From: a virus
Reading direction: 5' to 3' (one strand)
DNA length: 29,391 nucleotides
Virus record (IMG/VR): IMGVR_UViG_3300031951_000891
Span: 1 to 29,391 of that record
Shown: positions 1 through 29,391 of the stretch, piece after piece
Position numbering within the stretch: position 1 is the stretch's first letter
How the letters are laid out: each line of letters starts with the position of its first letter
The notes under the pieces: model-generated
Database searches by the model: none
The model's input: only the letters and a program-made list of their open reading frames with translations
Told to the model about the DNA's origin: nothing
Position numbers and translations under genes: made by a program

Positions 1-95
1 ACGCCCATCTGCATCGCTTCGGCAATGCGCTGCTTGTTGCCCGCATACTCCTTGGCGATGTTCTCGGGCGACTGGATGCTGAACGGCTTAGCCAT
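1..95 (-). CDS. Internal virion (ejection-type) protein, N-terminus only
   Basis: The left edge cuts this gene; only its first 31 codons are in the window. They begin MAKPFSIQSPENIAKEY and continue GNKQRIAEAMQMG. The ATG is preceded at 6 nt by a clear GGAG in the leader after the stop of the upstream gene at 106, which fixes the start. I remember this opening from large internal virion proteins that follow a Gln-rich ejection protein in uncultured podovirus-like phages. The likely role is as a component ejected with the DNA, which is inference from position and that resemblance. Nothing can be said about the missing body. Confidence 0.6.
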   Translation of the reverse strand, partial: MAKPFSIQSPENIAKEYAGNKQRIAEAMQMG

Positions 96-105
96 CTATA
101 TCTCC

Positions 106-1230
106 TTAGCCCGCGAGTGTCTTGTACATGCCGAGCGCACCGAGCCCGGTACCAAGTACCTGCGAAGCCATCGATGGGGGCGGTGCATAGGACGTCTGCG
201 TAGAACTGAGTGCCATCGGTAGCCCGCGCAGCAGGTTGCTGTACTGACCCAGCTGCTCCATCGGGTAGTCGCGCTGACGCAGGAAGTCGGCGTAAGCCTG
301 ATCCAGATACTGCTGCTGCAGCCCGCGCTGTTCTTGCGCCGCCGCAGCCTGAGCCTGAAGCCGCTGGAGGTTGGACTGCTGCTGATACTGGCCGAGGTTA
401 CCTAGCGTCTGCCCCATCTGCCCTGCAGCCTGCAAGCCAGCCAGCCCTTGCTGCGCGCCAAACTGACGCGACTGTTCCCCGAGGCGCTGTGCTTCAAGGT
501 TCTGCTGCTGGTTGGCTAACGCCGCCTGCATGCCGGTCTGCGCACCGAGTTGCTGGGTCTGAAGGAGCGACTGCAAGTTCTGCTGGCCGACGTTCATCCC
601 CGCTGCGCGGTCGCGCTCGAACTGCCCCTGTGCGCTTTCGTAAGCCGCCTGCAGGCCACGGGCTTGGATATCACCGAGCTGCTGACCTAGGTTGCGTTCG
701 CGTTCCATCGAGGCGAGGAGCTGGCGGCTACCTCCGTAGGTACCTTGGCGAGCGGCACCAAGGTCTCCAGCCAGCTGTCCGCGCTTCGCGCTGAACACCG
801 CTTCCCGCATCTGCGGCTCCAGCGCCTGCTGGAAGAACGGCGACATGTACTGCTGAGCCTGTTCGACACCGAACATCTGCGGCCCTTGCATGCCATACTG
901 CTGAAGCTGCGGACCCTGCACCTGCTGGGAGTTGAACTGACCCGGAGTATAGTTCTGCTGGTTGAGCGCCCCAAGCCCTGCCTGATAGGCAAGTGCCGAA
1001 CCAGTAGCGTACTGGTTGGGGGCAGTCATCCCGAGGGTGTTCTGCTGAATCTGTTCCTGCGCTGGCGTAAAGCCTGCGATACGAGGAGCGCCGTAGGGGG
1101 TATATTGCTGTCCGAGGTTGCCTTGGGCACGGCCCATCATCTGCTCGAAGTACGGGCGTGCGTACTCGGGCAGGTTGGAGGTAGTGGTTGTTACCTGCTG
1201 TTGCTGGGGCGTGCTGCTGCCGGAAGACAT
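106..1230 (-). CDS. Gln-rich virion protein, probable DNA-ejection/tail protein
   Basis: 374 aa. The chain is very rich in Gln, Ala and Gly, especially residues 60-330, and is predicted by eye to be largely helical with long amphipathic stretches. It opens with a poly-Gln segment followed by Thr-rich sequence. Near the C-terminus it has a conserved-looking stretch (YADFLRQRDYPMEQLGQYS) followed by LLRGLP, which I recognise from ejection or tail-assembly proteins of podovirus-like phages. No signal peptide or enzyme motif is seen. An AGGAG lies 7 nt before the ATG. It sits between the GNAT-like gene and another internal virion protein, which supports a role in the internal core or in ejection. 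The exact function is unproven. Confidence 0.65.
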   Translation of the reverse strand: MSSGSSTPQQQQVTTTTSNLPEYARPYFEQMMGRAQGNLGQQYTPYGAPRIAGFTPAQEQIQQNTLGMTAPNQYATGSALAYQAGLGALNQQNYTPGQFNSQQVQGPQLQQYGMQGPQMFGVEQAQQYMSPFFQQALEPQMREAVFSAKRGQLAGDLGAARQGTYGGSRQLLASMERERNLGQQLGDIQARGLQAAYESAQGQFERDRAAGMNVGQQNLQSLLQTQQLGAQTGMQAALANQQQNLEAQRLGEQSRQFGAQQGLAGLQAAGQMGQTLGNLGQYQQQSNLQRLQAQAAAAQEQRGLQQQYLDQAYADFLRQRDYPMEQLGQYSNLLRGLPMALSSTQTSYAPPPSMASQVLGTGLGALGMYKTLAG

Positions 1231-1240
1231 CTTCGTACTC

Positions 1241-1663
1241 CTAGTTCAACGGCATTTCGAAGTGCTGCAGAGTGCGCTGGTAGCCATCACTCTCGAACAC
1301 CTTCTGCCAAGCATCGCGTCCTGCACCCTCAATAGCGTCGCAGTTGTTATCCTTTGCCCACGAACGTAGTACGGATAGCATAGGTGCCTTCCAACTAAAA
1401 CCGTCCTGACCACCACAAAACTCAAGGAAGAGGTACTTTTTACGGGGGTACTGCATGAAGCGCGTAATAACGGCTCCCTTTATACCTTCCCCGTCAAAGG
1501 CAACCCAGAGGGGGTATCCGTACTCGACGATCAGATCACGCACATCTTCAGGTCTATATTTACCCGAAGCATACTTCAGCGCCTTGACGACGTAGGGTTC
1601 TACGGTCGGCCAGACCTCATCGACGTATTCGACCGGCACAAGGGAGATAGTGTAGTCGCTCAC
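1241..1663 (-). CDS. GNAT-fold acetyltransferase-like phage protein
   Basis: 140 aa, starting at a GTG that overlaps the TGA of the upstream gene (GTGA). The pattern is that of a small GNAT-like domain: an N-terminal strand and helix (VPVEYVDEVWPTVEPYV), a central strand pair (LWVAFDGEGIKGAVITRF), a CGG turn around residues 84-86, and a C-terminal helix and strand with GAGRDAWQKVFESDGY, the usual place of the second substrate-binding element. T7 gp13 and relatives in other podoviruses share this fold and lie among internal virion protein genes, as here. Acetyl-CoA binding is not obvious because a clean Q/RxxGxG/A loop is missing, so it may be a structural derivative rather than an active enzyme. 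Confidence 0.6.
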   Translation of the reverse strand: MSDYTISLVPVEYVDEVWPTVEPYVVKALKYASGKYRPEDVRDLIVEYGYPLWVAFDGEGIKGAVITRFMQYPRKKYLFLEFCGGQDGFSWKAPMLSVLRSWAKDNNCDAIEGAGRDAWQKVFESDGYQRTLQHFEMPLN

Positions 1664-3693
1664 GCAAGCCCCCTACGCACTCCGGTATCCTGTCCGCGCT
1701 TGGCTTTCTTCCGGGCCGCGTGAGCCTTGTCCATCAGGGCATAGAGCTTCTGGGTACCACGCTTGTCGCTGCCACCACCAATACGGCGCACTGCCTCCGG
1801 CTGGAAGATGACCTCATCACGCGCAACACGCGCCTGCTGCTTACCGCCAATGCTGGCTTTCACCGAGTCACTAACTCCGTCGCCGGGTCCTCGCACAGGG
1901 TAACCACCCATGCGCGAGAGGAGCTCCATACCAGCGTTGCTGCTGCCGTTACCGAGTTCAGATACGGTGCGCGCGTCTACAACGAAAGAACCATCGCGCA
2001 TGTTAATCGCGCCGCCACGAGCAAACTCTTGGACGTTATCGTAGTTGTTGTAGGTGCCCCCGCCACCGCCACCGTCACGCGGCATGAATACTGGTTCTTC
2101 ATAGGCAGGTGCAACGGGCTCCGCGTACATCGGCTGTTCGACCGGCGGCACTTGGTAATTGTTGAACATATCCATGAAGCTGGGCTGGGAGTACTGCGAG
2201 TAGTCGTACTGTGAGTAGTCGTACGGTGCCGACACTTCCGGCGCTACCGGCTCCGAATAGACAGTCTGCTCGGTGGGGGTTGTCTGCCCAACCATGCCAG
2301 TGCCGTCGATACCGCTGCCGCTACGGGACCTGCGCGGGTACCCAGTCTGATCCCCGATGGTGGTGAAGTCCTCGAACCGATTACGCTCGTCTGGCGCTGC
2401 GGGCACGAATAGCTGGTCGCTAATGAAGCCGGGCAGACCCCCAAAGTCGATACCCCCAAAGTTGATTCCCCCTAGGCCGGGGATGGGTGCTACAGGAGCA
2501 GTGGGGGTGGGTGGAGTGAAGTTGAACTTCTGCTCACCACCGGGAGTAGCAGGAGCACTGGCTGCTGCAGGGGTAGGGGTAGGCTTCGGATACATCGAGG
2601 CTGTGATAGCCCCCGGATTGTTCGCGCCAAAGTAAGCCACGAGGTCATTGAAACCCTCAGGCGGAGCAGATGCAACGCCGCCCTCTGCGTACCGGTACTG
2701 GGCCTGCTCCTCGATAGGCAGCATCGAGACCGGTACGGGCGCAGGGTTAGACGGAGTGAAGTACTGGAACTCAGCACCACCAGACTCGCGCATCTGCTCA
2801 GGCGTCTGGAAGCGCACCTCGCGCTTACCCGGAGCCATCGGGACGTAGTTGAACTTGTTCTCTTCTGGCTGCTTCCCCTTAGCCATCGACGGCTGCATCG
2901 CGCCGGAGACACCGCTCATTACGCCTTGCGCTGCGAGCATGGGGGCTACTTTACCGATAATCCCACCGGGAAGCCCGGCTTGCGCCCCGGCTCCAAAACC
3001 GCCTAACCCCGAGGTTGCCCCGACTGTAGGTGAGGCAATATTCCCAAAGGCACCCTTAAATGCTTCCGAGGCAGCTTTGGGCATCGCAGTAGTAGCTGGG
3101 CTCATAACCGCTGCACCAGACCCACTCAGGCCGAGACTCTGCCCAACGCTACCAAGTTTACCGCCGATACCAGCAGCGCCGCCTAGCGAAGCACCGCCAT
3201 AAGCCTGCAGGCCCATAGCAAGGCCCTTACCGAGGTCGCCCGTAGCAATCGTACCACCCACTGCACCCGCAGCGCCCATCCAGATCGGAGGGATACCAAA
3301 AGCCATGCCGACTGCACCGAGAATGGTGGGTAGCAACTTACCGAGCCAACCCGCTTCGGGGAGGCCAGTGTGCGGGTTGATGGTAAGTGAGCCGCCATGC
3401 GCCATGGCTAGACCCTGAAGGCTGTTGACCTCTTCCGGGGTCATGTGGATCAGCATGGTGTCGTCGCCACGCCCGTACTGCTGAGCATGCTGCGCCGACG
3501 CCTGTGGCTGGCCAATACCGTGAGTGCTGCGCAACTGCGAAGCCATGGGGTTATCGGTTACCGAGAGGCCCCCCTTAGGAGCTAAGCCACCCGCGATACC
3601 GGGCACCTGCGCTTGAGGCGGTCCAGCCATATTGCTCCCGCCCACGGGGGTGTACGGGGACGAGGCTTGGGGCGAGGTGGTCATTGCTTGCAT
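1660..3693 (-). CDS. Large virion protein with hydrophobic segment and GG-motif C-terminal region (ejection-type)
   Basis: 677 aa. Residues 84-115 hold a conserved-looking MTPEEVNSLQ...GLPEAG block. Residues 116-151 are a Gly/Ala-rich hydrophobic stretch that could insert into a membrane, followed by a low-complexity Gly/Ala/Ser region to about 260. The middle is Pro-rich with three tandem Y-S/D-Q-Y units (YDYSQYDYSQYSQP). The C-terminal 120 residues contain FARGGAI, DGSFVVDARTVSELGNGS and GPGDGVSDSVKASIGG, a block common in virion proteins of uncultured phages, and end in a basic helix. AGGGA lies 8 nt before the first ATG; a second ATG three codons on (3684) is possible. Position among internal proteins suggests a role in DNA ejection. 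No tape-measure-like coiled coil is seen. Confidence 0.6.
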   Translation of the reverse strand: MQAMTTSPQASSPYTPVGGSNMAGPPQAQVPGIAGGLAPKGGLSVTDNPMASQLRSTHGIGQPQASAQHAQQYGRGDDTMLIHMTPEEVNSLQGLAMAHGGSLTINPHTGLPEAGWLGKLLPTILGAVGMAFGIPPIWMGAAGAVGGTIATGDLGKGLAMGLQAYGGASLGGAAGIGGKLGSVGQSLGLSGSGAAVMSPATTAMPKAASEAFKGAFGNIASPTVGATSGLGGFGAGAQAGLPGGIIGKVAPMLAAQGVMSGVSGAMQPSMAKGKQPEENKFNYVPMAPGKREVRFQTPEQMRESGGAEFQYFTPSNPAPVPVSMLPIEEQAQYRYAEGGVASAPPEGFNDLVAYFGANNPGAITASMYPKPTPTPAAASAPATPGGEQKFNFTPPTPTAPVAPIPGLGGINFGGIDFGGLPGFISDQLFVPAAPDERNRFEDFTTIGDQTGYPRRSRSGSGIDGTGMVGQTTPTEQTVYSEPVAPEVSAPYDYSQYDYSQYSQPSFMDMFNNYQVPPVEQPMYAEPVAPAYEEPVFMPRDGGGGGGTYNNYDNVQEFARGGAINMRDGSFVVDARTVSELGNGSSNAGMELLSRMGGYPVRGPGDGVSDSVKASIGGKQQARVARDEVIFQPEAVRRIGGGSDKRGTQKLYALMDKAHAARKKAKRGQDTGVRRGLA

Positions 3694-3702
3694 AATACGT
3701 CC

Positions 3703-4371
3703 CTAGGTAAGCGAAACGAATTCTACCTGAACAAAGGCGGAAGGGGTAGCTGGAATTGCAGGGGTTACCCCAGCTGAATAAGTTACAGCCGGGAAGTGCT
3801 CTATAGAGACTCCGGTGTCAGTCACATGCCACATCACCTGAATGTAATCGTTTGCAGCAAGTTGGATCATGATCGACGTAGTGGCAATAAGGTGCGAGGG
3901 ATTACCCGTACTTTTGCGGGCGGCAAGAGAGAAGCGACTATTGGAATTGGCGATGTCACTGCCGTTCTTGCGCAGCCAGATATCCGCATCCTGCACGTCG
4001 TTCATCGTATTCTTGAACTGTAAGCTATATGTGACCTTGTAGATGCCGTCACTCGGCACTGTGAGGCGTGAGCTGTTGCTTAACGTCACCCCATCAACGA
4101 AGTCAGACTGGTCGTAGGTAACAGCGTAAGCGGCATCGACCGCAGCTGCAGTCTGATCGGTATCGCTGCTAAACTGGCCGTACGGGAAGGTCAGGTAGAC
4201 GCCGCTCCCGTAGAAGTAGTCTGCCGTATAGCTTTGCGCGTAGTTAGGTGTGTTGCTATCCAGCTGCGAGAAGTAAGTCTCCAGCACGCGGATAACCTGC
4301 CGCATATACTGCTGGTCCCACTCCGGCGGCGCATTGGGTAGCGGGGCTACCTTGAACTTGGTGAGCGCCAT
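3703..4371 (-). CDS. Putative jelly-roll (C1q-like) virion protein
   Basis: 223 aa from the ATG that overlaps the TAA of the upstream gene (TAATG); the frame remains open further upstream but that part only shadows the gp10-like gene. The N-terminal 50 residues are helical and Pro-rich (PLPNAPPEWDQQYMRQVIRV), a typical virion-attachment segment. Residues 115-223 show the alternating strands of a C1q/TNF-like jelly roll: VPSDGIYKVTYSLQF, DADIWLRKNGSDIANSNS and LAANDYIQVMWHV. Such domains trimerise and occur in head fibres and receptor-binding proteins. The gene directly follows the tail-nozzle gene, so an exposed tail or head appendage is likely. The fold assignment is by pattern only. Confidence 0.6.
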   Translation of the reverse strand: MALTKFKVAPLPNAPPEWDQQYMRQVIRVLETYFSQLDSNTPNYAQSYTADYFYGSGVYLTFPYGQFSSDTDQTAAAVDAAYAVTYDQSDFVDGVTLSNSSRLTVPSDGIYKVTYSLQFKNTMNDVQDADIWLRKNGSDIANSNSRFSLAARKSTGNPSHLIATTSIMIQLAANDYIQVMWHVTDTGVSIEHFPAVTYSAGVTPAIPATPSAFVQVEFVSLT

Positions 4372-6293
4372 TAGCGGCGACCATCCGGACGGGCGTCGAG
4401 ACGCGGAGCACCCAGCTGCCACTGGACGCCTAGATCGTCTGACCTGATCTTGAAGGCCATCTGCCGAGCACGAGCCCGGACGAACACCTGATCCGTGTAC
4501 TGGCCTACCGTGCTTTCAATAACCCGCTGTGTGTCGGCAGGATCGGTGCGCACTGCGCCACCGGGGAAGTTGCGTGGGCGCAACTGAAGCGTCACTTCTG
4601 GGTTAGTAGCTGTAGAGCTGGCGAAGCTAACATCCGGCAGTATACGTCGGGTCATCATAAACTGGTCACCGTCGTCGAGGTCGAAATCCGAAGACTGGAT
4701 GTAGCTGTCCATAGCCACACCATCGTCATCAAGCCCATCCTCATGGTTGTAGAGGTAGCCAGAAGTCGCACCGGAGGTTGTGTTCGCAGCCTGCGGATAG
4801 TGGCGCAGCGGGGTATCCAGCCAAGCTGTGCGTTCTATACTACCGTAGTACCAGATGCGCTCTAGGTAATTGTAGGTCACGTAGGCGTCGTTGAACTCGC
4901 TCTCGGCAGTGGGATAGAACCACCACACCTCGTTCCACTGCTCGTTGGTCCCGCATACGATCTGATCGCTCTGGGCCAAGTTGATGTTGCTGAACACATG
5001 GTCACGCAGGGTGCAGGGGAGCGTCTCGACACGGCCCGTATAGGCATAGAACTTATCCTGCCCCATCCAGTACGTAATATTCGAAGCCGAGGCCACTGCG
5101 CGGGGGGACATAATCGATATATTGTTCGCGTACTCCTGCAGCCCGAAGACGTCCGTCGTGCCAAGGAACTGCATCGTGTAAAGGCTGGTGTCAGTCCAGA
5201 CGAGGATTTCCTGCCGGGTCGGCAGGGCACGCACAATTCGGGAGCCGCGCGAGACCCGCAGGTCACCAGCGGTATTGGTCTGGCTAGGAGTCCAGTCTCC
5301 CGGCGTGTCTTGGTCAGCCCAGCGGATCAGCAAGCTATCGAAGTCATCAGGGTCAGTTGATCCGAATGGCACTGCGCCGAAGGCGATGAGGTGCCTGTCC
5401 TGCTGCGAGACCAACAGCTGCATGACCTTCGCGGGTACTGCACTGGAGCTGAACCCTTCTGCGGTTGCATAGGCTTGCAGAGTTATAGCCCGCGTAGCCA
5501 ACGAATCGACGGGATCAGGGTTAGTTCCGCGCGCCCAGTAGTAGGCAGGGCCGTTGCGGATATTGGTGAACAGGTCGTTGTCGAAGTTGTCGTACCACCA
5601 GTCGCGTTGCGGCGAGAAGATAGGCGTGCCGCTGGTACCCAGACCCCACGAATCACGCCCCCACGTGCCCGCACCCCAGCCGTAGCCTGCAGTAGTAACA
5701 GCATTACCTACGTCGATATCGAAGCTGACCGTAATCGCGGTCCCACCGCCTCCAGATACTGTGGAGGTAGCGTTAGAAGAGGTAGTGAAAGTGAAGGAGT
5801 TTGCCGGAGTACCCACAGTGGCAATCAGGTGCGTGGTATTGAGCTCGGCTACCGGGATACCGCCAACGGTAGTCGCTCCTGAGATATTGGCGTAGTTGCC
5901 TACGATGGCCGAGGGATCAACCGCAAGGGTAACCTGCACTATGTTAGAGCCGTTGGTCGTGTAGATGCAGTTGTTGGTGTTAGCGCCCGTATAGCTGGGG
6001 TTGGTGGTCCGCAGGGGGGTAATGTCGTTAAAGAGCCCAGCCGAAGTCTCTAGGTAGAGCTTCGAGTTCGTACCCACGGCGAGCAGGTCGTCGTTGTACG
6101 AAGTGACCCAGTTCCACATCTGGCGGCAAGTGCCAAGGAACGTCTCGCTCGTGGCTTTTACCCAGCCACCCAGCTTCTGTGGGTAGCCCGAACGGAACCT
6201 GATCTTGTCGCACTCGTACCAACCACCCTCGTTCGAGTAGTCAGTCTGGTCGCGGTTAACGCCGGGCTTAAACTGGAGCTTGATAAAAGGCAT
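4371..6293 (-). CDS. P22 gp10 / tail tubular protein B-like stabilisation protein
   Basis: 640 aa. It opens MPFIKLQFKPGVNRDQTDYS and continues with GGWYECDKIRFRSGYPQKLGGW, a signature of the family of packaged-DNA stabilisation proteins (P22 gp10) and T7-type tail tubular proteins B. Throughout there are Trp/Tyr-rich strands with repeated aromatic turns (ADQDTPGDWTPSQTNTAGDL, ILVWTDTSLYTMQFLG, EVWWFYPTAESEFNDAYVTY) consistent with a beta-propeller-like nozzle subunit. Residues 120-200 are a Ser/Thr/Gly-rich insertion of Ig-like appearance. The protein should close the tail tip after packaging and form the nozzle. It lies between a two-TM protein and the jelly-roll protein; the ribosome-binding site is weak. 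Confidence 0.75.
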   Translation of the reverse strand: MPFIKLQFKPGVNRDQTDYSNEGGWYECDKIRFRSGYPQKLGGWVKATSETFLGTCRQMWNWVTSYNDDLLAVGTNSKLYLETSAGLFNDITPLRTTNPSYTGANTNNCIYTTNGSNIVQVTLAVDPSAIVGNYANISGATTVGGIPVAELNTTHLIATVGTPANSFTFTTSSNATSTVSGGGGTAITVSFDIDVGNAVTTAGYGWGAGTWGRDSWGLGTSGTPIFSPQRDWWYDNFDNDLFTNIRNGPAYYWARGTNPDPVDSLATRAITLQAYATAEGFSSSAVPAKVMQLLVSQQDRHLIAFGAVPFGSTDPDDFDSLLIRWADQDTPGDWTPSQTNTAGDLRVSRGSRIVRALPTRQEILVWTDTSLYTMQFLGTTDVFGLQEYANNISIMSPRAVASASNITYWMGQDKFYAYTGRVETLPCTLRDHVFSNINLAQSDQIVCGTNEQWNEVWWFYPTAESEFNDAYVTYNYLERIWYYGSIERTAWLDTPLRHYPQAANTTSGATSGYLYNHEDGLDDDGVAMDSYIQSSDFDLDDGDQFMMTRRILPDVSFASSTATNPEVTLQLRPRNFPGGAVRTDPADTQRVIESTVGQYTDQVFVRARARQMAFKIRSDDLGVQWQLGAPRLDARPDGRR

Positions 6294-6302
6294 CTAGGTT
6301 AT

Positions 6303-6575
6303 TTACCCCATGATGAGCGCAAGCGCTACGGTAGCAAGTAGCGGGAGTACCCAATCGAGAACTGACTTGAGCGTCCAGACACGAGGCTGGAAGCCACCAT
6401 GCCACGGCATGTTAGCGCGCCGCCCATAACCAAAACGCTCGATCCAACGATACTCTGCCTGCGCCTGCTCGCGCCCGATGAACAGCGCCGACATAGCAGC
6501 TGCTGGGAGCCACCAGTTGCCGGTGAGCTTGCCGACCAGAAGCTGGATACCTACGGCGATAACTGCGTGCAGCAT
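6303..6575 (-). CDS. Conserved two-TM phage membrane protein
   Basis: 90 aa. A first hydrophobic helix covers residues 3-15 and continues into WWLPAAAMSALFIG; a second runs from about 70 to the C-terminus (VLDWVLPLLATVALALIMG). Between them is a conserved-looking soluble segment, GREQAQAEYRWIERFGYGRR followed by MPWHGGFQPRVW. I have seen this segment in short proteins beside gp10-like genes of uncultured phages, but I know of no proven function. AGGAG lies 5 nt before the ATG. It could be a second holin-like protein or a membrane partner for DNA entry. The class is unassigned. Confidence 0.55.
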   Translation of the reverse strand: MLHAVIAVGIQLLVGKLTGNWWLPAAAMSALFIGREQAQAEYRWIERFGYGRRANMPWHGGFQPRVWTLKSVLDWVLPLLATVALALIMG

Positions 6576-6584
6576 GAGAACTCC

Positions 6585-7193
6585 TTATGTGTAGGTAAAT
6601 ACGATTTGGCCAGCCGCGCCCGAACCAGAAGTTACGCTGCCGACGTCTGGGCCGCTACCGCCACCCCCGCCGCCCGGCGCTGTGCCGTTATTAGGTGCGC
6701 TACCGCCAGATGCTCCGCTCGCGCCAGCACCACCACCGCCACCGCCCGTGCCGTTAGTACCCGCAGTGCCAGTGGTATTGGTGTCGCCACCAGTTGCCGT
6801 GCCTCCCGAACCGCCTGCACTTGTGGCACCGCCGCCCCCGCCGTTGGCGGTAAGGGATACCGAGCCACCACTAACAGTCCCTGATACTGTGGAAGCATTA
6901 CCCGCCGCACCCGTACCGGCAGTGCTACGGCCACCAACCGCGCCACCTACCGTATAGGTGAAGGTGTTGCCCCCAGTAACCGCTATGGTCTTGACCGAAC
7001 GGCCACTACCACCCCCACCGCCACCAAGTGTGGTTCCGTTGAAGCCACCCGCGCCGCCGCCACCATCTACTGTGATGACGCACTGCGCGGCACCAGAGGG
7101 CACAGTCTCGGTAGCCGCCGTACCGGTCGTGTAGGTACGTGTGACAGTACCGAACCCGCCAGCGCCCATAAGTGCCATCTGGATACCACTCAT
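6585..7193 (-). CDS. Glycine-rich tail/adhesin protein
   Basis: 202 aa, with its ATG overlapping the TGA of the 754-aa fibre gene (ATGA). After a strand-rich N-terminus (TYTTGTAATETVPSGAAQCV) the protein becomes a chain of Gly runs separated by Ser/Thr/Ala/Asn turns, ending with a short strand (AAGQIVFTYT). Gly-rich segments of this type fold as a sandwich of polyglycine-II helices in the Gp38 adhesins of S16- and T2-like phages and in PF21722-type domains. By that analogy this would be a tip adhesin mounted on the preceding fibre. The fold is inferred from composition; the receptor is unknown. Confidence 0.6.
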   Translation of the reverse strand: MSGIQMALMGAGGFGTVTRTYTTGTAATETVPSGAAQCVITVDGGGGAGGFNGTTLGGGGGGSGRSVKTIAVTGGNTFTYTVGGAVGGRSTAGTGAAGNASTVSGTVSGGSVSLTANGGGGGATSAGGSGGTATGGDTNTTGTAGTNGTGGGGGGAGASGASGGSAPNNGTAPGGGGGGSGPDVGSVTSGSGAAGQIVFTYT

Positions 7194-9457
7194 CAGGTTA
7201 CCCCCGCGCCGGAGATGACCGCTTCAGTCGCGCTGTTGAACCAGACGGTCGCCATACCGCGTGCGGCAAGCGTGCGGTTACCGGTGTTAGCCGTGCCCGC
7301 CTGCCGGAGGGTAGTTACCCCCGCCGTGATCGTGATAGCGGAACCACTGTCGTTGTAGATAGAGATAGCATCCCCCGCAGCGAAGGTACTGTTCGGGATG
7401 GTGATACCAGCCGAGACCGCGATGCACTTACCGACATCCCCCACCACTGCGGTGCCGCTCGTGGTCGAGCGCGGGATGCTACGGTAGCTGATAGTCACAC
7501 CGTCGATGGTCGCACCGGTTGCAACCGAGGATACCGAACCGCCGAGAGTGAGGTTACCCGAGCTAGTGACTGTACCAGTGAGGGTGATCCCGTTGACGGT
7601 GCCAGTACCACCTACCGAAGTGACCGTACCAGCACCGGGCGTAATCGTGGTCCAGATCGGGGGTGAGCTGGACCCCTGCGAGGTAAGCACCTGCCCGCTA
7701 GTGCCGTAGTTAGCGCCGCTGAGCCCGAAGGCCCCTCCTGCAGCAATGCGGAAATACTCGGCAGGAGTAGTGGAGTTCGCGGTGAAGAACCGCAGGTCGG
7801 CGTAGTTACCAGAAGTGGACTGCACTGATCGGATGCTGGCGGTGCGAGCTAGCGACCCAGCCCCGTTGGGGTCGAAGTGGAGAGCCACACCCGTGTTGAC
7901 ACTGGCGTTGACGAAGTTGGAGAGAACCAGCGCGTCGGTGACTGCGCCGCCAGATGCAGTGCGGATTTCGGTTTTGCCCTGCGGGGTCGTTGTGCCGATC
8001 CCGACGTCGCCGCCAGACAGGATGCGCATACGCTCAGTTTCGCTGGTATAGAAGCCGAGGTCGGAAAAAGTAGCTGTGCTATTCTGCCCTGCCGAAATGC
8101 CGGGGATGGTTCCGTCTGTAGCCTGAACGATGTTCAGCGGAGCTAGAGTGCCGTTGGCGCAGAAGGTGGCCAGCGTGTAGGCATTGCCGCGATAAGAAGT
8201 GAACCCTTCCGAGTGTAGGTACGCATCAGGCGTAGTCGTGTTGATCCCGACGTAACCCGTCGTGCCGATCCGCATCCGCTCAGTGCCGCCAGCAAGGAAG
8301 GCCAGCGCGCGAGGCGACCCAGTGCCTCCGTTTACGTTGCCGATGGTGGTTTCTTGCGTTGTGTCGTTTACACGGATTTCAAAACGGTCGTAGTTAACAC
8401 CGAATGGATCAGTGCCCTCTTTGGGAGCGAACAGGGTGTACCCGTTGTTGTCGCCGCGTATGGTTAGGCCGCCGTTGACGTCGAGTATAGTTGAGGGCGT
8501 CGTGGTCCCAATCCCGACGTTGCCCGATGTGTTGATGCGCAGCCGCTCGACGTCGTTAGTGAGTAGCGCATACGGGTGGTTAGACGCTGTGCCCGAGTAA
8601 GCAATACCTGCTAGACAGTAACCAACGCGCTGGGTTGTGGTGCCATCACTGGCCCCAATCTGCACACCGGAGCCAGCCGATACATACAGGCGCTCCCCGG
8701 AGGATGCCGTACCGATCCCGACGTTGCCGCTGGTGTCGATGCGTACGCGCTCAGCCCCTCCAATAAAGAACGTCATCGGAAGGTTAGTGCCCGAACCTAC
8801 AATGCTGGAAACGACCCGCGCATCGGTGGCGGTAGCCGCAATCGACATGAAAGACGCGTTGTCCGGGTTAGACGAATTAAAGCAGACAAAATTAGTCTGG
8901 GACGCGGTTCCGCTCGGTATGGCGTTCACTGCGGTATTCTGGTTGGTCCCCGAGCTTTGGAACGTTAGGCGAGAAGAAATCGTGGCGTTGGAAAAGTCCC
9001 CGAGAATACGCTGAGCAGTACCTCCGAACTGTAGGTCCCCGACAAGTGTGCCAAGCGAGGTCACGGCGTCTACGACGTTAGTGCCGTCGTTGTACACAAC
9101 ACGCGAACTACCTGCTGGTACGGTAACGCCGCTACCAGCAGCGGTCTTGACGAGGATGCTATCCGCGCAGTCGTTCTTGACGATGTACGCCTTCTCGATG
9201 GAAGGCACGACGAGGTTACGGGTCGCGCCCCCAGTGGTGCCCGTGCAGCGCAGGCGCATGTTGCGGGCCGTCTGGCTGGCGTTGGTATCCGTCAGGGTAA
9301 GGGTGACGTTGCCGCTGGCAAAGGTAACATCCGCCGAACCAGCGATGGCCTCTTCAATAGCAGTGCCAAGGTTGAGGTTAGTGACGTCACCCCACGTGGT
9401 GTTGTTCTCACCAGTAGCCATGAGCTGGAACTTGAGGTTGCTATAAGTACTCGGCAT
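7193..9457 (-). CDS. Tail fibre protein with VGIGT repeats
   Basis: 754 aa. The N-terminus (LKFQLMATGENNTTWGDVTN) is a familiar fibre-attachment start. Residues 236-500 carry four spaced repeats of the form ERxRI-x(3-4)-G-x-VGI-G/N-T, at about residues 236, 304, 393 and 475, plus a degenerate one near 567. These repeats are typical of trimeric beta-stranded shafts in phage and marine-bacterial fibre proteins. Residues 610-650 are rich in TVTSVGGTGTV-like strands. The last 90 residues form a beta domain (YNDSGSAITITAGVTTLRQA) ending AVISGAGVT. There is no recognisable S74 chaperone domain. The next gene encodes a Gly-rich protein that may cap it. Confidence 0.75.
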   Translation of the reverse strand: MPSTYSNLKFQLMATGENNTTWGDVTNLNLGTAIEEAIAGSADVTFASGNVTLTLTDTNASQTARNMRLRCTGTTGGATRNLVVPSIEKAYIVKNDCADSILVKTAAGSGVTVPAGSSRVVYNDGTNVVDAVTSLGTLVGDLQFGGTAQRILGDFSNATISSRLTFQSSGTNQNTAVNAIPSGTASQTNFVCFNSSNPDNASFMSIAATATDARVVSSIVGSGTNLPMTFFIGGAERVRIDTSGNVGIGTASSGERLYVSAGSGVQIGASDGTTTQRVGYCLAGIAYSGTASNHPYALLTNDVERLRINTSGNVGIGTTTPSTILDVNGGLTIRGDNNGYTLFAPKEGTDPFGVNYDRFEIRVNDTTQETTIGNVNGGTGSPRALAFLAGGTERMRIGTTGYVGINTTTPDAYLHSEGFTSYRGNAYTLATFCANGTLAPLNIVQATDGTIPGISAGQNSTATFSDLGFYTSETERMRILSGGDVGIGTTTPQGKTEIRTASGGAVTDALVLSNFVNASVNTGVALHFDPNGAGSLARTASIRSVQSTSGNYADLRFFTANSTTPAEYFRIAAGGAFGLSGANYGTSGQVLTSQGSSSPPIWTTITPGAGTVTSVGGTGTVNGITLTGTVTSSGNLTLGGSVSSVATGATIDGVTISYRSIPRSTTSGTAVVGDVGKCIAVSAGITIPNSTFAAGDAISIYNDSGSAITITAGVTTLRQAGTANTGNRTLAARGMATVWFNSATEAVISGAGVT
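7958..8752 (-). repeat. Four VGIGT shaft repeats within the tail fibre gene
   Basis: The encoded units share ERxRI, then a Gly-Asn/Asp/Tyr-Val-Gly-Ile-Gly/Asn-Thr core, followed by a variable stretch of 65-90 residues. The DNA core (GACGTTGCCGGA-like on one strand and its variants) is partly conserved, so the copies probably arose by duplication and then diverged. Confidence 0.7.
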
Positions 9458-9466
9458 ATTCGTTCC

Positions 9467-10846
9467 TTACGTCGGGATTTCCACCCAGACTACTGTATTG
9501 CCATCTACTACTTGAGTCCAGTTCCCCGTCTGGGAGTCATCAACTGCTTGCCAGTTGGGGGTCTGTGTATCGTTGACAGCCGTCCAACTCCCAGCTTGCG
9601 CATCATCTACCGGCTGCCAATTAGGGGTTTGGTTGTCATTTATGACTCCCCAGATAAGTGGTGTAGTTACGTACCCTACAGCTGATACACCAACCGGTAG
9701 CGCTTTGGAACTCCCTACTACCGTAACAGAGCCAACAGAAGCTGTAGCGTTGACCCCTGTAACTACTACGCTGCGGGGCAGCGCGACGAAGACTGAACCT
9801 ACCGCACCCGTACCAGCAACCCCGGTGACAGATACATTAACTCCCGCAGTCACACTAACCGAGACGGTGCCAATAGACCCAGTAGCTTCTACGCCGGTCA
9901 GGGTAGTGTTAGCCTTGGCCGCTACGGTAGCAGTGCCGACGGACCCGGTTGCGCTGACCCCAGTGACGGGGACGTTGAGGATAACTAGCGCAGTAGCGGT
10001 GCCGATGGAGCCAACTGCGCTGACCCCAGTGACGGTAGTGTTAGCCTTGGCGGCAACCGTAGCGGTGCCGATAGAGCCAGTGGCTTCTACGCCAGTAGGT
10101 GTGACGTTGGCCTTGGCAGTAACCGTAACCGTACCGATAGAGCCGGTGGCGCTGACCCCGGTGACGGTAGTGTTGGCCTTGGCGGCGACAGTCGAGGCAC
10201 CGATAGCGCCAGTAGCGCTGACCCCGGTAACGGTAGTGTTAGCCTTACCTACGGCATCGGCGGTGCCGATGGAGCCAGTCGCCGCTACGCCTGTGACCGA
10301 GACTAACGTAGCACCTACGCTGACCGTAACAGTGCCGATGGAGCCAGTCGCGCTGACCCCCGTCAGGGTGGTGTTAGCCTTACCTGTAGCGTCAACGGTA
10401 CCGATAGCGCCGGTAGCAACAACGCCTGTGACTGCTACGTTAGTAGTGCCCGCACTGATGGTAACCGTACCGACAGCACCGGTAGCTTCCACACCAGTTA
10501 GAGTGACGTTGGCCTTGGCTGCGACTGCGACTGTACCGACAGCACCGGTAGCTTCTACACCCGTTACCGTGGTGTTGGCTTTGCCCGTAGCATCCGCAGT
10601 GCCGATGGAGCCGGTAGCGACGACGCCTGTTACGGTAGTGTTGGCCTTGGCCGCTACGGTCGCGGTGCCGATAGCGCCGGTAGCTTCTACGCCGGTTAGT
10701 GTGGTGTTAGCTTTGGCTGCGACTGCGACTGTACCGACAGCACCGGTAGCTTCTACACCAGTTACGTTTACGGTTACCGCACCGGATGCAGCCGCGCTCG
10801 GGAATGCGCCGAGTGGTAGTGCACCAAGGGGAGCGAAACCAAGCAT
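9467..10846 (-). CDS. Repetitive fibre-like protein (16 tandem 22-residue repeats)
   Basis: 459 aa with three parts. Residues 1-24 are a hydrophobic Gly/Ala/Leu/Phe segment (MLGFAPLGALPLGAFP). Residues 25-383 are about 16 tandem units of 22-24 residues with consensus VTGVxATGSIGTxxVxAKANT, each likely giving two beta strands, followed by a degenerate unit. Residues 403-457 are five 11-residue units with a fixed Trp and Asp (N/D-D-x-Q-T-x-N-W-x-x-V). Such stacked strands suggest a thin fibre or spike. Position between other adhesin genes supports a surface role. The ribosome-binding site is GGTGGTAG-like. A long antisense frame here is a by-product of the repeats. Confidence 0.65.
   Translation of the reverse strand: MLGFAPLGALPLGAFPSAAASGAVTVNVTGVEATGAVGTVAVAAKANTTLTGVEATGAIGTATVAAKANTTVTGVVATGSIGTADATGKANTTVTGVEATGAVGTVAVAAKANVTLTGVEATGAVGTVTISAGTTNVAVTGVVATGAIGTVDATGKANTTLTGVSATGSIGTVTVSVGATLVSVTGVAATGSIGTADAVGKANTTVTGVSATGAIGASTVAAKANTTVTGVSATGSIGTVTVTAKANVTPTGVEATGSIGTATVAAKANTTVTGVSAVGSIGTATALVILNVPVTGVSATGSVGTATVAAKANTTLTGVEATGSIGTVSVSVTAGVNVSVTGVAGTGAVGSVFVALPRSVVVTGVNATASVGSVTVVGSSKALPVGVSAVGYVTTPLIWGVINDNQTPNWQPVDDAQAGSWTAVNDTQTPNWQAVDDSQTGNWTQVVDGNTVVWVEIPT
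9476..9640 (-). repeat. Five 33-bp repeats encoding Trp-containing 11-mers
   Basis: Units read NDNQTPNWQPV, DDAQAGSWTAV, NDTQTPNWQAV, DDSQTGNWTQV and VDGNTVVWVEI. The regular Trp spacing of 11 residues suggests a small stacked carbohydrate-binding or trimer-closing tip. Confidence 0.8.
9698..10774 (-). repeat. Tandem ~66-bp coding repeats (16 units)
   Basis: The units are mostly 66 bp, with a few of 69 or 72 bp, and stay in frame. Each encodes TGVxATG(S/A)(I/V)GT. Copies differ at many third positions but share blocks such as the one encoding AKANTT, so recombination between copies could change fibre length. Confidence 0.85.
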
Positions 10847-10889
10847 CTACCACCAACCGATCAAAACGGAGCCGTCAGCGGCTTTTATC

Positions 10890-11201
10890 CTACGACCACA
10901 CCTCAATCGCGGTGCCAGCCGGTAGCAGACCAGCCTGCTCCATCTGCACCAATACAGGAAAACTCTCGGCGAGGATAATCTCTTGTGCCGCTAGCCCGCG
11001 AACCATCGCATAGGCGGTGGCTGGATCAGCGATAGAGACAGACCAGATATTAGCAAACCGCGCCGGGCCAATTTTTTCAAGAAATTGCAGCGCCGTCATT
11101 GTGTCCGCAAGGTCGTTTGCTCGCAGCCAGTAGCCTTCCGGTGCGGTGTCACCCTCAAAGTTGCCGCAGCACTGTCCGGTCATGTCATACAGCATCGCCA
11201 T
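10890..11201 (-). CDS. Hypothetical protein
   Basis: 103 aa. I chose the ATG at 11201 because GGAG lies 6 nt upstream and is itself part of the stop codon region of the preceding gene (TAGGAG); a TTG one codon earlier and an ATG two codons later are less likely. The protein is mildly acidic and mixed in composition, with two Cys near the N-terminus (TGQCCGNFEGD) and helical segments (ALQFLEKIGPARFANIWSV). I do not recognise a family. It sits between the last Gly-rich adhesin and the repetitive fibre, so a fibre-assembly accessory or chaperone is a reasonable guess only. Confidence 0.6.
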   Translation of the reverse strand: MAMLYDMTGQCCGNFEGDTAPEGYWLRANDLADTMTALQFLEKIGPARFANIWSVSIADPATAYAMVRGLAAQEIILAESFPVLVQMEQAGLLPAGTAIEVWS

Positions 11202-11210
11202 CAAAATCTC

Positions 11211-12149
11211 CTACCACCACATGATGATGACAAAACCATCACCACCCTTACCGCCAGCACCACCAGTGACGCCTCCGCCACCTCCACCGCCACCAGAACC
11301 CCAACCGCCTTCCGCTCCCGCACCACCGACACCAGCAGCCCCGTTTGAGCCACCACCAGTGCCGCCAGAGGTGAAGAACGGCATCAGCCGGTTACGCATC
11401 TCGTCAACGCGCATTCCGCGATTGAGGCCGATGTTACCCGCACCGCCAGCGGCAGTGCCTCCAGCGACAGCCGAGAAAGGCCCGCCCGCCGGGATCGCAC
11501 CGCCCGCGAAGTTGGTGTTGCCTGTCGGCGTTCCGCCCCCGCCTGTCCCACCCGTCACCGGGATTGTCGTTGGTAGTGTCAGCGCACCGCCAGCAGCACC
11601 TGTGTGAGCGCCGCCAGCAGTTCCGGCCTGCCCCGCAATCGAGAAAAATACCGAGCCGGTCGAGAACACTCCCGTAGCGCCGACAGTGCCAGCCGTGCCG
11701 CCTGCGCCACCAGCTGATGCAGTCCCGGCACCGCCGCCTTGGCCGCCGCCACCCAGATAGGTCAGAACATTCGTGTTGGTCCCGTTCGGTTGAACCGAGA
11801 TGTTGTTAGCTTGGTTATTGCCACCTGCTGCCCCCGCAGCGCCGCCGGGGGCACCGCGAGCGACTTGCAGAAACAGGCTGTTGGGCAGCAACGCGGCGGG
11901 TATAAGCAGACCCTGCCGTGATCCAGACCCACCCCCCCCGCCGCCGCCTCGCGCCGTGCCAGCAGCCCCAGTAAAGCCGCCGCCGCCGCCGCCGCCGCCG
12001 TTTTGGTTGAGAATATAAATCCAGCTAGCCCCCTGCGGCTTGCTCCATGCCACCCAGCCACGGGTCGATGAAATCGTCCCGGAGTTATCTGAAACCGTAA
12101 AGACCCTGAAGCCCGATATGCTGTCTGTGGGGAGTGCGTCAGGTATCAT
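11211..12149 (-). CDS. Glycine-rich adhesin-like protein, paralogue 3
   Basis: 312 aa, last of three tandem paralogues. Residues 1-50 form a small beta domain shared with its neighbours (MIPDALPTDSISGFRVF and VAWSKPQGASWIYILNQN). Two long Gly runs follow around a TARGG core, then a LLIPAALLPNSLFLQV segment, then Gly/Ala/Asn-rich sequence with GGGGTPTGNTNFAGGAI, and finally GGDGFVIIMWW at the C-terminus. This architecture suits polyglycine-II sandwich adhesins. It holds an uninterrupted run of eight G on the coding strand (11932-11939). The start follows the paralogue stop by one base. Function as a receptor-binding protein is inferred. Confidence 0.65.
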   Translation of the reverse strand: MIPDALPTDSISGFRVFTVSDNSGTISSTRGWVAWSKPQGASWIYILNQNGGGGGGGGFTGAAGTARGGGGGGGSGSRQGLLIPAALLPNSLFLQVARGAPGGAAGAAGGNNQANNISVQPNGTNTNVLTYLGGGGQGGGAGTASAGGAGGTAGTVGATGVFSTGSVFFSIAGQAGTAGGAHTGAAGGALTLPTTIPVTGGTGGGGTPTGNTNFAGGAIPAGGPFSAVAGGTAAGGAGNIGLNRGMRVDEMRNRLMPFFTSGGTGGGSNGAAGVGGAGAEGGWGSGGGGGGGGVTGGAGGKGGDGFVIIMWW

Positions 12150-12150
12150 G

Positions 12151-13074
12151 TCACCACCACATAATCATTACGAAGCCGTCGCCGCCTTGGCCGCCAGCCC
12201 CACCGGTCACACCGCCGCCGCCTCCGCCGCCTCCGCAGCCGTAAGCCCCGCGCCCACCACGACCGCCGACACCAGAGGCCCCGTTGCTGCCGCCCCCCGT
12301 CCCGCCTGAAAAGAACAAGCCTTCAAGCGGAGAGACACGCGTGTCGAGTTGGATGCCGAAGTTAAGCCCGTTGAGGCCGTCCCCACCGCCCGCCACACCA
12401 CCAGCAATGGTAGGCATTCGGCCCGCAGCATTGATCGCACCACCTGCAAAATTGGTGTTGCCGGTTGGTGTGCCGCCCCCTCCAGTCCCGCCTGTAACCC
12501 ATGTGGTGGGCGGCGTAAGCGCCGCGCCTGCCGCACCCGTCTGCGCGCCGCCAGCCGTGCCGCCGCCGCCCGCAATGATGTAGAGAAGCCCGCCTGCTCC
12601 GAACGGGACTGTCCCCGCCGTGCTGCTCGCCCCGCCTGCGGTTCCGCCAGCCGTGCCTGATCCAGCGCCGCCGCCAATCGAGTTACCCGCGCCGTTCAAG
12701 ATACCGACTTGGTTGATGGTGGCTTGGTCAACGCAAATGTCGTTGGCAGTCCCGTTGTTGCCAGCACTGCCAGCAGAACCAGCCGGACCGCCCGCATGGA
12801 CCTTTATCCAGATGCGATCCGGCAGGAGACAGGCGGGGATCAACAGGCGCTGGCAAGACCCTGCGCCCCCACCACCGCCACCGCCGCGCGCCGTTCCTGC
12901 GGCACCGGAAAAGCCGCCACCGCCGCCGCCGCCGGGGTTCTGATTGATCATATAGATGAACGTGCAGCCTTGCGGCTTATCCCAGTGCGTCCACGCACTA
13001 CTGCTCTGGCCCGAGCCCTTAGTAAAGAACCGGTAGCCGGAAACGCTGTCCAGCGGGAGGGGGAAGGGGATCAT
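12151..13074 (-). CDS. Glycine-rich adhesin-like protein, paralogue 2
   Basis: 307 aa, middle copy of the tandem triplet. It keeps the common frame: MIPFPLPLDSVSGYRFF start, HWDKPQGCTFIYMINQN, Gly runs around TARGG, LLIPACLLPDRIWIKV, GGGGTPTGNTNFAGGAI and a GGDGFVMIMWW end. It differs from its neighbours mainly in residues 95-190, the loop-rich Gly/Ala/Asn part, and in the stretch before the terminal Gly block. Two Cys appear that paralogue 3 lacks. The ATG lies one base after the TGA of paralogue 1, so translation is probably coupled. Likely surface-exposed; the receptor is unknown. Confidence 0.65.
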   Translation of the reverse strand: MIPFPLPLDSVSGYRFFTKGSGQSSSAWTHWDKPQGCTFIYMINQNPGGGGGGGFSGAAGTARGGGGGGGAGSCQRLLIPACLLPDRIWIKVHAGGPAGSAGSAGNNGTANDICVDQATINQVGILNGAGNSIGGGAGSGTAGGTAGGASSTAGTVPFGAGGLLYIIAGGGGTAGGAQTGAAGAALTPPTTWVTGGTGGGGTPTGNTNFAGGAINAAGRMPTIAGGVAGGGDGLNGLNFGIQLDTRVSPLEGLFFSGGTGGGSNGASGVGGRGGRGAYGCGGGGGGGGVTGGAGGQGGDGFVMIMWW

Positions 13075-13075
13075 C

Positions 13076-14005
13076 TCACCACCACGCTACGAGGACGAAA
13101 CCATCCCCGCCTTGGCCGCCAGCGCCGCCAGTCACACCGCCGCCGCCGCCACCGCCGCCCGATCCCCAGCCTGCGCGCCCTCCGTTGCCGCCCACACCAG
13201 CCGCGCCGTTGGTGCCACCCCCGCTCCCGCCAGAGGTAAAGAAGGGCCGAAGACGCTGGCTCAATGCGTCAACCCGTGAGCCGATACCCAAGCCGGGAAG
13301 CCCAGCGCCACCAGCAGCAGCGCCGCCCGCAATCTGCGGCCACGCCCCCGTCGCGGTGATCGCGCCGCCGGTGAAATTGGTATTGCCGGTCGGGGTGCCG
13401 CCGCCGCCCGCCCCCCCTGTCAGGAAAACCTGAGCGCTTGGCGTGACGGATGAGCCGTTAGCGCCGGTATGGGCACCGCCCGCAGAGCCGCCTTGCCCCG
13501 CAATGGTCGCAAAGGCCGCGCCGAACGCCATCGGCCCGGGGTTGCCGATAGCACCCGCACTGCCGCCAGAACCGCCCGCCGATGCGGTCCCGGCACCCCC
13601 ACCGATGCCGTTCGCGCCGGGATTAACGAGGACGTTCTGGGTTGTGGTATTCGGCGCGATGCAGATGTAGCTGCTGCCACCGTTGCTCCCTGCCGCGCTT
13701 GCCGCACCGCCCGCACCGCCGCTGCCGGGCTTGAAGTAGAGCGTGTCGGGCAGCACCGCCGCCGGGATCAGCAGGCGGCTCACCGAGCCGCTCCCACCAC
13801 CACCTCCACCCCCGCGAGCCGTGCCCGCCGCGCCGGTGCGGCCACCCCCGCCGCCACCGCCGCCGTTCAACACCAGAAAATAGATCATCGAGCAGCCTTG
13901 CGGCTTGCTCCACGCCACCCAGCCGCGTGTCGTCGTCCCATCCAGCGAGGGCTGGAAGAACTGAATACCGGTTACGCCATCTATGGGGAGGGCGTTAGGG
14001 ATCAT
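13076..14005 (-). CDS. Glycine-rich adhesin-like protein, paralogue 1
   Basis: 309 aa from the ATG at 14005, one base after the TGA of the upstream gene; the frame is open 24 codons further up, but that part overlaps the upstream coding region and lacks the conserved MIPxxLPxD start. It shares all blocks of the two following paralogues: VAWSKPQGCSMIYFLVLN, Gly runs around TARGG, LLIPAAVLPDTLYFKP, GGGGTPTGNTNFTGGAI and the GGDGFVLVAWW end. Variation is concentrated between the blocks. The triplet looks like local gene duplication followed by divergence of exposed loops. Confidence 0.65.
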   Translation of the reverse strand: MIPNALPIDGVTGIQFFQPSLDGTTTRGWVAWSKPQGCSMIYFLVLNGGGGGGGGRTGAAGTARGGGGGGGSGSVSRLLIPAAVLPDTLYFKPGSGGAGGAASAAGSNGGSSYICIAPNTTTQNVLVNPGANGIGGGAGTASAGGSGGSAGAIGNPGPMAFGAAFATIAGQGGSAGGAHTGANGSSVTPSAQVFLTGGAGGGGTPTGNTNFTGGAITATGAWPQIAGGAAAGGAGLPGLGIGSRVDALSQRLRPFFTSGGSGGGTNGAAGVGGNGGRAGWGSGGGGGGGGVTGGAGGQGGDGFVLVAWW

Positions 14006-14006
14006 G

Positions 14007-14453
14007 TCAATACTTCGAACCGAAGGTCGTGACAGCGTATCCAGTGCCCGACGCGCCGGTCGAAGTGCCGAAACCAATCAGCAGGCGAGTGCCCGGAGGC
14101 AGGGCGCGGCGCACCGAGAACACATAGGCGTTCTGGGCCAGTGTGTTGGACGTAGTGGTCACAACCGTGCTGATCTCGTCGATCATCGCAGTGTTCGCCA
14201 CCGTGTTAGTCGTGCCGGGTGTGAAAGCACCAGTCGCGGTGCAGAAGAACAGGCGCGCGACAGTCGCGGCGGGAGAACCCACCGGCTTGAGGACCACGCT
14301 ATCCACCCAGCCACCCTCGGTAGCGTCGGCCTGAAAGATCACCTCCAGTGTGCCGGTGCCGTCCTGTGCCGTGACAGCCGTTGGGCCTCGGACAGCACCA
14401 CCGACCTGAACATCAGGGGTGCGGCCATAGATCGGATTGACGTTAGCTGCCAT
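14007..14453 (-). CDS. Small virion/tail-associated protein
   Basis: 148 aa. All-beta appearance with Thr/Gly/Ala-rich strands (GTGTLEVIFQADATEGGWVD, ATVARLFFCTATGAFTPG, PPGTRLLIGFGTSTGASG). GAGGTG lies a few bases before the ATG. It stands between another small beta protein and the Gly-rich adhesins, so a baseplate or adhesin-adaptor role fits. Small proteins of this look are frequent in phage tail regions, but I cannot name the family. Confidence 0.6.
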   Translation of the reverse strand: MAANVNPIYGRTPDVQVGGAVRGPTAVTAQDGTGTLEVIFQADATEGGWVDSVVLKPVGSPAATVARLFFCTATGAFTPGTTNTVANTAMIDEISTVVTTTSNTLAQNAYVFSVRRALPPGTRLLIGFGTSTGASGTGYAVTTFGSKY

Positions 14454-14461
14454 AAATCACC

Positions 14462-14845
14462 TCAAAGTGCCACAAAGCCACGGCTCAAGACGTTGGTTAG
14501 CGCAACGGAAGACGCCGACAGGTCAACAGCCTCTGGGCTGATGATGACGGTCGAAGTCCCGGTCAGCGAAAGCAGGGCTTGCGAGTAGGTCGTGCCGTTC
14601 CACCGCATTTCGAAAGGATCGCGGGTCAGTGTCAGGCCGTTGGTCGAGATTAGGCCCACCCCATAGGCGAAGTTGGCACCCGAAGTGATGAAATAGGGAA
14701 CCAGCCGATTAGCCAGTTCCGTACCCACCTCTGCGGGCGCAAGATAGTCGCCGTTAGTCGCATCGCGTACCCCCGTGGCCGAAAGCGTTAGTGCCCCCGT
14801 CCCTGTGGTTGCGGTCGTAACCCGGATGCGGTTGGCTAGGGCCAT
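14462..14845 (-). CDS. Small virion/tail-associated protein
   Basis: 127 aa. It begins MALANRIRVTTATTGTGALT, a start I associate with short phage structural proteins placed before fibre genes. The middle is beta-rich with NRLVPYFITSGANFAYGVGL and PFEMRWNGTTYSQALLSLTG; the last 20 residues form a hydrophobic strand or helix pair. It directly follows the holin-like gene and is followed by another small beta protein. A role as fibre adaptor or minor virion protein is inferred from context. Confidence 0.6.
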   Translation of the reverse strand: MALANRIRVTTATTGTGALTLSATGVRDATNGDYLAPAEVGTELANRLVPYFITSGANFAYGVGLISTNGLTLTRDPFEMRWNGTTYSQALLSLTGTSTVIISPEAVDLSASSVALTNVLSRGFVAL

Positions 14846-14849
14846 CTAA

Positions 14850-15020
14850 CTACCCAGTCTTACGCTTCGACCTGATCGACCAAACAGCGGTGAAGATGGT
14901 AGCAAATGCACCGGCCAGAGCCACAGCGGTCTCGGAGTCGATCCAACCCTTACCCACCAGTACGCCGCCGCCCGCTGCGAGGATGGTACGGACGACACCG
15001 TAGAGTTCACTCTTCGTCAT
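14850..15020 (-). CDS. Holin-like small membrane protein (Pam3 gp28-type)
   Basis: 56 aa, found by reading the gap after the endolysin. It begins MTKSELYGVVRTILAAGGGV, has a KGWID turn near residues 24-28, then a second hydrophobic helix (TAVALAGAFATIFTAVWSI) and a basic tail RSKRKTG. Two TM helices with a short WID turn and a basic C-terminus match a common family of small phage holins. An AGGGG lies about 8 nt before the ATG, and the endolysin stop is only 10 nt upstream. It should make the inner-membrane lesion that releases the endolysin. Membrane insertion is predicted by eye. Confidence 0.75.
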   Translation of the reverse strand: MTKSELYGVVRTILAAGGGVLVGKGWIDSETAVALAGAFATIFTAVWSIRSKRKTG

Positions 15021-15030
15021 TATAAAACCC

Positions 15031-15516
15031 CTATGCTTCGTTAGTGGAAACCTTGCCCCCGGCCAGACGAATGCGCCCGCCGATCACCGGTTCATCCTTG
15101 GGCCAGCGCGAGGCCACAAGCCGGTTCTTAGTCAGCTTCATGGTGTTGACCGCGTTACCCTGATTGCCCCCCAGCACGTAGAAGTGCTGAGCATCTTCAC
15201 CGACGTAGAAGCCGACATGCCCGCCCCCTGCGCGATCAAACACGAGGATAGCCCCCGGAGCCAGACGGTCAGGACGTAGATTGCTACCATAGTCAGACCA
15301 TGCCTTGGCGCGCATGTAGTACTTCGGGTATGGAAGCCCGGACTCCTGCATGCAGTGAGCGACGAACACACCGCACCAAGGGGTCTCGTCGTTCCGCCAC
15401 CACGCCTTGAGCTTCTCCAGCCAGCCGATGATGATCTGGTTATGCTTCGGACCCACGACTTCGCGCAGCCCGTCGAACTTCTTGGCCGTGGTCAGCCAGC
15501 GGGGGTCCGTGTCCAT
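15031..15516 (-). CDS. Endolysin, TIGR02594-type (NlpC/P60-CHAP-like) hydrolase
   Basis: 161 aa. The catalytic Cys is C48 in ETPWCGVFVAHCMQESGLP and the His is H100 in RAGGGHVGFYVGED; N118 in VLGGNQGNAV is a candidate third residue. The motif PGAILVFDRAGGGHVG and the YMRAKAWSDYG stretch are typical of TIGR02594 proteins, single-domain Cys hydrolases used as phage endolysins. No signal peptide or separate wall-binding domain is present, so release through the adjacent holin is expected. Its ATG overlaps the TAA of the upstream gene. The bond it cuts (peptide or amide) cannot be read from sequence. Confidence 0.85.
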   Translation of the reverse strand: MDTDPRWLTTAKKFDGLREVVGPKHNQIIIGWLEKLKAWWRNDETPWCGVFVAHCMQESGLPYPKYYMRAKAWSDYGSNLRPDRLAPGAILVFDRAGGGHVGFYVGEDAQHFYVLGGNQGNAVNTMKLTKNRLVASRWPKDEPVIGGRIRLAGGKVSTNEA

Positions 15517-15878
15517 TACATCAGATTCCTAAGCTTGTAGGTGGTTGTAATGTACACCTCAGTGACCCCATCGAGCAAGTTAGCTACAGCGCGGTTACCT
15601 TGGCAGATTTTATCATGGTTCTTCTCGATCCATACAGCGTCCTCGACGAGGATCATCCGGATATCTTCCGCCTTGGTCTTGGGGGCCTGCACCGTCCCGA
15701 CCAACTCGAACGCACCTTGGTACGCCTCTACCAGCTTATCGAGAGCGCCAATTACACCTTCGTAGAACTCGCCCAGTGCTACATGCCGCGCATAACCACC
15801 CACGCCATTGGCACGCCAATGCTCGAAATGGGCTACGTTACGTGCGTAGAACACACGGGCGATAAGTTCTTCGATCAC
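15516..15878 (-). CDS. DUF5856-like helical protein
   Basis: 120 aa beginning at a GTG that overlaps the stop of the upstream gene (TAGTG). It is almost all helical: RVFYARNVAHFEHW, ARHVALGEFYEGVIGALDKL, VEAYQGAFEL and a C-terminal pair. The spaced His/Glu residues (AHFEHW, RHVALGEFYE, EAYQG) resemble DUF5856, a ferritin- or Dps-like helical bundle found in phages, though metal binding is not established. It lies just before the endolysin. The family call is from memory of the pattern. Confidence 0.55.
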   Translation of the reverse strand: MIEELIARVFYARNVAHFEHWRANGVGGYARHVALGEFYEGVIGALDKLVEAYQGAFELVGTVQAPKTKAEDIRMILVEDAVWIEKNHDKICQGNRAVANLLDGVTEVYITTTYKLRNLM

Positions 15879-16351
15879 TAAGCGATCCTGATAATAGCAG
15901 TAGTGTTAGCAGCTGCGGGGAAGATGATGGTGAAATCACCTGCCGTCGAGGTCTTATCCGATCCGAAGTCCAGTGCGCACACAGCTGCGTTAGTCAGCGT
16001 GGTGTTGGCGTTCGAGTTAGCCGACGGTGTGGTGTTGTAGATCAGCGCACCGCGAGCCGTGATCGTTGCGTTAGTGAAGGTCAGGTCGGTGAAGTCGGTG
16101 AACCCCGTACCCGTAGACGCAGTGCCGTTCGAGGTCACCACACCAAGGTTAACTAGTGTACCACCACCTGCCGTATAGTTGGTACCGGTAACCTCGTTGG
16201 TAGAGGTATAGGCAGTCGTGTTGGCGTCGATGGTAGCTGTCGAGGTATACAGCGCCAGCTTGAACGTGTCGCCACCAGTCGGGCGGAAATCGTGTACTGC
16301 GAGCATAACTTCAGCCTTGAAGCTGCTGCACATAGCTTGGGTTATCGGCAT
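15878..16351 (-). CDS. Conserved phage structural protein
   Basis: 157 aa. It starts MPITQAMCSSFKAEVM and continues with DTFKLALYTSTATIDANTTA, TARGALIYNTT and LDFGSDKTSTAGDFTIIFPA. This is a very common small virion protein in tailed phages, all-beta with a central variable stretch. AAGGAG lies 8 nt before the ATG. Its place between connector-type and lysis genes suggests a tail or neck component. I know no experimentally assigned role for it. Confidence 0.7.
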   Translation of the reverse strand: MPITQAMCSSFKAEVMLAVHDFRPTGGDTFKLALYTSTATIDANTTAYTSTNEVTGTNYTAGGGTLVNLGVVTSNGTASTGTGFTDFTDLTFTNATITARGALIYNTTPSANSNANTTLTNAAVCALDFGSDKTSTAGDFTIIFPAAANTTAIIRIA

Positions 16352-16363
16352 ACGAGGGACTCC

Positions 16364-16648
16364 TTACATATCGAGGATCGGGACCATCTCCGGGAACCCG
16401 GCGTCCCTGAACTTGTTGACAAGGGTGACGTTGTGCGAGCGCACTGCTTCGTGCATGTAATGAATTAGCACGTGCCGGATACTGTCTTTGAACGCTTCGG
16501 CCTGTTCCCGCAGCAGTGGGTGGGCATTGTTCCCGACGTAGATGATCTTATCGAGCGCACGCTCGGCAATCTCCTCAGGCGTAAACCCACGCCCTTCGGT
16601 CGTCATGACCATTACGTTCCCGACTTCACCCGTTCCAAGATTAAACAT
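16364..16648 (-). CDS. Conserved phage protein of unknown function
   Basis: 94 aa. It has a short strand-rich start (FNLGTGEVGNVMVMTTEGRG), then TPEEIAERALDKIIYVGNNA, REQAEAFKDSIRHVLIHYMH and a C-terminal PILDM. The helical part with EQAxAFKDxIxxV is highly characteristic and appears in many phage head-tail regions, usually uncharacterised. Here it follows a connector-like gene. A small adaptor role is plausible but not shown. Confidence 0.6.
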   Translation of the reverse strand: MFNLGTGEVGNVMVMTTEGRGFTPEEIAERALDKIIYVGNNAHPLLREQAEAFKDSIRHVLIHYMHEAVRSHNVTLVNKFRDAGFPEMVPILDM

Positions 16649-16651
16649 AAC

Positions 16652-17332
16652 CTACCCCACTGGGTACCGAACTTGCGGAGTCCGGTACATGTCCTGACGA
16701 TTCTTACCTTCACCGAGCTGCTTGAGCAGCATCATAGCCTCATCATACCGCTTCTGGTACCCGGCGATTACATCTGCTTCGCCCTTCATGAAGGTATATG
16801 CTTCTAGTAGCGCGCCGTAAAGAAGGGTGCTGTCGAAGTTGTCGCCGAGCCATGACGTACCCGCAGTCACAATCGAGGTCGGGTAGTAGAAGTAATGAAG
16901 CTCAACGACATAGTTAGCATCCGGGGTCGGCCCGAGGATGTATGAGTTCTCGTCGAAATAGGCGTAGTGGGTAGGCAGCCCTGAGTCAGTAGGGTTCGGG
17001 AACGACTCACGGATAAAGCTTACGTCCGTATTCAGGAGGTAGCTGTAGTTGCCTGTAACATCGACTACCGCCAACGAGAAGTTAGCGAGCCAGTCAGTCG
17101 GCACCGTGAGGTACTTGTTCCCCGACGTCACAGAACCAGTTACGTTCTTACGTAGGTCCAGCAGCTGGACCGTGTTGAAGATACGCTGCTCAGCCTGCTG
17201 GATGAACGTGTTGATCTGTTCGGTAGACGTCAGCGTCACCGTGCTGGAGCCGTCGGAGCCGGTCCACGAAGTGTTGGGGAAGTCGTTCTCGACGTACCCC
17301 TTGATGGTCTCGAACAGAGTCGCGTAGTTCAT
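16652..17332 (-). CDS. Putative head-tail connector/adaptor protein
   Basis: 226 aa, with ATGA overlap to the small gene upstream. It opens MNYATLFETIKGYVEND, followed by TSTEQINTFIQQAEQRIFNT, a beta domain with VPTDWLANFSLAVVDV, GPTPDANYVVELHYFYYP and a C-terminal helical pair with YGALLEAYTFMKGEADVI and YQKRYDEAMMLLKQLGEG. Helix-beta-helix order with WLA..SL and a P-x-P-D-A-x-Y strand is that of gatekeeper or adaptor proteins like P22 gp4 and T7 tail tubular protein A. A related layout appears in the gene at 18023-18733, so two ring layers may be present. Confidence 0.6.
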   Translation of the reverse strand: MNYATLFETIKGYVENDFPNTSWTGSDGSSTVTLTSTEQINTFIQQAEQRIFNTVQLLDLRKNVTGSVTSGNKYLTVPTDWLANFSLAVVDVTGNYSYLLNTDVSFIRESFPNPTDSGLPTHYAYFDENSYILGPTPDANYVVELHYFYYPTSIVTAGTSWLGDNFDSTLLYGALLEAYTFMKGEADVIAGYQKRYDEAMMLLKQLGEGKNRQDMYRTPQVRYPVG

Positions 17333-17499
17333 CAGCCCATCTTCGTGCTGCTGCTGTTACCCCGAGTGGTATTCTTGGTACCACGGGTACGCATAGTCTG
17401 GGTGTTAGCGACCTTATTCGGATAGCCGTTCTTGCCCGTAGAGGCCGAATAGCTCTTGGGCTGCTCGTACTTCCCAAGGTCCTTGGTATGATTAGCCAT
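17332..17499 (-). CDS. Small basic Thr/Asn-rich protein
   Basis: 55 aa, read from the gap between the connector and the next gene. It begins MANHTKDLGKYEQPKSYSAS and includes TGKNGYPNKV, TQTMRTRGTKNTTRGNSSST, ending KMG. There is no hydrophobic core; the chain is basic and probably disordered. Its ATG lies inside the last codons of the 41-aa gene upstream and its TGA overlaps the ATG downstream, so it is tightly coupled in the operon. The TMRTRGTKxxTRG pattern recurs in small proteins of uncultured phages. Function unknown. Confidence 0.6.
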   Translation of the reverse strand: MANHTKDLGKYEQPKSYSASTGKNGYPNKVANTQTMRTRGTKNTTRGNSSSTKMG

Positions 17500-17617
17500 T
17501 CTTGTTGACCTTCCCCATGTCCTTAGTCGGCTTCTTGCCCGACTTCTGGTTGGCGATCTTCGCCAGATTGCGGCCCAGCTTCTTCATCTGCGCGTTAGTC
17601 TTGCCACCCTTAGCCAT
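17492..17617 (-). CDS. Very small Lys-rich protein (MAKGGKT start)
   Basis: 41 aa starting MAKGGKTNAQMKKLGRNLAK, continuing IANQKSGKKP and ending KVNKNG, with about 11 Lys. GGAG lies 7 nt before the ATG and overlaps the TAG of the upstream gene (TAGGAG), a convincing initiation site for so short a frame. The N-terminal MAKGGK resembles the KGG tails carried by proteins further upstream in the operon. Nucleic-acid or portal contact is a guess from charge. Confidence 0.6.
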   Translation of the reverse strand: MAKGGKTNAQMKKLGRNLAKIANQKSGKKPTKDMGKVNKNG

Positions 17618-17626
17618 AGCTTACTC

Positions 17627-18013
17627 CTATACCTGCACCGTAACGGTACCGACCTGTCCGCTGCATACTAACGTATTTGGCAGACCAATTAAACCCAGAG
17701 GATTAGTAAGCCCTACAGGGTTCCAACCCCACTGAATAATCCGGCTCCCATCGCTAGGGTTACCGTTAGCATTTAGCCCCGACTGGTAATAGCTGTTGTC
17801 TGGGCGGGGATTACGTAATGCCTGCGGGTCATCGACAGGGAACATACCCAGTTGCAGCTGCGGCTGGTCGGGGTCCCAGCATGTGGGGCATACGAGGATG
17901 TTTGTAGTCTTCGTCTTGATGACGAGCCGCTTGAGCTGCTTCAGCTTATAGCGCTGCCCGCACCTATCGCACTCGGCAATAGCCTTCTTACCAGAGGCAA
18001 ACCGATTAGGCAT
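17627..18013 (-). CDS. Zinc-ribbon virion-associated protein
   Basis: 128 aa. Residues 15-18 (CDRC) and 42-45 (CPTC) form a CxxC-x(23)-CxxC zinc ribbon. It is followed by a DPDQPQLQLGMFPVDDPQAL stretch and LRNPRPD, which I recognise from short proteins in phage connector regions, where it is usually near tail-tube or adaptor genes. The C-terminal half (residues 70-128) is Gly/Asn/Pro-rich and ends in a strand, TVTVQV. A very good AAGGAGG lies 4 nt before the ATG. A neck or tail completion role is inferred from neighbours. Confidence 0.6.
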   Translation of the reverse strand: MPNRFASGKKAIAECDRCGQRYKLKQLKRLVIKTKTTNILVCPTCWDPDQPQLQLGMFPVDDPQALRNPRPDNSYYQSGLNANGNPSDGSRIIQWGWNPVGLTNPLGLIGLPNTLVCSGQVGTVTVQV

Positions 18014-18022
18014 CGTACCTCC

Positions 18023-18733
18023 TTAGATGTACGCGGGACGAGGTGCAATCCGAAGTGCGGCCTTCTCGCGGTCTTCGTCTGCGGCGTCCTGCCACGCGTC
18101 GTCGTACATCTGCTTAAGCATCGGCGTGCGCATCGTAGCATCGGGAAGCTTCACCGAGAGGTGGTAAGCGAGCCCCGCTACAAGCGCCGGGAGGAAGCGG
18201 AACGGGATGTCCTGCGTGTTGATACCGTTACCAGCATCCTGAATACGGCGCAGGCGGTAGTAAAAGAACGTGTAGAAGTTGCTCTGGTCGGGCGCTGGCC
18301 AGACGTTGATCTGCGGATTAGCCACGGCAGGCCCCGGTTCGGTCGCACCTGACTGGCGGTTGATCCACACCTGAATGGGCCGACCCTGAGCGTTCTTGTT
18401 CGGGATCGTGATGTATGTATCAGCGCTGATACGGCTGATGTTGATATCGGTCTGCTGCACGCCCGTCTGCGTGCGTACAACCTGCTCCAACAGGTCGATG
18501 GTGTCCACCGGCAGGTCGTAAGTAATCTGCCCCTGCACGAGCGGGATGCTCCCCTGCTCGATGGTCCATAGGTTGATACCCCGGTTGGCCCACTCGATGG
18601 TCAACAGGTTGAGGCTACGCCGCGCCGTGCGGAGATTATAACCGGTACGCAGCTCAGCACCACAACGCTCGAACGCCTCTTCTACGAGTTCGTTGAAGTT
18701 GAGGTTGAACGTGGAGGTACCAGTGGTGGTCAC
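18023..18733 (-). CDS. Putative head-tail adaptor protein (gp4/tail tubular A-like)
   Basis: 236 aa, starting at GTG 18733. The N-terminus is helical (FNELVEEAFERCGAELRTGY, TARRSLNLLTIEWANRGINL), the middle is beta-rich with TYDLPVDTIDLLEQVV, PIQVWINRQSG and NVWPAPDQSNFYTFFYYRL, and the C-terminus is helical with PFRFLPALVAGLAYHLSVKL and a KQMYDDAWQDAADEDREK helix. This order, including the WPAPD turn and the FYYRLRR strand, fits adaptor proteins that attach to the portal ring. The connector-like gene at 16652-17332 has a parallel layout. I am fairly sure of a neck role, less of the exact family. Confidence 0.6.
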   Translation of the reverse strand: MTTTGTSTFNLNFNELVEEAFERCGAELRTGYNLRTARRSLNLLTIEWANRGINLWTIEQGSIPLVQGQITYDLPVDTIDLLEQVVRTQTGVQQTDINISRISADTYITIPNKNAQGRPIQVWINRQSGATEPGPAVANPQINVWPAPDQSNFYTFFYYRLRRIQDAGNGINTQDIPFRFLPALVAGLAYHLSVKLPDATMRTPMLKQMYDDAWQDAADEDREKAALRIAPRPAYI

Positions 18734-18763
18734 TTACTTCTTCCTTGTCTCTTCCCGAGAGTA

Positions 18764-18928
18764 CTAGCGGCAGGGGGTTCCGTCAGCACGCGGGCACTCG
18801 TCGGCGTCTGATTGCCCGTCGTCACTACCAGTAACCGTTGGTTGCGGTTGCGGCTGGGGGTTCTCGTCTGCTTTAGTGCAACCTGCCATGGCGAGTGCCA
18901 GAGCGGCCAGAGTGTAGAACTTCTTCAT
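18764..18928 (-). CDS. Small lipoprotein, possible outer-membrane spanin
   Basis: 54 aa: MKKFYTLAALALAMAGC, then TKADENPQPQPQPTVTG and an acidic tail ending in TPCR. The signal peptide has a KK start, a hydrophobic core and a lipobox ending MAGC with C17 as the lipidated residue; Met at -3 is slightly unusual. The GGAGG lies 8 nt before the ATG at 18928 but only 2 nt before an ATG two codons upstream (18934), so the later start is preferred. Small Pro-rich lipoproteins in phages are often o-spanins. This one is far from the endolysin, so that role is uncertain. Confidence 0.6.
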   Translation of the reverse strand: MKKFYTLAALALAMAGCTKADENPQPQPQPTVTGSDDGQSDADECPRADGTPCR

Positions 18929-18944
18929 ATCCATATCCTCCGGG

Positions 18945-19196
18945 TTACTTACCCTTCTTGAAGCCCTTAAGGACCTGAGCAAACCGAGCACGCTGCCCCA
19001 GCTTGCCGGGAGCCTTGGCGGCCTTGGCGAGCTTACCGGCGGGGATAGGCTCGCCCTTCTTGGCACCGAGCGATGCGCGCAGGGCTCCGGGCTTCTTGAT
19101 AGCGCCCTTGATCCAGTCGGCCTTACCACCCTTAGCCAACTTCTTGCCCGGCATTTTTGACGACTTCATGTCGCCCATACCACGTGAAGCACGCAT
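18945..19196 (-). CDS. Basic conserved phage protein (KKPGALRASLG type)
   Basis: 83 aa with roughly 20 Lys/Arg. A KLAKGGKADWIKGAIKKPGA segment precedes LRASLGAKKGEPIPAGKLAK and a C-terminal GKLGQRARFAQVLKGFKKGK. The KKPGALRAxLG...GKLGQRARxAQxLKGF string is a frequent conserved phage small protein of unknown function. Its ATG overlaps the TAA of the upstream tail-bearing gene. The first block also contains the KGG motif seen in neighbours. A DNA- or capsid-binding basic protein is likely by composition. Confidence 0.6.
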   Translation of the reverse strand: MRASRGMGDMKSSKMPGKKLAKGGKADWIKGAIKKPGALRASLGAKKGEPIPAGKLAKAAKAPGKLGQRARFAQVLKGFKKGK

Positions 19197-19486
19197 TAGA
19201 CTACCTTCCCCTTGGTCTTACCCTTGCGGGCGATACCGTCGACGCTACCGCCCTTGGCGTAGCACTTGCCACCCTTGGCCATCACGACCCGCTTGGTGGA
19301 GGTCTTACCCTTACGAGCGACGCCATCAACAGCCCCGCCCTTGGCGTACTTGTTGAACGGGTACTTCTTCTCCATCGCCTTCTTCTCGGCTTCCTCCTTG
19401 GGAGTACGCTTACCAGTGGCACCCGAAGAAATAGGCGGAGTCGGAGCGGGCTTTTTGGCGACGGGTTCAGTCGGACGCTTGTTCAT
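19196..19486 (-). CDS. Basic protein with two tandem KGG tail motifs
   Basis: 96 aa from the ATG at 19486, which has AAGGAAG upstream; the frame is open further up but that part overlaps the 298-aa gene. The N-terminal half is a Pro/Ala/Lys-rich linker (KKPAPTPPISSGATGKRTPK). The second half holds two tail motifs: YAKGGAVDGVARKGKTSTKR and, at the very C-terminus, YAKGGSVDGIARKGKTKGKV. A short MAKGGKC joins them. No fold is recognised. The duplicated tail strongly suggests that the motif is an independent functional module. Confidence 0.6.
   Translation of the reverse strand: MNKRPTEPVAKKPAPTPPISSGATGKRTPKEEAEKKAMEKKYPFNKYAKGGAVDGVARKGKTSTKRVVMAKGGKCYAKGGSVDGIARKGKTKGKVV
19199..19261 (-). repeat. 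KGG tail motif, copy A (C-terminus of 96-aa protein)
   Basis: Encodes YAKGGSVDGIARKGKTKGKV and a final V just before the stop. It matches copies B (19283-19348), C (19491-19553) and D (20889-20963) at KGG, at the small residue and D, and at GKT. Confidence 0.75.
19283..19348 (-). repeat. KGG tail motif, copy B (internal)
   Basis: Encodes YAKGGAVDGVARKGKTSTKR then VV, followed by MAKGGKC and copy A. It is the only internal copy. Confidence 0.75.
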
Positions 19487-19487
19487 A

Positions 19488-20384
19488 TTACTTCCTTCCA
19501 GCCTTGGTCTTGCCGCGCACGGCGATACCGTCGATCCTGCCACCCTTGGCATACCCCTTGACCGAGCCACCCTTAGCCTTGTTGGCGTAACTCTGATAAA
19601 ACGGGTTGCCAGCCTTGGCCTTTTCCTTACCTACCCGGATACGTTCAGCAGCAGCTGCTTCGCGCTCGGCCTTGGCTTTATTCATACGGGCTTCATTCTG
19701 AGCCTGATTAGCGGCACTACGGCGCAGCGTCTGTGCCAGTCGCTCATCTGCCGACGAACCAAACCCGATGGCATTTTTAAGGCGCGCAAACGAAGAACCA
19801 GATACTTCGGTGGGAGCCCCTTCCAGCTTGCGCTTAGCTGCTGCACTTTGAGTGAGGCGCGAGGCATATTCACCACGCTGCTGGACACCAGACTTTGGCG
19901 CTTCCTTAGGCTTTGTGGCAGAGGGAGAAGCGGTCTTGTTTTTATCCTGCAGCTGCGCGAACGCCGTTTCACGAGTGACTGGTGCGTTAGTCTTCGCTGC
20001 GCCTGCAGCGGGAGCACCGGACTTCTCTACCTTCTTCGGTGCCGAAGCGGGAGCGGCGGGTGCTGCAGCCTTCTTGGTTTCCGTAGCCGGAGTGCGGCGC
20101 ACAGGAGCCGAAGGTGACTTCTTCTCGCTAGCTAGCTGCGTAGTGAAGCTCTTACCCTTCCAAGTGAAGGTCTTGTCGCCGTCTTTGCGAGCAGCAGCAA
20201 AGGCCGCGCTAAACGAAAGCGGGCTAGCACCCGAGCTCGGCTGAGCCTTCGACACCGACTTGGTTTCGGCAGCGGTCATCTCCTTGCGCAGGGGAGCATC
20301 TTCCTTGGTCGAGACGTTAATGTCCTTACCAAAGCGCTTCTCAACGTAGTTGTCCTTGCGGAACTTACGTAGGCGGTCAGCCAT
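19488..20384 (-). CDS. Basic Ala/Lys-rich protein with FTWKGK motif and KGG tail
   Basis: 298 aa. Residues 58-83 include SFSAAFAAARKDGDKTFTWK and GKSFTTQL, a short motif (F..AF..AR..G...F.W.GK..TT) that I recall from many phage proteins. The middle (88-170) is Ala/Pro/Lys-rich and probably disordered. Residues 200-270 are helical with many Glu/Arg/Lys. The C-terminus is KGGSVKGYAKGGRIDGIAVR followed by GKTKAGRK, copy C of the shared tail. The protein is large for its neighbours and highly charged, so an internal capsid or DNA-associated protein is a fair guess. Confidence 0.6.
   Translation of the reverse strand: MADRLRKFRKDNYVEKRFGKDINVSTKEDAPLRKEMTAAETKSVSKAQPSSGASPLSFSAAFAAARKDGDKTFTWKGKSFTTQLASEKKSPSAPVRRTPATETKKAAAPAAPASAPKKVEKSGAPAAGAAKTNAPVTRETAFAQLQDKNKTASPSATKPKEAPKSGVQQRGEYASRLTQSAAAKRKLEGAPTEVSGSSFARLKNAIGFGSSADERLAQTLRRSAANQAQNEARMNKAKAEREAAAAERIRVGKEKAKAGNPFYQSYANKAKGGSVKGYAKGGRIDGIAVRGKTKAGRK
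19491..19553 (-). repeat. KGG tail motif, copy C (C-terminus of 298-aa protein)
   Basis: Encodes YAKGGRIDGIAVRGKTKAGR and a final K before the stop. A half-copy, KGGSVKG, lies just before it. Confidence 0.75.
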
Positions 20385-20387
20385 GAC

Positions 20388-20630
20388 TTACCCTTTCTTC
20401 ATCGTATCGAGTTTGGCCTCTAGCCGCTCAACGGCTCGGTCAAAACGTTCACCCAGTTTATCGATGGTGACGTTCATCTCGCCCCGCGTGATGTGGTCAC
20501 GCGCCACCTCTTCCCGCGTCCTGTTCAGTAGGATGCCGAGCCGCTCAACCTCATCGAACTTACCCTTAAGCATAAAACTTATGACTCCAAGGATAGCACT
20601 GAGTATTATATTCCATATCATCATCTCCAT
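20388..20630 (-). CDS. Membrane-anchored helical protein
   Basis: 80 aa from the ATG at 20630, one base after the TAG of the preceding gene; ATGs two and three codons later are possible because GGAG lies in codon 2. Residues 4-21 are a single TM helix (MIWNIILSAILGVISFML). The rest, KGKFDEVERLGILLNRTREE and so on, is a charged heptad-like helix with LGERFDRAVERLEAKLDTM. Charge around the TM helix (KGK after it) would favour a cytoplasmic C-terminus. It could be a lysis accessory (holin-, spanin- or anti-holin-like), or a membrane protein for ejection. Confidence 0.6.
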   Translation of the reverse strand: MEMMIWNIILSAILGVISFMLKGKFDEVERLGILLNRTREEVARDHITRGEMNVTIDKLGERFDRAVERLEAKLDTMKKG

Positions 20631-20631
20631 A

Positions 20632-20886
20632 CTAGCATTTCCACGCTCGAAGAGACTTGTTGATACGGCTATTAGGGTCACTAGCGGTCTTCTTGCTTGT
20701 GAGCTTCTTTTTCATACCTGACATGCGGGCACAGAATGACTTCTTGCGTGGACCGCCTTCAGGCTGTGGAGCCTTCAGACCGGGCTTACCCGGATTAGCT
20801 TTATTATAAGACGCGCGGCCTTTGGCGTTCAGGCCACCCTTAGGGTTCTTGCCTTCCTTACGCGTCCAAGCGGGCGTCTTAGCCAT
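20632..20886 (-). CDS. DUF6321-like protein
   Basis: 84 aa. It has WTRKEGKNPKGGLNAKGRAS, NPGKPGLKAPQPEGGPRK, SFCARMSGMKKKLTSKKTA and a C-terminal SLRAWKC. This pattern (EGKxxxGGLNxKGRxSY, SFCARMxGM, LRxWxC) is that of DUF6321 phage proteins of unknown function. The three conserved-looking elements, including the Cys in SFCARM and the last Cys, suggest a specific fold rather than simple basic filler. Its ATG overlaps the TAA of the upstream gene. Confidence 0.7.
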   Translation of the reverse strand: MAKTPAWTRKEGKNPKGGLNAKGRASYNKANPGKPGLKAPQPEGGPRKKSFCARMSGMKKKLTSKKTASDPNSRINKSLRAWKC

Positions 20887-21371
20887 TACACAAACTTCCC
20901 CTTAGTCTTGCCCTTGCTGCAGCAGCCATCGGCGCGCTTGGAGACGGAGCCGCCCTTGGCCATCTTCTTTACCGGCTTGGCCTTGGCCTTGCCGCCAGTT
21001 GGCTCATGAGCGTCGGCCTTGCCGCCCTTAGCCAGACCCATACGGAAACTACCACCATAAGCCGTGGCCCCACGGTCGCCCATCAAGCGACCAAGCGCAG
21101 AGGGTGCTTGACGCACAACAGCGGGGGCTACAGCCATACGAGACTTAGCGGGCATCGGAGGTGCACCGATATCGGTGAGGCGTTGGTTTGGCCCACCGCC
21201 CATCGGCCCAGCGCCACCAAGGGCCGCTGGCAGGCCGCCGCTATCCCTACCGATGCGGCTGAGGTCGAACTGTGAGGGGTCAATAATGACGTTATTGCGC
21301 CTACCCTTGACCTCAATCGGTGCGTCGGTGATCTCCCCGCCGTCATTAAACCGGCGCTTCTTCCTAGCCAT
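20886..21371 (-). CDS. Gly/Lys-rich basic protein with KGG tail
   Basis: 161 aa. The N-terminus is MARKKRRFNDGGEITDAPIE and basic; the middle is Gly/Pro/Met-rich (GGLPAALGGAGPMGGGPNQR) and likely disordered, with GRLMGDRGATAYGGSFRMGL. The C-terminus carries a diverged tail, MAKGGSVSKRADGCCSKGKT followed by KGKFV, with a four-residue insertion holding two Cys. The ATG overlaps the TAA of the glycosyltransferase gene (TAATG). Function unknown; it shares its tail with the genes at 19196 and 19488. Confidence 0.6.
   Translation of the reverse strand: MARKKRRFNDGGEITDAPIEVKGRRNNVIIDPSQFDLSRIGRDSGGLPAALGGAGPMGGGPNQRLTDIGAPPMPAKSRMAVAPAVVRQAPSALGRLMGDRGATAYGGSFRMGLAKGGKADAHEPTGGKAKAKPVKKMAKGGSVSKRADGCCSKGKTKGKFV
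20889..20963 (-). repeat. KGG tail motif, copy D (C-terminus of 161-aa protein)
   Basis: Encodes MAKGGSVSKRADGCCSKGKT and KGKFV before the stop. Between KGGSV and GKTKGK it is longer than the other copies and contains Cys-Cys. Confidence 0.65.
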
Positions 21372-22105
21372 TATGCAACCTCCTTGGTGCTGACGATCAT
21401 TGGGTAGAGCACGTCAGGGCCGAAATTGCCTTCGTATTCCTGCACACCCATGTGGCCGAGCTTGATTGTGGGGTCGATCCAGACTTCGTAGCCCTCGTCG
21501 CGGGCACGGTCGCAGAACAGGTAGTCCTCGCCGATGTAGCCCTCGTCGGTCTTCATGAAGTCGAAAATACAGGGGACGTCGCGCTTCGTGCGCTCGTCGT
21601 AGTAGCGCCACTCAGGGTGGGCCGCGTCAAGCGTCTCGAACACGTCCCGGCGCACCATCATGAACGCAGTGGCTACGCGCTTAGCCCTAACAAGCCCTGC
21701 GCCGTTAAGCGTAAGCTCCTCGTTGTCATCGTAGTCGAGCGTGGTGATGTAGGTCTTGGGGACGCTACGCGTGCGCGGAACACCCGCGACGATGCCCTTC
21801 TTGGGGTCCGAAGTCCACGCCAGCAGCCGCAGGATATCTTCTGCCTCGAAGTTGATGTCGGCATCGATGAACATGAGGTCGGTGCACTCGGAGTCCAACA
21901 GGTCCTGCACGAGCAGGTTGCGGGCACGGGACACCACTGAACAGCCGCAAATGCTGCCGATCTGAATTGATATCCCGTGCTGCGGGGCGAGCTGGGAAAA
22001 GCGAGCTAACGAAATAGCCAGCTTCAAGGAGACCTTGAAGTCATAGGCTGGTAGCGCAATGAAGATACTGCGCCCAGCTAGATCATAACCCTTCTCGTTT
22101 TGCAT
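21371..22105 (-). CDS. Glycosyltransferase-like protein (GT-A fold)
   Basis: 244 aa. The N-terminus has a Rossmann-like start (IFIALPAYDFKVSLKLAISL), SRARNLLVQDLLDSECTDLM and then FIDADINF, where D81-A82-D83 is the metal- and nucleotide-sugar-binding DxD. Later elements are a GEDYLFCDRARDEGYEVWID helix-strand, in which an acidic residue is expected to act as base, and a GHMGVQEYEG loop with H218 as a possible metal ligand. This is a small GT-A (family 2-like) enzyme. Phages use such enzymes to modify virion proteins, host surface glycans or DNA; the target cannot be told here. Its neighbours are virion proteins. Confidence 0.75.
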   Translation of the reverse strand: MQNEKGYDLAGRSIFIALPAYDFKVSLKLAISLARFSQLAPQHGISIQIGSICGCSVVSRARNLLVQDLLDSECTDLMFIDADINFEAEDILRLLAWTSDPKKGIVAGVPRTRSVPKTYITTLDYDDNEELTLNGAGLVRAKRVATAFMMVRRDVFETLDAAHPEWRYYDERTKRDVPCIFDFMKTDEGYIGEDYLFCDRARDEGYEVWIDPTIKLGHMGVQEYEGNFGPDVLYPMIVSTKEVA

Positions 22106-22108
22106 AAC

Positions 22109-22414
22109 TCACCCGTAAAAAATGACGATGGAACTAGTGTTGGTCACCGTACCATACAGCCCACTTTCAGCAAGGATACCCTCGCCCGGCAGGATCATGT
22201 ACACCGAACCTTCGTTCGCTGCCGTCGGGGTGTTAAGCGTCAGAAGGGTGGCCCCTCCGTTGCCATTGGTAATAACAACCGAACCCGCCGAAGCACCGCA
22301 CACTGCGTAGACGCCCTTGATACGAGTCCGCGCAACCGCACTGCTACCTTGGTCCAGAAAAGACCCGGTAGCAGTTAGCGGAATAGTGGCTTTAACGTCA
22401 TACTGCATAGCCAT
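22109..22414 (-). CDS. Small virion-like protein
   Basis: 101 aa, beta-rich: MQYDVKATIPLTATGSFLDQ, TRIKGVYAVCGASAGSVVIT, SVYMILPGEGILAESGLYGT and VIFYG at the end. It looks like a compact beta sandwich as in short head- or tail-completion proteins, and similar short proteins sit after capsid genes in uncultured phages. AGGAGG lies 8 nt before the first ATG, favouring it over the ATG two codons on. An RNA hairpin covers that site (separate entry). Confidence 0.6.
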   Translation of the reverse strand: MAMQYDVKATIPLTATGSFLDQGSSAVARTRIKGVYAVCGASAGSVVITNGNGGATLLTLNTPTAANEGSVYMILPGEGILAESGLYGTVTNTSSIVIFYG

Positions 22415-22430
22415 AGGAAGGCCCTCCTAT
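22413..22430 (-). promoter_or_regulatory. Hairpin covering the ribosome-binding site of the 101-aa gene
   Basis: On the mRNA strand the 18 bases read AUAGGAGGGCCUUCCUAU. They form a 7-bp stem, one pair being G-U, with a GGCC loop. The 5' arm is the AGGAG of the Shine-Dalgarno and the 3' arm ends in the AU of the start codon. It could hide initiation until ribosomes or a protein open it; the self-complementary GGCC loop could also pair between molecules. Confidence 0.5.
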
Positions 22431-22437
22431 AGAGCTA

Positions 22438-22722
22438 TTAGGCTGCGGTCGTGATGGCAGTCCACGTGGTCGCGCCATTCGTATTGATATACGCGCGAGT
22501 CGAGGTCGAGCTACCGTCCGTGCGAAGGTAGAGCGAGCCCTGAGCAGCCGTGATCGTCGGAGCGCCCGAACCGAAGTAGATGCCGAACCCTGCGGTCGAA
22601 CCAATCTGGATGGACTGAACCCCACCCGCAACGGGGGCAGTGGCGCTGTCAGCGGTCAGGTTACCGGGGCTGGTAAAACCCTCAAGCGAAATAACTGGAC
22701 CCGAGAAGGTAGTAGTAGCCAT
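22438..22722 (-). CDS. Small Ser/Thr/Gly-rich virion-like protein
   Basis: 94 aa beginning MATTTFSGPVISLEGFTSPG, with GGVQSIQIGSTAGFGIYFGS, GSLYLRTDGSSTSTRAYINT and a final NGATTWTAITTAA. Many short strands, no Cys, and a repeat-like GxLYLRTDG...TWTAI close that is common in phage head-decoration or fibre proteins. CGGAG lies 8 nt before the ATG, downstream of a structured leader. It is the first gene after the capsid terminator. A capsid decoration or spike role is possible. Confidence 0.6.
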   Translation of the reverse strand: MATTTFSGPVISLEGFTSPGNLTADSATAPVAGGVQSIQIGSTAGFGIYFGSGAPTITAAQGSLYLRTDGSSTSTRAYINTNGATTWTAITTAA

Positions 22723-22735
22723 GAATTTTCTCCGT

Positions 22736-22791
22736 GTAGTAGCACATCCTCATACCGTCTCTACTACGTCTGCTAGGCCAGTCGGTATGAG
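22736..22791 (-). promoter_or_regulatory. Structured leader with interleaved inverted repeats (possible pseudoknot)
   Basis: On the mRNA strand CUCAUACCG (22791-22783) pairs with CGGUAUGAG (22757-22749), a perfect 9-bp stem. GUAGUAG (22767-22761), inside its loop, pairs with CUACUAC (22742-22736) beyond it, a 7-bp stem. The interleaved order gives an H-type pseudoknot with connecting loops of 15, 3 and 6 nt, or two alternative hairpins. The second stem ends only 3 nt before the GGAG of the 94-aa gene. There is no U-run after the first stem, so it is not a simple terminator. Confidence 0.5.
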
Positions 22792-22822
22792 CAAATTCCT
22801 AGTTGTATAAGTATATCACCCG

Positions 22823-22856
22823 CAAAGAAGAAGGGGAAGAGGTTTCCCTCCCCCCC
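22823..22856 (-). terminator. Intrinsic terminator after the major capsid gene
   Basis: On the mRNA strand a 10-bp GC-rich stem (two G-U pairs) pairs 22856-22847 with 22842-22833 around a stable GAAA tetraloop. It is followed by UUCUUCUUUG, a U-rich run. The stem starts 7 nt after the capsid stop codon. It would cut down transcription into the genes further left and raise relative capsid expression. Confidence 0.75.
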
Positions 22857-22863
22857 TAATTCA

Positions 22864-23775
22864 TCAGGTCGAGCCCGAAGTGCCCCACATACCGAGGGGA
22901 TCAGACCAGCCGAACGAATAACGTTCGCGGGCCTTGTAACGGACGTTACCGGTGTCGAAGTCACCGTCCATGCTCGTGCTCATCGGAGTACGAACAAAGT
23001 GCTTCAGACCGTTTGGCACGTCAGTGGTCAGGAACCACGCGTTCGTGTCGGTCAGGAAGTGGTTGACGGCGTACCCTTCGGGGATCGAGCCATTCGACTT
23101 GATCGCGTTGATGTCGTTATCAGCAGTGCTGACACGCAGTTCCGTCTCAAGGAGACGGGTAGCAACGAACATCAGGCTTGGCGGTACGATCAGCTTACGC
23201 GGCTTGGCTGCGATGAGCAGACCACGTTCGTCCTGCCACGCAGCGATCTGAATAACCGCCGCTTCGAGCGACGTTTCGTTCAGGTCAACCTGAGTAGTAG
23301 GACGGTTGCTGTTGGTACCACCCGAGACCAGCGGGTGTGCAGTCGAGAACAGGGCCACACCGTCGCCACCGGGGTAGCTGGCGCTGAAGCCGTTGTTGAG
23401 GACCGCAGCAGCCTTGGTCTGCTTGGTGTACGACATGGCACGAGCCAGAGCCTTGGTATAGCGAGCCGAGAGGCTGTCATACAGGTTGTCTTCGATGGCT
23501 TCTTCCGTGAGCGAGAACCCGAGGGCAATCGTCTCGTGGGTGTAGCGAGCCGTGAAGGCTTCCTGACCGTTGTCGTAAGCGATAGCCGAACCTTCGTTCT
23601 TCACCGGCGCAGCCGAGAAGCCCGAGAGCTTGGTTTCTTCTTCAAACGAACGCTCAGAAGTCTCCGTGTCGAAGATTTCCTTGTGCTCTTCGCCGTAGCG
23701 GGCGTATTCGAGGCCGAACAGGGCGTTCAGTCCCGGCAGGAGCTCCTTAAGAAGCTGTGCGCGTGAAATTGCCAT
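22864..23775 (-). CDS. Major capsid protein (Mu gpT-like, HK97 fold)
   Basis: 303 aa. It opens MAISRAQLLKELLPGLNALF and has KEIFDTETSERSFEEETKLS, the E-loop-like acidic region, ETIALGFSLTEEAIEDNLYD, LARAMSYTKQTKAAAVLNNG and GVALFSTAHPLVSGGTNSNR, ending with YSFGWSDPLGMWGTSG. This is the pattern of Mu gpT-family capsid proteins (HK97 fold). There is no long N-terminal delta domain, consistent with a separate scaffold gene two genes upstream of the decoration gene. AAGGAG lies 8 nt before the ATG. A strong terminator follows the stop, as expected for the most abundant virion protein. Confidence 0.85.
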   Translation of the reverse strand: MAISRAQLLKELLPGLNALFGLEYARYGEEHKEIFDTETSERSFEEETKLSGFSAAPVKNEGSAIAYDNGQEAFTARYTHETIALGFSLTEEAIEDNLYDSLSARYTKALARAMSYTKQTKAAAVLNNGFSASYPGGDGVALFSTAHPLVSGGTNSNRPTTQVDLNETSLEAAVIQIAAWQDERGLLIAAKPRKLIVPPSLMFVATRLLETELRVSTADNDINAIKSNGSIPEGYAVNHFLTDTNAWFLTTDVPNGLKHFVRTPMSTSMDGDFDTGNVRYKARERYSFGWSDPLGMWGTSGST

Positions 23776-23787
23776 TATTCAGTCTCC

Positions 23788-24384
23788 TTAGACGCCAGTC
23801 GGGTTGAGGTACGGGTGCATACCCTGATTCCACTTAACGATGACTTCCGTGAAGGAACCAGCCGACGACTGAGTTTCAGGGATGACATCGATAATACGGA
23901 CCGGCAGGGTCGATGCAGTAGCAGCGGTAGCGCTGATGGCCACGCGCGAGTCACCATTCAGAGTATTACCAGCGTTCTGGACCAGAGCGCTGTTTTCGCC
24001 GACGTTTGCACGCGTGACGAAGCTGATGGTGGTGCTACCGGCAGTGCAGACCGCAGCCTTGAACAGAGCGTCCGGGTCGTCCTGCACGTAGGCGACGACG
24101 TCGGTGATGTTCGTGGTACCGGGGTAGAACTGACGGAAGGTCTTACCGTACACCGGGTCGGTGTAGGTGCAACCGAGGAACACGCCAACCGGAGTGGCGA
24201 CGTTGGTGCCAGTGTCCTTGTCCAGCGTACCGGAGCTGTTCAGCTTCACGACGTCACCGAAGAAGATGGTCGTCGAGGAGTTGGTAGCAATCGGAATCTG
24301 GCGCGTGGCGCTGGCGAAAACCTGACCACCGATCAGGTTAACAGGGATCAGTCCGTACGGACCGTCAACAGAGGGATACGGCAT
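23788..24384 (-). CDS. Putative capsid decoration/head protein
   Basis: 198 aa. It begins MPYPSVDGPYGLIPVNLIGG and continues with TIFFGDVVKLNSSGTLDKDT, VATPVGVFLGCTYTDPVYGK and DPDALFKAAVCTAGSTTISF, ending with a WNQGMHPYLNPTGV tail. The FGDVVxLNxxG...PxGVFLGC pattern is a beta-tulip or barrel-like decoration protein as found before capsid genes in uncultured phages. AGGAG lies 7 nt before the ATG. It probably stabilises the shell after expansion. Confidence 0.65.
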   Translation of the reverse strand: MPYPSVDGPYGLIPVNLIGGQVFASATRQIPIATNSSTTIFFGDVVKLNSSGTLDKDTGTNVATPVGVFLGCTYTDPVYGKTFRQFYPGTTNITDVVAYVQDDPDALFKAAVCTAGSTTISFVTRANVGENSALVQNAGNTLNGDSRVAISATAATASTLPVRIIDVIPETQSSAGSFTEVIVKWNQGMHPYLNPTGV

Positions 24385-24399
24385 AGGTAAACTCCTAGT

Positions 24400-24882
24400 T
24401 TATTTGCCTGAACCGAACGAGGTACGCGTCTGACGTTCCTTGAAGAGCGGCATACGAGCATCGTTCTCGCGCATGAAGTTGTTGTCCACGGATTCATTCT
24501 GGCTCTGGGTCAGCCTATCGACATACTCTCGACGCTGCTCCATGAACTCGTTGGGCACCTTGCACAGCAACAGACCTGCGACTTCGATGTTGTCTTTGAA
24601 GCGGCTGTCAGCGTCTATTAGCATCCGGAATTGCGGCTGCTCTTCGATGCGGACCGGCTCCCAACCCTCACGGAGGGCCGAGGAGATGTTACGCGCGTCG
24701 TTCTGTCCGAGCGTAGACACACGCACCCAACGGTAAGTGTATCCGGGTTGTTTATCCGGCTCAGGCAGCGTTGATGCAGGCTGCCAGACCTTGGGACGTT
24801 CCGCTTCCTCACGGGTCTTGCGAGGGGCACGGCTGGACGCGAGTACTTCGTCGATGTCGTCCATAAGCTTTTCACTGGGCAT
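24400..24882 (-). CDS. Conserved head-region phage protein
   Basis: 160 aa. Residues 1-45 are charged and probably flexible. The central part YTYRWVRVSTLGQNDARNIS, REGWEPVRIEEQPQF and EVAGLLLCKVPNEFMEQRRE forms a compact alpha/beta unit, and the C-terminus has a charged helix with FMRENDARMPLFKE. Proteins with this WVRV..LG..D..N....R.GWEPV block lie beside scaffold genes in many phages without an assigned role. The ATG is one base after the stop of the scaffold-like gene. Confidence 0.6.
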   Translation of the reverse strand: MPSEKLMDDIDEVLASSRAPRKTREEAERPKVWQPASTLPEPDKQPGYTYRWVRVSTLGQNDARNISSALREGWEPVRIEEQPQFRMLIDADSRFKDNIEVAGLLLCKVPNEFMEQRREYVDRLTQSQNESVDNNFMRENDARMPLFKERQTRTSFGSGK

Positions 24883-24883
24883 A

Positions 24884-25807
24884 TTAATTCTCCGTCTTCA
24901 TCACTTCGCGGGCATACTGTTCAGGGGTAAGTCCGAACTTTTTAGCGATAGCCAGCTGGGATTTGGTGAGCACAATCTTCTTGGCAGATCGGCTACGAGA
25001 AGCGGGAGCTACGACCGTTGGCGGCTTGGACTCACGCGAAGCGGGCTTGGCCACTTCTTCCCCGAAATAATCGGGGAAACGACGGCGCATAGTTGTGTCT
25101 ACTGCGCCCCAATATTCGTCGGTGCCCGCGTACTGCGCGCCCCGTTCGTTTATGAGCTTCTGGTGAAGCCCAAGAGCAGCTGCAGTCATTTCCGGGTCGG
25201 AACCATACCACGTATTGCGCTCTTGCCACGCAACAGTCTTGGCATCCAGACGAGGAGGCTGTACCTGCTGTAGTGGCTGTTGTACCTCAGGTTCTGGGGC
25301 CTGTAAAGTAGGACGATACTCCGTAATCTGCTGCAGCTTGTAAGAAGCATTACTTAGCTTCTCTTGAGCATCTGCGAGTCTTTCGGAGTCGCCAGCCTCG
25401 TATGCTTCCCTATACTCACGCTTGGCCTTCTCGACGGCGAACTCAGCGTTCTGTTTAATACTGCCGACGAGGGTCTGTTCGCCCTGCGACAGGTTATTCT
25501 TGAGCTGACGGTTCTCCTCCAGCAGGCGCTGGGCAGCGGTGAGTGCCTCGGCCTTCTCACGGGCTTCGCGTTCCTTCTCGCGGCGCTCGTCGTGCCAGAC
25601 CTTCTTCATCTGCTTGAGGCGTAGCTTGACCTTCTCGGAGTATTCTTCGAGTTCGTCGGCCTCAAGCTCGTCAACGATCTCCTTGGGCATGGGCTCACGG
25701 CCACGATCTGCCTCGGGGGTATCGTCTTCAATCTCGATCTGCTGCGGATTACCTACTTCATCGTCGTCTTCGATTTCGAACTCGAAATCATCAGGCTGCG
25801 TAGCCAT
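24884..25807 (-). CDS. Scaffold-like capsid assembly protein
   Basis: 307 aa, strongly charged. Residues 1-55 are acidic (FEFEIEDDDEVGNPQQIEIE). Residues 55-170 are a long coiled coil with KVKLRLKQMKKVWHDERREK and AQRLLEENRQLKNNL. Residues 170-250 are less regular with NTWYGSDPEMTAAALGLHQK. The C-terminus is a basic helix (KKIVLTKSQLAIAKKFGLTP) that is expected to contact the capsid protein, as in many scaffolds. The position between co-chaperonin and capsid genes fits. There is no protease motif, so proteolysis of the scaffold is not indicated here. Confidence 0.7.
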   Translation of the reverse strand: MATQPDDFEFEIEDDDEVGNPQQIEIEDDTPEADRGREPMPKEIVDELEADELEEYSEKVKLRLKQMKKVWHDERREKEREAREKAEALTAAQRLLEENRQLKNNLSQGEQTLVGSIKQNAEFAVEKAKREYREAYEAGDSERLADAQEKLSNASYKLQQITEYRPTLQAPEPEVQQPLQQVQPPRLDAKTVAWQERNTWYGSDPEMTAAALGLHQKLINERGAQYAGTDEYWGAVDTTMRRRFPDYFGEEVAKPASRESKPPTVVAPASRSRSAKKIVLTKSQLAIAKKFGLTPEQYAREVMKTEN

Positions 25808-25839
25808 ACTTCTTCTCCTTTGTACGAGTCACGCACTCG

Positions 25840-26274
25840 TTAGGCGCGGGAAATACCCCGTGGGTCTTCAACAACTGCTTCGACCGAGTCATCGTTGATA
25901 ATCCGGAACTCGCGGCCATGGATTTTGACTCGGCTACCAGCATGCGGGCGAGTGAGGATGAAGTCCCCCTCCTTGCACCACGGGCCGTTGGGGAACCGCT
26001 TCTCGTCCTTGAAGGCGTCTGGGCCGATCTTGAGTACGAACAGGACCGGGGTGGTCAGCTCTTCGTAGTGCTTGGTGATATCAGCCTTGAACAGGCCCCC
26101 AGCAGTCTTCTCCTCGGCGTCCGGGATCGCACACAGGATGCGATAGCCACTGGGCTCAGGAAGCTGTCTGGCCTTGCGCTCTTCTGTATCGGCAAGCACG
26201 GTAGTGTTGCCGTCTGCGTCTGCCAGCAGGAATTCAGGCAGAGTCGGCAGAATATCTTCTTCTACTTCAGTCAT
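25840..26274 (-). CDS. GroES-like co-chaperonin
   Basis: 144 aa. Residues 41-138 have the GroES order: PSGYRILCAIPDAEEKTAGG (strand and mobile loop, with GGLF as the hydrophobic chaperonin-binding element at 59-62), LTTPVLFVLKIGPDAF, GPWCKEGDFILTRPHAGSRV and EFRIINDDSVEAVVEDP. The N-terminal 40 residues are an acidic extension and the middle has a small insertion (FKDEKRFPNGPW). Phage GroES-like proteins such as T4 gp31 pair with the host GroEL to fold the capsid protein; here it lies upstream of the scaffold and capsid genes. The start overlaps the stop of the 65-aa gene by 8 nt, with GGAGG about 10 nt upstream. Confidence 0.8.
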   Translation of the reverse strand: MTEVEEDILPTLPEFLLADADGNTTVLADTEERKARQLPEPSGYRILCAIPDAEEKTAGGLFKADITKHYEELTTPVLFVLKIGPDAFKDEKRFPNGPWCKEGDFILTRPHAGSRVKIHGREFRIINDDSVEAVVEDPRGISRA

Positions 26275-26464
26275 TGTAAGCGTCCTCCGCTCGTTGTGAG
26301 GTCTCCATGATGATACTATTAGCCATCAGTAGACCGCGATAAATGCCGCAAGCATATTTATAGGCCCCGAAGTCAACCGCCTTACCCATGGCGGTATCTT
26401 CTTCGATAACCTTAAGCTCTGCCTGTATCCTGTTTGAGAGATACTTCAGTAGTTCGGTGTCCAT
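26267..26464 (-). CDS. Small helical phage protein
   Basis: 65 aa. It is one or two amphipathic helices: MDTELLKYLSNRIQAELKVI and YKYACGIYRGLLMANSIIME, with a charged end. Its ATG overlaps the TAA of the portal gene by one base. Proteins like this lie directly after portal genes in related phages; I know no assigned role. It may contact the portal or the co-chaperonin. Confidence 0.55.
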   Translation of the reverse strand: MDTELLKYLSNRIQAELKVIEEDTAMGKAVDFGAYKYACGIYRGLLMANSIIMETSQRAEDAYND

Positions 26465-28962
26465 TACTCTTCCTTAGTTGCTGCTCCTTGTGGCGGGGCA
26501 GCGGGCTGTTGTGCAGCTGTAGCCTCCTTGGCGATCTGGACGCCTATGCGGAGACCTTCCATCTGTTCCTTGGCGGACAGGTTGGCCTTGTCCGTTGCAA
26601 CCTTGGCCCCAACTTGGAGGCCAGCGATTTCCTTCTGAGCGGCGATGCGCTCGCGCTCGATGTCGAGCTTGTCGTTCTTCTCGGCAGCCTCGGCCATGAA
26701 CTTCTGGGCCTTGAGCTGTAGCTCCTGCTGCTTGATCTGGAGCTCCTGCATCTGCATCTGGACGAGTGGGTCCTGAGCCATCTGCTGGTTCTGCTGCTGT
26801 TGAGCTTCTGACTGGTTCTTCTGGAGTAGCTGTTGTGCAGCTGCAGCGGCCAGCCGCGACACGGCCAGCTCGGTGTCCTGATCCATCTCTGCGTCAGGCG
26901 GTGGCAGGGGTACCCCGGCCTGCTGCTCGATCTGCTTGCGGTACTCGAAGCCGAGATGCTCCGCGATATGCGCCATCATGGCCGCCATCATGGTTTGCGC
27001 CTGCGGGTTCTGGCCCAGCAGCTGCATGATCTTGGGGTCCTGCATCGCCGCCGTGTGCACGATGATATGGGCCTCGTGGTCTTGGTAGATGAACGCCTTC
27101 ACGGGCTTGCCGTTGATGACGTCCATGTTCTCGCTGATCGGATCGCGCGGCTTGCGATCCTCGTCGTCAACCAGCGGCACGAGCTTCTGGGCATTCTTGA
27201 TCCCCAGCACCTCAAGCATCTGCCGGTGCAGGTACGGCATGTCGTAAATCTGCGGGTTCATCTGGGCCAGCTGAATGACCGCCTGATACTGGACGATCTT
27301 CTGGGCCATGGTAGCCGCGTTGGGGTCGGAGACCGGGATGACCTCGACGTTGTCGTAGTCGCTCTTCTTGGCCTTGCGGCTGCCTTCTTCCGGCTCGTAG
27401 GGGTAGCTGTCCGGGGTGTAGTCGCGGATGATCCCCTTCAGGAGCTTGAACTCCTGCCGCATCGCGTAATGGACACGTGCCTGCACAGCTGACATCATCT
27501 TGAGCGTGCGTTCGAGGATCGCTAGCGTCGTACCGACCGGAGCCTGCCCCGACATGTCGCTGATCTTCATATCAGCCGCGCCAGCGAACTTGCGTCCTTC
27601 CTCGACGATGGTCCCGAGCAGCTGGAACAGGACGCCCGACGGCTCCTTGTACGGCAGCGGCATGATGTTGTCGCGCATCGTACCTGAGCTGACGTCCACG
27701 TCGCGCCACTCGGCAGGGCTGATGGGGGTGTCGTCGCCCTTGACCCGCAGGCCCTTGGTCTTGAAGCCACCCGGCAGGTTGCTGAGCGTGCCCGCATCAA
27801 CCAGCTGACGGATGATGCTGGTGCCCGACTTGGCGAAGGCACCGATGAGGTGGATCAGACCGAAGGCGTAGAACCCGAAGCCCGGCACGTACGAGTAGTG
27901 TACGAAGTGGTTGCGCTTCAGCTTCTTCTTGTCTTCCGGGTCCCAGTTGCGCCGGATCGCAAGGACCTCCATCGATGCCTTGTCGAGGGTCACGACGTAA
28001 GGCAGGGCGACGTCAGCGTCCTCCTCGTCCCGGTAGTTGTCGTCCTCGATCACCAGATCGACGTGCATCTCCAACAGCTTGTACCTGCTGTCGGTCTCAG
28101 CCCGGAAGCCCAGCTTCTCGGCAATAGCCTTCTCGACCTCATCCATCGTATCGACCGGCTCACCGAGGTCCACATCCCGGTAGAAGCCATCGCGCTGGAG
28201 CTTGGCCATCTCGTTCTCGGTCTTGCGCATCACGTGAGTGACACGCCCAGCAGTCTCCAGACTGCTCGCGCCATAAGGGACCACGACGTCATCAGCGGTG
28301 ACGTACATAGAGACCTGTCGCCCGAGGCTAGGGTCGTAGTAGACCTTCTTGAACGCGTTACCGGCTAGGCCAAGACCCCACAGCATGCGCTCATGCTCGG
28401 GCCGGTACTCTACCATGACGTCCGTCAGCTGGTAGTTCATGTCTTCTTGGACGCGGCTCGCGGCATCGCGCTTGGCCGGGGTCTCCTTACCAATCACCTT
28501 GGTCCGCACCGGCCCTTGGGCCGGGAAGGTCTCCATCATGGTCTCGGCTTGGAACTTGACCACCGCTTCAGCCAGCAGGGGGTGGTAGACCCCGCACGCG
28601 CCCGGCCACGGCTCGGTCCGGTCATCGACCTTCATGCCAAGCAGCTCAAGCCCATCGACGTAAGTCTGTATCCAGTCCTTGCGGCTGTTGACGTCGTCTT
28701 CGAACTCCCCGATCAGATCACCTGCCAGCTGCGCCAGCTGGGAGTCCTCAAGGTCCTCGGCGAGGTTGTCGTTAAAGTCCCCCTCGTCCTCGCTCGGGTC
28801 GATCTCAAGCTCCATCCCGTCGATACCAAGGGTGACCGACTCCGGGTCCTCGATCTCAATCTCGATGTCAGGTTCGGGCACGTTTACACCCGGCTCGATC
28901 CCGGAGGCGAAGGTAGCGTCGAGACCAAGCGGAGCTTGGTTGAGGGCCTTATCTACTGCCAT
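26464..28962 (-). CDS. Portal protein
   Basis: 832 aa. The N-terminus (residues 28-90) is acidic. The core starts with VNSRKDWIQTYVDGLELLGM and has EPWPGACGVYHPLLAEAVVK, followed by QAETMMETFPAQGPVRTKV. The central region carries the stem and wing elements with HVDLVIEDDNYRDEEDADVA and NHFVHYSYVPGFGFYAFGLI. The last 140 residues, Gln-rich and strongly helical (residues 693-832, MQELQIKQQELQLKAQK and on), resemble the C-terminal barrel of P22-type portals. The length is greater than the usual 500-700. The portal forms the dodecameric gate for DNA packaging. The ATG follows the stop of the 52-aa gene directly. Confidence 0.85.
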   Translation of the reverse strand: MAVDKALNQAPLGLDATFASGIEPGVNVPEPDIEIEIEDPESVTLGIDGMELEIDPSEDEGDFNDNLAEDLEDSQLAQLAGDLIGEFEDDVNSRKDWIQTYVDGLELLGMKVDDRTEPWPGACGVYHPLLAEAVVKFQAETMMETFPAQGPVRTKVIGKETPAKRDAASRVQEDMNYQLTDVMVEYRPEHERMLWGLGLAGNAFKKVYYDPSLGRQVSMYVTADDVVVPYGASSLETAGRVTHVMRKTENEMAKLQRDGFYRDVDLGEPVDTMDEVEKAIAEKLGFRAETDSRYKLLEMHVDLVIEDDNYRDEEDADVALPYVVTLDKASMEVLAIRRNWDPEDKKKLKRNHFVHYSYVPGFGFYAFGLIHLIGAFAKSGTSIIRQLVDAGTLSNLPGGFKTKGLRVKGDDTPISPAEWRDVDVSSGTMRDNIMPLPYKEPSGVLFQLLGTIVEEGRKFAGAADMKISDMSGQAPVGTTLAILERTLKMMSAVQARVHYAMRQEFKLLKGIIRDYTPDSYPYEPEEGSRKAKKSDYDNVEVIPVSDPNAATMAQKIVQYQAVIQLAQMNPQIYDMPYLHRQMLEVLGIKNAQKLVPLVDDEDRKPRDPISENMDVINGKPVKAFIYQDHEAHIIVHTAAMQDPKIMQLLGQNPQAQTMMAAMMAHIAEHLGFEYRKQIEQQAGVPLPPPDAEMDQDTELAVSRLAAAAAQQLLQKNQSEAQQQQNQQMAQDPLVQMQMQELQIKQQELQLKAQKFMAEAAEKNDKLDIERERIAAQKEIAGLQVGAKVATDKANLSAKEQMEGLRIGVQIAKEATAAQQPAAPPQGAATKEE

Positions 28963-29121
28963 TTACTTGCCCTTTTTCTTGGGATTCTTGGGTCCCACAG
29001 CGTCACCAACCTCGTCCACAAGTACTTCAGCAACGCCGACTACCGGCGTGATCTTCTTGGCTACGTCGTTAGCCTTGGATGCGATTTTCAGCGCTCCGCG
29101 CAGTACCTTGAACAGACCCAT
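28963..29121 (-). CDS. Small basic protein between terminase and portal
   Basis: 52 aa: MGLFKVLRGALKIASKANDV, a helical AKKITPVVGVAEVLVDEV part, and a Lys-rich end (PKNPKKKGK). Its ATG overlaps the TGA of the terminase gene (ATGA) and its TAA directly precedes the portal ATG. This perfect fit, with no spare bases, supports a real gene. No family is recognised. A helper for the packaging motor or portal is possible from position only. Confidence 0.6.
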   Translation of the reverse strand: MGLFKVLRGALKIASKANDVAKKITPVVGVAEVLVDEVGDAVGPKNPKKKGK

Positions 29122-29391
29122 CAGTAATACCCCCGGTTGCGGTTTGACTTGAAATACACCGGTTCATCTGGCGCGTCCAGCGAACTACCGACGTAGCCAC
29201 CTCTACGGAACCGGTGCATGGCCATAGATACCGTATCTACGTAGTCATCGTTGCTGCCTGCGGGGAACTCGGCTACTTCGTCAATCACCTCTTCGGCCCA
29301 CCGAGTAGCAGGTGCCCATACCCGTCCAGAGGCAAAAAGGTCGCTCACACCGTTCAATCGGGAGATTTTGTCGTTCCCCCTCGTCGGGGTA
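29121..29391 (-). CDS. Terminase large subunit, C-terminal part
   Basis: The right edge cuts the gene; the frame is open to the edge (TPTRGNDKISRLNGVSDLFA...), so the TTG at 29357 is not a real start. The visible end has RLNGVSDLFASGRVWAP, a WAEEVIDEVAEFPAGSNDDY segment and VDTVSMAMHRFR. This is the C-terminal RNase H-like nuclease domain of TerL: the D-D-x-x-D-T part supplies metal-binding acids. The protein cuts DNA and drives packaging. Placement just before the portal gene fits. Confidence 0.8.
   Translation of the reverse strand, partial: TPTRGNDKISRLNGVSDLFASGRVWAPATRWAEEVIDEVAEFPAGSNDDYVDTVSMAMHRFRRGGYVGSSLDAPDEPVYFKSNRNRGYY

What the first reader, a model, noticed from the sequence alone, without database searches (positions are those of the whole stretch)
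19196..20963. A shared ~21-residue basic C-terminal tail on otherwise unrelated proteins
Three proteins in one run (96, 298 and 161 aa) end in the same module, core KGGxxDGxAxxGKT plus basic residues, and the 96-aa protein carries it twice. The rest of these proteins does not resemble each other. A conserved tag fixed at the C-terminus of different bodies suggests a localisation or docking signal, for example into the capsid, onto DNA, or for ejection. I recall similar tails in uncultured phages but no function. This is the best candidate here for an undescribed system.
Basis: partly seen in the sequence, partly recalled or inferred. Interest (0 to 1): 0.7.

Follow-up and report, generated by a model that had tools for sequence, protein, structure and literature searches.

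The report
Shared tail tag on phage proteins
A group of uncultured short-tailed phages ends several otherwise unrelated, highly variable, positively charged proteins with the same roughly 20-residue tail, probably an address label that docks them onto a phage-made partner while the virus particle is built; the label is real and strongly conserved, but what it binds is still unproven.

Summary
Three minus-strand genes of one run (96, 298 and 161 aa) end in KGG-x(2-7)-DG-x4-GKT-basic, and the 96-aa protein has two copies; about 0.0015 hits are expected by chance. The tail is not a local curiosity. In IMG/VR contigs, 490 distinct proteins carry it. All 52 capsid-to-adaptor intervals found without using the tail contain 1-5 tailed genes. 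Apart from one N-terminal form just past the adaptor, no tailed gene appeared elsewhere in nine long (46-66 kb) contigs. Selection acts on the peptide: synonymous sites are nearly randomised, and GKT is K 436 to R 4. The tail is predicted to be unstructured. It is added right after the natural C-terminus of a domain (DUF6321) that is usually untagged. A sister lineage puts a different tail (KGG-VTSRGQGKVMR-KTRIC) on a homologous body, and the two tails never co-occurred. Tail subtypes covary within a genome and follow the virion gene trees. Bodies are basic (median pI 10.2), poor in order-promoting residues and highly variable. Best reading: a C-terminal docking tag for loading basic proteins into the particle, working like the T4/P1 capsid-targeting sequences but not homologous to them. 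Partner, virion location and ejection are inferred, not shown.

The parts
19199..19255 (-). terminal tag of the 96-aa protein, KGGSVDGIARKGKTKGKVV-stop
   Evidence: 26.0 bits to the tag HMM
19301..19342 (-). internal second copy of the tag in the 96-aa protein, KGGAVDGVARKGKT
   Evidence: 12.7 bits
19196..19486 (-). 96-aa tagged protein (ATG start; basic, pI about 10.4, no confident predicted fold)
19491..19547 (-). tag of the 298-aa protein, KGGRIDGIAVRGKTKAGRK-stop
19488..20384 (-). 298-aa tagged protein; carries the FxxAFxxARxxGDKTFxWxGKxxxT module and a long low-order basic stretch
20889..20957 (-). tag of the 161-aa protein, KGGSVSKRADGCCSKGKTKGKFV-stop
   Evidence: 40.1 bits
20886..21371 (-). 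161-aa tagged protein; N-terminal MARKKRRFNDGG module of a type shared with other tagged proteins
20632..20886 (-). DUF6321 protein, untagged here; 13 relatives elsewhere carry the tag directly after their terminal Cys
20388..20681 (-). small protein with an N-terminal hydrophobic stretch, conserved next to the tagged cassette
18945..19196 (-). 83-aa basic protein (KPGALRASLG..GQRARFAQ), recurrent next to the cassette; its ATG overlaps the stop of the 96-aa gene
22864..23775 (-). major capsid protein (Mu gpT-like), upstream border of the tagged cassette
18023..18733 (-). head-tail adaptor (homologue annotated 'Pam1 adaptor protein' in phage DSL-LC04), downstream border of the cassette

Best explanation
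The tail is a C-terminal short linear docking signal. It recruits a set of small, basic, mostly low-order, fast-changing phage proteins to one phage-encoded partner during particle assembly, most likely the inside of the prohead (capsid, scaffold or portal), so that they are packaged with the DNA. Shown here: the tail is conserved at peptide level, mostly C-terminal, modular and replaceable, confined to one phage clade and one structural gene cassette, and matched to the phage lineage. Inferred: the partner is a virion or assembly protein. Inferred further: the tagged proteins sit inside the head and are delivered on infection.
For: (1) A position-agnostic DNA pattern for the core hit at least 120 IMG/VR contigs; 150 of 285 motif-bearing proteins in them end exactly five residues after GKT. 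Of 490 distinct tagged proteins found later, 284 end within one residue of the model match. (2) 174 body groups by BLAST (134 singletons), some clearly unrelated: DUF6321, the MPSxSKKQHNFM domain, the YRKPT family and the FxxAFxxAR module. The tag follows directly after the conserved terminal Cys of DUF6321 in 13 proteins, while 130 homologues lack it. (3) Location: 52 of 52 capsid-to-adaptor intervals found with capsid or adaptor queries hold 1-5 tagged genes. The other tagged genes in those loci were one N-terminal form just past the adaptor, and none turned up elsewhere in nine 46-66 kb contigs. 130 of 131 tag loci carry core genes of this phage family; the other is a 1-kb fragment. (4) Peptide-level selection: within-genome tags are 80% identical in amino acids, yet codons differ at 51% of identical residues, against 58% expected from local codon usage. 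K is kept over R (436:4) and T over S (451:1), while neighbouring basic positions interchange K and R freely. (5) Lineage matching: tag residues -10 and -9 agree within a genome far above shuffles (z 7.6 and 5.3; overall 0 of 2000 shuffles). Tag subtype needs 4-7 changes on capsid, portal, scaffold and related trees against about 12.6 shuffled. (6) A sister lineage carries another tail, KGG-VTSRGQGKVMR-KTRIC, at 42 loci with no tag-A protein. The YRKPT body (56-60% identical) carries tail A or B according to lineage. (7) Bodies are basic (348 of 391 with pI above 9) and have half the order-promoting residues of core virion proteins. AlphaFold leaves the tag disordered (pLDDT below 50) next to a better-modelled DUF6321 (block means 67-82). 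(8) The N-terminal domain of one tagged family is homologous to the start of CBB_322, found in virions with 30 unique peptides (PMC5259590).
Against: No partner was identified and no virion proteome of a tail-bearing phage was found. Core capsid, portal and tail proteins do not carry the tag, so it is not a general assembly signal. Gene position alone does not prove virion location. Basic low-order proteins could bind nucleic acid or host factors in the cytoplasm. The N-terminal and near-C-terminal forms (28 and 159 of 490) show that the very C-terminus is not obligatory. Tags within one genome could resemble each other partly through old duplication or gene conversion rather than a shared partner.
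Confidence: 0.45

Rival explanations
1. The tail is a nucleic-acid-binding tail: it and the basic bodies coat or condense phage DNA (or bind RNA) without docking to a specific protein.
For: The bodies are strongly basic (median pI 10.2) and so is the tail. A review of T4 reports that lysines of internal proteins are the only positively charged residues seen contacting packaged DNA (PMC3012670).
Against: Strict D, G, K (not R) and T positions, lineage-specific tail types and covariation at -10/-9 are more than charge would need.
Confidence: 0.2
2. The tail anchors the proteins on the outside of the particle (capsid surface or neck), like an anchor for variable decoration proteins.
For: The genes lie between the capsid, cement and adaptor genes; variable, low-order proteins could act in adhesion.
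Against: Bodies show no recognised carbohydrate-binding or Ig-like domain and are basic and low in order-promoting residues, which fits internal proteins better.
Confidence: 0.12
3. The tail works in the infected cell rather than in the particle: it docks the proteins on a phage assembly factor or enzyme such as the phage GroES, scaffold or terminase.
For: Lineage matching only requires a phage-encoded partner; these phages encode a GroES.
Against: Tagged genes appear only in the structural block and nowhere else in the long contigs.
Confidence: 0.13
4. The tagged genes are mostly fast-evolving paralogues that began as duplicates; the tail is simply the only part still conserved, so body diversity overstates modularity. 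This concerns origin and can be true together with the best explanation.
For: Low-order bodies diverge fast; a KKxKR[YF]xxG N-terminal module recurs in 51 of 490; tagged genes sit side by side.
Against: The tail is fused to DUF6321 and to the KQHNF domain, which have untagged homologues in other phages, and the YRKPT body carries a different tail in another lineage. Even if many are paralogues, the tail still needs a function.
Confidence: 0.25
5. The conserved thing is DNA, not protein: a recombination site or ribosome-binding site read through at gene ends.
For: 221 of 248 tails end overlapping or within 2 nt of the next start codon, and the Gly codon at -4 is GGA/GGG in 161 of 221 such cases against 8 of 27 others, so the end of the tail probably doubles as a Shine-Dalgarno sequence.
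Against: That explains one codon choice only. Elsewhere codons of identical residues differ about as often as expected by chance, and internal and N-terminal copies exist.
Confidence: 0.03
6. GxxxxGKT in the tail is a Walker A phosphate-binding loop.
For: The tail matches G-x4-G-K-T in nearly all members.
Against: The chain usually stops about five residues after GKT, so the helix of a P-loop fold cannot follow. No fold is predicted. A true P-loop tolerates S for T, which is almost never seen here, and the isolate Pag-Yong1 has GRT.
Confidence: 0.02

Closest known systems
T4 internal proteins (IPI-IPIII, Alt) and their capsid targeting sequence (PMC3012670)
   Same: A highly diverse set of small proteins that share only a short conserved targeting peptide; the review describes them as defence proteins against host enzymes, encapsidated into the scaffolding core.
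   Different: The T4 signal is an N-terminal 10-20-residue propeptide removed by the head protease gp21 (PMC5694885). Here the tail is mostly C-terminal, is not recognisably related, and loading is not demonstrated.
P1 DarB capsid targeting sequence (PMC9024508)
   Same: A short terminal stretch sufficient to send a reporter into a phage head.
   Different: N-terminal, and no consensus among the Dar proteins was found; here one consensus is shared by up to five proteins per phage.
Encapsulin cargo-loading peptides (from general knowledge)
   Same: Short C-terminal peptides that dock different cargos onto an HK97-fold shell.
   Different: Not a phage system; recalled, not tested.
Short-tailed phages with the same portal and adaptor (Pag-Yong1, MinM2, DSL-LC04, HTVC023P, CRP-902)
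   Same: Homologous portal and adaptor and a similar structural gene order.
   Different: Pag-Yong1 shows the tag in variant form GRDGCAKRGRTKGRFI (MinM2 and Pra-JY27 are records of the same length and gene layout); DSL-LC04 carries tail B; HTVC023P and CRP-902 have no tag in the capsid-to-adaptor interval.
DUF6321 (PF19846) and PHROG 16759/22033/25121 domains
   Same: Bodies on which the tag is found.
   Different: The profile matches cover the body, not the tail; the tail itself matched no Pfam or PHROG family convincingly in these searches.

Membership tests
T4-type capsid targeting sequence | shared short terminal peptide on otherwise diverse proteins of one phage | tested here: met
T4-type capsid targeting sequence | located at the N-terminus as a propeptide | tested here: not met
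   303 of 490 are C-terminal, 159 near it, 28 N-terminal
T4-type capsid targeting sequence | removed by the head maturation protease | not testable with these tools
   needs virion mass spectrometry
T4-type capsid targeting sequence | sufficient to package a foreign protein | not testable with these tools
   needs a reporter fusion in a phage-host pair
Encapsulin-type cargo-loading peptide | C-terminal peptide bound in a pocket of an HK97-fold shell | not testable with these tools
   only single-chain structure prediction was available; no partner identified
Walker A / P-loop NTPase | GxxxxGK[ST] sequence | tested here: met
Walker A / P-loop NTPase | loop embedded between a strand and a following helix | tested here: not met
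   chain usually ends about 5 residues later; predicted disordered
Mobile DNA or recombination-site element | nucleotide-level conservation beyond protein coding | tested here: not met
   codons at identical residues differ 51% vs 58% expected; only the last Gly codon is biased
Known Pfam/PHROG family for the tag | profile match covering the tail | tested here: not met
   no convincing match to the tail region of the window proteins; no tail family recurring among the 106 relatives scanned; no solved structure by sequence

The most novel reading that the evidence does not exclude
This is a previously undescribed C-terminal cargo code of short-tailed phages: one clade-specific tag, with at least one alternative tag in a sister lineage, that loads an interchangeable set of basic, fast-evolving proteins into the head for delivery to the host, so that a protein fused to the tag would become phage cargo.
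Probability: 0.33. Interest if true: 0.82.

Novelty: new variant of a known kind. Interest (0 to 1): 0.68.

Why it matters
If the tail is a packaging tag, it gives a sequence handle on the cargo of a common group of environmental phages, most of whose tagged proteins have no annotation. It would also allow phage-delivered proteins, perhaps counter-defence proteins, to be listed from metagenomes by their tail alone. Two lineage-specific tails on a homologous body would give a natural pair for finding the receptor. Even if the destination is different, a shared linear tag on about 170 body groups in one phage clade is unusual and directly testable.

Tried and rejected
No isolate was found by tblastn with the tail alone; the variant in Pag-Yong1 came from following the portal and adaptor instead. 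PDB search with the tail, the adaptor and the capsid protein gave nothing relevant. One collection scan was wasted on a pattern that I had spaced too strictly. Two of the five genome-contig matches (Simplicispira L125 and Patulibacter L127) look like chance frames without phage genes. An attempt to name the partner by asking which core gene tree best follows the tag subtype was inconclusive. Membrane proteins as the typical body were rejected: only 8 of 490 have a strong hydrophobic segment. Literature searches for Pag-Yong1, MinM2 and DUF6321 found no paper in the held library. AlphaFold of the 96-aa protein gave no confident fold. The Walker A and DNA-site readings were considered and set aside (see rivals).
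Full report
OBSERVATION. The window is a virus record whose genes run on the minus strand. Three genes of one run end in the same module: 96 aa (19196-19486, two copies), 298 aa (19488-20384) and 161 aa (20886-21371). Residue-shuffled ORFs give 0.0015 hits per window against four real ones, and the bodies do not match each other.

WHAT KIND OF PHAGE. Read along the minus strand, the order is terminase end, portal, GroES, scaffold-like gene, two further genes, Mu gpT-like major capsid protein, two small genes, a glycosyltransferase-like gene, the tagged cassette, adaptor and tail genes. Portal and adaptor relatives among isolates are HTVC023P and HTVC027P, Pag-Yong1/MinM2/Pra-JY27, DSL-LC04 and CRP-901/902. 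DSL-LC04's adaptor is annotated as a Pam1-type adaptor.

HOW WIDE. In them, 150 of 285 motif-bearing proteins end exactly five residues after GKT. Adding contigs found with the capsid protein and the adaptor gave 490 distinct tagged proteins: 303 C-terminal, 159 a little before the end, 28 N-terminal. A few of these are chance frames, such as those in L125 and L127. Of 88 complete capsid-to-adaptor intervals, 84 hold tagged genes; the four without are distant relatives among the annotated phage records. Of the 52 intervals found without use of the tag, all hold 1-5. Outside the interval the hits in those loci are one N-terminal form on a small protein past the adaptor. Nine 46-66 kb contigs read in full have no further tagged gene. 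130 of 131 tag loci carry core genes of this phage family; the remaining one is a 1-kb fragment. A stricter pattern hit only five contigs in the collection of 84,980 species genomes, two of them apparently chance. The isolate Pag-Yong1 ends its 309-aa protein UMO75986 in a variant tail.

BODIES. BLAST grouping gives 174 body groups, 134 of them singletons. This overstates independence, because low-order sequences lose similarity fast, and the largest group of 213 is chained by single linkage. Clear cases of distinct bodies exist. DUF6321 carries the tag directly after its terminal Cys in 13 proteins and lacks it in 130, including the window's own copy. The MPSxSKKQHNFM domain is shared with phiKZ-like phages and with the start of jumbo-phage virion proteins GAP32_317 and CBB_322; CBB_322 was found in virions with 30 unique peptides (PMC5259590). 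The 298-aa window protein has the FxxAFxxARxxGDKTFxWxGK module of other tagged proteins. Bodies are basic (348 of 391 with pI above 9, median 10.2) and have 15% order-promoting residues against 30% in core virion proteins of the window. Only 8 of 490 have a strong hydrophobic segment. Pfam and PHROG searches of 106 representatives found no enzyme family recurring.

PEPTIDE, NOT DNA. Within a genome, tags are 80% identical, yet codons differ at 51% of identical residues, near the 58% expected from local codon usage. Lysine of GKT is kept over arginine 436:4 and threonine over serine 451:1 (a simple regular expression, so a few misaligned segments add other letters), while positions -5 and -3 use K and R about equally and -9 uses both. 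One DNA-level overlay is likely: 221 of 248 tails overlap or nearly touch the next start codon, and there the -4 glycine codon is GGA/GGG in 161 of 221 against 8 of 27 elsewhere, so the tail's end probably doubles as a ribosome-binding site.

LINEAGE MATCHING. Residues -10 and -9 agree within genomes far more than in shuffles. The K or R subtype at -9 needs 4-7 changes on trees of capsid, portal, GroES, scaffold, p160 and p198 against about 12.6 shuffled; no single gene stands out as partner. DSL-LC04 has a homologue of a tagged body with another tail. Searching that tail found 41 contigs (42 loci with DSL-LC04) on two main body types, none with tag A, in a lineage whose capsid protein is on average 64% identical to the window's. 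The YRKPT body is 56-60% identical across the two tails. A single split in the tree could explain this, so it supports but does not prove a lineage-specific receptor.

STRUCTURE. In a tagged DUF6321 model, residues 1-80 have block means of pLDDT 67-82 and the tag (86-107) is below 50. The window's 96-aa protein has no confident predicted fold, on a shallow alignment. The tail behaves like a linear motif.

MECHANISM. I commit to a C-terminal docking tag for particle loading of basic proteins (0.45). Demonstrated: existence, position, peptide-level selection, modular fusion, cassette location, lineage matching. Inferred: the partner is a virion or assembly protein, the proteins end up inside the head, and they are delivered. 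[quoted passage not shown] Both are N-terminal, so membership fails on that point while the working likeness stands.

LIMITS. IMG/VR contigs are often fragments. ORFs were called mechanically. Body grouping of low-order proteins is approximate. No experimental virion data were found for any tagged protein.

Noticed in passing
window 11211-14077 (-): Three tandem glycine-rich proteins of about 310-330 aa that share their C-terminus (GGGGGGGGVTGGAGGxGGDGFVxIxWW); possibly tip or adhesin paralogues.
   Followed up: no
window 9467-10846 (-): 459-aa protein built of repeats like VTGVEATGAIGTVTVAAKANTT, followed by NxQTPNWxxVxD-like repeats; relatives in G002 and G003.
   Followed up: no
window 17332-17499 (-); relatives G003:16014-16223, G006:59701-59952, G002:27160-27423: A small protein next to the second adaptor whose relatives carry an RGTGAATKG-type motif near the C-terminus, another possible short tail signal.
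   Followed up: no
L013, L028, L032, L114 and others: A small protein past the adaptor carries the tag at its N-terminus (MAFTKSADGIAKQGKTKGKNLGDSGP); a short tag-free frame of the same kind (MAKGGKTNAQMKKLGRNLAKIANQ) lies in the window near 17500-17620.
   Followed up: partly
window 25840-26274 (-): The phage encodes a GroES-like co-chaperonin between portal and scaffold, conserved across the clade.
   Followed up: partly
L332-L372 and DSL-LC04 (L128:7313-7657): A second C-terminal tail, KGG[LFA]VTSRGQGKVMRTKKTRIC, on two main body types in a sister phage lineage, never seen with the first tail.
   Followed up: yes
G006 61813-64507, G003 19087-19848: Several fibre-like proteins end in a shared hydrophobic motif (PITVxSGVTVTVxSGxxWTVV), perhaps a trimerisation or attachment tip.
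   Followed up: no
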